DNA from: Bolinopsis microptera
Taxonomy: Eukaryota; Ctenophora; Tentaculata; Lobata; Bolinopsidae
Assembly (NCBI RefSeq): GCF_026151205.1
Contig: NC_087073.1
Span: 3,741,001-3,805,000 of the forward strand
DNA: 64,000 bases
Direction: 5' to 3'
The position numbers and the translations under genes were made by a program. The notes under the pieces were generated by a model. That model saw only the letters and a list, made by a program, of their open reading frames with translations. It did not search any database and had not been told where the DNA came from. The number at the start of each line of letters is the position of its first letter. Positions within the stretch are counted from its first letter, which is position 1. Shown here one piece after another: positions 1-64,000 of the stretch.

Positions 1-255
1 AAACCCTTACCCAATGCAGGGGTATAATGAGGTACGATATCCGTTCCCAGTAAAATAGAATATTAAAGTTAAGTGCTAGAAACGTTGTGTCATTACATGG
101 GGTAATCTTTAATAGTTAATCAAATCTTTAAATCCAATTTCGGATTCTCAATCCTTGACTGTCACTTATGGCACCCTTTTAAGCAGATCGGATCTTTACG
201 TTACATTAAATATGGTGTCTACTTAAATCAGTGTTAATTGTAGGAGCAATTTTAC

Positions 256-3200
256 GTTCATGAGAAAGGAACTCTGCTCGTCGTATGTAAGGGTCCCAGC
301 ACTTCTAGAACCATATCCAAACACACTGAACGCTAGGAAAGACAAAGAATTCCAGAAGGTATCAAAGTTTTCGTTCATCGTCATTTCAGGACCTGGAAAT
401 GGTATCAGTAATGCTCAGGTTATCTAGAAAGTTCTCAATTGTTCGTTATTTTAAATGGTTATTAAACTTCTAACAGATCCAACACGTGCAGAAGCTCTCC
501 GATAATAACCATAACCAAGTGCACGTGACCATGTGCACGTGCTGATCTAGTACAGACTGCACTATAATGGTAGATACTTGATGCACTCTGCACAGTGCAC
601 AGGTGCTTCATTGTCTTTACGTACAATTTTGTCGTAAACACTGATATAAACGATTTCTATGCTATTTCTTACTGGTGCCTAGCCTACTATGTATTATTGG
701 ATGGTTAAAATGATTTATTTTGGGATCACCGATATTTATTTTAGCATTTAACCTCCCAGTTAAGTTAAAGGTTATAATTTAAGCTGATTGGAATTTAGAG
801 AGCACCTCCGGAATTTCATCTCATTCTTGAAACAAATTTGACTTTTGAAGACCTACTTGTTTGGTTATGAATGTTGAGATAAGCTCGGTAACTCTGGTAA
901 GAAATGGTGTGTAGTGGTAGACTGAACACCACCATCGTTATCACTAGCAGAATCACAAACGTCATAAAGTCCTGAAAAATTAAAATCTCAGCAGGGTAAA
1001 TATTCAGGCAATATTATAAGAATGTTGTTGATAAATTGATTATCGCACAGCATACTCGCGTTTTTATAAAAGCGAAAATATTGAAAATAACAAGGTAGTG
1101 CACTTTTCTACTCCAAGTCATACTTCAGCACATTTCATCCCTTCCTAGTAGTAGTACGATGCATTCCTGTTCCTTAATTTCGCATTCTTGAGAACGTATC
1201 TCTGTACCATACTCTTGGTATAGATTGTAAAATGGACATTATAAGTGTTATGTAACCTTGTAGCTTTTCAGGAATATATAATAAAAAAGCGTGTTATTCA
1301 TGTTATAATGGTCATATTATTGAATATTCTCAACTGTTAACAATTGATGATAATACTTATCGGCAATCGTTAGCAGACATGACCTCACGACAAAATGATA
1401 CTCGTTTAAAATTTATCGCTATCAGAAGGAATTGATTGGCAATTTTAATATTGCATGTCTGCCCAGTAACTACTTCCCCAGTTCTGCTCAATTTGTCACA
1501 TGTTATTAAATCTAATTTCATCGATGTTTCCTACTGCTAAAACTTTTAGCTAATCGCCAATCTCTTGAAACATAGTTTGAAGGTCGTCTGATGTAGATGA
1601 TGGAATCCAATTTATTCTACTATTTTTTAAATGGTCTCGACCTGACAGAGGCGTCCTCTTCAAGTTAAATATAACTTGATACACGGAATTAAAGAGGCAC
1701 TTAGTGACTAGTGAGTGAGTGCACTTAACTCTCAGACACTGACATCATCTCTTATTTAGAGTCTTAACTATCTTGCTTCAATGACTGGCCTGCAAGAATT
1801 GCGAAATTAACAGCCTGCAAAGTGTAATCATTAATGTGATGACCTGTTAAAATTAACTAAAGGGTACTTCTACGGAACTTGCTTACATGCAGCATCTTTA
1901 CAATTGTCCTGGTGAGGGGTCCTAGTGTTTTGTTTATTCGTAACAATCCAGACAGTCTAATGAGGAGACCAGAAGCTGCCAGCCCGTAGATGTACCTCGT
2001 CACCATTATCAAATGAATCTTCCTGGGAGTTAAAGGTAATGCTGCTCGTTCGAATAACAAGTTTCCGCCATTTTTGCTTCTTGATAGTTAATTTCCCATA
2101 CTTAAAATGAGTATGCTAGCAAAATTAATCTATAACGATTAAAGATACTCACAATTTAGCTTTTTCGGGTAAGGCAACCGATACGAGCCATGCTAGTATT
2201 GACGTTATAAACGTACACCCGACAGCTATGTTCACAATGTTTGAGCGGTCATTAAAATAGCGTTTCAGTCCTCGAGCCTTCATGAAATCGAACTCAATGA
2301 TCAGCCTGCACACACAGGCCAACCAAGTAAACACCTGAAACATTGTTTAGTCAAGGCCCTTATACGTTGCTTAATTTGTTTCGCATCAAATGCAGCCTGT
2401 GCAACTGTCTCAAACTTCACTGAGCTACAGTATATGCATATAAATTAATGCATTAAAATTCTTCCTTTAACTTTAAGATCGTACTTTAAGCAAATTTGGT
2501 AAATACGGCCCATAGTCGCAGGAACTACTAGTAATAACTAGCATCGTTTATAAACATAAATGTGATATCTAGACGCAGCTATGCTACCTCACATCCACAG
2601 CTGTCTGATTATAGCATGAACAAGATCGATGCCATAAAAATGGAGGCCAACTAACCATTTTCATGAATTCGTGGGTGAGCAGAACTTGACATTATCGCTT
2701 TGCAGTAAGAGAATTATGAATATTTATTCTTTTCTGGGAACTAATATGCTACAAGCAAAAATGTGTTGTCCATAGTCCCAGGAACCACCGCAACCAGTTG
2801 TAAACTCAGATCTGAAGGGTACAACTAGCTAGAGAATATTTTCTCTTGGCGACCTCAGAACAAAACAGATTTTTGATTTAAATATTTAGCGGAAATTCAG
2901 GTAGGTTATAAATTGGACTAGAAAGGTCATAGAGACTTTCCAAATATAGGTGTAAAATGTTCGCAATGGCCATAATTTTACTATATATAAAGCGAGAAGA
3001 TATATATCTGTTGCCATTTTACTGACACCACGACATCAACTTTGACACGACTTTCCAGGACAACGGTGAAAGATATACCATTGAAAGGTTTTTGACTGGG
3101 TCCAATGCTTTTATTGCCCTTTGACCAGCATGAAGAAATAAAAATTGGCCAAGAAATAAGAACTTTAAGTCCCGAAATTTGGACCCTTAAGTGGTGTAAA

Positions 3201-6200
3201 AAATTGCAAAATAAATATTGTTGTCTCTTGACACCACTTTGTTTAGGGTTAGACCTGCTAGTTAGAAATTAGAAATTAGAAATTAGAAATTAGAAATTAG
3301 AAATTAGAATGATCATTACAAAATTACATGTGTCAGATCCAAATCAATCAGTTATCAGTTAAATCAGTTATATATACAACTTATGAAGCAATGTATGCCC
3401 TAAAATGCTTTTTTCCCGCGTTGTGGTCTATATAGTAGAACTGAACGTCGGGAAGGACAATTTATACCTTTTTTGCGAGAGAACATGCTTCAGAAGTCTG
3501 TAAGTGTAATACCTTCCAAACAAAATTTAGGAAAATTGACCAATAATACCAACGATTTTCATTTTTTTCCATAAAATAAGAATAAGCCGATTCGGATCGC
3601 GATGGTTTGAGCACGGAGACAATATGCTCTAGCTAGTTGTACCCATGGACCACACATTTCTGCACATGAATCATGCTTGTAGCAAATTAGTTCCCAGAAA
3701 TATTAATAATTTCCTAACCACATAGCAATATGTCAGCTTGAGTTCTGCCACCCACGAATTCATGAAAATGGTTAAACCAAGTTATCGTCTGTTGGCCTCC
3801 ATTTTATTATGGCATCGATCTTGTTCATGCTATAATCAGACAGCTGTGTATGTGAGGTACACAGCTATATGTCTAGATCGCACATAAACGATGCTAGTGA
3901 TTACTTTTGCCGCCCTAACCCCCCTCAACGATTAGTCCTATGAGCTCCCCGGCCCCAAATACCACTAAACCTTTTAAATCGAATACTTAACTTTTACTCT
4001 AAATTTATATCACTTCAATTCTATATCAATCAACTGGTAGTAGCTTCATTGACGCATATCAGCCTACCTCGATACCTGACAGATCAAAGTTGTCGAGGGA
4101 GCAGGACCTGATGAAGAGCGCTATCAGAGTCACATGGTTAACCACATCAGCCCACAGACAAACACTGGGCAGCCTGGCGATGCTCAATACCTTGTCTGAG
4201 GAGTCGAGCTGTGGTTAAGTAGAAGCTCTTGCTGGGTGGCATTATAAATGCTTGTCTGAGTTGTTTTCAGTTCTGATTTTGTGTCAGGACGATACCTTGC
4301 AGTTGCGATTTTAAAATTGAACTTTTTTGTAAAATCAGGTACACAATTTTAAAATTTCCCCAAAAACTAGGCTAGTTTAGTGGAACTTACGTTCCAGGGT
4401 ATATGCGGATATTTCTTTCTTGAGTAGGTACACTCTGCAGAACCACAAGGGGAAAGTGATGTTAACGAGGATAGTTGAGAACCATGTGTCTAACATTTGG
4501 GTGTAGTTCTGTCTGGAGGGGTGTTTGTTTGTGAGAATGTTTGAGAAGTTTTGTTTATAATGAACAATTTACTAGGCTTCAATTTTGCCAACTTACAATG
4601 TCGCGTGTGGCTTCCGCTAGAATATTTGAACTTACGCTAAGTACAGTTCTTAAATATGAAACAGCTCCTCCCCTTTTTACTGCCGTTTGGACTAAGTGCA
4701 TTTTAATGACCAGAGTTTTGCGGTTCCGGAACTGTAGGCCCTGAGAAACTATAGGGCGGCGCCCTACGAAACAGGTCTATAGGGTGTGGAGACTAGAAAA
4801 ACAGTTGTAGTCTAGGGCGGCGACAAAACATTACGGGATTGGAACTTTACCTTATAGTTATGTACTTACTTACTTAAATTTCTTAGTTTGGTTGTCATAT
4901 TTATATATATATTTGAAAGGGAAAAACAGTGATCCCTACATAATTGCTCTTACTCGTTTAATATAATATCATGCATATTGCATGGTTTCGAACCTAAGAT
5001 AATGGCACTTCCTATTCTAGCAACCAGTAACCACATCTTTAATATGTTGAACGTAAATATTCAAATTGACTGTCTCTTGGTTGACCACGAGCTAATTTTC
5101 AAGCTCTTGGCCACTTCGTCGCACAAATTCCAACTTTGGAAACCTAGCTAGAGCATATAATGAGCAGGATTTGTGAAAGTCTGAATTTCTTATTTACATA
5201 CTCTTTGCAATGGGTCATAATATCGTATTGGTTGTTATCTAAATCCGCATTACTCAAACGATAATTTCAACGTCAGATGACACACGAACACTTGAACAAA
5301 TCTCAAATATGATGCTGTGATCGAACAACATTTTTCCAACCCCCACAGAACAATTACTTCACCCTACTGTACGTGTTAGAATGTGAGCTCATTGTACGTA
5401 GCGCGGGGGCTAACATTACTGGATACGAGCCGGAGAGCTGCTAGTGCTACTCAGGCGCAGAATTCCCTGCTAAATAACTCGTCCTCTTCTTACTACTCAA
5501 CCTTATCTTACTGCAGGTTACCTAGTTGTATATTTCCAGAATTATGAGGTGAGTAGAGCTGGAGTCCGAGGTAAGCTCTTCCTTGTCAGCTCGTGGTGTG
5601 GTGAGTTCTGTGTGTATTGTGAAATGTTCCGTGTGTTTTGTGAAATGTTCTGTGTGTTTTGTGAAATGTTCTGTGTGTTTTGTGAAATGTTCTGTGTGTT
5701 TTGTGAAATGTTCTGTGTGTTTTGTGAAATGTTCTGTGTGTTTTGTGAAATGTTCTGTGTGTTTTGTGAAATGTTCTGTGTGTTTGTGAAATGTTCTGTG
5801 TGTTTTGTGAAATGTGGGCTTTCTCTCGTAGTAAACCTCGATGGATGACCTTTTACTACAACCTATATTTTCCGCCCATAATGCATGCATAGCATGATGA
5901 ATGATGATGATTGACTGCTTTGCCGTGTGAAATTCTTTGCTGTTTGAAATAAAAATAAAATATTTTAACTTTTGGAGGATTTGTTTTCTCACAAACTAAA
6001 TTTCACGCCGACCATCCCATGCCTTTTTTCGCTTTGCCCTGTCTAGATTCCTACATCTTAATTTTGATCAGTACGGTTTCTGATTGTATTTATTTTGGTT
6101 GGATCAAAGCACTTACCCTCTTTGATGAGCTGTTCCATACCACATGCCCTCCGCAAGACTCTGAATATACTTGTGCGAACAAAAGTGTTTCTGATCGCAC

Positions 6201-9200
6201 ATTACCGCATACTCGTACATTGGAATCCTGCTACCACCAGCTGAGCTCAGTACTGCAATAGTGATCGTTAAACTACTTCTCATAGTTTTATTCTGTATTG
6301 TCAGAGTCAGCTGAACTAACGAAATAAAGATAACAGACCATGTCCTTTCCTCTAGATGTTAAAAACATGGATGTTAAATATACGTATCTTTCCGCCAATC
6401 CATACGCTGTAAGGATATATTAGATACGTCATGAAGTACGCGAAGCAATACGCCCGCTCCAAAATGCAAAACATTTCGTTTACCGTTAAAATTCAGCATT
6501 GACATTGTATGTAATCAGTGCAGTTGAATAGTCGGAGGGTGGGGCGTTATTATGCACACTCTCTGAGTTTGTAGAGTCGCACAATTGCAATATCAGCATC
6601 AAACATATTCATTGTTCATAACCGTAAACAAACATATTATTCATTAAATAAAAAGGGAAAATGAGAGAGAGCAAGCTCATCAAATTAAACCTTCTTTGGT
6701 CACCAGTGCCCTTGCCTCCCATGTATTTTTGCAGAGATCAAGATAGTGGTAAGTAAAGTGTTCCAGCCTGCTCTGCACGCTCTTCAGTTCCTCACTGAAC
6801 ACGTGGTGCTGTTTCCTGAGGTTACCCAACACCACGCACACGTAGAACGAGGATACCAGAGGGTCGGGGGCACACACTAACACCTCCTCACTAAGCAGCT
6901 GGTCCAAGTGGGACAGGTCGAAGTTGTCGTGTCCGGCGTTCTTGTAGTACCTGCCGAACATTTAACAGTCAGTGAGCACTCTAGGGACCAAGTCACACAG
7001 CTGTAGTACAGATTCTTTACGTGCGCGCTTGTCACTATTTTCTCATGCGCCAGCCAACATCATTACCCGTGATAACTTACTAGTGATGAGCCATAGGTGA
7101 TAAGCTTTCCTTGACTCTGACGCTCCAGTACAGTAGTATGGTTGACCTGTTAAATGTTTCTCGGATGTCTATTTGGAGAGTTTTTATGTTATTCTGTAAT
7201 ATCTCTAATGTCAATGAGCTATTGCCGCTTATGTAGACCTCAGTATGATGGATATGTCTATATTTAAATAGACGACCATCAACCGACATCATATTAGTGT
7301 GATACTAAACCATTCATGATGTTTGTTTTGTAGACTTTCTACAGTCATCATCGTTTTTTTTCTCCATCTTATTTCATTTCCCGAACTTAAAAGTGTTCAA
7401 AACTTAATTGCGCACCTGCCTTCCAGACTGAATTTGCCTATTTTTGTCGAAATTTGACATAACACGCATATTATGTATTGGATAAGGCATATTTGATATC
7501 AAGGGGAAACCACTTAAAGTTAAAATGCCAGTCGTGCTGTTCGCGTATTCTGATTTCTGGAAACGTTCTATTTCCCATTAGATTAATGGTGCAGCGGTAA
7601 TGGCTTTTTAAAAGACTCGGAAAATGGATTTATTTGGTATTCATTTCCAGTATTTATTACTTTATTACAATTTCATCCTTGGTGCTTCCCAGAAAAATCT
7701 GTCGAATTAGTGGAAAGTCAGAAACCATCGGTTAAATACCAAGCTTGATCACTCAATTTTTCTCTCTTTTAGCGTAATATAAACAAATGATTTGGTCAAC
7801 TTTATAAATATTTAAGTATGTTTAACAAAATAAATCCGGCTTGCGCAAATTACCTTTCTTTAAAAAAGCCTAAGTGGAGTTATTTACCTACCTTTGGAAT
7901 CCTATTACATTGCGAAATCAATCTGCACTCGCCACTCGTCGTTGAGTTGCAATATGTTCGTTTTAACTCCATATACCAATACTAATAGTCATATTGCGAT
8001 CAAAGGATTATTGCTTTCGTGAGATTATGATTTGACATCGAGATCTTTCCCCGAAATCTTTGACTCTTGATCCATCTTACATTTTGTGTCAATCTGTAGT
8101 ATGCTATATCACAAAGGTCCACGACAGTGATAATCTTATCAATATCGTCTCTTTGTGGTAATTTGACATAACCTGCCCCCGCCCCTCTTGACAAATTACA
8201 GCTAAATATGACTGCTTATTTGTCACTTGACTAACTTATCTTTTACGAAGGCACTCTTTTCCTCGATCACGCTGATGGTTCACCCTTCTTCGATTAAATT
8301 ATTCTACTTTGATTTAACTCATTGATATAAAAGTTTCGTACTCAGCCTCGAGTCACTGAATTCTGACAAATAAAATTTAACAAGCACCCTCAATTATAGA
8401 AGATAGCTTAAATTGCTCTAAATTTGAGAATTGATTTTATTATCTGAGATATCATGTTCACTCGTGCCTTGATTTCTACTTTGCTCTTTAACCGTCTGAT
8501 TTCAAAATTATGCGATCTTTAAGCAAGCTTATAAAACTCGAAGTAAGATATCCGTAAATATTAAATTGAGGACTCACGTACGTGGGTTTAATAATTAATA
8601 ACTGTAGATCGGAGGAATTGACAAGTTGTGACGTTCATTTGGAAGCGTAAATAATATAACATGTGCCTAATCCTGGATGACCAGTTGATGGTATATCGAC
8701 CCAACTATTTAACTAACTAGAGCTGAATTCTATAGGCACGCGGCCATTTATTTATAATGAAGTAACTTACGTTATTTTCTGCTGCACAATGGAACTGTTT
8801 AATAGATACCTGGCAGGAGGTGTGAGCTGGTTGACGGCAGCTTTATTAATTACCTCTTTGAAGAGGGCTGTAGGAGACGATTTTTGGCGATCCTCTCGAC
8901 ACAAGTTGTTATGTGAGCACCGCCGGTCACCAGCAGCTAAGGGGAGAGGTTATGGTTATTATAAACTATAATGGGTAATTTATTATGGTTACTTATATGG
9001 TAATTATTGGTTACTATGGTAATAATTGGTTAATATGGTTACTATGGTTACTATGGTTACTATGGTTACTATGGTTACTGTGTCTGTTGCTCCTGATTTT
9101 AGTAAAAACACTGCCATATTTATTGGATGCTGTTTGGTGGTAATTATAACTGACGAAATCGAGCTCAAATCATCCAAATGAGATTGAAATGTCTCCCAAT

Positions 9201-12200
9201 ACCGTTTACCGAGCGATTAAGCTAGTTACAATACGATTTATTGATCAGTCACGTTTTCGCGTCATTCCGAGTGTAATTATTTCGTTTGTCCGAGATCTGT
9301 CAATTTCCAGCGAATTTACGGATTCGCGGTGCTATCCTGATCGGATGAAATAGCCTTTGAAACAAACAAAGTTGGCTGCTAAAAGTACACCGTCGTGGTA
9401 CTGAGTAACATTGTTGTCTAAACGAGCTGGTACATGACAATAACTGCAGTGATCACTATCTGATCTCGTGATTAAAGTCATTGACTTTAATCATGTGTTG
9501 GGATGATGTAGAACCAGAGCATGCGTCAGCGCACATCTATAAATGCAATCAAGTAATGAAAATGTTTCTCTTCATGAGTGATGGCAGTGCTGTGAACTTG
9601 GTTAATGCCCTGGTATGACGATTCATTCTCCTCACATAGATTGAATTTTCGGCCAGCTCGGTGGTCGGGTCGGCATTAGGTTGGTGGCATGTCGTGCTTG
9701 GAGACCGAGCTGAATTATCAAGACTACATATTATTACCAATTGCACTGGACAAAGAAATTTTAAGAGCGGCAAAGCGTAGCCATAGCTACAACTCATTGT
9801 ACTATTGTTGCCGGATTAAATGCCGATATTTTGGTTTGGATCAAATAGCGTCTTTGTTCTACGCGCTTTTTGTTTCAAGCTTGCAGTTTCTCTTTACTTA
9901 GCTAGCTACCAGCCTGCCAAATTCATTAAAGTTTTAATTAATGCACACATAGCGTATGAGTGTGATATAGTCGCTGTTCAAGAGGTCGCTTTTGTGTTTC
10001 CTCGGCTGAGTAATGAGACGCTTTTTTGCGAGGCAACAATAATATTTTCGGATTGTTTGAAGTCTAGTGTAACTTGCTTCTGTGATTGTTTCCTCTTTTC
10101 AATGATTACGCGTACGTCATTTCATGAAATTAGTTAAGCACATAATCGAAAATTTCTTTTGTAAGTTTTATAACTATACGCTCTTTAATTTGGAGCCCTT
10201 TTTGTGGCGTTGTCGAGGCCCTGAAAGGTTTTACAATTTGATGCTTCTAAATTACTAGCTCATATAATTTTCTGCTAAATTAATCTCCTAACGTAATGTA
10301 TACTAAATATAAATAGTAACTATCCTTTACCTGCAGCTTCCTCAGACGATAAAATTAAAAGTTATATGAAAGATAATAACCTCCCTCCCGAGCCAACATC
10401 AGCAAGTACCCACATATAAGGCCAAATTGCCTTGAAAATGAGGCAACTATAACTATATTATATTATATCTGCCTTTGTCTGTCCGAATTGGATTATCCTT
10501 TACTGTATTACTATTTTACTATATCTAGTTGTATTAATAAAATAATTTCCCTGGTCATTTTGTGACAGGGATTTGATGTGAGGAAATACCTGCGTGTGCA
10601 GTTACTGTTGCTGATTCTGTGGTTTCACGTTATTAGGGCTCTGCAGACATTACTATGATGTTATAAGGCTTTATTGGCATTGGAGATCTGCAGAAATTAC
10701 TATATTGGCCTTATTATGGGGTAATAAGTTATTGGAGATTAGTTTAATGGTTATCATGGTTATCATGCTTAGGTTCCATCAGTGCTGATTGTTACTGTTT
10801 ACGGGGTTTTCGCCTATCAAATGCACAAAACGGAGGATACATATAGTAGCTTTTGATTATCACTGAAGTTTAAATTAATATAAGTATCTCCAGATATCCT
10901 TTATATTCGTCGTTCTAAATTCCTAATTATAAGCTCGGTTTGTAGCCTACTTGATAACTATCAAAGGGGTTTCTTGGACACACTTATTAGTGGACCTCTG
11001 TATAAATGTACATGCGGGGAGGACCTATTACAGTGATATTACGACAAGTAGGATCAGGTACTGCGTGAGAGCATGCCTTTGTTTGAGGCGGATAATCATT
11101 CCAAGGCTCATGAGCTGTGGGCCTGTGTCGCTATATATTCCTGTTATACAGCACTGCCGGGCTGCGTAACTAGGGCCCTCCTCCACTTCACTCTTACCTT
11201 AATTAGTTCCATGTCTCCCATCTCCACCACCACATCTAGTACTCCGATCTGGTTGGAAGGCACCAGGTTAGGGTTGGCTCCGTAGTTGAGCAGAACTTGA
11301 CACAGATGGATCATCTTGGTTCTGTTTTCCCCCGCCAGCTGTGTAACCATGCGTACTACTATCTGGAAAACATGGTAACGGTTACCGGTTTAAGTGGATT
11401 CATTCTCTCTGTGTCTCTCTTTCTGTCGAGAGCTTGTAAATTTATAATTTGGTAATTCGATAATTAGCATCTCGCAGAAACAATTTGGTCTCTGCTAATT
11501 TGGTAAAGACCTTTCTCTTCGCTCTTTATAAGGCAATTTTTTGTGGCTAATATGTAAACGCCAAATTTATGTAGTAATTAGTCATGGGTTAAGTATTTTT
11601 CATATATTCAATATTCATTCCTTGCTTTAAATACACTTTACAGTTACATATGGCAATTTCGAGTGCATTTATTGCGCTTTCAAAGTGATACTGAAACCGT
11701 GAGTTGAAAACGTTTTCAATTTTTAGCTAGAAGGTAACGTTGTGATCTTAAGCATATATTATAACACATAATATATTGCTGCAGAAGCACAGATTTCTAA
11801 TGCTGCAGATTAACAGTTTTAGTTTAAATGCCGTATTGTTTTACCAATAGAAGTATTACTTATACGCGTGACAAAGTAGCCCAATACTAATGTCTGAAAT
11901 AACAAATTATAACACGTTGATATCAGATAAGTTTTGCGAAGTGTTGATTTCCCTTTGTGATTTAATACCTGTCTTGAGACTACAATGCACCTTGCGTAGT
12001 GTATACATACTTCTTCGGTCATATTACTCGTTGACATATTTATCAATTATTTTAACATGTTTTTGCTGACTCAGCTGAAATATTTTAATGCTTCCGTGGG
12101 ACGTGGAATATTATTGAGGGGGGGCTGATCATTAAAATATAAGTAAATTGAAGTATATCCCGCCCTCAAATCAGAAAAAAAACCTACATTTTAATATACT

Positions 12201-15200
12201 TTAATATACTTAAAGTATATTGTTCGTTTAGATTTGCAAGATAAGCCTGTTTTTGACTAGTACATGAATTTACATCCAGTTTGGACAAAAATGGCTGAGT
12301 TATGAGCTAAAAACCATATTTGGGCATACGCACCAAATTTGAAAGCTTTCGCCCAAAATTGGATCAAATTTCAATATTTTTGAATGAGACCTACTTCATG
12401 TAAAAGATATAGCTCAATGCAATATCTGTTGAATAGTGGATACTAGTTAAAAAGACCTCCATGAACAAAATTGCGCATATCTCGGTTCGGGATACTAGCC
12501 AAAATGTCTTCATTTAAATTGAAAAAACTCCATCAGTTTTTAATATTTTTGCTTGAAATTTTTGGAATCGATTAAGAATCGCATTTCAAGCTTATTGTAG
12601 GCAGCGATTTTTGATTTAGGCCTCCAAAAATATAGGTATATTAAAGTATATTAAAGTATATCCCCGCCCTAAAATCGGGAAAAACATACATTTTAATATA
12701 CTTTAATGTGATCAGCCCCCCCCCCCCCATTTTTCTTGAATTGATTGATAGCTTGGTGAAGCATTTTATAAACCGACAACTCATCAGAATGCCATTTTAA
12801 AATACGTCTGTAATACTGAACGGGTAACCAGGCATTTCATTAAACTGATCTCGTTACCACGCTGCGAATCACTTGACTCATCACTCATCAGTTTAAGAAG
12901 GCATATTGAAGATTGGGTAGTTCTAACTTCAACCGGGACAACTTTAGAATTCGAAGATTTAATTTACGAGCTTTTCTTTTGAAGGTACGAAATTGTTTTG
13001 CAGTGTAGGCATTGGGCGTAAATGTTTTAATTCCTCAATGATCAACAATTTATGTCCGTAAAATTTGGTTTACTGAAAGTTCAGTCAGTATTTTAAAATA
13101 TTTAACTAATATTTGGTCTGCCAAAATTTTAGGCTTTCCTATGATTTTTTGAATGCACATTTTAAAGCTTTTTCTTCAGAATTAAAACTCGTTAAAATGC
13201 TACCAAACTTGACCTAGAAGTAGACGGCTAAGAGTCAGACTAGACTCAAGGCTAAGAGTCAGATTCATAAACGATATTCTGAATTTTAACGTATTCAAGC
13301 TCAATTAAAATTTTAGTCGACAATCAAATTATTCGCCAGTTAATTTAGTCATGGTGAAGTTTTATTACTACAACTTTTGTCTAAATTTGGCTTGGTTTCT
13401 TGGTTCGTTAGCACTTGGCACTATCGAAAATCTGATTTTCTTACCATGACCCCACCCAGGGAGTATTACTATTAGGTAACCGTTTTATTTTAAGGGTATT
13501 CGTCACGACTTAGCTTTTGTTCCCCTCCCCTTTAAATTGGAACTCACAAGGAAAATGTATCACTACTATGCATCTATTACAAATTTTATTGAGGGCTAAT
13601 TTAGCCATTTTTGGATCTTGTATAAAGCTATTAATATATCGTATCGTCTCAATTTATACTGCAAGATGGTGTAACCACCAAATTTAACACCACAAAACTG
13701 GGTTTCATTAGCTTTAAACGGGCATATTCTAATTCTATATCACAACACCGTAATGTAGGGTACTATTTTGATTTATGAACATGAGTAGCGCCTAATATGA
13801 CACACCTATATTTTGTTACCATATGCTTATTTTTCTATCAAACCCATCCCCACGTATATAACTAGTTGTTTGTACATTAGCACATAGCTGGCCGCACTAT
13901 TACTTTCTGCTTAATCAATTCGCTCATTTACCGTTCACTTCTCTTACAAACGTTGCTCCCTATACTTATAGCTGTTGTTATCAAATTAGGAAATGAACAG
14001 AAACGCTTGCCTAGAAGCAATTATAGTGATAGAACAAAGGGTGGACCCAGAGATTGTAGTGATATATTAGTGCTGCCCGCAGTCTAATTAATTTCCCGAG
14101 CTGTAGTTCCACAGAGCTGCCAGCCTGATACAGGTGTTGTCTCGCCTCGTGTTGTCTCTCTCTCCCTCAATTCTATTTATCAAGCCTACTACCTCTATCT
14201 ATATTCTATAATCGACATACGTTTAATGCGCTCGCTCCGAAGCAGTCTCGATTTGCCACAATACTGTTGCTGTGATGAGCTTTGCCGCATGTACAAACTA
14301 CGTCCAGAATATCTTTGGATATTTTCTTGTGACCTGAAAAGAATGAAGGTGGCATATTATGTGCATATTATCACTTTTGAGTTTAGATTATGTTCACTTG
14401 AGTGTCAATTATGTTCATTTGAATCATACATTTCAAAAATTGCTCGATGCTTGCTTGCTTCATTGTAATTTGTATTGAACCATAGGTTTGAAGCAACCTA
14501 TAGTACAGACATTGGACGGAGTCTAAGGATTGATTAATAAGACATTTAAAAGCTAAACGGGTACTGTAACCCAACCATGACAAAACGCGGGCGTTGTAAG
14601 CTTTTATACATCTTTATTTCCCGAGTAATTGTAACATGAATGTGCACGTAAGCACTAAGCACATATCCTGAACCTACTTTCAAGTAAATTCCTGGCTGCC
14701 TCCACGTTACATTTAGCCGCCAATTTCAGGAGCGCATTGAAACACTGGCCGTGGTAGTACTGAGTACACTTGACTCCGGGTCCGGGTAGATTCAGTCTAA
14801 TCGGTTTCTCTATCTGTTCGTACAGCAGACTGGAAACTTTGCCGTGGGTTGGCTCCAGGTCCAGCACGTAGGGTATCCCAACTGTATCGTACCTCAACTC
14901 CCCTGCGGAGGGGAACTCATTGTATTAATATTTGTACCTATACTGTTCCTACAACTGGCCCCCTTTGTCATGTTATTAAATTGCTCAAGAAGTAAATGTA
15001 ACGACCCCCTGTGTGTTGTTCATCAAATAGAATACACTAGCAGTTCAGTCGGCGTATTGTTTTGTTAGCGGCCAGGTGAGGTCAGTGGTTCTGTGCGACT
15101 TTATAGTTGCTATGGGTATGCTTCTTAATGGAGACCACCTCCACTTGTTACGTATATTTCTTTGGCCGTTTGACGAAATACCGAAAAGATTGTCCGCTTT

Positions 15201-15894
15201 CGGAGAAAACAGTCACATTTGATTTTTTTCCTTTGACAAAATTTTGTAAGAGGATCGTTTAAATAGGTATAAACTACGTCCCTTTGACTTTGTCTTGTCA
15301 TTTATTTTGCAGGGATTTACAAATATCAAGTGAGAATGTTCCAGAAGTTTCCTAGTAACAAGAAATTAGTAATCTCCAAATGTTAGCTTCCACAAAGTTC
15401 CTCGCATTATCGCAACGGGAACTTGACAAGCCTGCTATCCAATTATGCTGTTTTGGTGTCAACAAAATTGTTATCGATAACATAATAAGTCAGGCTTGTT
15501 TCATCAGTTTAGGAATTTGAGTATTTCATGTATTTGTTTGGTTTTAAAAGTGCTATTGTTGTTATATAACTGGTGTGATAACAATTGAACAATTTGAACA
15601 ATTTTGGTAGAAGAATGTATTACTAATATTATAAGTACGGTTCCAGAGAATGGTGTGTAACTGCGGGAGGGGGGGGGGAGGCCAGGGTAACCGGTCATTG
15701 TTTTCAAGGAGTTGGCACTCTGTAGATAATACCTACATTTTCGCCTGGTAATAATTGTACATTATATAGTCTCTTACCTGGTTTTTTTGATTCCTCCTTC
15801 CGTGTGCAAATTAGAATTGGAAAGTAATACTGAGCAGATGCGAAGATTTGGTTTGTGCCACCAATCTCATCCTTCCCCAGTTCTTCCGACATTA
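256..15894 (-). CDS. TRPC-type transient receptor potential cation channel, 3' end outside the window
   Basis: Exons on the minus strand, in transcript order: 15894-15778 (ATG at 15892), 14902-about 14678, 11362-11198, 8936-8771, 6950-6691, 6252-6117, 4512-4391, 4195-4068, 2334-2153, 2022-1887, 971-857, 332-256. The first two join in phase, and from 8936 to 256 every join keeps phase with AG/GT borders. At least one exon is missing on each side of 11362-11198, because the phases there do not meet. Recognisable parts: ankyrin-like text (LLNYGANPN), the TRP_2 linker (CAPDPLVSSFYV ... YLDLCKNTWEA), the pre-S1 stretch (MWYGTAHQRGQNYTQ), S1, S2, S3 (DRSNIVNIAVGCTF), S4-S5 (NKTLGPLTRTIVKMLHDFM) and a pore-like FSVFGYGSRS. 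The order matches TRPC channels, plasma-membrane Ca2+/cation channels usually gated downstream of phospholipase C. S6 and the C-terminus lie left of the window. The ATG sits 2 nt after a TTTCAG acceptor. Exon 8936-8771 and the pore exon are the least certain. The family call is from remembered TRPC patterns, not a search. Confidence 0.85.
483..541. promoter_or_regulatory. Cluster of three CACGTG E-boxes in a TRPC intron
   Basis: CACGTG palindromes lie at 483-488, 522-527 and 536-541, between the pore exon (256-332) and the S5 exon (857-971). The spacing and GTGCAC flanks suggest an intronic bHLH-factor site, but nothing else supports function. Confidence 0.3.
2530..3905. repeat. Fold-back (inverted-repeat) element in a TRPC intron
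   Basis: Two arms of roughly 300 bp face each other: about 2533-2843 and, reverse-complemented, about 3612-3903. Shared words include ACAGCTGTCTGATTATAGC, GATCGATGCCATAA, ATTTTCATGAATTCGTGGGT and ACAACTAGCTAGAG. The arms differ by small indels, so the copy is not new. The roughly 770-bp centre has no ORF. The likely source is a non-autonomous DNA transposon or fold-back element in the intron between exons 2334-2153 and 4195-4068. I could not define a target-site duplication. Confidence 0.75.
3262..3309. repeat. 7-bp tandem repeat (TTAGAAA)n
   Basis: Six to seven copies of a 7-bp unit lie between the arms of the fold-back element. Confidence 0.85.
5606..5815. repeat. 21-bp minisatellite, ten units
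   Basis: The unit TCTGTGTGTTTTGTGAAATG(T) recurs ten times; one copy lacks a T and the first two have single changes. Because 21 is a multiple of 3, both strands stay open and give repetitive artefactual reading frames (FTKHTEH on the minus strand, EMFCVFC on the plus). It lies in a TRPC intron between exons 6252-6117 and 4512-4391. Confidence 0.95.
8985..9082. repeat. 9-bp tandem repeat (TATGGTTAC)n
   Basis: Imperfect copies give way to several perfect TATGGTTAC units. It lies in the TRPC intron just 5' (in gene sense) of exon 8936-8771. Confidence 0.85.
12117..12728. mobile_element. Non-autonomous repeat with terminal inverted GGGGGGGCTGATCA
   Basis: The left end reads GGGGGGGCTGATCATTAAAA; the right end, reverse-complemented, reads GGGGGGGGCTGATCACATTA. 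Just inside, both sides carry in the same direction a stretch around TATCCCGCCCT, AAATC and TACATTTTAATATACTTTA. The centre (about 12255-12350) matches a second locus on the other strand near 62135-62215. There is no ORF, so this looks like a MITE-type or LTR-less repeat about 610 bp long within a TRPC intron. Confidence 0.65.
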
Positions 15895-16422
15895 CTGAAA
15901 CGAAATCAAGGCAAAACTAAGTAATTACATGCTTACATTTTAATTACATGCTTGAGACAGTTACAGACAGGTGGACAGACGAAGTGTAAACATGTGATGA
16001 TATACTTGTAAGAGTAACACTCTGCCTGTGTAGTTTTTTAACAAAAATCTTGCGAGGAATCACAGTGAGGAATTAAAAAAGTTCCCGTTCTGTTTCATGA
16101 GGTCCTTATGCTTAATTTATATGGGTGCTTTCGGTTTGGAAAGGAATCCTTACGTTAATTCTCAGGAGAAAATCGTCTCCATCCCATTAAATTTGGAATG
16201 ATTGTTTGGAGATTCCGTGAGTCAATAGTAATTGTCAGCTAAGTGCTATGCACTAATCGAAGCTGCTACAAGTAATTAGTCTTGGTTACGGAGTTATACC
16301 GAAAGATTGGAGGGCCGCCAGCAAGTTAACAAGTTAACATTATCGCATCAAACTCCACTCAATTCATTACGCCCTCCACGTCCCATTGCATTAGTTTTCC
16401 CGATAACTGCCTCACACACACA

Positions 16423-16528
<106 letters not shown>

Positions 16529-16919
16529 CATACTTACATTATATACCTGTACATCTCCCATCTCGGCAGTTGTCTCATATTTGTACTCGTGAGTTGGTCA
16601 GGTAACGTAATGCTCTGACGTTTTTATACAAGCTATATAAACTATAATAGCTGCTCTGTTGGCAGGTGAATATCCCTCTGCTGCACGTTAAGCTTCAATT
16701 AAGGAGCGGGTGGTATGAGAGTTATGATATAGTCTGATAATTGGAGATTAACCAGTAGTTTCCTGTTCACTATATGCCTCTGTTGGGAGGTTGATCGGCG
16801 GCTGTACACCAGTCAAGTTGGTACATTGCAAGTCTTGTCTGATGTGCAGAGTGCCGCCGCTGTAATAATAGCTCACCGGCTCGTTACTCAACAACACACA
16901 GGGATATTTGGGCTGTACG

Positions 16920-17015
16920 CTTTTGTGATTTGTCAGTACTCTGGATATTATGCGAGTTTCTGCTTTTGTGATTTGTCAGTACTCTGGATATTATGCGAGT
17001 TTCTGCTTTTGTGAT
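16920..17015. repeat. 43-bp tandem duplication
   Basis: Two identical 43-bp units begin at 16920 and 16963, each starting CTTTTGTGATTTGTCAGTAC. The first ten bases of a third follow at 17006. Confidence 0.95.
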
Positions 17016-20000
17016 GAGTCCACTGATTGCCAATTATGTTGCGGCACATCTTGGAAATTTCTGGTTTATTTGTAACTTTCTTTATGTGCGTTTCTCTTCT
17101 CGTTTCTACATATTTAACTTGTATACTAAAGCAGCTTCGTAATGATCAAGTTCTTCAATGAATGACGTGATAGGGCAGCTGCTGCTCCCATCCCCTTTTG
17201 CCCCCCATGAACCCTAGTACCTATAATTTAAATGTTATATTTGGTTTATATTGTGGCACCATTTTTAATTCCTTTTCTATTCACTTGAAGTTCCAACCCT
17301 GAAGCTGCACCCAAACCCGATCTGAAGCTCGTGCCTCTTCCGACCTTGCCCTAATGATACAGCAAGCTTTGATTGAAACCCTCAAAGTTGAAAACGTGAC
17401 CGAGGCCCTGCAATTCTCATTCTGATGTTTGCTTACTCCATAGCAGAAGGCGACCGTTAATATAATAGAAGCCGGTGGTTAGTGCAGATACGAAAGCCTA
17501 CTGGACAATGTACTGTGCTTAATTGACGTGAATCAAACATAGATATTGAGTTAGTGACGTTTAACGTAATCATATATCGAACGAATGATTGGCTTTAATG
17601 TGGCGAACATGTGCCCACGGTTAGACCAATCTTGCACAACATCGATTCAGTCTTTGAATAGTATAGCGTATTTTGCTACTACTGAAGTTTTGGCAAGAAG
17701 CTCAATAAAAGTTGCCAATGTGCAGCGGTTTTCAAGCTTCTAGTCATTGGTGCTTCATATTGCGGGCCATGTTTACCATGAAACGATTTCCATCAAAGAT
17801 TGTTCTACCACTCTTTAAGTCTTGTTAACATTATCGTAACATTTACAAGTTACAACATGATTCGAAAAGCGAATGCCGTAAAGATTTTATAAAGTATGAT
17901 AATAAGAACATGTTAACTGTTCTTACAAAATTCTGAAGACAAAACAGCATTGAAGCCGAATCTTCATTCCTCACGTGCTCTATTCAAGTTTTGAACAATG
18001 GAAATTATCTATTCGTTGAAACATTCATATTCATGGTTATCACGTACGAAAAGGGTATAACTGGTGAGAATCGCCATTGGTAGTTAATTTTCCTGTACAC
18101 TGAGCATTTTCTTCAGACTTCTTTAAATCTAAATCATTTATATTTTTATAGATAGAGTTATGTGCAAGATATTCTAAGAAACGGAACCGGAAATTTGAAG
18201 TCCCCATACTTGAGCTGTTCCTGGAACTCGTTCGACGTTCGCTGCTTTGGCAGTAAACCAAATTGATAACGAACCCGGTAAAGCTTCTTCTATGTTTTTC
18301 CAAGTATTTTAATCATAGTTTTTTGTGGAATCTGGTGGATACTGGGATCTTTAATAACGCGTAAGCGTATGTTTTCTGGCGTGTTCTGGCGTGTCGTCAA
18401 GATTATCTTGCTCTGCTTTTATTGGTTTTCAAAAACAAGGCCATCACATTGAGAATTCGCCTAAAATCCTTAGACTTCTGCTAAATACTCTGTAAGTGGT
18501 GACTGGTGATGCAGCTCAGCCATTTTACTTAAATTAGGGTGGAAGTCATGATGTAAACGGTTAAAGATGGCACAATTTTATAAATGCATTTTTTGCTAGT
18601 TCAGGGTTTTTAAACAACATTTCCTCGCAAATCATATTTTACAGGTTACTTTACTTTAAACTTACGTTTACATAAATCACTTATGTAACGTATTGCATTT
18701 TGGCAAGTATGGAGTATTTGAAGCTTTTTAACAGCCAGTCACCGATGCTATTGTGTTTTGATTTTTTTATTGTCTGTCGGCGTGATATCGAGATTGCCAC
18801 ATTACTTGATTTACAGTGAAAATACTGGTTTTAGTTAACCCGAAAAACATTCTGAAGATTCGTGAGAAATCTCCATAATCAGGTTCCTACGTAGTTCACA
18901 GACAAAAAATTTCCGCAGACGAAAAGGCGCAAATTATACTGTCAAGTTATCTCAGCTTAGGAACTGGTAACCCCAGAAGTTGGAATGTTTGAAAAGCTGA
19001 TGTCAAGATTTGATAAGTGTATTTTTGTGCAATATTAGCCTGACACGACGCAATTGACCGTTACCTGTAACCCAAAACTAATAAGACTTCAGCTGTGAAG
19101 TTTGAAACCTCTCATACGACCTGAAGTAAGACTTCCCTGTAATTCAGGCAACCAGACCATGTAGCTTTGCCAGGGTCATTAACGCATATTTATCCATATT
19201 CGATATGTCATGTGAGGATAATTTTACCCGGAAAATACTCGAAACTTATGTTTTTATCGAACTCGAGGGCGTGCAAATAATTACAAAAATTGATTTGATA
19301 ATGTTATCGATACTCCGACTTCGGAGAAAGAGTACAGCAACCGTAGGATTAGGTCACAGATCCCGGACCATTCATAGCGGCTGAAAATAACATAGAGCTC
19401 AATTCCGCTCAATACCGATGTGATAATAAGGACAAATTCGTAATGGTGTCGGAGCAGAGCCGGTCAATGACTAGTTAAGTTGTCAGCTGCTAATACCCAT
19501 AAACTATCCATTATACCCTGTAACGTACAGTATGAGGCAGGATATGTAATGTTAATACGCATTGTATATATGTGTATCGAGACCTGCCGGCCTTTGTACT
19601 TCATATACTCATGGGATATGGATGTCTCCAGTGTCATGTGGATCACTATGATAGTTCAGCACATACTTTGATCCCGACCTGTAATAATGCTGAGTAGTAA
19701 AGATATTTCAGGTTCATGTCTATTTTAAGATGAAGCCCTATTGTAATCGTTTTGGATAAATCCCAGCTGGAGAGTTTATTGAGTAAGTGGATTATTATTA
19801 CACTGAATTCGACCTTTTCACCACCCTTTCGACTGGATTCAAGTAATCAGTTGTTGCCGTCACATCGAATGCTTTCGCTATAACACTACATGAATGTGCC
19901 TTGTTATACTCTATATATATTCATGCTGTCCACTGAACGACAGGTTTCTTGCGGTCCAGTTTTTAAAAAGTTGATTACAAGTCGGAGCTTTTCAGAGTAG

Positions 20001-20463
20001 TTTAGGATAGTTTCGGTTCGTGTCGGTTCAGTATACAGCGATAATATGGCCAGTGTAATTTGTCACTCATGGGTGTGGTGCAATGTTGTTATTCTTCTTT
20101 CTGCATTTTTCTAAACGTTTTTCGTATCGTCGGGGCTAATCAGCAGTTAAAAGTTATCTCATCGTGTTTAATAAATAATCCGTCTGCCGTCATGGTAAAT
20201 TATATTAGCCTATTTATTCTCGCAATTTCTGATTCCTTTTAGCACGCAGAGACCGATCTAATTTCAAATTTTCGGAAATTTCATTCAATATCAATTAGAT
20301 TGTGCGGCACTTGCCCATTAAATTCTCTGGAAATTGACATTATATGACTGTGATCCGTAGACAACGTGCAAGCTAGTTAGGTACACAAGTAATTTGAAAT
20401 TAATTAACGCACATAAATACAGTGCACTTGTGGGTATTCCCGTACATGATAGCTCCAATAAGT

Positions 20464-20558
20464 CACGTGATACGGAACACTTCAGCACGTGCTCTAGGTT
20501 CACTTCAGTAACGCGCATCACGCGCCGCGCACGTGACTTGTTTATTCACCACCACGTG
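20464..20558. promoter_or_regulatory. Four CACGTG E-boxes in 95 bp, candidate promoter
   Basis: CACGTG occurs at 20464, 20486, 20530 and 20553, with a CpG-rich core GCGCATCACGCGCCGCGC between. About 65 bp downstream is a 3' splice-like TCTTTGCAG (ends about 20625), and near 20711 a donor-like GTGAGT. Known CACGTG readers are bHLH(-Zip) factors such as USF, MAX/MYC, MITF/TFEB and CLOCK. It may serve a non-coding first exon of a plus-strand gene, the TRPC gene in the other direction, or both. Confidence 0.5.
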
Positions 20559-21970
20559 TACCATGCTATATCATTATCAGTTATTTCGTAATTTACTCAA
20601 CAAAGTCTCTCTTTCGTCTTTGCAGGATGAGTGAGAGTGAGCTGTGAGGCTGCGGTCAGCGGTGGAGAGCGGCCTCAACGTTAGCTTCATGTGTGTGATA
20701 TTGTCGTGATCGTGAGTAGGTTACAGCTCCGTTATTAATTTGATATTCCGCCGAGTGAGCTTCATGACAATTTCATGGCCAGTCGAGATGATCTTTATTG
20801 TGAGCGCCGTTTCGCTGTACTCCATTTTTCTTTTGACCCCGGGTTGTGCTGCTGTCGCTTGTGCTGATTTGCTCATATTGTTTCACATACATAATAACCG
20901 TATAAATTATGTCGTTGTTGTGCTTGTAACCTTTTACCTTGCCGCAGTTCTTATCACGAATGTTAAACCCTACAGTTCACTAAATGTGTCTGTGCTGATG
21001 ATGTAATGTGCACATTATATGCAGTGCCACAGATCAGTCGATCGAACAAAGAACTTTTTATTAAGCTACAATAAACAGATTGGGATATTGGCAATTCATC
21101 TAATAGACAATAGGCGTGAAGAAATGCTGCTTGACTGAGACGTGATCATTGGGTGTTGTATTGTGCTGGCTGTGCAAGTTATACATTTTACATTATTGTT
21201 ACGAATGACAAATAATGTCATTTCATCCTTTAAATTGGCATTTCCTACAGATTTCCATTAGCTGTTTTCCGTGTTGCGTGTTTCGTCATGCTTATTGTAA
21301 CATTTAGTAGTTTGTATAAATACTGTTATGCATACAAATTCACGCCAGATCACCTGAGTTGCCAATTTGTCACACACTATAATCGATCTCACAAGACGTC
21401 AGACTGGTGCGCGAGAGCGCCCAGACCACATTACATCAAAACATGGCAGTTGCCCGAAAGCTCCACTTTATGATGTCAAGACTATACCTAGTTCTCCTAG
21501 AATGCTGGCATATTTCTAGTCTGTTCTCTTAAGAGTATAATATTTAGCATACCAGTCGGAGGTCGTCTCCTCTCTGTGTTCTATTGCGTGCCCAACCATT
21601 TGCGGTCATATTATCATTACAGAAACAAATTAAATGCCTACGATCTTAGCTTCCTAGTTTAATAATGGCCAGCTACTGCTTGATTCTTGCAGATACTCCG
21701 CATTCAGCCTCTCATTTCTAATGTCCACAGAATTGTGTTTACTGTTTTGTTGTTACCGACCCTGCCGCACGCCTGCCAACTCAATAACCCGGACCCCGGT
21801 GCTGTTGTAGGGCTGTAATTACATCATGAGCACTGATCAGGGTGTTATTTACCCGTGACTTCATGCAAACGACCACCACTACGCCTGATATTTAATTACC
21901 GCGTTTTTAATTTAAAAGAGCTGGGTGGCTTCCTGCACTTGTGTCCGCTCAGTTGTTACAAACCTGAAAC

Positions 21971-21995
21971 TCCCTCTCTTTCTCTTTTTCTCTCT

Positions 21996-22034
<39 letters not shown>
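21971..22034. repeat. (CT)n microsatellite
   Basis: A mostly pure CT tract with TTT interruptions at its left edge. Confidence 0.95.
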
Positions 22035-22036
<2 letters not shown>

Positions 22037-22261
22037 GCCCTTACCGCAGCCAAATTAAATTGATGTATTATGCGATGTGGTAATGTTTGTTTTTATGCCC
22101 GTTTTTAACAAATTCAAGCACTTCTTATCTTTCACTCCAATTTTATTATATTATCAGATCTCTAAATTTGCCTTACTGATAACCGGTAATTATCCTTCTG
22201 TCTTGTCTGATTTCCTTCCAGGTTAAATCAATGTTTTTGATTATTCAGTTCTACCTAAATA

Positions 22262-22620
22262 GCAGTGAGGTAGGAACTGCCGGTGAACCGGCAAACCCTT
22301 GGTTGCATTATTTAAGTAGGAACTATGAGTAAATGCAGCGGTTGTCACGTCTTGTGGAGTAGAAACTATTAGTAATTTCCCTGGCCACACTAGTAAAGTA
22401 GGAACTGTCAGGAAACCCTGTCACAGTATTTAAAAGACTGTCAGTAACCAGCGGTTCCAGAGGCAGTAAAGTAGGAACTGTCCATGGACCCCGGTTCCAG
22501 AGGCAGTAAAGTAGGAACTGTCAGTAAACCTTGCTGTCTTACTTGTAAAGTAGGAACCCTCAGTAATTGCACAGTCTTAGTAATGCCCTGAGAGTAGGAA
22601 CTGTTAGTAATTCCCCGGGT
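22262..22620. repeat. Irregular cluster of GTAGGAACT repeats
   Basis: About eight degenerate copies of AAAGTAGGAACTGTCAGTAA occur near 22271, 22314, 22360, 22396, 22468, 22509, 22547 and 22590. Spacing is irregular at 36-73 bp. They share strand and core but not linker sequence, unlike a simple tandem satellite. Confidence 0.75.
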
Positions 22621-23190
22621 CCCACGTCCGCCAGAATATTAAAAACGTGTCCTACCTGTCGACCGTAGAATTTATTATGCAAATATATGAAAACTGCAGC
22701 ATACATTTAACAACTGCTGGACCTGACTTCTTATTGTTCGAAATACTTCTGCCACTCTAGGGCTTCCCGCAGCTCGCAAACCAAGTCATGTTTTATAGGG
22801 GTGCAAATTGGCTGAATTTTACTGTTTCGCTCTGCTCTCCCCGCGCCCGGTTAGATTTAGTCCAATAAGTATGACATAATTTGATAACATTACAAGGCAA
22901 CTAAATCGAATCATAGAGAATTTCCATATCAAATTTAGGCCGGGTCGGGAGCCCCAGCACTGACGATAGTACGAGATGCTAACACCTGGTCCAGCGTTAT
23001 TCGTTCCACTTGTACCCCACTTTTTAAAAATTAATTTGTCAGTGAAAATATCAATTTCGCCTCTCTGTGCTCCTTGCTCGTCTTTGCTAGATCCACACTA
23101 TTGTTCACTCCCTCATGTGACGTGCTTGTCGCTTCCTGATGATTACTTGGCCTACACTATATCTGAAATGTATCATACTGCAAACTTTTT

Positions 23191-23237
23191 TTTCTCTCTC
23201 TCTCTCTCTCGCTGTCTCTCTCTCTCTCTCTCTCTCT
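23191..23237. repeat. (CT)n microsatellite
   Basis: A CT tract with one GCTGT interruption. Confidence 0.95.
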
Positions 23238-24282
23238 GAGCGAATTCATATTGCTAATGTCATTGTAATATACTGTGTTGTTGTCATTTGTCAGTATATC
23301 GTGCGTGCTTGATCTAGCGTCAACTTCTCAGCAGTGTGTCAGCACATCTGTGGGAACTATCTGTCAGTGCATCGTGCTACATATCATACTAATTACATAA
23401 TCACGTGTCGTAATTGCATAATGAGCAATTATCTTACACTTCCACTTTTAAGCAACCAGACTTCGTGTGGTCTTCCCGGTGTTTCAGGTTTTGGAATCAC
23501 CTGATAATTATTTGACTGGAATTCGTGGAATATTCTGACTTCCGGACTTTTGTATTCGTTCTGGAGTCTGTTCCAGATTCAAGTTTCACGTACTCCCAAA
23601 CTTACCCGAGCGTGGCAGTTAATATCTATGTGCGGCAACAGGTGCACACTACAAAGTACCTTCTACTTCATATGTTTTTGCTCATCGCTATGATTTCTTT
23701 TCAGTCTCGGTAATTGAGGGCTCTAAATGTCTGTTCAGATTTAAATATTTACGTTGACTGCCGGGCGGTATGTGCGTGTTGTGCGTGTACTGGCTTTAAT
23801 GAGGGTAACAAACATCAGTTTCTAATTCTGCATAGTTTCTAATTGTAGCTGTGATGAGCCCCACATACCATACATCGTGCTGCTGCACACTGGGGCCATG
23901 TAGAACGACTTGTACACCGTGTACATTTTATATGGTCTCAGTGTACATTTTGTTGATCGTGTGGTGATGTGTGACGAATATACATATTGACTTATCTCCG
24001 ACCTCGCTCTCTCTCGCTCTCTCTCTGTCTTTTTAGCGCACACGATAATTGACCTTAAAGCGAACATGTTAACACTTCCACCTTATGATGATGAGAAGGA
24101 ATATAGTCATCACTCTCTTTCTTTCTCCTCCTTCTTCTTCTGCCCATTCAATCCTCGATCTCTCCTTTCTCCAAATTGAATTTACGGCAGATTGCCGATG
24201 TATCGGAATTATAGCTTGATGAGCGCCTAATCTAGCTGTAAGGTCCCCTGCAATGGTGGGGATAATAACAGCTAGTTTATCA

Positions 24283-24367
24283 CATTACCCCTCAAATTAC
24301 CCCTCACCATTACCCCTCACATTACCCCTCACATTACCCCTCACTACCCCACATTACCCCTCACCAC
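24283..24367. repeat. Tandem repeat of ATTACCCCTCAC
   Basis: Five to seven copies of an 11-13 bp C-rich unit with small length variation. Confidence 0.85.
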
Positions 24368-26328
24368 CTGATTATTTAGCACATGTGCACAGAGAGTACG
24401 TATAACAATAATAATTACGTACCCAACAAGGTCTGTAATGTAGAGTACTCCTGGTAATATGCCAGTAATAATTATTCACTGGTCGGTTGTTGAGAGAGAG
24501 CTGCTGATTTTCGCTCTGCTAATTAGATTACCGTACTACCGGTAATTTGGCCGTCCAGCTCCGGCTGGAATTCTTGCATTTGTCCGTCACAGTGCGGCAC
24601 AACACTGTGTCACTATAGTCTCTTGCTGTCGCCTTTCTGATGTTTGTTTTGTACGAGCCATGCCAGCTATTCAGTATTAATTGATATCGTGATGTTGTGT
24701 TCTGGTGTATTAAAGTGTGTTATGTTGCACGGCCGGAGTGGATATGTCCTTCCTGTTGCTCGATATTAATGATATTCGGTAATGTTTTTTTGTATTCTGT
24801 TTGTTGACAGTTGACATGATTACGCCCCAATTAATCAAGGTCGAGAGCAGTGAAATTTGACCTTGAAACTCATTCAGCTGCTGACATACGAATCCATGAC
24901 CTGTGATAATATGGGAGCACATAATATGTGCAATCACCGACTCCTGGATTGTTATGCCAGTGCGTGCATTCACATATAATAGACCCAAGCCTCACCAGTG
25001 CGGGTAAGGTTTATAATGAGAGGACAAGACGGTGGTTTGATTAATGAGCCCAGCTGAGCAGCTTATACAGCAGGGAACGGACCGGCTCATACTAACTTCG
25101 GGACAACCCGCTTTTGCTGCTCTATATCTGTGCGAGAGTAGCAGCATATGTTTAGTACAGTACATCATTTCATGTTGGTTTAACCGAACTCTCGGCATTA
25201 CATAGCATTTTGCGCTCTCGTCGGCTGCTTAATTGCTCTCATTATGTTTTTTTCAGTTGTAGACTTTCGTTTTACAGTTATCGTTTATAATGGTCGAAAG
25301 TCGTAAGTTTACAGCCATCTTTATGAGTTTATGCGGCATAATGTCGCAAATGACTATCATGTTATGCCTCACGATGTCGCGAATGCACATCTTACAAAGA
25401 TAAACACTTAGCTGCTTACTGGGTAGTTATTATATTGGACACATACAATGTCGACACGACATGCCATGATAAAAACGTCACAGTGCCCCTTTATGGGGGT
25501 AAAGAGAGTTGTAGAACTTTAACCGTTGCCAGTTATTTTATCAGACCCATATAATAATGACCATGGTAAAGTGCCTCAAATTAAATGCACGTGTGACATA
25601 TGATCGAGCTCTCACTATAGCAGGTCGCTCAGAAAGCTGCTGCCTCGGCGCTGGCTTTATTAGAGCTTGTGTGGTTATAAATCTTTGGATAATGACCAAT
25701 TATGTCATTAAATATCGTAATGTCCTCAGTTATCAAACTTTTGTACGATCGATACTTCACTGTTTTCCGGTGGCCTGGCCTGCCTGATATAATGCATGGT
25801 TTGACCTTTCCAGAGTTGTCAATGCTATAACAGTTTAGTTGGCAGTTTTTTTGTGTTGTTCACTTTTTGGTGGTTTCTTCGGCTGCATACTACAACTACA
25901 TATTTACTTAACACTGCAAAAATGTTGTGTTTTAATGAATGCGTCACGGCAAATTTTATAAATATAAATTTGTTATCGCCAATATTTAGCTTTACCCGCT
26001 AATGAGCTACTTAATATTTATTATCTCTGAAGAATGATTATGTGTATTTATTATTACTGAATATCATTATCGTGAACGGCATCAAATCATTAGTGTTATA
26101 ATATGTATTGTAATTAATGAACCCTGGCCTAGGCCTCTCCCTGGCTCTCTCCCTGATAGCCTGTATAGATGCACGGTTGACGGTGATGTCCGCACAATTA
26201 CCAGCCCACTGCCTTCTACTAGACAGGCTGTAATAGACGAAATTTCCGCCTTTACTTCAAAGCGCTGGCATAAGAGAGAGAGGGAGCTATAGTATATGTG
26301 TAGTTGTGGGTGACCTTGTGTAACGTGA

Positions 26329-26458
<130 letters not shown>

Positions 26459-29355
26459 TGCCGCTGCCGCTGCTGCTTATTGTCGGTGATCAGCTCTGTG
26501 TACTATTTACAGCTCAGCTGCTTACTTACTCTTTGTTTATGTTCTTGTCTACTTTTTTGTTCAGGGTAATTGTTAGCCCGGCCCTGGCCCTTGTTGTTGT
26601 TCTCAGTACTCTTACTCTGTTGAGCACTTTCCTTAATTATGTAAAAGTACCTTACATTGTTTTGCCACTTTTTCTATGCTCTAATCTAATGAAATTACGC
26701 GCACCTGTGATTCGTAAATGAATGTTCTGAACTCTTCTGATGAACCGGTGCTCTGACTGACGGGGAATAAATCTAAATGGCAACAAATTTGGCGATTTCA
26801 AACCGTGTGATCTCGGACCGTTAAAACTGTGACAAATGATTCGATTAGCTGTCCCAGGGACTCGCAACAGTACCTTTGTGTGACAAGGCCCCATTTTAAA
26901 CACAGATCTGGCGTGGCATTGTCGGTAATTTTGGGGACGTTTGCAGATCGAATTTCATAATTCATAACGCGCAGCTGTTGGGCGAGAGGCTGCTACTTTT
27001 GATGCGAAATATATTCTCTGGTTATTAGTGTTCCTCTAAGGGCTACGCGTCGTGCATCTTTAATCGCTCCTTTTGATCTGTGGTGTGTCGTCCTCTCCGC
27101 CATATATATAACTATAAGTATTACTATTAGCTATACCTCTCTCTCACTCTCTCTCTCAGTGCTAACATCTTAACTACCTTTTTGGCCCGGCTATTATGCT
27201 AAAGAGGCCCCATTGGGGCTGAGGGTCCTCTTGTTAACTTGCGGGTTAACGTTAGCTACTTGGACTCACGATCTTAGTTCCCCAGCTGTTTACATATATT
27301 TACCACCTTTTAAACCGCGGTTGTTGCATGTCAGGTTGATAATGGAAATGACAAATATTTCACGTATTAGTCGGATAGATATCCCCCGCTGAGAATCTAG
27401 ATATCCAATCAAACATATTGCACTGATATTGATAAGCAGCACAGTAGCACTGAAGTAGGCTGTACGTACGGGTGTACCACTTATGCACATCGCACCCCGT
27501 GTGCCTGACCTTGTAGTTTTTCATCTGTGCAATTTGTGTTCCTTTGTTGTGTGGTGACTTCACTTTGTTATACCACTGCTGCGGTAACAGCACCTAGCTC
27601 CTTGTATATAATGGCGCGGTTTTGATGGTTTTGTACGAGCCACATGTGTCGTGACATTGCTTTATCTGCTCGTTTTATCTGCTCGTTTTGTGAATGGCAG
27701 AGAAGAGTTCTAAAACGTATCTCATGATCTGACTGTAATTTAACGATTCTGTTTCGCCAAAAGTCTGCGTGTAACGTACTACCTAGCTGTCGGTAACTCA
27801 TGAGTCCATGTGTCTTTATATTCTTTCATAGCTGCTTTTGTTGGGCTTAGGATTTGTTATACAGCGAGCTAGGGCCAAGCTCAGCGACGGTAACCTGATT
27901 ATACGGTTCCATATTATAACCGTAGGAAAATAAGAATTATCACCTTTTTATATAGAAATAAATAGCGCAACTTTACACCGCTGAGGGATGTTTGAATTGC
28001 TTTTATTTCAGGTCTATTTGTCACTGTGCATTATGTATGTGTGTGTGTGTGTTAGTGTTTTCAATACTCTTGCTCCAATACGTACGTCACTAGTATTTCA
28101 ATTGTCCTGATCTTTTTACGGTTCTTAGTCTTTATAATTCCATGTTGCAACGTGCTTTTTGTTCATTGAAACAAGCAGCATTCTCGTGTGCATCGTTCAT
28201 CGTGGATAAGTCAAGAGTCACGATTAATAATCAAAATAGACATTTTAAGAATTTCATCTTCGTGCTTGACACTGTAATGACAAAACTTTATCTAATTTAT
28301 GTGCTGATCACTGTTGTATGAACATTGAACTGTTGAAATTAAATTGATATTTTTGTGCTCACCTGATTGATCTAAATGCCCTGTTTAAATCTTGCTCCTA
28401 TAATTTGTTTCCAGTGGCCGTATACTTGTCACAATTTTAATGGGTGATTTAAATCAAAGTCGCCATAGCATCGAGGCTTATTCAGTCCTTGCTATCTGGC
28501 GTCTGCAGCATTGCTAATACTGGAGTTGTTTATCTGACTGACGGCTGAGGTCACCCCTTAGAGTATACATGTAGCCAACAATTTACTCTGCAACTGCCAT
28601 ATATTTTGAAGCCATATAAGGTCAGCGATTTGGGGTCAGTGCGCTAAAAGTGCCCCTCATACAGATTCTTCCACCCTTCTGTATGCTCCCCAAAAGTATA
28701 AAAGTTTTCTTCTATTTGCAGGCGGAGGGGAGTCTTTGAAGGGACACTCTATCTTGGCGACACGTTTCACTTACTGCTCTATCTTTGTCCACAGTAAGGA
28801 ATTGTGAACAGATGAAACTTGCAATTAAGGTTTCAGTATGGTCCATGTCGGTCGCGTATTATATATAGTAGTGATAAAGTCCAATTTTATCAACTTATTC
28901 AGGGATGTCATCACTTGCAAATTAACACAGCCCAGATCTCTCACAAGATACAATATATTCAGTGCCCTTTGATCTTACACTTCCATTCGTGAACTACTCA
29001 GCGCCTCTTTCATATTAAATCATACAGTTGCCGCTCCCCGACTGTTATTAAGCTAAACGATTAAGCTTGCAATACAAAATTGCAGAATACTATTTTGTCT
29101 ACACGTTAATGTCAAATATTTTGATTATAGCCGTTCGTTTTGGTAGCATTCATAGTTGCAAATATTTTATGGCTAACACGACCCGTCACGTCTGATCCTT
29201 CTTGACCTCGCTTTAATTAACTGTCTGGTTAAAATCCTATTTTATGCATCGCCTCCTGTAACACCGGTTATGAGAATAACGACGCATTTTACCCCAGCCA
29301 ACTGTTAAATGTGTCTCATTTCCGACGCCCGCTCCCCAGTCGGTTCTGTGAGCTA

Positions 29356-29449
<94 letters not shown>

Positions 29450-29450
29450 G
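29356..29450. repeat. (GA)n microsatellite, interrupted
   Basis: A GA tract with several GGGA interruptions. The Arg/Glu-rich frame across it is an artefact. Confidence 0.95.
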
Positions 29451-30486
29451 CACTTTTAGTACCATATATCATGTTGATAATGATTCGTTTGTCATCGCTG
29501 CCAGCAGCTGCTGTCCGATTTCAGCTGTGCCATCAGACCATTCCTTGCTGGCTCTGTGATTAGGTATTTAGATGATTAACAAAATGATGCGCCGGTTCAC
29601 TGGCAATGGCTGGTTATTAGACCTTTGATACCATTAATTCTCAATGATCATCTGTAAGCAGTGGAGCATTAGCAATTAGATGATCATACTCTTTTGTTTT
29701 GTTAAACGTACCCATCTTGTTGTGAACCGGGTAGGAAATGCAGACTAGCGTGCAAGTGTGAAAAGTTTTAAGTAGATCAAGCCATACTGATACCTTAAAA
29801 ACTAGCCCAGTTTTTCTGAGGACTCCGTTCTTAACGGCTTTACATTCTTTCGACAGAATCTAGTAGCCCAAAATTGTGAAATTATTTGTCGTTGGTACAT
29901 GCATTGTTTACAACGAGCAGCCATGAAATATATAAAGTGAGTCATTAAATATGCCATTCCCATATATTTCATTTGTCATTTTACTGGCTTCACTCTATTG
30001 CATTCCGCTCTCTTTTCAACTAGAATCTGTCTTGCTGCACTCTTGTCTTTCTACAGATGTATAGAGAGAAGTGTGCTGCTTAGCATGCTCCTGTCTAAAC
30101 GTTCTCTAGTTTCCTTTGATCCGTGGTAAGCACCGTTCTAGTCCCACTTTTGTGCATTTTACACTGTACTGACCAGTGTGTGATATTGTGAGAGGTAACG
30201 TCATTTTCCTGCCAGATTAGGAAACGTTTTAGCTTTGTGTTCCATCGTGTGCTATGTTTAAAACTAGGGTGTGAATGAAAGTATAGCTGTTGGCGTATAG
30301 ACGATATTTGTATGTAGATATAATGCTGTTGCATTAACCATGTGTTGTATGTAACGAATTGATCAGATCGGTGCAGAGCCACTACGATAATTATGTCGGG
30401 GCTGACCTGTAATAGCCGGCCTATTCGTCTAACACCTGCACACCTGCTCACTCATTCCCTAACAGGAAAACTCAGGATCTGGCTCT

Positions 30487-30509
30487 CACTCTCTCTCTCT
30501 CTCTCTCTC
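30487..30509. repeat. Short (CT)n tract
   Basis: About eleven CT units. Confidence 0.85.
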
Positions 30510-31708
30510 GGACAACGTGAGAGAAGTGCTTTGTTTTTAAATGAAATACAGTGCAGTGGAAAGTGGTCATCGGTTTTCATGTGCAAGTTTTGCTTCATCC
30601 TGTGGCGAGATTTTGTGATTATCGCACTAGCGATCACTAAACTGTTGTAACCGTTTTTGGTTTAGGAAGCTTTATGAATAATGCCCTTGTTTCCTAATTA
30701 TGACGTCTGTGTGAGAATGTGTTGAAGAGCAAAGAGTTCCTTTATCTGTGTAACAACCAAACGCTTTATCTTTCCTTAAATCGTTTACAAATACGCACAG
30801 ACTGCAGCCCACAAATGAGGTCGTCGACTGTTGAGATGTAAGAGTCCTTGATATTTTCTGGAAAGAGAGACTCGAATTAGTGTTGCCGGTTAGGAGGAAT
30901 TACTAGTGTCGCTGGCATTCGGCAGGCCGATAAAAACAGACGTGGCAGTTGTCATGAAGTAGTGAGAAAGCCACCGAACGTAGATTTGACCACATTTGAC
31001 ATGCTTCCGAATATTTAATGACCATTCTTATTGCTGCATATCACAATCTGTTTAAATTTTAGCCGTTGATAAACTTTGTTTTCTTTTAAACGTTTTGAAA
31101 ACTTGATTCGCTTTTTGTCCGAGCCGTAATTCATACTTTTTCCAGCTGATGATTTAACTGTTGTTATCTAGTTATGTTTTGCAGAAGAATCCGTGTCGTA
31201 TATTCAGTATTCTAATTTGCTCCGTACCAGCCTTGATCTGTGGCTGAGATTGAACTCTATATTCTAATAAGCCGAATTCTAAACCATAAACGGCTATAAA
31301 ACCATTCACCGAGCTCGGTTTACTTACCCTCTCAGGTCGTTAGTTTTATATTCGGAGGTATTCAAAACCAGCCTAGGCCGGGAATTAAATTCATGCATAA
31401 TTTGACATACCTGTTGTGGCATTAGCCTTTACAAGCATTAGTCCCGGGATTGTAAAGCCTTTGTTGTGACGACACTCGACTAGGTACATAATCTACTTAG
31501 CTTATATCATATCTTAGTCGTATTGTTGCTGAACTGCTTATTAAAATTGCAGACGGAGGAACTGATTAGATGGTACAAATGTAGTCAGAACAATGTGACG
31601 TGGTGCTGGAAGTCGGGCCGACCTCTCCTTTTATTCTATAAATTGAGCGGAGAGCTGTAACCCATTATGCCTTTTTGAGCGAAGTATTACTTGTAGCACT
31701 GTCACCGT

Positions 31709-31946
31709 CACGTGTCTGCAATCTTCTGTTTCATTGGCTGGACCGACACTACTCGCCCGCTCATTGGCCTCAGCCTCCAGCAGCGAGGGTCCGTGAGCTC
31801 TATATTACTTGTTGCAGCTTATTCGGCACGATATCTTTAAGTCACCACCTAGTGCCTGGTTTTGAACGTTGCACTTAAAGATAGACAACATTTTCCCGAG
31901 GAACAACGCGGTTGATTTATTAATTACCGTGATGAGAACCTTGTGG
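31709..31946 (+). promoter_or_regulatory. Candidate promoter and non-coding first exon of phosphoglucomutase
   Basis: A CACGTG at 31709 is followed by two inverted CCAAT boxes (ATTGG at 31733 and 31763), a common NF-Y promoter arrangement. A strong donor GTAAGT starts at 31947, so a 5' untranslated exon could end at 31946 and splice to the acceptor at 32290. The alternative is that the acceptor receives a trans-spliced leader. Confidence 0.4.
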
Positions 31947-32297
31947 GTAAGTCTGTTCGAAAATCGGATTATTTACTTATATAGTTATTGTTGTTATGAG
32001 TTTACTAACGGTCGTGACAGTTATAGTTTAACTCAGAAATAAGATTTCTATCGTTATTTATATTCTGTTGGCGTTGTTGGTTTGCATTTACCTGGTCACT
32101 CCTTATTCTCCACTGTTGTTTAATAATTCTCTTGATATTTCGTTAACTCGAAACACTTGGAGCTGTTCGAGTGCGTCAATGCCAGCACACATTCTAGCCA
32201 GGGTCTAACAAATTAGCCACATCTCAACTTTTAACTTTTGCTTTCTCTCGTCAGTACTTTTATAATGTTAGACTAGAATTAATTTTTCAGAGTAGCC

Positions 32298-33956
32298 ATG
32301 ACTAAGACCAACCGGGTTGTGACTGAAACCCCTTACTTGGATCAAAAACCCGGTACCTCTGGTCTCCGGAAGCCCGTGAAGACGGTTCAGCAGGTCCATT
32401 ACACCGAGAAATTTATCCAGAGCATCCTAGAAACCGTGTGTGAACTTGATCCGTCCAATAGGAAGCTGCTTATCGGGGGAGACGGTAGATATTACAATAA
32501 TGTAGTTATCCCGCTCATTGTGAGAATGGCTGCTGCTAACGGGTTCAAGGAACTGATTATCGGAAAAAAAGGGCTGTTCAGCACACCCGCTTGCTCCGCT
32601 TATATCAGGACCCATAAATGTGTTGGAGGGATCATTCTCACTGCTTCACATAACCCAGGGGGCCCTGACGGAGACTTTGGGATCAAATATAACGTGGCAA
32701 ACGGGGGCCCAGCCCCTGATAACGTGACTAATGCCATATTCCAGAAAACTAAGACTAGATCCTTCTACAACATTCTTGATCCAGTGGATATTTCCATTAG
32801 TAAAATCGGTAGAACAGTACTGGAAACCGACCAGGGTCAGGTTGTGGTGGAGGTAGTTGATGGTGTTGCGTGTCATGAAGAGCTATTAGGAACGATATTT
32901 GATCTACCTAAGATTAAGGATTACCTTCTTCAGAATAACCTGTGCATCACAGCGGACGCCATGGCCGGTGTTATGGGTTCCACTGTACACAGGATATTTG
33001 GAGATATTTTGGGGGTAGACTCCTCCCACTTGATAAGGTGCACTCCTCTGCCTGATTTCGGAGGGAGCCACCCTGATCCTAACTTAGTTTATGCCGCCGA
33101 ATTAGTGACCACAATGGAGTCGGGGAAGTACGAATTTGGGGTGGCATTCGATGGTGACGGTGACAGAAACATGATTCTTGGCAAGAACGGTTTTTTCGTG
33201 TCACCAAGTGATAGCTTGGCTGTCATCACTGCCAACTTGGACTGCATCCCATACTTCGTTGGTAAAACGTTTGCAGGCGTAGGCAGGAGTCTGCCAACAA
33301 GTGGAGCAGTAGATCAAGTGGCTAAGAAACTCGGATTTGCGATCTACGAGACTCCCACGGGTTGGAAGTATTTCGGTAGTCTGATGGATGCTGACATGAT
33401 CTCACTGTGTGGAGAGGAGAGCTTTGGAACAGGAAGTAACCACATTCGTGAGAAGGACGGTATCTGGGCAGCTCTAGCCTGGCTCTCAATTCTAGCTTCT
33501 CGACAGTGCAGTGTGGAAGAGATTATAAGGTCTCACTGGAAAGAATACGGTAGACATTTCTACTGCAGGCACGACTACGAAGCTCTCACCACTGAGCAAG
33601 GAGCTGCCGTTATGGCAGCCGTCAACAACTACACTGCCCCTGACTGCTCATTACCAGCTATGGGGGTCACGGAGGTCATATCCTGTGTGAACTTCTCCTA
33701 CACGGACCCTGTGAACGGGGACCGGGCACTGAACCAAGGGTTTGTTTTCACTTCTGTTACTGGGTCCAGGGTGATTTTCCGTCTGTCCGGCACTGGTTCC
33801 AGTGGGGCTACTATCCGGATTTATCTGGAGTACTACTCTACATCTGAAGTTGATGGAAACGCTCAGGAGATCCTCAGTCCTCTGGTAGAGTTTGCTCTTC
33901 TTGTTAGTGACATCAGAGCTCTTTCGGGGAGAGAGGCTCCGACCGTCATCACGTAG
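32298..33956 (+). CDS. PGM1: Phosphoglucomutase, PGM1 type
   Basis: Interconverts glucose-1-phosphate and glucose-6-phosphate in the cytosol through a phosphoserine enzyme, linking glycogen and UDP-glucose metabolism to glycolysis. The 552 residues are close to the family's usual 560. All active-site loops are present: TASHNPGG with the catalytic Ser at about residue 117, the Mg2+ loop FDGDGDRN with Asp 285/287/289, the sugar-specificity loop GEESFGTGS at about 372, and the phosphate loop RLSGTGSSG at about 495. The ATG lies 7 nt after a TTTTTCAG acceptor ending at 32290, so the coding region is one exon preceded by an intron or trans-splice site. No frame damage or poly(A) tract suggests a processed pseudogene. 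The next plus-strand exon starts about 800 bp downstream. Confidence 0.97.
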   Translation: MTKTNRVVTETPYLDQKPGTSGLRKPVKTVQQVHYTEKFIQSILETVCELDPSNRKLLIGGDGRYYNNVVIPLIVRMAAANGFKELIIGKKGLFSTPACSAYIRTHKCVGGIILTASHNPGGPDGDFGIKYNVANGGPAPDNVTNAIFQKTKTRSFYNILDPVDISISKIGRTVLETDQGQVVVEVVDGVACHEELLGTIFDLPKIKDYLLQNNLCITADAMAGVMGSTVHRIFGDILGVDSSHLIRCTPLPDFGGSHPDPNLVYAAELVTTMESGKYEFGVAFDGDGDRNMILGKNGFFVSPSDSLAVITANLDCIPYFVGKTFAGVGRSLPTSGAVDQVAKKLGFAIYETPTGWKYFGSLMDADMISLCGEESFGTGSNHIREKDGIWAALAWLSILASRQCSVEEIIRSHWKEYGRHFYCRHDYEALTTEQGAAVMAAVNNYTAPDCSLPAMGVTEVISCVNFSYTDPVNGDRALNQGFVFTSVTGSRVIFRLSGTGSSGATIRIYLEYYSTSEVDGNAQEILSPLVEFALLVSDIRALSGREAPTVIT

Positions 33957-34754
33957 GGTATTTCTAGTTATAATATGAGAACCGTTTGTTATAATTTATG
34001 ACTGGCGTTTCTTCGTCTGCATGATAGATATAATTAATCAATTTTGTAAGTTTTGTAATTTCGAATTGAATTTTTAGTAAAGTTTACAGGATTTTTAGAT
34101 GAACTGTTTTACGATTCATGTAATTTATTACACTTTGCTGAGGTGCGAAACTGTCTCACAGCTTTTTAGTAAGGTTTCGGGAGTTTTAACATGTTGCAAA
34201 CAGATAATTACGTGAGCTGCGGGCATACCCACTCTTTGAGGGGAACTGGTTAAACTTGGTCTGTTAATTTATTGTTTCTCCCAAATCTACCTCTCCGTTA
34301 GATGAGTGCAGGCACCATTTAACTTTATCGTATTTTATCACAAAATTAACTCAACGATCATTCGATTACTTATTCAGAAGATTGATTAACTAGTGTTCTA
34401 ATAATTTATTGTTATTTTGATTTGATTTCGAGAATATATTTTTAGTGCATGGCGGGGTTTCATCGATACTTTCCGATTGTTAATCTAAAGTTTACTGTAA
34501 ATTTTGGCAAGTTGTACAAGAGTTTGTGGGTTTTAACTGTTTCTATCGGACACATTCCATTATGGTCTGCGTTTGACATTGCGGCGAGTCCTTTTCATAT
34601 TATCATGTTAGTATTTGAATTCGATTTTCATTCATTTAGCATAGTTGAACTGATTTACACTTACTTTTATTGTTCAATTTTATTTCATGATGTCTGCAGT
34701 CCAGTTGTAATGATATTTTAAGTAGTTTCAGTTTTAACAGATGACTTGTTTTAG
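33957..34754. other. Spacer between phosphoglucomutase and the next gene
   Basis: AT-rich. It must hold the PGM 3' UTR; I see no canonical AATAAA. It ends in the acceptor ACTTGTTTTAG at 34754. No other coding exon is supported. Confidence 0.5.
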
Positions 34755-34759
34755 AAGAC

Positions 34760-37552
34760 ATGTCCGATGATCCGCAAAAGGCGGAGATGAAGGAAGTACA
34801 AGTGAACGGGACGACCCCCGCCTCTACAGAGAACGGAACAGGACCCCCAACCTCAGCACTTGTGGTCAATGGGGCGCCTCCCCCGGAGCCCCTTACTAAC
34901 GGTGCTGTCACCAGAAACAAGCGAGTTTGCCGGAGAAAAGCTGCCTACAAAGACGACTACACCACTAAAGCCGCTAACCAGGTAACTTATTTCCGGGCTC
35001 TTTGATTTGGTTTGCTGAAACTGTAATACCCTCTAATATTATCTCTGTAGTCTGTACAATTAAATCTACACGGGAGACCCTATCTAGCTATTCCACTCCG
35101 TTATTTGCACAACCCCTTACCGTGCAGTCGTGCATTTAATGGCCACCCACGATGACAGTTATAATGCGTCCTCGCCAATTCTATACTATATTAAGCACTA
35201 GATCTCAAATCTTGCCATAAAGCTCGGCTGAAATCTCGTTATTGGCCGTTTATTAAATTGAGATTCTTCCCAGATAAAGTCATTGACACTGAAGAGAACA
35301 GCCGCAGCTCGAGCAACCAGAATCCCCAAACTGCCAGCAAAGCCTTGTAAGGCTGGAACTAACGTTGTGGTCAAAGCTAAAGTTTTACAAGAAGTCCCTG
35401 AAGGTAAGGGAACGACAGGTTGTGTATCTGATTGCGACCTTTTTGTGTTTTAATGAGCCTGGCTACGCTTGGAAAAGTGACGAACAATTATCACGTGATA
35501 TTATACCAGACCGTGCATTTAATCGGATTGGTCGGTCATCTGAATGGTCGTCAGTAGTCACGTGTCGAAACGATTCTGATTTATCGCGACAGTTTTATTC
35601 AAGCTCATTCATCGGATCACACAGTTCGATTGTTAATTAGATAGTACTTGAATGAGAAAACTTTCTGTAGACAAGTTATTTCCTTCTATTGTAAGTTGTA
35701 ATACCGTGTTGATCGTAATTGCATATGCACTGATTTTTTTACTTACACAATTCAACTGTAGCTCTAGCAGACTTATTAATTTCGTAATTTCCCAGGTCTG
35801 TTGGTTATGTCGGTGCAGTGGCGAGGAAAGGAGTATTGTGGCTGCTTCATCGATACGAACAAACAAGGATGGGCTTTACCAAGGTATCTTTTGGATGGCA
35901 AATATAATCAAATTAATGACCTTGATTTTGTACAGCCTTCAATATCGCCATATTGAGATATGATCGACTGTAAAATCAGTTAAAGTGCTTTAGCCATAAC
36001 TTTGTACTGTGACTGCAATTCGAGGCTGCATTAGCTTGGTTTGTACGCATACCGAACAATTGCATCATATTTATATAACGGTTTATATCCAAAATTCGTC
36101 TTTAACCGAATACAAATTACTTAATACGCCAGTGCTGTGTTGTAACTCACTGTTCAAACTTCCCAGGTTCGACGATCCGAAAGTAAGTTCGATAGCTTTC
36201 TTGACGAAAAAAGCCCAACTGTTAGCTTCTGATGTAGATGATAGTACAGATGACGATTATTCTCCTAAAACCAAGAGGTCTATAAGTTATCTTTATTGCG
36301 TCCTTTAATGTTAATGTTTGCCGTATGGTTTTTAAAAATCTTTCACAGTCAGATGGTGCTGACATGGTTTTCAACCCTCAATGAGTAAGATTATTAATAA
36401 TATGAGCGGCATACAAACACCTAAATTCACACTTTTGTTCAATTTTTTGCTATTAAGTAAATTCAGGAATTACAATTCATTGATATGAATTGTCAAGGCA
36501 TTACATTACAAGATTGTTATAAATCTATTGGTTTAATTATGATTGTGTAACCAAATATGGTAATATAATCATAAGTGACCGTTTTAACTGATGTTACTCG
36601 CTTTATAATAGCTTTGCCAACCACGTCTGCTTCCTTTTTTAACGAGCAGATTAGTCAGGGAAAATGTTAATTAATCCTCAACAATCTGTTCAGGAAAAGA
36701 GGTGCTAAAGGAAAGAAGAACAAGAAACGGAAAGTTAAGAATGGTGATACTTCAAATGGAAAATCGGTGAAAACCCCCACGAAAAGTAAAGCAGGGCGGC
36801 CGTCCAACGCTGACAAAGTCAGCAGACGTCAGAGTACCGACACTCTCGTTGAAAAACCAGAAGCTAATTCTGATAAAACAGCTAAATCTGAGAAGTCCAT
36901 AAAACCGGATGCACCTGAGAAACCCAATGTCACAAAATCAGATAGAAAATCGGCATCGCCCGAGAAAGAGTCGATGAAAACAGAGAAACCGGCCAGCACT
37001 CCGGAAAGGTCTGCCGAGAAACCCTCACCAAGCACCAGTGTCATCGTAAAAACAGAAGCCGCAGCTACACCAGCCCCAACAAAATGTCCTGCGCCCCCTC
37101 CTGCTAGCAGTCCCGCATTAGCACCTACTTCGAGTGCTGCTGGAACTCCTAAACAAATTCGGACTGAAAAAACTGCTACAATTCCAGTAGGGACGCTGTC
37201 CCATTCGCCTCTGTTGAAACAACCCCCTATTCAAAAAACTGTCAACTCACCGTTCAGTACAATGACGTCACCATCCCCCCAAATTAACGGTGCCCTCGTC
37301 TCGCCTTTACATAACCACTCGTTCCCACTCATGGTACCACCCCCATTTTTCATTCCGAACTTTCTGCAGTCTGCCAAGTTTCTTGCTGAGGGCGTCAAAC
37401 GGACTCAGAGCAACGACGTAGCTAACCCTCATCCGACCTCTTTGTCGGGGAGTGATTTCAACAGTCTGTTCGCTAAAAACTCTGTGGCTGCCAACCCGAG
37501 CAGTGGACCTAGCCTCATGTCAGATAGTCAGCTAAGAAACAAAATGACATAG
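34760..37552 (+). CDS. ZNF608/ZNF609 (scribbler/brakeless) family nuclear protein without C2H2 finger
   Basis: Five exons, all joined in phase: 34760-34981, 35274-35403, 35796-35883, 36167-36277, 36694-37552, giving 469 residues. The diagnostic part is about residues 98-150: KPCKAGTNVVVKAKV, then EGLLVMSVQWRGKEY and DTNKQGWALPRFDDP. It matches the conserved N-terminal block of ZNF608/609 and Drosophila scribbler (EPGTSVNLEG..., LVVNVTWRNKTYVG, DCTKHDWAPPRF). After it come an acidic patch (DVDDSTDDDYSP), a Lys/Arg-rich stretch (KRGAKGKKNKKRK, likely nuclear localisation) and a Ser/Pro/Ala-rich tail. Relatives are nuclear transcriptional co-regulators; Drosophila also makes a short form lacking the single C2H2 finger. 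No C2H2 finger is seen here. The exon-4 donor (GTCTAT at 36278) is weak. The ATG is 5 nt after an acceptor. Confidence 0.85.
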
Positions 37553-38280
37553 CGCCGTGTGCTACACACATGCTGTATTGTGAAGCCTTTGTTGAGGAGT
37601 TCAATGTCAGATTGGTAAAGCTAGAGTCAAAAATGAAGTCCTAGTAATCAGTTCCTTCATTATTCAACCCTGAACTACGGAATTCAGGATTATTATTTTG
37701 CATATATTGTCTGGCTGCGGAGACTCAACCCGACAGTTCATAGCTGTTCATCTCAAACCAATTTACAAGAAGACTTATCGCTGGTAACTTGGTTTCAAAT
37801 CAAATCACTTCTCAAAGTTTAGTTACTGCGACTACTAATATGATTCTCGTATGTATTGTGGAACGCCTACCTTCCGGTTATCACAATTGACAGGGAGAAT
37901 AACGAAATTCAGATCCCATTATTATTATAATATGCCCATTTACAATATTTTGTGTGATCATTGAAGTTAGTGCGAGATCAAGTCTTTTAATATTATATAG
38001 ATGAATTTGACAGTGAAATCATTTCGTAAGATCTTAAATTGATAAGTAGTTGATAATTTCAGTTGCTAGTTTTAATCTTCCAAATCGATACAATCACCTC
38101 GACGCCACATTTTAGCGTGGCACGATTAAACTTTGAGTGATAATTTATGATTTAACTATATTTATAAATGTATATTTTTTGAAATTTGAAAATTCATTTA
38201 GTTCATCTTATTGAAAAGGAAGTCAAACCAACTTATAATGAGAGTATCTAAGAAATAATGTAAGAACATGATGGACACAT

Positions 38281-38286
38281 TTTATT
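38281..38286 (-). terminator. Poly(A) signal of the DRC5 gene
   Basis: AATAAA on the minus strand, about 90 bp past the DRC5 stop codon. Overlapping AATAAATAAA at 38361-38370 is only a few bases past the stop and is less likely to be used. Confidence 0.6.
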
Positions 38287-38375
38287 CACAAATTAACATC
38301 TGATAAAATACTGTTTACAATCAAATTGGCGCCAAAGTCATCGGCTTCTCTCTAGTTTGCTTTATTTATTGTCCT

Positions 38376-41300
38376 TCATACAGAAATAGAGTTGTTGTCC
38401 TTCTCCTTATTGCTCTTAATGACGTTCATGATTGAATGCTCACTCTGTTGTGATATTTCGGTGAGCCTCAGGTCAAATGTTTTGAGGACCCTGTTATTCT
38501 CGAGTCCCTCCTGGAGTACTCTGCCACCAGCTACACCCAGTTTGTTGCACGATATGATGATGTGCTCAAGAGATTGGTTGTGACTGAGGACTTCGGCTAA
38601 GTTTGCTGCCACGTGCTCCCCAAGTCCATTGCTCGAGAGATCGATGTGAAGCAAGGTTGAGGTCTTCATTAGCGCCTGGCAAATGTTGCGGCCTCCCTCG
38701 TCTCCAATTCTATTCAGCTTCAGATTAAGAGTTTGTAATGTACTGTTTTTCTTGAGAGAGAAGGCTATGGCTGATGCTCCTTCAGCTTGAATGGTGTTAT
38801 CACACAGATTGACTTCTTCAAGAATTTTGTTGACTGACAGAAGCTTTCCCACAGCTCTGCCAGTTTTGTCTCCAATCCTGTTATGGGACAAATCAAGAAC
38901 TCTCAGGCCTGGGTGATCTAATAAGTGACTTATTATTAGCCTCGCCTTCTCATCTTCTATTTGGCATCTTTGCAGACGTAATATTTGAAGATGTGTGCAG
39001 GACTTCACTGCTTTGGCGAGAAGTGAGCAATCTTTCTGTGTGAACTCAAAGAGGGACCACTCAAAGTTCATTCCACAATTTCGCACACCATAGGTTATAG
39101 AAAGTTCAGCCAGGTTGGGCAATTTATTGATGATAAGTCCAAAATCGAAATGGTCGAGTGAATCATCTGTTCCATTGTCTGAACCTTGATCTGATACTTC
39201 GTCTTCCTGAGGCAAGCCTGAACTGACATCCTTGATTTGCGGCAAGAGTTGCCTAATTCTTAGACGCTTTATAAAATCTTTCGACAGCTCTAGAGTCTCT
39301 GTGATCTGAAATGGTTTAAAATTGAGTTTCATAGATGCTGCGAAAGTAATTGTTGTGGGCAGTGGGCAACCACTTTACAACATTTTTACTTAAATTTACA
39401 TAATTCAAAGTAAGTTAGAGAGAGAAACTAAAAAATGATAGGTTTTAAAAATCTTAATATTGATCTTGAAACTGAAAAACCATCAAAACTGAAAACTATG
39501 ATCACAGTCTAGTTTCGGTCTGTCGAAGGTAATTATCTCTGTCATTCGACCCAGTTGTATTAAATTTGAGGCCGGGCGACTATAAAACATTTTGCAAAAT
39601 TGTGTTATGCACCACTACCACTTAATTGATTGGTTTCAGGACCCCAACAAATCTGCACATAATATCAAGTAAAGGATCTGATCCGCAAATTATGGCCTAT
39701 CGTCATGGAAACAGCTCAATTTCGCGCGCAGAGATGTAGTATTTTTGTCACGCGCGTACCAAGTAATCACATTTCAATGAGGACGAGCACAAACGAAGGA
39801 TATGGACTATGTAGGTTCTACAACTTGTTAATTTGAAATTTCTTATTGTTTTAAGTTATATTGATAATATATTAAAAAAGAATAAAAAACTTACGTCAGA
39901 AAGTTCCGTTGATTCTGGCACGTAATTCTCGATCAAATCTGAAATGTTCGATTATAATAACACTTTATGAAGGAGCACACCAAGAAAAGAACAGTAAAAA
40001 AAGCTTTAACATTTAGTTCCAATTTTAATAGTGTCATTGGTTTTTAACATTCGTCTTAGCTGATTCAATTTGAGCAGATATGGATAATCAAACGGACGAC
40101 AGAGTGGACAAAGAACAGAATAAACGCAGACGAATAGCACCGGAATTCCAATTCTCAATATCTCCCTTATTCATGTCAATCCTGCTTGGAGTTGTTTTGG
40201 TCATTCTTCTGATCAATGATTTCATATGTTACAGAAAGGATACTTGCATGCCATCAGAGACGACCTACAAGATTCAGTTTATTGTTTTTATAGCTCACGT
40301 AACATCAATTGGGTTGTTCCTATTTGCTTATGTGCATGCAACAGAAATCAAGCTTCACGTGCAGAAGATACTGTCAATACTGACTGGAACATTCAACTTC
40401 GTGTTATTTATTTTGAGGACAGTACTTGAATTAATTTATATAAATTACCACCCAGAGAACTATTTGAAAGATTAGATGTCATATTTGGAAAGAAATTTAT
40501 TGTATGGTACATAAATATCTTTGCATTTCAAAAGATTTAAATTGCATGAAACTCTTTTACTGTATCAAAATCGATAACAATTTGTGAAGCTGTACAAACC
40601 TTCCATATTTCGTTCAAAAAACATTCTCTTCCAACTGTCTCCGTACTGATCAGTGTCGCAAACAGACCACCTGGATTTGCAGCATCTCTTCCAGTAACCC
40701 TCGTCTGAGACCAACGGTGCAGTGATCCTGTAACATTTTAAAGCTTGGAATCACTATAATATAAGTTAATGGACCGTGTGTAATACAATTGTAAAAGATT
40801 TGAGGCTGTTCGAATTCAGGAATTTTTTGCAAAAAATTCTTATTAACAAGATTTTCTGAGAAATTTTTACTAGCTTTGGCTGGAATAATAAACCAAATAT
40901 ACATAATGGAATCTGTAAAACAGAGGAGCATGTAATAAAAGCCCGACTGCATTATGTATTTCAAGACAAAATATAAGAAATATCGTAATTTTAATTTAAT
41001 GCAGTCGGTTCGCATACTTATACTGTGTTACTTCAAGGTAATAAAAGGTCTAACTTACTTGAGTGGAAGATCTGTCGCCAAAGCCTCAAGAACTTTTTCT
41101 TTGTGTTTTGGCTTCAGCTCATCCAATAACGGGTTCTCTGTAGGTAAAGATAAAATTAACATCTATTTGCAAAATGACTTGTTGGACAATAACTATTGTT
41201 CTATAATTTTAAAAGTCACCAAAAGTATTCAAAATAGTGGTTTTATTTAGTAGTAGTACACGTACCCATAGCATAATTTACTTACCTGCAAAATTGTTCA

Positions 41301-44300
41301 CGATGTGTTTCACACATATGTCAATAAGCCGAGGAACTGTTGCCAAGCTCCTGAAAAATAATTAGATTTAAGGACCAACTTGAATAAATATTGGTACATT
41401 TTTAATTAACGAAATTTAGCAGATACTTGACTTATCAAGCATTTGCAATTTGCATGCTACCAAATCAGAATTTTTTCCCGATCCATAACTCATGTGCCGA
41501 AGGCACAAAAGAGTCAAGGACAAGGGTTAGCGAATGAGATTTTTTTGGTACATGGTAGCCTGTGTCCGTCGACCGTTGTCGCACGCACAAATGTCGCCCA
41601 CGTTCCTAATATAACGCTGAACTGATCAAGCAAATCGTTACTTTCACCATGTACGTATGGGTGGCAGACAACTGAACCCAATTGAACCTAGTTCCCACGC
41701 AGTTAACAGGCACCCAATCAGCTTAATTGGGTGACCAATCAGCTTAAATCCCAAAACGACAATATGATTATATGTTCTAAGTTTGACAGTTTTGATACAG
41801 TTTTAGATTATCTTTTTGCCATTGCTAAGTGCTTTGGACACGATGTTACTGCTTAAGCTGAAATATTATGATGACTTTGTGTGAGATTTTAAGTAATAAT
41901 TATTATATATTTACAATTACCTATTAAAATTAACATTAATGAAATATTGTCTCTGTTTTGTCTCCGTAATTATAGCACTAGAAACCAGGCAGCAGCTAAA
42001 CTAGAACGGTATTTGGAAACCTGTTAAACTGTTAGTGATTTCTAGTGACGATTGGGTTCAGTTGTCGTTTCAAAGTTAATTAGGTAGTCTGATTGGGTTT
42101 ATAATTATTTTCCCAAGCTACCCTGTCTAGGAAAAGTCCAAATTGGGTTCAGTTGTCCGGTGGCAGACAACTGAACCCAATTGAACCTAGTTCCCACGCA
42201 GTTAACAGGCACCCAATCAGCTTAATTGGGTGACCAATCAGCTTAAATCCCAAAACGACAACTGAACCCAGGTCATATCACAACTGCACCCGAATTGGAA
42301 ATACGACAACTGCATCCTCGAGAACACAGGCCATCCAGCCTTTACGGAGTCGTCCTCTCAGTCTCTTCCCATAGTTTGGTTTCTAATCCAGTAAAAAATT
42401 GGGAAACTGTGTCTCTGGCATTCTGACAACGTGTCCGTCTAGCTTTGAAAGTTAGCCTTGTAGATACGGATCTTGATGGGCGTTCTTATAGTTCCACTGT
42501 TTCATGTCTTCCAAAGCTGGTGGAACGCACCATTAGCACGCTGGATACTTGGCTCAGGTTACTTGACTCAGATCTCGTGACTCCTGATGCTTTGGGAGGG
42601 CCTGCCATGGTTCAGATCTCGAGCCCTGGGTCGGATCTCGATGCTTGAGGAGCAGTGGATCGTATCCTTTTCGGCACGCTTCGTGAACACGTAAGCTTGT
42701 TAGATCATATCTCGCGATCGAAAGGCACCTGAGACCTTGTCATCTATTAGTAACCCTAACTGGATTGCCGATGGAACGTTCTATGTCTGCCCTAGGATTT
42801 TCCAACAGAGTTACTCCATCCACGCTGTCATCGACAAGAAGTGCATCCCTTTGGTGTTCGCTCTACTTTCTGACAAGACGGAGAAGACGTATATATTTTT
42901 GTTGAATATTATAAAGAGTGCTGTTTGTAATATTGATGATGGTTTCGAGAAGGCAGCTATGAACGCTTTTTCGAAGGTGTTAGAAAAGTTCAACTTGATG
43001 AACTGCTTCTTTCACCTTTGTCAGAGTGTTCAGAAGCGCATCTTCAAAAAGTTCAAGGTCCAATACCGCAGTGACAAGGAATTTGCTCGAGCCTCTAGGC
43101 TTGTGGCATTTCTGGCATTCGTGCCATTGTCCAGTATTGATGATGCGTTTGAGGCTCTGTCCATTCACATTGCCAGTACTTATCCTTTGCTCATGGATGT
43201 GGTACACTACTTTGAACGTAGTTCCACCGTGGTTTCAGGTCAAGGGTTACTCGGGCCAAGCCCACTGTTCAGGAGTATTTCAGGGCTATTCGTGAGCAGC
43301 AGGTGATAACCGATTTTCATATCGATCGTCTCGCTGTTGGAGTCACTCCCTCCAAGAGACGGAGGAACACGAGCTCGAACCTTGAGTTATATGATTATAT
43401 GTTCTAAGTTTGACAGTTTTGATACAGTTTTAGATTATCTTTTTGCCATTGCTAAGTGCTTTGGACACGATGTTACTGCTTAAGCTGAAATATTATGATG
43501 ACTTTGTGTGAGATTTTAAGTAATAATTATTATATATTTACAATTACCTATTAAAATTAACATTAATGAAATATTGTCTCTGTTTTGTCTCCGTAATTAT
43601 AGCACTAGAAACCAGGCAGCAGCTAAACTAGAACGGTATTTGGAAACCTGTTAAACTGTTAGTGATTTCTAGTGACGATTGGGTTCAGTTGTCGTTTCAA
43701 AGTTAATTAGGTAGTCTGATTGGGTTTATAATTATTTTCCCAAGCTACCCTGTCTAGGAAAAGTCCAAATTGGGTTCAGTTGTCCGGTAGCCGTACGTAT
43801 CCCACTAGACTCTAATTTATAGCATATTATTTCAAGTTAGTATTACTATTATGCACAAATCCGTGTCGGGTTGCACAAACAATAAACATAATATGGTTAC
43901 ATAGAAATATACACGATTTTCAAATTCAATATAGAATTAACTCAGCGGCGCTCGGCCTATCTTATATCTGCATGCTTATAAAAAGTAAAGCCTGGAGTCC
44001 CCTGGTTACATGGAATATGATAAAATACGCTATCACGGATCGGGAAATTAAGCGGCCATCCACAAAAGAAAAGCAGCCGCATTTCTTGTTGCAGTTGCTG
44101 TGTTCTAAGCAAACGATGGATAATAATATGTAAATGGTTTGAATATCCATGAAATATTCTCATACCATTCAGGATCTTCTGCTATTATTCTTCTCATCTT
44201 CCTTGGATCCGCCGCCGGGTTTGCAAACTGAAGTTGGATACAGTTAGTCAATTAAAGAAACCCTTAACATTCAAAAGCTTTGTTCGAATTAACTTTCAGA

Positions 44301-44401
44301 TTTTTGCAAAAAAATATGACAGATAATTTGTCATTTCTTGATGTAAATTCAAATACACTCACAAGATTCTGTTCATTTTCATCGAGAAGTGGAGGTTCCA
44401 T
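38376..44401 (-). CDS. DRC5: Dynein regulatory complex subunit 5 (TCTE1-like LRR protein)
   Basis: Seven exons on the minus strand, every junction in phase: 44401-44363, 44227-44166, 41350-41286, 41137-41059, 40727-40600, 39938-39895, 39305-38376, giving 448 residues. The text matches TCTE1 in order: NPAADPRKMRRIIAEDPEWSL, VPRLIDICVKHIV, then LPLK-ITAPLVSDEGYWKRCC, SWKRMFFERN, LIENYVPE, then the C-terminal leucine-rich repeats beginning TYGVRNCGMNFEWSLFEFT and ending KTFDLRLTEISQQSE. DRC5 is a subunit of the nexin-dynein regulatory complex that links outer doublets in motile cilia and flagella. Human TCTE1 is about 500 residues, so this looks full length. Intron 41351-44165 holds the MULE element; intron 39939-40599 holds a plus-strand ORF. 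The ATG is 12 nt after a CCTTTAG acceptor. Confidence 0.95.
40080..40475 (+). CDS. Small three-helix membrane protein nested in a DRC5 intron
   Basis: An uninterrupted 131-residue frame lies on the strand opposite DRC5, wholly inside its intron 39939-40599. Residues 1-26 are charged (KRRR at about 15-18). Hydrophobic helices follow at about 27-50, 64-86 and 93-121, separated by short polar loops, with a cytosolic-looking tail NYHPENYLKD. The clean alternation of helices and loops argues against a chance frame in AT-rich DNA. A splice-like TTCGTCTTAG ends 24 nt before the ATG. I do not recognise the family. Confidence 0.5.
   Translation: MDNQTDDRVDKEQNKRRRIAPEFQFSISPLFMSILLGVVLVILLINDFICYRKDTCMPSETTYKIQFIVFIAHVTSIGLFLFAYVHATEIKLHVQKILSILTGTFNFVLFILRTVLELIYINYHPENYLKD
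41763..42161 (+). repeat. 399-bp direct repeat, copy 1 (MULE right end)
   Basis: By eye identical to 43390-43788. It begins TATGATTATATGTTCTAAG and ends TTGGGTTCAGTTGTCCGGT. Confidence 0.95.
42725..43390 (+). pseudogene. Mutator-like (MULE) transposase fragment with a frameshift
   Basis: The open part 42737-43306 carries the MULE catalytic-domain pattern: WIADGTFYVCPRIFQQ with the first acidic residue, then HAVIDKKCIPLVFALLSDKT, then CFFHLCQSVQKRI. Transposases of this class cut DNA with a DDE active site. The frame is lost near 43218 after YFER; one frame over, the family-like continuation RAKPTVQEYFRAIREQQ runs to a stop at about 43410. The usual N-terminal part is not evident upstream, so this copy is unlikely to make active enzyme. 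Confidence 0.85.
43390..43788 (+). repeat. 399-bp direct repeat, copy 2 (MULE right end)
   Basis: Second copy of the MULE right end. Only this one continues into the true terminus AGCC and the GTACGTAT target duplication. Confidence 0.95.
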
Positions 44402-46110
44402 AACGTAGAAAACCTAAAGGTGCAATGTTTTTGATTAAAGTTTATAATCTAAATTCTAGATTCTCGCTTAATAATCATAGAAGTTGAGTAAGGCCCAATA
44501 AATGACATGATACGATATTAAATTACATCATTTCCATTTCCAAATAAAATTGTAAACCTTATTGTATCAGAAAGTGCCAACTTGTATTGAAGCAGCGAAA
44601 GCATTGTTTTTATATGAGTTAGAAGATGTTTGATTTGATATGCAACAGTGAGTAAACAAAAGGCAATTCTAGTATCCAATATAAGAATATTATAATAGCT
44701 AGGTATCAAGAGTAGGTGGAATAAAGCTGGAATGTAGCTGGGATGTAGCTGAAATGGAGTGGCTTTCATGAGAACAGTCGCTAAAGTTAGCAACAACATA
44801 GCAATTGCTTACTTACAAGTCATCACAGTTAGTTGTATCTGATAAGGTGACTGCAAGACACGAGTTTAACTAATAATAATATAATGAAGATAATTGAGCC
44901 TCAACCATGTGAACGACTGCTTATTGTACGTTTGGAGGATTCTCGTCTTTCTGTCGGAACAACATTCAGACCAGCAACACTGTCGTTTAAATTGTTAAAT
45001 GAAAAAAAGGGGGATAGGGGGGATTCCATAATTATATCATATAAAATTATTATGATGATGATTACTAACTTAATGAGATTACTAACTTAATGAGATAAGT
45101 AATGAAGTTACTTAATAAATAATTTGTGTTTTTGTGATGTCTGAGAATATGATAATATTGTATAAGGAATAATAATATAACAAAATAATTGTGTTTAAAA
45201 AACATAACAAATCATTCCGCACAAAACTGATTTAAAAATCAAAACTCAAAAATGAAGTTAAACTCCCTTGAGATTAAAATTAAATAATTTATCAGCTACC
45301 AAAATGTGTACATCGTGCACAAGAAAATCCAAGCTTCTAAAATATTCCGGATTTTGGTTCAGGTTCAAGATAATAACATTTTGGATTAAGACTCAAGACT
45401 CAAGAGGTTGGCCCTTAGATTCCTTGAGAGGTTCGACCTACAAGATCACCCCTGAAAAGTAGAAGACCATCAGTTTTAGTCCCGAAGACAGTCCCATCAT
45501 AACTGACACATCATTACAAATTTCATTTATCTCGGTAGGAATTTAGACACCTGGCCATTTCTATTTCATAGTTCCAATTTGTTTACTAGTTGGCATCTTT
45601 ATATCAACGTCTCAATAGTATGTATAGTAGTTAAACCTCTCTATACCCTGCTTATTCCTTTAAGGAGAAGTTTTACTGGAGATGGTAATTCGCTTTTAAT
45701 ATCCGTTTAAGACTTTCAGGCACATGACAACCAACCCTGTCTTTGGGCGGAAACGACTGCATCCAGGTTACTGGAATAGAAACAGGTAATTTCTTCTCAG
45801 CTCTTAGTAAAGAAGTAATCAGGATAACATAAACAAGACCTTTCAATTTTCACCGAGGGATGTCTTCTATCTATCAGCCTTGAAGAAATATCTATTAGTT
45901 TCTGCCACGTGCTGTCTCACGATTGACAAAATGCAGTTAGTGAGACAGCCCTGTTGGAGCTCTATGGTTTGGGAATATATGAGCTAAGTTCATTCCAAGA
46001 TGCCATTTGTAGTAGACAATTTGACTCAGATTAAACCTACTGCAATTTGACTGCAGTTCACCTCAGTCCCAGAAAAAAATAACTGGAATATGAAACTGTG
46101 TTGTCTTGAC
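44402..46110. other. Intergenic stretch between DRC5 and the secreted mosaic gene
   Basis: AT-rich. It includes an 18-bp doublet near 45060 (ATTACTAACTTAATGAG twice). A hydrophobic minus frame at 44518-44799 has no family features and no clear splice context, so I do not call it. Confidence 0.5.
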
Positions 46111-46116
46111 TTTATT
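46111..46116 (-). terminator. Poly(A) signal candidate for the secreted mosaic gene
   Basis: AATAAA on the minus strand, about 565 bp past the stop at 46681. The implied 3' UTR contains the GGGGAAGGA repeat. Confidence 0.4.
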
Positions 46117-46222
46117 CTTTATAGAACTTGGCCTAACATTATTACAATATATCGAATAAAATATCTGGGTTAAGATTTAAACATAATGATTCCATGGATA
46201 AATCCAAGAGTTTCCACTGGGG

Positions 46223-46312
46223 CCGGGTGGGAAAGGATAATGGGGAAGGATAATGGGGAAGGAGGAGGGGGAAGGATAATGGGGAAGGAGGATGGGGAAG
46301 GAGGAGGGGGAC
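46223..46312. repeat. G-rich tandem repeat, GGGGAAGGATAAT / GGGGAAGGAGGA type
   Basis: Six to eight imperfect 11-13 bp units. The Pro/Ser-rich minus-strand frames across it are artefacts. Confidence 0.85.
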
Positions 46313-46680
46313 CGTGGTGAAGGCCTGTTGGATGGATTGTTGGTTGTGAGCCCCAGTTTAGGAGAGGAGCCGGGGCTGAACGCCATAATTTTTTGCTGTG
46401 CATTTGAAAGCAGTCACATTACAAATAACGGTAAATTTTGAATTTTGCAACAAATTTTATCGCATTTATATCAAGTACTCCAACGTCATTAAGTTGGTCA
46501 ACATCGAACGATTAAGAGAAAATTTTAGATAATTCTAATGATCATTGATAAATTGTTGTTCAGAAACCTGTTTCAAAGTTGTCTGATCTAAAGTATGTGC
46601 CCTGAATTTTACGGCCATTAAATTCCTCTTAAGAAATTTTTAGAAGTTGAAAAGCTCTTCATTGGTGGCAAATTTAAGTA

Positions 46681-49600
46681 TTAAAAGGAGATATCCATAC
46701 CTGCAATGATAACGGGTCGTCGAAAATAGTCAGAAGTGTCGTCCTTTGACCCAAACATTATCATATTGCCATTACCAGACGACCAAGTTTCATTACAGTT
46801 CGAAGCAGTGAAGTCAATGTCGATGACTTGTATATCATTACATTCCACCACCATAGATCCATCCAATAAAGAGATCGACCAGCGTTGGCTAAGTGTCTTT
46901 GGAAACGAAGAAGGAAAATACTTCCAAGATGATTGACATATTGACACTATATACCCTGCACCATAGGAATAACTGAAACTTATGTGCAAATATCCTAAAT
47001 GCTTAGAGTCACTAAAGAAATCGATCCACAAGTTTCTATTTTGAGCATTAAGTGGAGTGTTATTTATCACAACAAGGGGCTCAGTCGTGAAGTCGTACTC
47101 GTATTGTTCGTCACTGTCCGGTACTATCCAGCCAGATCTGTTACTTGCAACACAGAGTGGTTCCTCATCGTACAAGAATAAGATGCCACTGTGACATGTT
47201 ACTACTGTGCTTCCTGACATCTGTAATCTAGTAAAGCAGGACACCTCAACTTTGGTACCAGAGGGCACAGGAAACGTCTGAGAAGTTTGTAGATAACTCC
47301 ATGCAGGGGTCAGTCCAGTGCAGCTTCCCTCTGGCAAACATTGAGGAGTCTTAGAAAAGGAGTATATTGTTCCACCCAAGCAAGTTACTTCTGTTGAACC
47401 AAAGAATTTACTATCATCTGGACAATCTTCTGTTATAGTAATTTTAGCTCCAGCTGGTACAGGGAACTCTTCTGCTGTTTCTGCGATTGTTTTCCACAAA
47501 ACAGGAAGTCCAGTGCAACTCTTCGGCGGAGTCTTTCGGTAGAAGTCAATGGGTGAATCATCAGACTCAACCTTGAAGTTGCTTATATCTTGAGACCATA
47601 TATCTGTGCACTTATCGTCTGAAACTTCGCCAAAAACAATGCTAATGACTAGGTCCCCATTACAGAGCAATGTGAATGACTCAGCTGTTTTGATGAACGT
47701 CCAGACTCTACTTGGTGTATTTGGAAGTTGTGAAATATGCCCGTATTTTTTCATACAGGGTTGCAACAGATAACTAGGATTTTCTGCAAATTTAAGTACA
47801 AAAAGTCCGATATCTTTGGATGCTGTGTTAAAGAAGAGTTTGAACTTTGCTGGCACGCATGTAACCTTAGGAGTATTTGTCAGAATCTGAAGAGGTGCCT
47901 CGGTAAAATCAATATCGTACTCTGTCGATTCTTCAGGTTTGAGCCAGCCTTCATCAGTACTTGGTGTACAGAGAGGTTCCTCATCTTGGTAAGTGTAGAA
48001 GATATCACTGTGACACGTGACTTTAGTGCTTCCCGACATCTTAAATCCTTCATCATAACAAGTTACTGTGAGCACAGTACCAGTTGCTACTGGAAACACT
48101 GTACTTGTCTGTAGGTAGTTCCAGCTGGGGTAAAGTCCAGTGCAAGTTCCTTCTGGGATGCATTGAGGAGTTCTTGAAAAAGGGTAGAATGTTCCAGCCA
48201 AGCAAATTACTTCAGTTGAATCGAAGAATTTGCTATTATTTGAACACTTTCCTGTCACTTTAACCTTAGCACCATTTGAAACAGGAAACGTTTCAGTTGT
48301 TTCAGTGAACGTTTTCCATGCGACTGGAAGTTCGTTGCAGTTGTTAGAAGAGAGGATCCGGTAAAAGTCAGAAGAGGTGGAAGAATGACTTTCTTGAAAT
48401 CCGAACTTGGTCGCATCCTGAGACCACTTGTCTTTGCAATTGTCATCAGTAATATCTCTAAAAACAATGTTTATGACTTGGTCGTCATTACAGTACACTG
48501 TGATAGATTCTTCAGTTTTTACAATCGTCCAGACTTTACTTGATGCAACTGGAAGATTTGGAAATATCTTGTAATTCGACACACATTCACAGAACAATAT
48601 CCTGTAAGAAGGTGAGCTGGAGCCTGCTGCAAATTCAATATCTATGTTTCCAATCCTACTTCCTGATTGTGTAGTGAAGTAGATATTCATAGATCTGAGA
48701 GAAGGAGAATCAGTATTATCATTAGGAGTATTACTGAGAATCTGAAGAGTTGCCTCAGTAAAATCAATATCGTACTCGGTCGATTTTTCAGGTTTGAGCC
48801 AGCCTTCATCAGTACTTGGTGTACAGAGAGGTTCCTCATCTTGGTAAGTGTAGAAGATATCACTGTGACATGTGACTTCAGTGCTTCCCGACATCTTAAA
48901 TCCCTCATCATAACAAGTTACTGTGAGCACAGTACCAGTTGCTACTGGAAACACTGTACTTGTCTGTAGGTAGTTCCAGCTGGGGTAAAGTCCAGTGCAA
49001 GTTCCTTCTGGGATGCATTGAGGAGTTCTTGAAAAAGGTGAAAGTGTTCCAGCCAAGCAAATTACCTCAGTTGAATCGAAGAATCTGCTATTACCTGAAC
49101 ACAATCCTTTCACTTCAACCTTAGCACCATTTAAAACTGGAAACGTTCCAGTTGTGAACGTTTTCCATGCGTCGGGAAGTAAAGGACATCCTTCTGACTG
49201 TGGCGGCTGTCGGAAATATTCAACAATGGTCATGGTTTTCGGTGTACTACTAGTGAACTTGACCTTCTTTATTTCAGCAGACCATTTCTCGAAGCAGAAG
49301 TCATTGGGAACGTCTGCATAGACAATGTTGACAACATAAATACCATTGCACAGTATTGTAAAAGACTTCTTGGTGATCACAATTGACCACAATATACTGT
49401 CCTCTGTTGGAAAGTTTGCAAATTCCTCAGGTTTTGGCCGACAGTTAAAAATAACATAGCTAGGAGCTGATGCTAGAGCAATTTGTAACTGCCCAGCCGA
49501 ATTTCCTTTATCATTGCGGAACTCAAGGTACACTTTTTCAGTTGAGGTGCCATTTGGAGTGTTAGTGAGTAAGACTAATGGAGCATTTTCCATATCTATC

Positions 49601-50684
49601 TCGTACTGCTTGTTCTCTATCGGCTTTATCCAACCATTGTCTTCACTTATAGGGCACATCGGCTCTGTGCCGTAGCTGTATAAGGTGCCTGAAAGACATG
49701 TTATTTCCTTACTTCCAGACATCAGGATTCCATCAAAGCAAGTCACCTGTAGTTCAGTGCCACTTGCTACTGGAAACTTTGTATCTGTCTTTAGGAAGCT
49801 CCATCCCGCATAGAGTCCAGTGCACTGCTCTTTGGGTAAGCATTGGGGTGTGTGCGCATAGTTGAAGATGGAACCAGCATAGCACATCAAATCTGTGGAA
49901 CCAAACTTGACTGTTTCTCCTAAGCAGGAGAAGGATACAGACAAAACTGTGTCAGAAGTAACTGGAAAAGATGTATCTGAGTCCGTATTTTGAGGAAAGT
50001 TGGAAGGAAACTTTGTACATTCAGCCTTCGGTGATTGCCTGTACTCATCTTGGTTAGATGAGATAGAAGAGAACCGTATCCCTTTCACGGTTGACCAATT
50101 CTCTTCACAATTCTTTTGCAGTGAATAGACAATATCCACGAGAGGTGTGCCATCTAGATACACAGTCAACGATTCAATCGACTTTACAAATGTCCAGATT
50201 ACAGACTCTGCGTTACTGAATGCAACATCCTCAACAGTGGTTTCAGGCAAACACAGAGCACTTTTGAAGTCTACTTTCTTTTCCTGGAGATAAACTTTAA
50301 TATCAACACCAGACTTTCCTGTGACTAAGTTAATGCCTTCACATGAATCAATACAGTTTTGTTTCACATCAAGAGCATCGTTGTCCATATCAAATTCTAT
50401 AGCCTCGTTCTTCGTGATAGTTGTCCAACCTGTAAATCATTAAATTGGAAACGACGAAACGTCTTTGAATGTGGATCGATTACTGGTAATGCTTGAACTA
50501 TAGCTATACTTACATAATATATCTATATGGAAAAACCTAGGATATATGCAACAATGATGTTATTGATATTTTAAAAGTAAATATTATAAATATGTTGAGT
50601 CAGATGACAGACTTAATACTGATGGTACTTACCGTTAACAGCCGTGAAAGCTATTAAAAGCAGAAACTGCCTATTTAGAAACAT
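46681..50684 (-). CDS. Secreted mosaic protein with five beta-sandwich-like and eight CCP/sushi-like modules
   Basis: Two exons joined in phase: 50684-50633 encodes a signal peptide (MFLNRQFLLLIAFTAV), and 50429-46681 the rest; total 1266 residues. The mature chain is a regular array. Each unit opens with GW (GWTTI, GWIKP, GWLKP twice, GWIVP). About 130 residues follow, marked by W-x-I/F near SxTVYxNG/D and a CxxxW-F pattern. Two four-cysteine modules of about 60 residues then come, reading FPVASGTxLxVTC ... MSGSTxVTC ... PxC, like divergent CCP/sushi domains. Order: five long modules separated by four CCP pairs. The long module resembles Methyltransf_FA/galectin-like sandwiches in layout, but I cannot assign it. 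An extracellular or matrix role is inferred from the signal peptide and cysteines. GCAG/GTATGG before the stop could be a donor to a further exon. Confidence 0.8.
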
Positions 50685-50859
50685 CTTTAGACACGTACTT
50701 CCAATAACAGATTTCACGCAGCTACAGAGCATTCAATCCCTAAAGCATATAAGCATAACACTAGTTATCAAATCAACATAAAGACTGCATGAAATTACTT
50801 GACAGAAGTAGAAAATGAAAATTACAAATGAAAGAAACGAAATTGAACTCGGCGTGGGT

Positions 50860-50902
50860 TGATAAAAGTGTAATTCTGCTGATAAAAGTGTAATTCTGCT
50901 GC
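50860..50902. repeat. 20-bp tandem doublet upstream of the secreted gene
   Basis: TGATAAAAGTGTAATTCTGC occurs twice in a row, about 180-220 bp upstream of the minus-strand start at 50684. Confidence 0.8.
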
Positions 50903-51026
50903 TCAAAAATAATTTATTGGTTGAATTTGTGACTGAAGCAACACACAGTACTGAAGGAGCTAGCTAAATCTTGTCCCAGCAACTAACTGTGTTCTTAATA
51001 AAGTACTGTTTGAATCCCAGTAAGTA

Positions 51027-51384
51027 GTGTGAGGGGAAGTTGTGTGAGGGTAAGTTGTGTGAGGGTAAGTTGTGTGAGGGTAAGTAGTGTGAGAGTAAGT
51101 TGTGTGAGGGTAAATTGTGCGAGGGTAAGTTGTGTGAGGGTAAGTTGTGTGAAAGTAAGTTGTGTGAGGGTAAGTTGTGTGAGGGTAAGTTGTGTGAGGG
51201 TAAGTTGTGTGAGGGTAAGTTGTGTGAGGGTAAGTTGTGTGAGGGTAAGTTGTGCGAGGGTAAGTTGTGACTTGTGCGAGGGTAAGTTGTGTGAGGGTAA
51301 GTTGTGTGAGGGTAAGTTGTGTGAGGGTAAGTTGTGTGAGGGTAAGTTGTGTGAGGGTAAGTTGTGTGAGAGTAAGTTGTGTGA
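51027..51384. repeat. 15-bp minisatellite GTGAGGGTAAGTTGT, about 24 units
   Basis: A nearly perfect array with scattered single-base variants (TGCGAGGG, GTGAGAGT) and one 7-base irregularity near 51270. The unit length is a multiple of 3, so both strands stay open and give artefactual Val/Ser/Cys- or Thr/His-rich frames. Each unit contains GTAAGT, the ideal 5' splice site, on the plus strand. Confidence 0.97.
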
Positions 51385-51439
51385 TTTTCAAGCCATGACG
51401 GAGCGGGGGGATTCAACTGTAAGTTGGAGGACGGCATCA

Positions 51440-53580
51440 CCCTATCTGTTCAATGATCCCAATGACATGACATTTTTTAGACCCACCCCATACCACGTGA
51501 AAAATACGTATAATTTATAAACCATAACTCATCTCTCGTCTCATACAAAATATGTTTTGATATAACTTTACACCGTTGCTGAGGCTAATACAATGTTAAT
51601 TCAGAGAGTATAAACGGATTACCAGTCCCAGTCGAAATTCGGCATTTTGGCCGGACAAACTGAGTTTATTTTCTCAATTTTTGCATACTTTTGTTAAATT
51701 TGTTGTCAAATTATTGAATACTATGTCCAGATCGTCCTGGCCCAAATTATATCCATTTACCGTCCGCCGCTATCTGGTCACCGGGAGAGAGGAGCCAACC
51801 ACCCACCCCCTCCCTCCCCCCACCACCTCTCATGTCGGTAAGTGTGATGCCGTCCTTCCCACATACCGCTGATAATCATTCAGCAATCAGCATCATGCCT
51901 TGTTTGGCAGTCAATGAATATTGGAATCCGCCATTTTGAGCTACTTTTTGAGGGAGCCAAGGGTTTAGGACAACTGACAAGTACAACTCGCCCAACTTGC
52001 TTGGAAATTCCTCAATAACCGAATTAATATGGGGGAGGGGCTTTTCAACAATTAATAGGCAAGCTTCCTAACGAACTGCTTGATAATGATTGGGTAACAG
52101 GGCAAAAAAACAACTCGCTCAAATTTGATTCTTATGCTGTGTAGTAGATATATATCTAGTTTATGAATTTACTGCGACTGCAGTAGAATAAACACCTCAG
52201 GAACTGATATTAATCAATAAAAAGCCCCTCCCCGGGGAGGGGCTTTTTATTGAAAAGCCCACAGTTGTTCAGCACATCAGATAAACTTTTCAAATGACGG
52301 TCTATGCTCCCCGCAATTAAATCAACAGTATCTGATTCACCGGGAAAGGCTTAAGGTCATTTAAACGGGATTACAAGAAAAGGCAGCTTACCCGTTACCG
52401 GAACACTGTAGTTGCTTCTCTCCGAGAGCTTCGTTAGTAAGACAGTGAAGAGAAAATGAAAAACAAAATGGGAGAGGCAAGCTCACGAGGTGTTTCGAAT
52501 TGTTGTTCTATTAATATAAACAAACGCGGCGCAGATCGACTGGAGGAGATTGCACTGTGTAGGCTCCGTTGTAATGTGATATGTATGTACTACGGCTTTA
52601 CAAATTTTGGAAGCATGTAGAGATGTAGGGATATATATCTGATACCAATCGTATATATACTAAAAATACTCTAGCACAATTGTAACTGCAGTTTTACAGA
52701 ACTCTAAATGCTTGATGAACCCTCTTGCAGGTACCACCCGTATTCACACTCTGACCTGAGTTTAGTCATTTTCCGATACGAGATTGGGGACGGGTTCTAA
52801 AAACAAACAAACAATATGCCATTTCCTTGTAGCGGAGCATTCCTATTGTTTTATGAAAGATTGTGTGATTAAAGGGACCAGCCAAGAATCTTCTCGTGTA
52901 TAACATACCAAGGAGCATGGCATCGCGGCTGGGGAACTTTCTAAAAGGTACTTGCTAGAGATGGCAATTAACTCATTATTGGACTCAATGCTCTAAGGTT
53001 AATGTTAGACGGGAAAGTAACGAACTTGGAGAATGCTACCATACCCTAGTAAAATAGATTTGACGGATACCTAATCAAACACTCTCAAATCTGATTAACA
53101 CGCACTCAAAAACAGATCGGATTTATTGGTTTATAACATATCAGCCAACTACCTGATAGACTAAGCAACAAGGAGCAAAATAAGTGAAGTAAAATACCAA
53201 TATTATTATCGCAGAGTAATTCTAAGTATAAACCTCGATTCAGTATAATTAAGAAGTCTTGACAAGTACAGAATCTTGATCGAGTAGATTGAGTACTAGG
53301 AACATATTTAAACGGCTGGTCATGGAAAGATCGATATAATGACAGTCGATTAATTTGACTGTCATTGTATATACATACATTCAAACGGGTATATGGCATT
53401 GTCCCATATCACCGTTTAATCGTCACGGTAAACATTATTCGAATCATCTCAGACTCTTTCCCGTTAGATCGGTTAGGGTACAATTCAAATTGACGTTTTG
53501 TTTTGTTTTGAAACCCCACGGTGGAGGTTGGCGTGTGCCGCAATTTATTAATCAATGGTTATTACATAAATGAAATTATA
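51440..53580. other. Repeat-containing intergenic stretch
   Basis: Apart from the MITE-like element at 52.0-52.25 kb I see no gene. Short frames such as 51681-51872 and 53106-53399 lack family features or a splice context. Confidence 0.45.
52026..52260. mobile_element. MITE-like element ending in a perfect 38-bp palindrome
   Basis: GGGGAGGGGCTTTTCAACAA at about 52031 faces its inverted counterpart CAATAAAAAGCCCCTCCCC at 52215-52233. Immediately after, GGGGAGGGGCTTTTTATTG (52234-52252) completes a perfect palindrome. This looks like a roughly 205-bp element with about 14-bp inverted ends, abutting the end of a second copy. Confidence 0.55.
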
Positions 53581-53832
53581 GAAGTCACACTAAAATATAA
53601 TAATGTAAAATAAAATATATTAAAATAAATGCCCTACTAAAAGTAATATATAACTAACGGTCTGCAAAACTGGTTGAAGTCGCAATTTGTAAACATGCTA
53701 ATTACTATTTAATAATAATAGATAAAAAGTTTTGCGCGGCAGATGTAAATTCGGCATTGCATAATGGCAGTGAAATTAAAATGATATGTTGTTGATAAAA
53801 GATCATGGTCATTTGTCGCGAGTGATCTTTCT

Positions 53833-56800
53833 TTACGCGTTGTCGCTTACTAACTCGGTGTTGTAGTCTATCTGCGAGCGCCCTTCTCTTTGAGACTTTC
53901 TTAGCCCAGGTATACTATAAAGTAAGAAATTTGGCCAATTTTCATCGTCTCCTGAGCTTTGCAGCTTGAGGAGTTCGCGCTTAGCTGAATTTTTAAAGAT
54001 TTCAATTGAAAAGGTAGAACTTGGAATAGTTATATCCTTACTTTGTTTTGTAATAGAGAGCATGGGTCCTTTGAAGAAAAGAGTATTTCTAAATGTTGGG
54101 CCGTTGTAAGTTGTGAACCAAGAAAGGTTATGTTCGTATGTGGAATTATAGGTGGGAATATCGTGAGGGAAAAGTTCTTTGATGGATTTAGGGAGAAGGC
54201 TTGGCATGTTCCTTACTTTGTGTAGTAGAATAAGAGCGTTTTTTACAATGACGCTATGGACTGTTAGGATATTATGCAATCTAAACGCACTTTTTGTGTG
54301 CTCCGGGGGATTGCCGTCTTTATATCTATAATTTACATATCCTGACATAACAGCTCTAATTCCCTGCTTTTGCTTGGTGAACAGAGATTCAATGTGACAT
54401 TTTGAGGCAAATCCCCACACTAAAGAACAGAAATTTAGATGGGATTGGATAAGGCTTTGGAAAATGTTTAGGCGGGCTTTGATAGGTAGAAGGTGCTTTA
54501 GCTTATACATAACTCCGAGGTAGCGACCCATCTTTATTCTAACTGCCGTAATGTGTTTTTGCCAAGTGAGCTTTTCGTCTAGGATCACTCCTAAAAATCT
54601 TGCTTCAGTCTTACGTTCGATTACAGTGTTGTCAATGGACAAATTAAAGCCGCTGAAGTCGATTCTTTTTCTAGTGAAAATCATGTAACACGTCTTTTTT
54701 ACATTTAAAGATAGCCCATTAGCACCTACCCAATCTACAAGACGTGAAATTAGCTGATTAGCTTTTAATTGTATTTCTTCTAGGGTGGTTCCACTAATTA
54801 ATATGTTTGCGTCGTCGGCATAAAGGATGAACTTTGCAAAATCACTAATTCCAGGTAGGTCGTTTATATAAATTACAAATAAGAGAGGTCCTAAAATGCT
54901 ACCCTGAGGTACGCCGTAAACTATGGGCATGCTAGAAGAGCAAGTTCCGTTTAAAGTTACGTATTGAGATCGATTACAAAGGTAAGATCTAAACCATTCG
55001 TGCGCGACTCCCCTGATCCCACAATGGTCAAGCTTCTTAAGTAAGGTCTCATGATCAAGCACGTCAAAGGCTTTACTGTAATCGAGCAGGAGCAGTAGGG
55101 AAATTTGTTTCTTATTCAGAGAGTGTAGTATAGAATTTTGGGCATTGAGCAGTGCATGTTCGCACGATCTTCCTGGCCGAAATCCGTATTGATTTTCGAA
55201 AAGAGAATCGTTCTTATCTAAAAATTCTAAAACACGAGCATGCATAAGTTTCTCATAAATTTTCGAGAATGATCCCAAAAGAGAGATCGGCCTATAATTA
55301 GCTACTTCCAATTTTGAACCACCTTTGTGGATAGGAACGACTTTCGCAGTTTTTAGAGCATTTGGGAAGGTACCACTGGAGAACGAACAGTTAATGACAT
55401 TAGCTAGTGCCCTGGTAAAGTTTTCGCAGCTGTTTGCAATTTTCAATGGCTCAATTTTACAATCGAGTGTGGACTTGTTCTTAAGCCCTGATATTATCTT
55501 TTGGACTTCACCGTGTGATGTAGGCTTAAGAAACATCGAGTTACTACACGAAGCCTTAAGAAAATGCTTGAAACCACCTGGGTCAAAGGTTCGACGGGCA
55601 GCGATTTGCCTCTTGATACTGGCTGCAATACCGGAGAAGTAGCCGTTAAATTTCTCAGCGACTGCCAGATCGGAGCTTATAATCGTGCCATCGTCGTCCT
55701 TCAGACGGGTGTGTCCGAACTTTTTTCTGTTACGGTTCAGGAGGCCATTGATAATTTTCCATTGATTTTTAGAGCAGTTTTGGTATTTGTCAAACATTTT
55801 CTTATAGTACTTTTCTTTGGCTAGATTCACATGTTTGTGACAAAACTTTTTCATTTTATCATACGCGTCGCAGTTTTTTTGTGATGGATTTATAGTTTTT
55901 TCAAAAAAAAGTAACTTCTTGCGGTTGCATGCCGCCTCAAGCCAGGGTAAGATCCAAGGCTTTGGGTCAGCTCTTTCGAATTTTCTTCTCGAACTGTCGC
56001 GCTTCAGGGGGTATGCAGTATTGTAGTGTTTCATGTACGTTTGATAGATGGAATTGTATTGTTCATCAGCGCACGTTGAGGAGGTAGCATCATCCCAGGT
56101 CTCACTTACAATAAGCTCTTTGAATTTAGCATGATTAGCTTCGTTAAATACACGGGCCTCTAATTTCAAGCTAGTGTTGTTGTTCTTTACACGTTGACTA
56201 CGGAATCGCTCGTTCAAACTAGGTGTGGCTCCTAAACTAATGGTCGTGCTAACCGCGAGATGATCTGACATATCCAACGTCACGACATTACAACTAATAA
56301 CGTTGGTCACGTGATTAGTATACACGTGATCAATAAGCGTTGCACTGTGGTCAGTTACCCTGGTAGGCTTGGAGACAGTCTGGGCAAACCCATATTTTTC
56401 TAGTAAGCTTATAAGATCCTGGCTGTAAGCGTCGGTATCGTATTTTATAAGATCAATATTTGCATCACCCAGGAAGACTATCTGCTTTCTGGAGTGTCTA
56501 TCAAGACCCCTGAGCACGTTTTCAAACTTTTCAAGGAATTTTTTAGGGCTTGTGGATGGCGAGCGGTAGAAATTTACGATGATTTTTGTCTTATTTCCGT
56601 TTTTAAAATTGTTGATTTTAAGCAATTGAAATTCTCCGCAAGTAACTTCTTCTGGACTCAGATTGAGTTCGAGTTCCTGTATTTTATTGTAATCACAAAC
56701 GCGTTTGTTAACATAGAGCGCAAGACCACCTCCTTTTCCAGATTTACGTGCAGGTTCTTTGATAAAGGGCTCGTAAAACTGTTCGATTTCAATGTCGTTC

Positions 56801-57315
56801 AGACCATTAGGAAGATTAGAAATTTTACAGTTGGTTTCATTGAGGCAGATGAGGTCAAATTTGGAGAATGTTTCTATTTCTTCTCTAAAATTCGAGATAT
56901 TCTTCACGAGTGATCTAACGTTTAACGAAAGTATCTTAATTTCGCGATTGCTAGGGGTCTTGATATTATCAGGGTGTTGGTACTTACAGCTAACCAATAT
57001 CTCCGATATACAATTGTTGAGATCGATTTCGCTGGAATCTATTTCATCAGTAAGTTCGCCTATTTGATTCAGTACGTGAGAACGAATATAGGGGTTAAAA
57101 GTGGGGGTTATTGTATTGTAATTATCATTAAGTTCGTAGGAAGTTACTCTATAGCCAGGTATTAGGTTTAGACAGCATGTAATACAACCAAGATAATCTT
57201 TGAGGCATTTTTTATGAACTGGTTTGTCACATAGAGGACAAATGAAAACATTTCTAGGAGCATAAGACCACCCGAAGCAACTTGAGCATTGTGATTTGAA
57301 ACTAGGTTCAACCAT
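53833..57315 (-). CDS. LINE ORF2: PHD-type finger, AP endonuclease, reverse transcriptase
   Basis: 1160 residues. Residues 10-48 form a C4HC3 PHD-type zinc finger (Cys10, 13, 26, 29, His34, Cys37, 44, 47). Residues about 125-360 are an exonuclease/endonuclease/phosphatase fold with LNVRS (Asn132), LNETN (Glu160), GDANIDL (Asp284, Asn286), IDHVYTN and a final SDH at 350-352; this enzyme nicks target DNA to prime reverse transcription. The reverse transcriptase spans about 655-900: NYRPISLLGSFSKIYEKL, LLLDYSKAFD (Asp745), GVPQGSILGPLLFVIYINDL, LYADD (832-835). All catalytic residues are present. The motifs are CR1/L2-like. No RNase H is seen. The finger probably binds nucleic acid or chromatin; that is inference. 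Confidence 0.97.
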   Translation of the reverse strand: MVEPSFKSQCSSCFGWSYAPRNVFICPLCDKPVHKKCLKDYLGCITCCLNLIPGYRVTSYELNDNYNTITPTFNPYIRSHVLNQIGELTDEIDSSEIDLNNCISEILVSCKYQHPDNIKTPSNREIKILSLNVRSLVKNISNFREEIETFSKFDLICLNETNCKISNLPNGLNDIEIEQFYEPFIKEPARKSGKGGGLALYVNKRVCDYNKIQELELNLSPEEVTCGEFQLLKINNFKNGNKTKIIVNFYRSPSTSPKKFLEKFENVLRGLDRHSRKQIVFLGDANIDLIKYDTDAYSQDLISLLEKYGFAQTVSKPTRVTDHSATLIDHVYTNHVTNVISCNVVTLDMSDHLAVSTTISLGATPSLNERFRSQRVKNNNTSLKLEARVFNEANHAKFKELIVSETWDDATSSTCADEQYNSIYQTYMKHYNTAYPLKRDSSRRKFERADPKPWILPWLEAACNRKKLLFFEKTINPSQKNCDAYDKMKKFCHKHVNLAKEKYYKKMFDKYQNCSKNQWKIINGLLNRNRKKFGHTRLKDDDGTIISSDLAVAEKFNGYFSGIAASIKRQIAARRTFDPGGFKHFLKASCSNSMFLKPTSHGEVQKIISGLKNKSTLDCKIEPLKIANSCENFTRALANVINCSFSSGTFPNALKTAKVVPIHKGGSKLEVANYRPISLLGSFSKIYEKLMHARVLEFLDKNDSLFENQYGFRPGRSCEHALLNAQNSILHSLNKKQISLLLLLDYSKAFDVLDHETLLKKLDHCGIRGVAHEWFRSYLCNRSQYVTLNGTCSSSMPIVYGVPQGSILGPLLFVIYINDLPGISDFAKFILYADDANILISGTTLEEIQLKANQLISRLVDWVGANGLSLNVKKTCYMIFTRKRIDFSGFNLSIDNTVIERKTEARFLGVILDEKLTWQKHITAVRIKMGRYLGVMYKLKHLLPIKARLNIFQSLIQSHLNFCSLVWGFASKCHIESLFTKQKQGIRAVMSGYVNYRYKDGNPPEHTKSAFRLHNILTVHSVIVKNALILLHKVRNMPSLLPKSIKELFPHDIPTYNSTYEHNLSWFTTYNGPTFRNTLFFKGPMLSITKQSKDITIPSSTFSIEIFKNSAKRELLKLQSSGDDENWPNFLLYSIPGLRKSQREGRSQIDYNTELVSDNA

Positions 57316-57831
57316 TGTTCAAGATGTGTAAATACCAGATATCTGTGAATAATTAAGTAAGATATTAAAAAGATAAGAGTGTAAAGTATGGTGTATAGAA
57401 TAGCTTGTACAGTCTAAGAATATGTATAAAATGCTAATGTGTGTGCGTGTGAATGAATGAGGAATAAACTGTGTGCTGAGAAAGCGTAAAGAAGAAAAAG
57501 AAAACTTGTTAGACCTACCTATCAAGAACTATACAGCTCTGTGTGTAGATAGAATCGTAACGTAGTCTACAATATTACAATATTACGATAGCGGTACTGA
57601 TTTCAGAACTATTCTAAAGTGTTTAAAAAGCTCGGGCAAGAATTCTAGTAACTTACGATAAGCTGATAAGAGCACGGGCATGACTATATATTTTTATGCG
57701 AGGGTTTTCATTATAACTATAAGATGTAAGCTATAATCCCTTAAAGATTTTGTAAAAATTTTGTGAAAATTTAGGCGCGGCAAGTATAAGTAGTAGGCTT
57801 GAGTACGGCTTTGTGAGTTTGTATTTAACCG

Positions 57832-59640
57832 TTAGTTACCAGGCAAGAGCGAGACAAACTCCCGCCTTAATGGCCAGTGCTTTCGAACTTTCTCGCTTCG
57901 CATAGAGAGTTTTTGAACACCGGTCACCAGACAGTTAGCTATCTCACTCTTGGGCAGCTGAGTAATGTGAATCCCATTTCCAGATCTATCTAAAATCTCA
58001 AACCCTTTGTTAAATATCACTCTACAAATACGGTGGGAGTCGAAAAACCAAAAGTTACGATTTTCGATCAGACTAAAGTCAAACATGCAGCGGTTAAACA
58101 AATCAACTTCCTTATTTAACCATGCAAATCTCGTTCTAAGAAGGGAGTTGAAAACAAACACTGTTTTTGGGTATCTAGCAAACAAGTAGTTAAAATTGTC
58201 CCTAATTTCACGGGAAAGTGTATAGCTTCTATGGTCATATCTCGACAAATCATTAATACCGGAAGATATAATCACATAATCGCAGTTTTCAAAAAAATTT
58301 TCAAACTTCATTAAGTCCGTGAGTTGGTACATGTCACGCTTTATGACACGAAAGTTAGAGGGGAAAGATGATGGGGTGTTACGTATCATAGAGTCAGTAA
58401 GGTATAGGACAGTCTGTTTGGAGGGTCTCAGGGGGTCGGATGGTGCTATTGACGGTTCATGGATTTTAGGAATGTGCGTGCGCATGGGCTTGTCTATGCG
58501 TCTAAAGGTCACTGACACACGACACGAGGTGACGCCAGGTTCGGGTTGTATCGCATGCTCCCAGAAAAACTGAGACTCTGTGGTCATTGCGTACACTGTG
58601 CCATTACTTAGTTCGTGTTCACGTCGCTCATCAGTGACTAAGTTACGGAAAGTTAAGGTGCGAGTGGCCCCAAAGCTGGCAGTGATGATTTCACCCGTTA
58701 AGCCTGTTTCATTATCCGAGTGAAACGGGATAGAGTCTGAGCCTGTCTGGTATCTAGTGACCATGCAAGTAACGTTATCCCTATTGAAGGTGGGATCGTC
58801 TAATTCCTCAGCTATACAGTCTAGTATCTTATTTACAGCGTGATCAGATGGTGGGTAGGCCTTAGCGCGATGGGTAATACTGCCGTAACTGTATTTACTG
58901 GAGCCGAAGTAAGAGACGTCACGTGATCCTATGCGTTGAAAGTCCAGTCCATCACAAACATTATGCGTTTCAAACTCAAACTTTGATCGCAAACTTCTTA
59001 CCGGAGTAGCTTCTAGTACTTCCTCGTGTCCGGCTGGCGAACCTGTGACGAAGGTTGAGGGATCCGAAGTAGTGTTGGGAGTAGAGTTCCTAGCGACGAG
59101 AGAACTAGAGCTCCTTATCACCTCCTTGTATTCGTCAAGCGTATGTTCGGCTTTTTCCAGCAGCATGCAAAAATCGGAGGTTAGATTATCGTGTATAGTC
59201 TGCTTATCAGTTGGATTTCTGATAAGATGATCATAGTATCTAGAGTCTAGATTTAGCTTTGCTGTCATGTATGGTTTTCGTAGCGTTTTGTTTGTAGATT
59301 TACAGAGTCCGGCACTTAAAGATTCACGATAAAGTTGGTCCGGTGTAAGTGACGGCAGTAGCTCGAGGCAAGTTTCTGGCGTAAAAGTAGGTACCCAAAA
59401 ACCAACAAACTCTGTCTGCGTACTGTGATTTTCGACGTTTATCTTACCTTCAGCTTGAGGGTTTGCCGAGCAGTGTTTTTGATCTGCGGCAGTGGTGGGG
59501 GCACCACTGCCCAGCAACCCCTTTTCAGATGTGTCGCTCTGCGTCGTGGTACTCGAACTAGAGGTAGGGCTGTGGGACTCCAGAGGACTCGAGGGGATCA
59601 AGCTTAGGTTAGTAGGACTCGAACTAAGCTCAGAAGACAT
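57832..59640 (-). CDS. LINE ORF1: AlkB-like dioxygenase fused to SGNH esterase
   Basis: 602 residues. Residues 1-60 are Ser/Thr-rich and probably disordered. Residues about 240-382 match ALKBH2-type Fe(II)/2-oxoglutarate dioxygenases: YGSITHRAKAYP, then RYQTGSDSIPFHSDNE (iron ligands His307, Asp309), SFGATRTLTFRN, WEHAI (His362) and RVSVTFR (Arg374, Arg380, 2-oxoglutarate and substrate contacts). Residues about 410-575 are an SGNH/GDSL hydrolase: LTDSMI (nucleophile Ser417), SSGINDL (Gly461, Asn463) and GNGIHIT (His558). The core catalytic residues of both enzymes are kept, suggesting selection. Esterase ORF1s are known in CR1-like elements; the added dealkylase is the odd part. AlkB enzymes remove methyl adducts from nucleic acids, so protection or repair of the template RNA or cDNA is a plausible role. 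Confidence 0.93.
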   Translation of the reverse strand: MSSELSSSPTNLSLIPSSPLESHSPTSSSSTTTQSDTSEKGLLGSGAPTTAADQKHCSANPQAEGKINVENHSTQTEFVGFWVPTFTPETCLELLPSLTPDQLYRESLSAGLCKSTNKTLRKPYMTAKLNLDSRYYDHLIRNPTDKQTIHDNLTSDFCMLLEKAEHTLDEYKEVIRSSSSLVARNSTPNTTSDPSTFVTGSPAGHEEVLEATPVRSLRSKFEFETHNVCDGLDFQRIGSRDVSYFGSSKYSYGSITHRAKAYPPSDHAVNKILDCIAEELDDPTFNRDNVTCMVTRYQTGSDSIPFHSDNETGLTGEIITASFGATRTLTFRNLVTDERREHELSNGTVYAMTTESQFFWEHAIQPEPGVTSCRVSVTFRRIDKPMRTHIPKIHEPSIAPSDPLRPSKQTVLYLTDSMIRNTPSSFPSNFRVIKRDMYQLTDLMKFENFFENCDYVIISSGINDLSRYDHRSYTLSREIRDNFNYLFARYPKTVFVFNSLLRTRFAWLNKEVDLFNRCMFDFSLIENRNFWFFDSHRICRVIFNKGFEILDRSGNGIHITQLPKSEIANCLVTGVQKLSMRSEKVRKHWPLRREFVSLLPGN

Positions 59641-62129
59641 GGTATAGAGGGTGTAAAAGTAGGTGTAGGATGTAAACTGGTTAACAAGACGTGGCTAAAA
59701 GGCAGGTCAGGCCGCGCGTTATCAGCTTATCAGATTACTATCAGCAGCAACAAAACATTTAGTGAATATTGAAAAATGAAGTGAATATTGAAAAATGACC
59801 ATTGAAAAAGCGTTGAATTATTTAATTATAAGTTCCTATCCTTGGTCTGCTAAACGATAGCCCCTGATTTGAACTCTGTCTTTGAGCTCGAAGAAATTAT
59901 CCACTTTTCTGCTGAACTTTAGGATATGTTACAAGAACTACCCACTGTGCATAATCTCACCTTCCTAACGTTAACCTCTAATGGATCGTTGAGCAGACAA
60001 GGCCCAGGATCGGTCATCGGATTATTTTAAAAATTAGACCTTCTTCAACAAACTTAGCAAATGTGTTTCTCTTTAAAAATAAGGCCAGATAAAATCTATA
60101 CTTTCCCTTCAGACCGTTTAAATTAAATAAAACACGATGATTGATAAAATTTTAAGCAATAAGATAGTTCACCTTTTTTCTGAGTCGGGAATTCTATATA
60201 TCTGGAAGTTACCAAGAATTTTTTAAGTTCATTAAAATCTCTCCAAAACACCTCGTTAAAAACAAGGAATCACTCAGTAACGAGGGAGTATCATTATACC
60301 AATTAAACAAAGATTTCAATTCGATGACAGGCGGGTTGTAAACAAAACTACCCGGCATGAAACATTGGATGCTTGACTATAATATGAAACATCGAATGAT
60401 ATAGAAGTTTTTATCTGACTGAATCAAACGAAATTATCAGACACGCTGCTTAAGAACTGCATCATTAAGAGAATGAAAGGTTATAGAGATCCTGACAACA
60501 CATAACGATATTAAAAACACATAAATTAAACGAAAGACAGTACTTAACGCTACCACCTCTCTCAATTTATTTAGAAAGGTACAAGTTGGTACTTTGAATT
60601 TTGATGCAGCACATTCGACTCAATGAAATTTGAGATCAGCAACGGGTCATGTCTACGCTATCTAACAAGCTACATGGGGAATAGGCTTTTAAATACTAAA
60701 AACTAACGCTCTCTGTTCAGGTCGTTCCAATAACAATGAGATGCCGTAGCACAATACACCACGTATTAGCGCCACACTAACCGCAAATCTGGCGATTAAT
60801 GAAGTAATGGAGGGCTTATCCATCCTGGGGATACGATTAATATGAATATCAATTATAGAGGAGTAGGCATGATGGAGTCTGGGTGCAGGTGATGCGGACG
60901 GTACAATTAAATTTGAAATTAATATTAATTAGCAATTACATGATGAAGAGTGTGGGCACCATGATTTGTGAAAGGGTGAAAGGCGATGGCTCCAAAAAGG
61001 GAGCCCGAAGATAGGGTATTTGAGAGAGATTACCTATAAGGGAGCATGGGTCTTGACCTTGAATGATTTATTTGACAGAGGAGAGTGAGATCTGCCAGAT
61101 ACTTCTCACCATCGCGGTTTAATGGTGGGTCAAAGATCAGCATGATTATTAAGTCTAAATTAATACAGAAGACAAATCTAAATCACAAGCTCGATTTCCT
61201 TTGAGGGAAAGGAAACAGCCACCGCAAATCGGGGTTTGCAGTAAATTGGGGTTTTGACTGTTCACGCTATGTATGGGACATAGGTAGGTCTCTTTTCAAA
61301 CCTATTTTGGCACAATATAATCTGGCGATACAATACGTGAATACGTGAGTTTATTTGGGTTTGAAACGACATGATCTGGGTCCCTACCCTCGCACAAGAT
61401 TATTCTCAATTTTCTTGTTGTGTTCCACAACTATAGAATATGATATTTAATAAAACCTTGTTTTAATAAAACAATAAAAGATGTTGTGTTTTCTAATACA
61501 TTACTATGGAAAATCCTGTATTTTTCAAACTAAGTGGGAAATTAATCACTGACTATTTATGCAAATGGACATTCCGATACTTCTGACCGTGAAATTTGAG
61601 TCTAACTGTTCACACACGAACATTTAAGTAATGTCGTCCCATTCAGTCCAACAATAAATATACAAATGGACTAAACCAAAGCTACTGACAGTACTTACTG
61701 TGAATATAAGAATACTGTCTCTGCTAGTAGCCAGTTGCTCCATTAGGGCAGAGTGAAATACAGAACATGGCATGATGTGCTGGATAGTACATGGCCCAAT
61801 GTGCTGCTACCTCTGGAACCTTATCTCACCCAGGATATCCTCATCACTGAACATTAAACCTTTTTCTTCTTCAGAAAACCGACCTTTTAATATTCATGAG
61901 TGAACATCACATTGAACAATGAAAAAGTACATGGCAACAAAAGAAAGGTGGATGCAGATGGTGCAATAAATGATGAAGATGATTTACAACTTCATTGAAA
62001 GAGAGAAGCTTAAGAGTAAACTATTAAGATTAAATAATTTCATTCTAGAGAAACAACTTGTATTCATTGGTCTCATTAAAAAATATTGATCTTTGACCGA
62101 TGTATGGGCCAAAGACTACTGAATTTCGT

Positions 62130-62220
62130 GTGTGTGCCCAAATATGGGCATATGGTTTTTGGCTCATAACTCAGCCATTTCTTGTCCAATCTGGATGAAA
62201 ATTCATATACGAGTTCAGGC
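62130..62220 (-). repeat. Second copy of the 12-kb dispersed repeat (inner part)
   Basis: On the minus strand it shares ATGGCTGAGTTATGAGC, AAAAACCATAT and TCCAG.TTGGACAA with 12255-12350, in the same order. The terminal CTGATCA parts are not seen. Confidence 0.75.
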
Positions 62221-62249
62221 GGGGGATCATACATTTAGTACCGTACGTG

Positions 62250-62720
62250 ACGTTGGGGGGTGGGTCATATTTTCTTCCAAGACACAGTTAGTACATGGTA
62301 CATTTCCCAGAAAAACAGTTAGTACATGGTACTAAGGGGGGTTTCCAACCCCAAAAACCCCATTTTACCTCAAATTTCAATTTTGGGAATGGGTTTTTTG
62401 GGTTCTGAGGTTTTTTTTGGGGGTTTTTTTGGAGTTTTTTTGAATTTTTTTCATGTTTTTGGAACTTTTTATCTAATTCGACTACATTGAAAAAAAATCC
62501 ATACTAAATAGTGGTTATAATTTGCCCATTTCCCAATGTTTAATGAGCTGTTTAAAGCAATTTATGGGTGGGTATCTTATTTTATATACCAATACACAGT
62601 TAGTACCGCGATTTCTCAACAGTTAGTACCACAAAAGCCGGCAAAAGGGGGTGGGTGTCTTAATTATTATCCAAAAAAACAGTTAGTACTTCGAAGCTGA
62701 AGGGGGTGGGTGGGTCTTTT
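62250..62720. repeat. Interspersed ACAGTTAGTAC / GGGGGTGGGT array
   Basis: CAGTTAGTAC occurs five times (about 62285, 62312, 62595, 62620, 62681). Four of them share a degenerate preamble GGGTGGGT..TCTTATTTT...CCAA. Units are 50-85 bp with one longer G/T-rich interval. Confidence 0.6.
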
Positions 62721-63082
62721 GACAAAATTCCAAAATCAAACTTAGTCGACGTCTGATGTTATGAGTTCGAATCCCAGTTGGGCCAAGATCTCAAAACTGA
62801 AGGGAAGCTGCAGCTGTTACTCACCAAACTATGGTACCGTAAATTGTCGTTTGAATATGGGACAATTTCGAAATACTTAACTGGATACCGGCCAGGATTT
62901 GGCATTTTTGTCCTGGTCCCGGCCGGGATTACCATATTAGCCGGGATTTTTAAAACAGAATTTCGATCTTTTTAATCCAATTTAGCTTCAAAATTATATT
63001 TTATTACTTTGACTTAGACAAATGAAACAACTGTTAAGAATCGAACTAATCGAAATGAAAATCGAAACTCGAAGGATTGATT

Positions 63083-63290
63083 AGATTTCAGGCTCATCTT
63101 CATCATAAGATATCACGATGTTGATATCAATGTTGTCATCCTCTGCTTCTCTTAGTTCTCTAGCAGGTGGCAAATTATTACTTGTGCCACTACTTATTAG
63201 ATTGGTTAATGGACCCTTTATACGAAGGTTACTTAAAATGTTCCATTTCAACATAGAAATATCGTGAAAATTCCGGTCCCGGACGGGATT
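63083..63290 (-). pseudogene. Possible 3' exon or gene remnant with acidic tail
   Basis: About 68 codons are open on the minus strand, ending at the TAA at 63083-63085. The C-terminal part reads PPARELREAEDDN then YDEDEPEI. Upstream it is limited by a TAG that also forms an acceptor-like ACCTTAG. The amino-acid pattern looks coding, but it lies among repeats and I recognise no family; it may be the end of a transposase. Confidence 0.25.
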
Positions 63291-63636
63291 AAGCTAAGGT
63301 TGCCACACCCCAGAGGCCAGGTAAGCAAAGCATCCTTATACTATCTTCTTGTGGGTCATCCAGGTCCAGCCCTCTCCAAAAAAACATATATAGATCTATT
63401 TGATTCGTCCTTTTGTACCCATGATTCAATTTGTCTTAAACCGTGAATTTAAGGTAAAATGAAAAAGGGTCAAAAGATAAACTATGCTATGGCATGAAAT
63501 CATAAACAACGAACATGAACCCTCATTCCTGGCTTAATTCAAATGACAACATTTCAAAAGAAAAACAGAATTTTAAGCAAACCAAAATTTAAATTCGATT
63601 GCCATTACAATGAATAATAGATGTGGATACTGGCGG

Positions 63637-63752
63637 GGAGGTGATCATTGTTTGTTTACATTAATAGGGAACACATGTTCAGGAGGCTGAGGAGGTGATC
63701 ATTGTTTGTTTACATTTTAGGTGGAACACATGTTCAGGAGGCTGAGGAGGTG
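63637..63752. repeat. 54-bp tandem duplication
   Basis: GGAGGTGATCATTGTTTGTT ... ACACATGTTCAGGAGGCTGA is present twice with two small differences; the start of a third unit follows. Just downstream, AGAAGGC and GCCTTCT form a short hairpin (about 63763-63794). Confidence 0.9.
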
Positions 63753-64000
63753 TTACATATATAGAAGGCTTGTAACACATGTAACGCCTTCTTGTTACCC
63801 CCTTTGGATCGTCTTAGTAAATATACTTATCAGTGGAAAGAGGCATGGCTAAAGTAATATGTTTGTATTGGGTGTGGAAAACATATTAAATGCCATAGCT
63901 GGACCGTGCTCCTTTTCTTATGTTGCGAAATAGTTGTCGTCGTGTTGAATTTAGTTTTATTATAACTTTGCAGTGGCGCAAATCGGAGTTTAAATTAAGC

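What the first reader, a model, noticed from the sequence alone, without database searches (positions are those of the whole stretch)
57832..59640. LINE ORF1 fusing an AlkB-type dealkylase to an SGNH esterase
Seen: intact iron-binding HxD...H (His307, Asp309, His362) with two downstream arginines, followed in the same protein by an SGNH block with its Ser, Gly-x-Asn and His. Known: esterase ORF1s occur in CR1-like LINEs, and AlkB domains occur in some RNA viruses and cells for nucleic-acid demethylation. Inference: the retrotransposon has captured an enzyme to repair or strip methylation from its RNA or cDNA, possibly to escape host RNA marking. I am not aware of this exact fusion as a standard LINE architecture.
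Basis: partly seen in the sequence, partly recalled or inferred. Interest (0 to 1): 0.85.

Follow-up and report, generated by a model that had tools for sequence, protein, structure and literature searches.

The report
AlkB demethylase domain in LINE ORF1
A jumping gene of the LINE type carries, in its first protein, an intact-looking copy of an enzyme domain that normally strips methyl groups off DNA and RNA, joined to an esterase-like domain; the same pairing recurs in many mobile-element families of this genome and looks selected for, which suggests these elements clean methyl marks or damage from their own nucleic acids.

Summary
Window 59640..57832 (minus strand) encodes a 602-aa ORF1 with an ALKBH2/3-type Fe(II)/2-oxoglutarate domain (PF13532, E=3.9e-17) followed by a divergent SGNH domain; an EN-RT ORF2 lies downstream. 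The fusion is not confined to this locus: the host genome (264.65 Mb) holds at least 12 related AlkB-SGNH ORF1 families, further types with a PHD-like finger or distant reverse transcriptases, and a Helitron frame. Iron ligands and 2OG arginines are invariant in the 23 element AlkB domains compared; all 23 have Ser where 4 of 4 readable cellular relatives have Asn. Where dS is measurable, both domains are mostly under purifying selection. ORF1 and RT trees conflict, so this ORF1 has moved between LINE lineages. Ten paper searches, several with capped listings, showed no AlkB in a LINE ORF1; the nearest is an orchid Gypsy. Most likely function: removing base methyl lesions from element RNA or cDNA in the RNP (inferred). 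In the window's family the SGNH domain lacks the catalytic Asp and block-II Gly, so esterase activity is doubtful.

The parts
53498..59798 (-). whole LINE copy (5' end near 59798, fuzzy; 3' end near 53498 with a short CAAAA-type tail)
   Evidence: blastn of the window against sister copies: 5' break points at 59751-59798 in 7 copies (L003-L008, L012), 3' break points at 53498-53501 in 3 copies; no shared repeat of 7 bases or more at the two ends
57832..59640 (-). ORF1, 602 aa, AlkB-SGNH fusion
58990..59640 (-). ORF1 N-terminal region (aa 1-217), poorly conserved (mean column identity 29%), no Pfam domain
58489..58989 (-). AlkB-type 2OG-Fe(II) oxygenase domain (aa 218-384); Fe ligands H307 (58720-58722), D309 (58714-58716), H362 (58555-58557); 2OG Arg R374, R380
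57835..58440 (-). SGNH-type hydrolase-like domain (aa 401-602): S417, G461-x-N463, H558; catalytic Asp replaced by Asn555, block-II Gly missing
53833..57315 (-). ORF2, 1160 aa: endonuclease and reverse transcriptase
   Evidence: Pfam RVT_1 4e-34, Exo_endo_phos_2 2.6e-10
57175..57288 (-). C4HC3 (PHD/C1-like) zinc-finger motif at the ORF2 N-terminus (aa 10-47)
   Evidence: sequence; PHD or C1 hits near the ORF2 start of families K, Q, P707 and P676, only that of Q above the curated cut-off; no significant hit in the window copy itself

Best explanation
Shown: the feature is ORF1 of a two-ORF LINE with both frames open, and its AlkB domain is an ALKBH2/3-like member with all Fe(II) ligands and both 2OG arginines. 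It belongs to a large set of AlkB-SGNH ORF1s in this genome that keep these residues and have been exchanged between LINE lineages. Inferred: ORF1p coats or joins the element RNP and the AlkB domain oxidatively removes methyl groups from the Watson-Crick face of bases (m1A/m3C-like) in the element's RNA template or single-stranded cDNA. Such groups would block its own reverse transcriptase, so removing them would raise the yield of full-length copies. The SGNH part probably serves RNP assembly or lipid/membrane contact, as proposed for the ZfL2-1 esterase, and in the window's family may no longer be a good hydrolase.
For: PF13532 hit; ALKBH3 and ALKBH2 are the closest solved relatives by sequence. 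H307, D309, E311, H362, R374 and R380 are invariant in 14 of 14 related ORF1s and in 23 of 23 element AlkB domains compared. Constraint: families M-N AlkB dN/dS 0.19 over 98 codons; between other families AlkB pN is 0.20-0.44 while pS is 0.76-0.89; among 7 family-A copies AlkB has 5 nonsynonymous and 7 synonymous variants (ratio 0.21), among 3 family-B copies 3 and 4 (0.19). An RVT_1 domain lies in 13 of 13 ORF2 frames scanned with Pfam, an endonuclease domain in 11 of them. Acquisition of a demethylase by a retroelement has a tested precedent in orchid Gypsy elements (PMC9289625, abstract and passages).
Against: No biochemistry, expression or localisation data. The Asn that helps bind 2OG in cellular AlkBs (recalled) is Thr in the window's family and in 14 of 23 element domains, and the second such Asn is Ser in 23 of 23, so 2OG binding or substrate may have shifted. 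One recent pair (F1-F2) has AlkB dN/dS 1.06 with 9 changes, and another (C1-C2) 0.60 with 3. PF13532 matched 12 of 14 aligned members, not all; family I matched another 2OG-FeII model weakly instead. Substrate choice rests on homology alone.
Confidence: 0.52

Rival explanations
1. The AlkB domain erases a host regulatory mark (m6A or another mRNA methylation) from element RNA, so that the RNA escapes decay or silencing.
For: Orchid Gypsy elements carry an ALKBH5-like domain with m6A demethylase activity in vitro (PMC9289625). L1 is affected by m6A and ALKBH5, where m6A helps L1 (PMC7873242, search listing and start of abstract only).
Against: The domain is closest to ALKBH3 and ALKBH2; ALKBH5 is not among the solved relatives listed. 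The acidic Glu after HxD, typical of m1A/m3C enzymes (recalled), is invariant in 23 of 23. In L1, m6A promotes retrotransposition (listing).
Confidence: 0.18
2. The domain repairs alkylated DNA: newly made single-stranded cDNA or the nicked target site, rather than RNA.
For: ALKBH2 and ALKBH3 repair DNA (recalled). A Helitron, a DNA transposon that moves through single-stranded DNA (recalled), carries the same type of domain, which fits a DNA substrate common to both element classes.
Against: ORF1 proteins mainly package RNA (recalled). No direct test.
Confidence: 0.2
3. The domain is kept as an RNA- or DNA-binding fold without catalysis, giving the esterase-type ORF1 the nucleic-acid binding that it otherwise lacks.
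For: Esterase ORF1s in RepBase had no RRM or other structural RNA-binding domain (PMC3905857, section 13 read). Both 2OG-contacting Asn positions are changed in the window's family.
Against: Iron ligands and 2OG arginines are invariant in 23 of 23, which a pure binding role would not require.
Confidence: 0.1

Closest known systems
Type IV (esterase) ORF1 of CR1/L2 LINEs; ZfL2-1 ORF1p (Schneider 2013, PMC3905857; Metcalfe and Casane 2014, PMC4120745)
   Same: SGNH domain in ORF1, EN-RT ORF2 downstream; exchange of ORF1 types between lineages was already proposed (PMC4120745, passages)
   Different: An AlkB domain precedes the SGNH domain. The full-text counts for 'alkb' and 'dioxygenase' are 0 in both papers; I read passages of both and one section of the first. 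In the window's family the catalytic Asp and block-II Gly are lost.
Orchid Ty3/Gypsy elements with a 2-ODD/AlkB ORF (PMC9289625, abstract and passages)
   Same: A retroelement encodes an AlkB-superfamily domain; there shown to demethylate m6A RNA in vitro
   Different: LTR element, separate ORF, ALKBH5-like domain, plant; here a LINE ORF1 with an ALKBH2/3-like domain followed by SGNH
Cellular ALKBH3 / ALKBH2
   Same: Closest solved homologues; the host and bacterial AlkBs compared share Fe ligands, Glu after HxD and, where readable, the 2OG arginines
   Different: Element domains have Ser for Asn in the R-x-N motif (23 of 23) and often Thr for the 2OG-contacting Asn (14 of 23); fused to SGNH
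AlkB domains of plant positive-strand RNA viruses (recalled; PMC2714080 seen in search listings only)
   Same: RNA-based replicon with an AlkB domain
   Different: Viral replicase polyprotein, not a LINE ORF1 (recalled)
Fish Texim SGNH genes mobilised by Helitrons (PMC4021074, abstract and passages)
   Same: SGNH protein associated with a Helitron, related to CR1-encoded esterases
   Different: Separate gene next to the Helitron, and 'alkb' does not occur in the paper (count 0); here SGNH and AlkB share a frame with a Helitron-associated domain

Membership tests
AlkB / ALKBH 2OG-Fe(II) oxygenases (PF13532) | profile match above curated cut-off | tested here: met
   63.5 bits against cut-off 31.2
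AlkB / ALKBH 2OG-Fe(II) oxygenases (PF13532) | HxD...H iron ligands and R-x5-R | tested here: met
   H307, D309, H362, R374, R380; 23 of 23 element domains compared
AlkB / ALKBH 2OG-Fe(II) oxygenases (PF13532) | Asn residues contacting 2OG (positions recalled from E. coli AlkB N120, N206) | tested here: not met
   T295 and S376 in the window; first site Asn in 8 of 23 elements, second site Ser in 23 of 23. Not essential in every member (FTO has Ser at the second, recalled)
AlkB / ALKBH 2OG-Fe(II) oxygenases (PF13532) | oxidative demethylase activity | not testable with these tools
   needs enzymology
SGNH/GDSL hydrolase | Ser, block-III GxN, His | tested here: met
   S417, G461-x-N463, H558, invariant in 14 of 14
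SGNH/GDSL hydrolase | block-II oxyanion Gly and Asp three residues before His | tested here: not met
   window: no Gly between S417 and G461, Asn555 for Asp; the Asp is present in families I-Q and in the R and P types, not in A-F (read)
SGNH/GDSL hydrolase | profile match | tested here: inconclusive
   none for the window protein; 11 of 14 aligned ORF1s at E<=1, best 3.5e-6, scores seen are below the curated cut-off; PDB profile 2.2e-4
LINE (non-LTR retrotransposon) | ORF2 with endonuclease and RT, dispersed 5'-truncated copies | tested here: met
LINE (non-LTR retrotransposon) | target-site duplication | tested here: inconclusive
   no shared repeat of 7 bases or more at the window copy's ends
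CR1 or L2 clade | RT places inside the clade in a reference tree | not tested
   no reference RTs were available; CR1/L2-like is said from general RT/EN make-up and the esterase ORF1 (recalled)
Type IV (esterase) ORF1 | SGNH domain preceded by a coiled coil | tested here: inconclusive
   SGNH present; no coiled-coil prediction was run

The most novel reading that the evidence does not exclude
AlkB-SGNH is a general 'toolkit' ORF1 of the mobile elements of this genome (probably a ctenophore): one AlkB capture, marked by a shared Asn-to-Ser change, was passed between deeply different LINE reverse-transcriptase lineages and into Helitrons, and works as an element-encoded base eraser that protects replication intermediates from methylation.
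Probability: 0.42. Interest if true: 0.88.

Novelty: new variant of a known kind. Interest (0 to 1): 0.74.

Why it matters
If the domain is active, retrotransposons carry their own nucleic-acid demethylase as a standard part of the RNP. It would make testable whether base methylation (m1A/m3C damage or marks) limits retrotransposition. It would also give esterase-type ORF1s, which had no RNA-binding domain in the published set, a nucleic-acid-facing domain, and show an enzyme module shared by LINEs and Helitrons.

Tried and rejected
Rejected: 'confined to one locus' (73 matches in the own genome, 73 of 876 candidates scored). Rejected: 'neutral decay'. Considered: two separate AlkB captures. 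A first tree put the distant-RT type X with cellular AlkBs; without the incomplete Variovorax row all 23 element domains fell on one side, support 81/60, neither shown nor rejected; the shared Ser favours one origin. Dropped rows: bac_Variovorax (incomplete); families J and X from the RT tree (long branches); family C has no RT row because no long ORF2 frame was found in the stretch fetched; types R611, P692, P749, X777 and the Helitron have no ORF2 row because none was fetched. The family-C line is invalid (copies of unequal length were not aligned); the within-A step failed and was redone. Led nowhere: viral contigs with four queries and prokaryote genomes, both found by short peptide patterns only; Rfam. 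Plasmids gave 44 records under 60% identity, none covering 80% of the query; the 20 rows shown match the AlkB part (one group of three runs on to aa 436). Phages gave 10 distant matches to an element AlkB domain. No eukaryotic collection was available, so presence in other animals is untested. A wider census with the 551-aa type could not be made.

Full report
OBSERVATION. ORF1 is window 59640..57832 on the minus strand, 602 aa. Pfam gives 2OG-FeII_Oxy_2 at aa 248-380, E=3.9e-17. phmmer against solved structures gives ALKBH3 first (about 3e-8) and ALKBH2 next; a profile of 12 relatives raises this to 1.7e-26 and 1.9e-21. ORF2 (57315..53833) has endonuclease and RVT_1 domains. The SGNH part has no hit in the window protein itself. 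It is supported by relatives: of 14 aligned ORF1s, 11 match Lipase_GDSL_2 at E<=1, best 3.5e-6, every Lipase_GDSL score I saw being under Pfam's cut-off, and a profile of 12 rows finds GDSL hydrolases in the PDB at 2.2e-4. PF13532 matched 12 of the 14; family I matched the related PF03171 weakly instead.

ELEMENT. Sister copies break off at window 59751-59798 on the 5' side (7 copies) and at 53498-53501 on the 3' side (3 copies), so the element is about 6.3 kb with a short CAAAA-type tail. No shared repeat of 7 bases or more was found at the two ends of the window copy. In the own genome the ORF1 query gave 73 matches (73 of 876 candidates scored). Seven of these, the window's included, span aa 1-602 at 98-100% identity with no stop. 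The ORF2 query gave 42 matches (40 of 6867 candidates scored).

NOT ONE LOCUS. Searches (ORF1 query; SGNH part; 150 matches, 150 of 238 candidates scored) showed further families; (another SGNH part) gave 104 matches, 149 of 149 scored. I fetched representatives. Of the 17 stretches, 15 have an AlkB match by tblastn and 2 (L045, L046) have SGNH without AlkB. Twelve families, which I call A (window) to F and I to Q, carry AlkB followed by SGNH over nearly the whole length at 24-44% identity to the window protein. In 14 of 14 aligned rows H307, D309, E311, H362, R374, R380, S417, G461, N463, D464 and H558 are invariant. A family search for PF13532 reported 151 matches, each listed row over the cut-off, with only 150 of 587 candidates scored, so it is a lower bound. 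Fourteen of these places were fetched. Two look by eye like host ALKBH2 (L063) and ALKBH3 (L064) genes; orthology was not tested. The rest show further types: R type (L065, L071, L074: AlkB then SGNH); PHD-AlkB-SGNH (L069, L070, L072, L073; PHD hits below cut-off); type X (L067, L068, AlkB first; for L067 an SGNH hit in the C-terminal piece seen in L081, below cut-off); a Helitron (L075/L082: SGNH, AlkB and DUF6570 in one frame, Helitron_like_N and PIF1 in the frame that enters the next, overlapping stretch); L066, whose AlkB pairs with the Helitron's; and L076, one AlkB-SGNH frame behind what looks by eye like a Penelope-type RT. The five other frames above 2,000 aa were not fetched.

ORF2 PARTNERS. 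RVT_1 was found in 13 of 13 ORF2 frames scanned with Pfam: window A; D, E, J, M, F, K, Q; P707, R551, R646, P676 and X. An endonuclease hit (E<=0.01) was found in 11 of the 13, not in P676 and X. Families B, I and L gave RT matches by phmmer. The downstream stretch fetched for family C held only a 568-aa frame, which was not scanned.

SELECTION. Between families dS is mostly saturated (AlkB pS 0.76-0.89) while AlkB pN is 0.20-0.44. The one pair at middle distance, M-N, has dN/dS 0.19 for AlkB (98 codons, N being a partial frame) and 0.07 for SGNH (158 codons, dS 1.3). Among 7 intact family-A copies the variants are 5 nonsynonymous to 7 synonymous in AlkB (ratio 0.21), 7 to 4 in SGNH (0.46), and 10 to 1 in the N-terminal part (3.13); among 3 family-B copies 3 to 4 in AlkB (0.19) and 5 to 5 in SGNH (0.27). 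Recent pairs: AlkB 0.11 (B1-B2), 0.23 (E1-E2); against the reading, 1.06 (F1-F2, 9 changes) and 0.60 (C1-C2, 3 changes). Counts are small in recent pairs.

ACTIVE SITES. Over 23 element AlkB domains (19 from LINE types A-Q, R and P, 2 from X, 2 of Helitron type), iron ligands, E311, Y297 and both arginines are invariant. At the position of S376 all 23 have Ser; the 4 cellular rows that can be read have Asn, the fifth being incomplete. At T295 the elements have Thr in 14, Asn in 8 and Ser in 1, and 5 of 5 cellular rows have Asn. That these Asn contact 2OG, and that an acidic residue after HxD marks m1A/m3C enzymes, is recalled. In the SGNH domain of the window's family Asn555 stands for the catalytic Asp and there is no Gly between S417 and G461; families I-Q, R and P keep the Asp, families A-F do not (read). 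The ZfL2-1 triad and oxyanion residues used for comparison come from PMC3905857 (passages).

TREES. The AlkB tree of 28 rows put 19 LINE and 2 Helitron-type domains on one side of a branch (100/99) and X with cellular AlkBs. Without the incomplete Variovorax row all 23 element domains are on one side at 81/60, not starred. So one origin is favoured by the shared Ser but not proven; whether the Helitron domain is nested among the LINE ones is not decided either (p-AU 0.185 against LINE alone as a clade). For 14 families with both parts, AlkB+SGNH groups A, B, D, E, F (100/97) apart from I, K, L, M, Q (100/99), whereas RT groups D with M (99/97) and then A (94/95). Forcing the ORF1 groups on the RT data is rejected (p-AU 2.6e-4 and 1.1e-5), and forcing A, D, M together on ORF1 is rejected (2.6e-55). 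These groups were named after seeing trees. Family J has an ORF1 about 65% identical to family I in AlkB and SGNH but an ORF2 only 25-26% identical to those of A, D, M. The same downstream DNA lies next to it in 3 of 3 further copies looked at. ORF1 has therefore been exchanged between LINE lineages, as PMC4120745 proposed for other ORF1 types (passages).

HOST. Contigs C1-C13 sum to about 258.07 Mb, 97.5% of 264.65 Mb (lengths, added by hand). The published ctenophore Bolinopsis microptera assembly is 265 Mb with 13 chromosome-scale scaffolds holding 97.23% of bases (PMC10232365 and PMC11797021, passages). This is a size match only; the contig number differs (232 here, 346 there) and the species was not tested.

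MECHANISM. Shown: domains, residues, constraint, spread. Inferred: ORF1p joins the RNP and the AlkB domain clears base methylation that would stop reverse transcription. ALKBH3-type enzymes act on single-stranded nucleic acid (recalled), which suits RNA, cDNA and the single strand of a Helitron. Rivals are m6A erasure, DNA repair, and a binding-only role.

NOVELTY. Ten full-text searches of an open-access library listed no paper on AlkB in a LINE ORF1. Some listings were capped (20 of 29 papers, 20 of 1,437, 10 of 647, 10 of 11), and for most papers I saw the listing only. The one retroelement with an AlkB domain that I found was the orchid Gypsy (PMC9289625, abstract and passages).

Noticed in passing
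L075 (C10:16870000-16879999) and L082 (C10:16879900-16886400): Helitron open frame of 3388 aa (length) with SGNH, AlkB and DUF6570, then Helitron_like_N and PIF1 helicase; five other AlkB-bearing frames above 2,000 aa are listed but were not fetched.
   Followed up: partly
L045 (C1:18538900-18542000) and L062 (C8:8269450-8272800): Two long single frames (981 and 1019 aa) with weak helicase hits and a LINE-type SGNH domain near the C-terminus; in L045 the catalytic Asn and His positions read His and Tyr by eye, which looks like a host gene that took over a LINE domain.
   Followed up: partly
L057 (C7:16151700-16155700), L086-L088: Family J joins an ORF1 of the common type to an ORF2 only about 25% identical to those of its ORF1 relatives; same downstream DNA in 3 of 3 further copies.
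   Followed up: yes
L076 (C12:12222800-12226800): AlkB-SGNH frame continuous with an upstream RT that looks Penelope-like by eye; one copy seen, may be a chance insertion in frame.
   Followed up: no
L046 (C1:15502900-15505000): SGNH frame (255 aa in the stretch fetched) with no AlkB match in about 1.4 kb upstream; truncated copy, AlkB-less family or host gene.
   Followed up: no
window 46681-50388, minus strand: 1235-aa open frame with Sushi hits and repeated modules without a Pfam name; looks like a secreted or surface host protein.
   Followed up: partly
window 50964-51520 and 5522-5992: Short tandem repeats that stay open on one or both strands (TTYPH-type and HTEHFTK-type peptides).
   Followed up: no
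family A ORF1 aa 1-217: 10 nonsynonymous to 1 synonymous variants among 7 recent copies: relaxed or diversifying N-terminus while the AlkB part is constrained.
   Followed up: no
window 32298-33956, plus strand: Phosphoglucomutase frame of 552 aa without visible introns.
   Followed up: no
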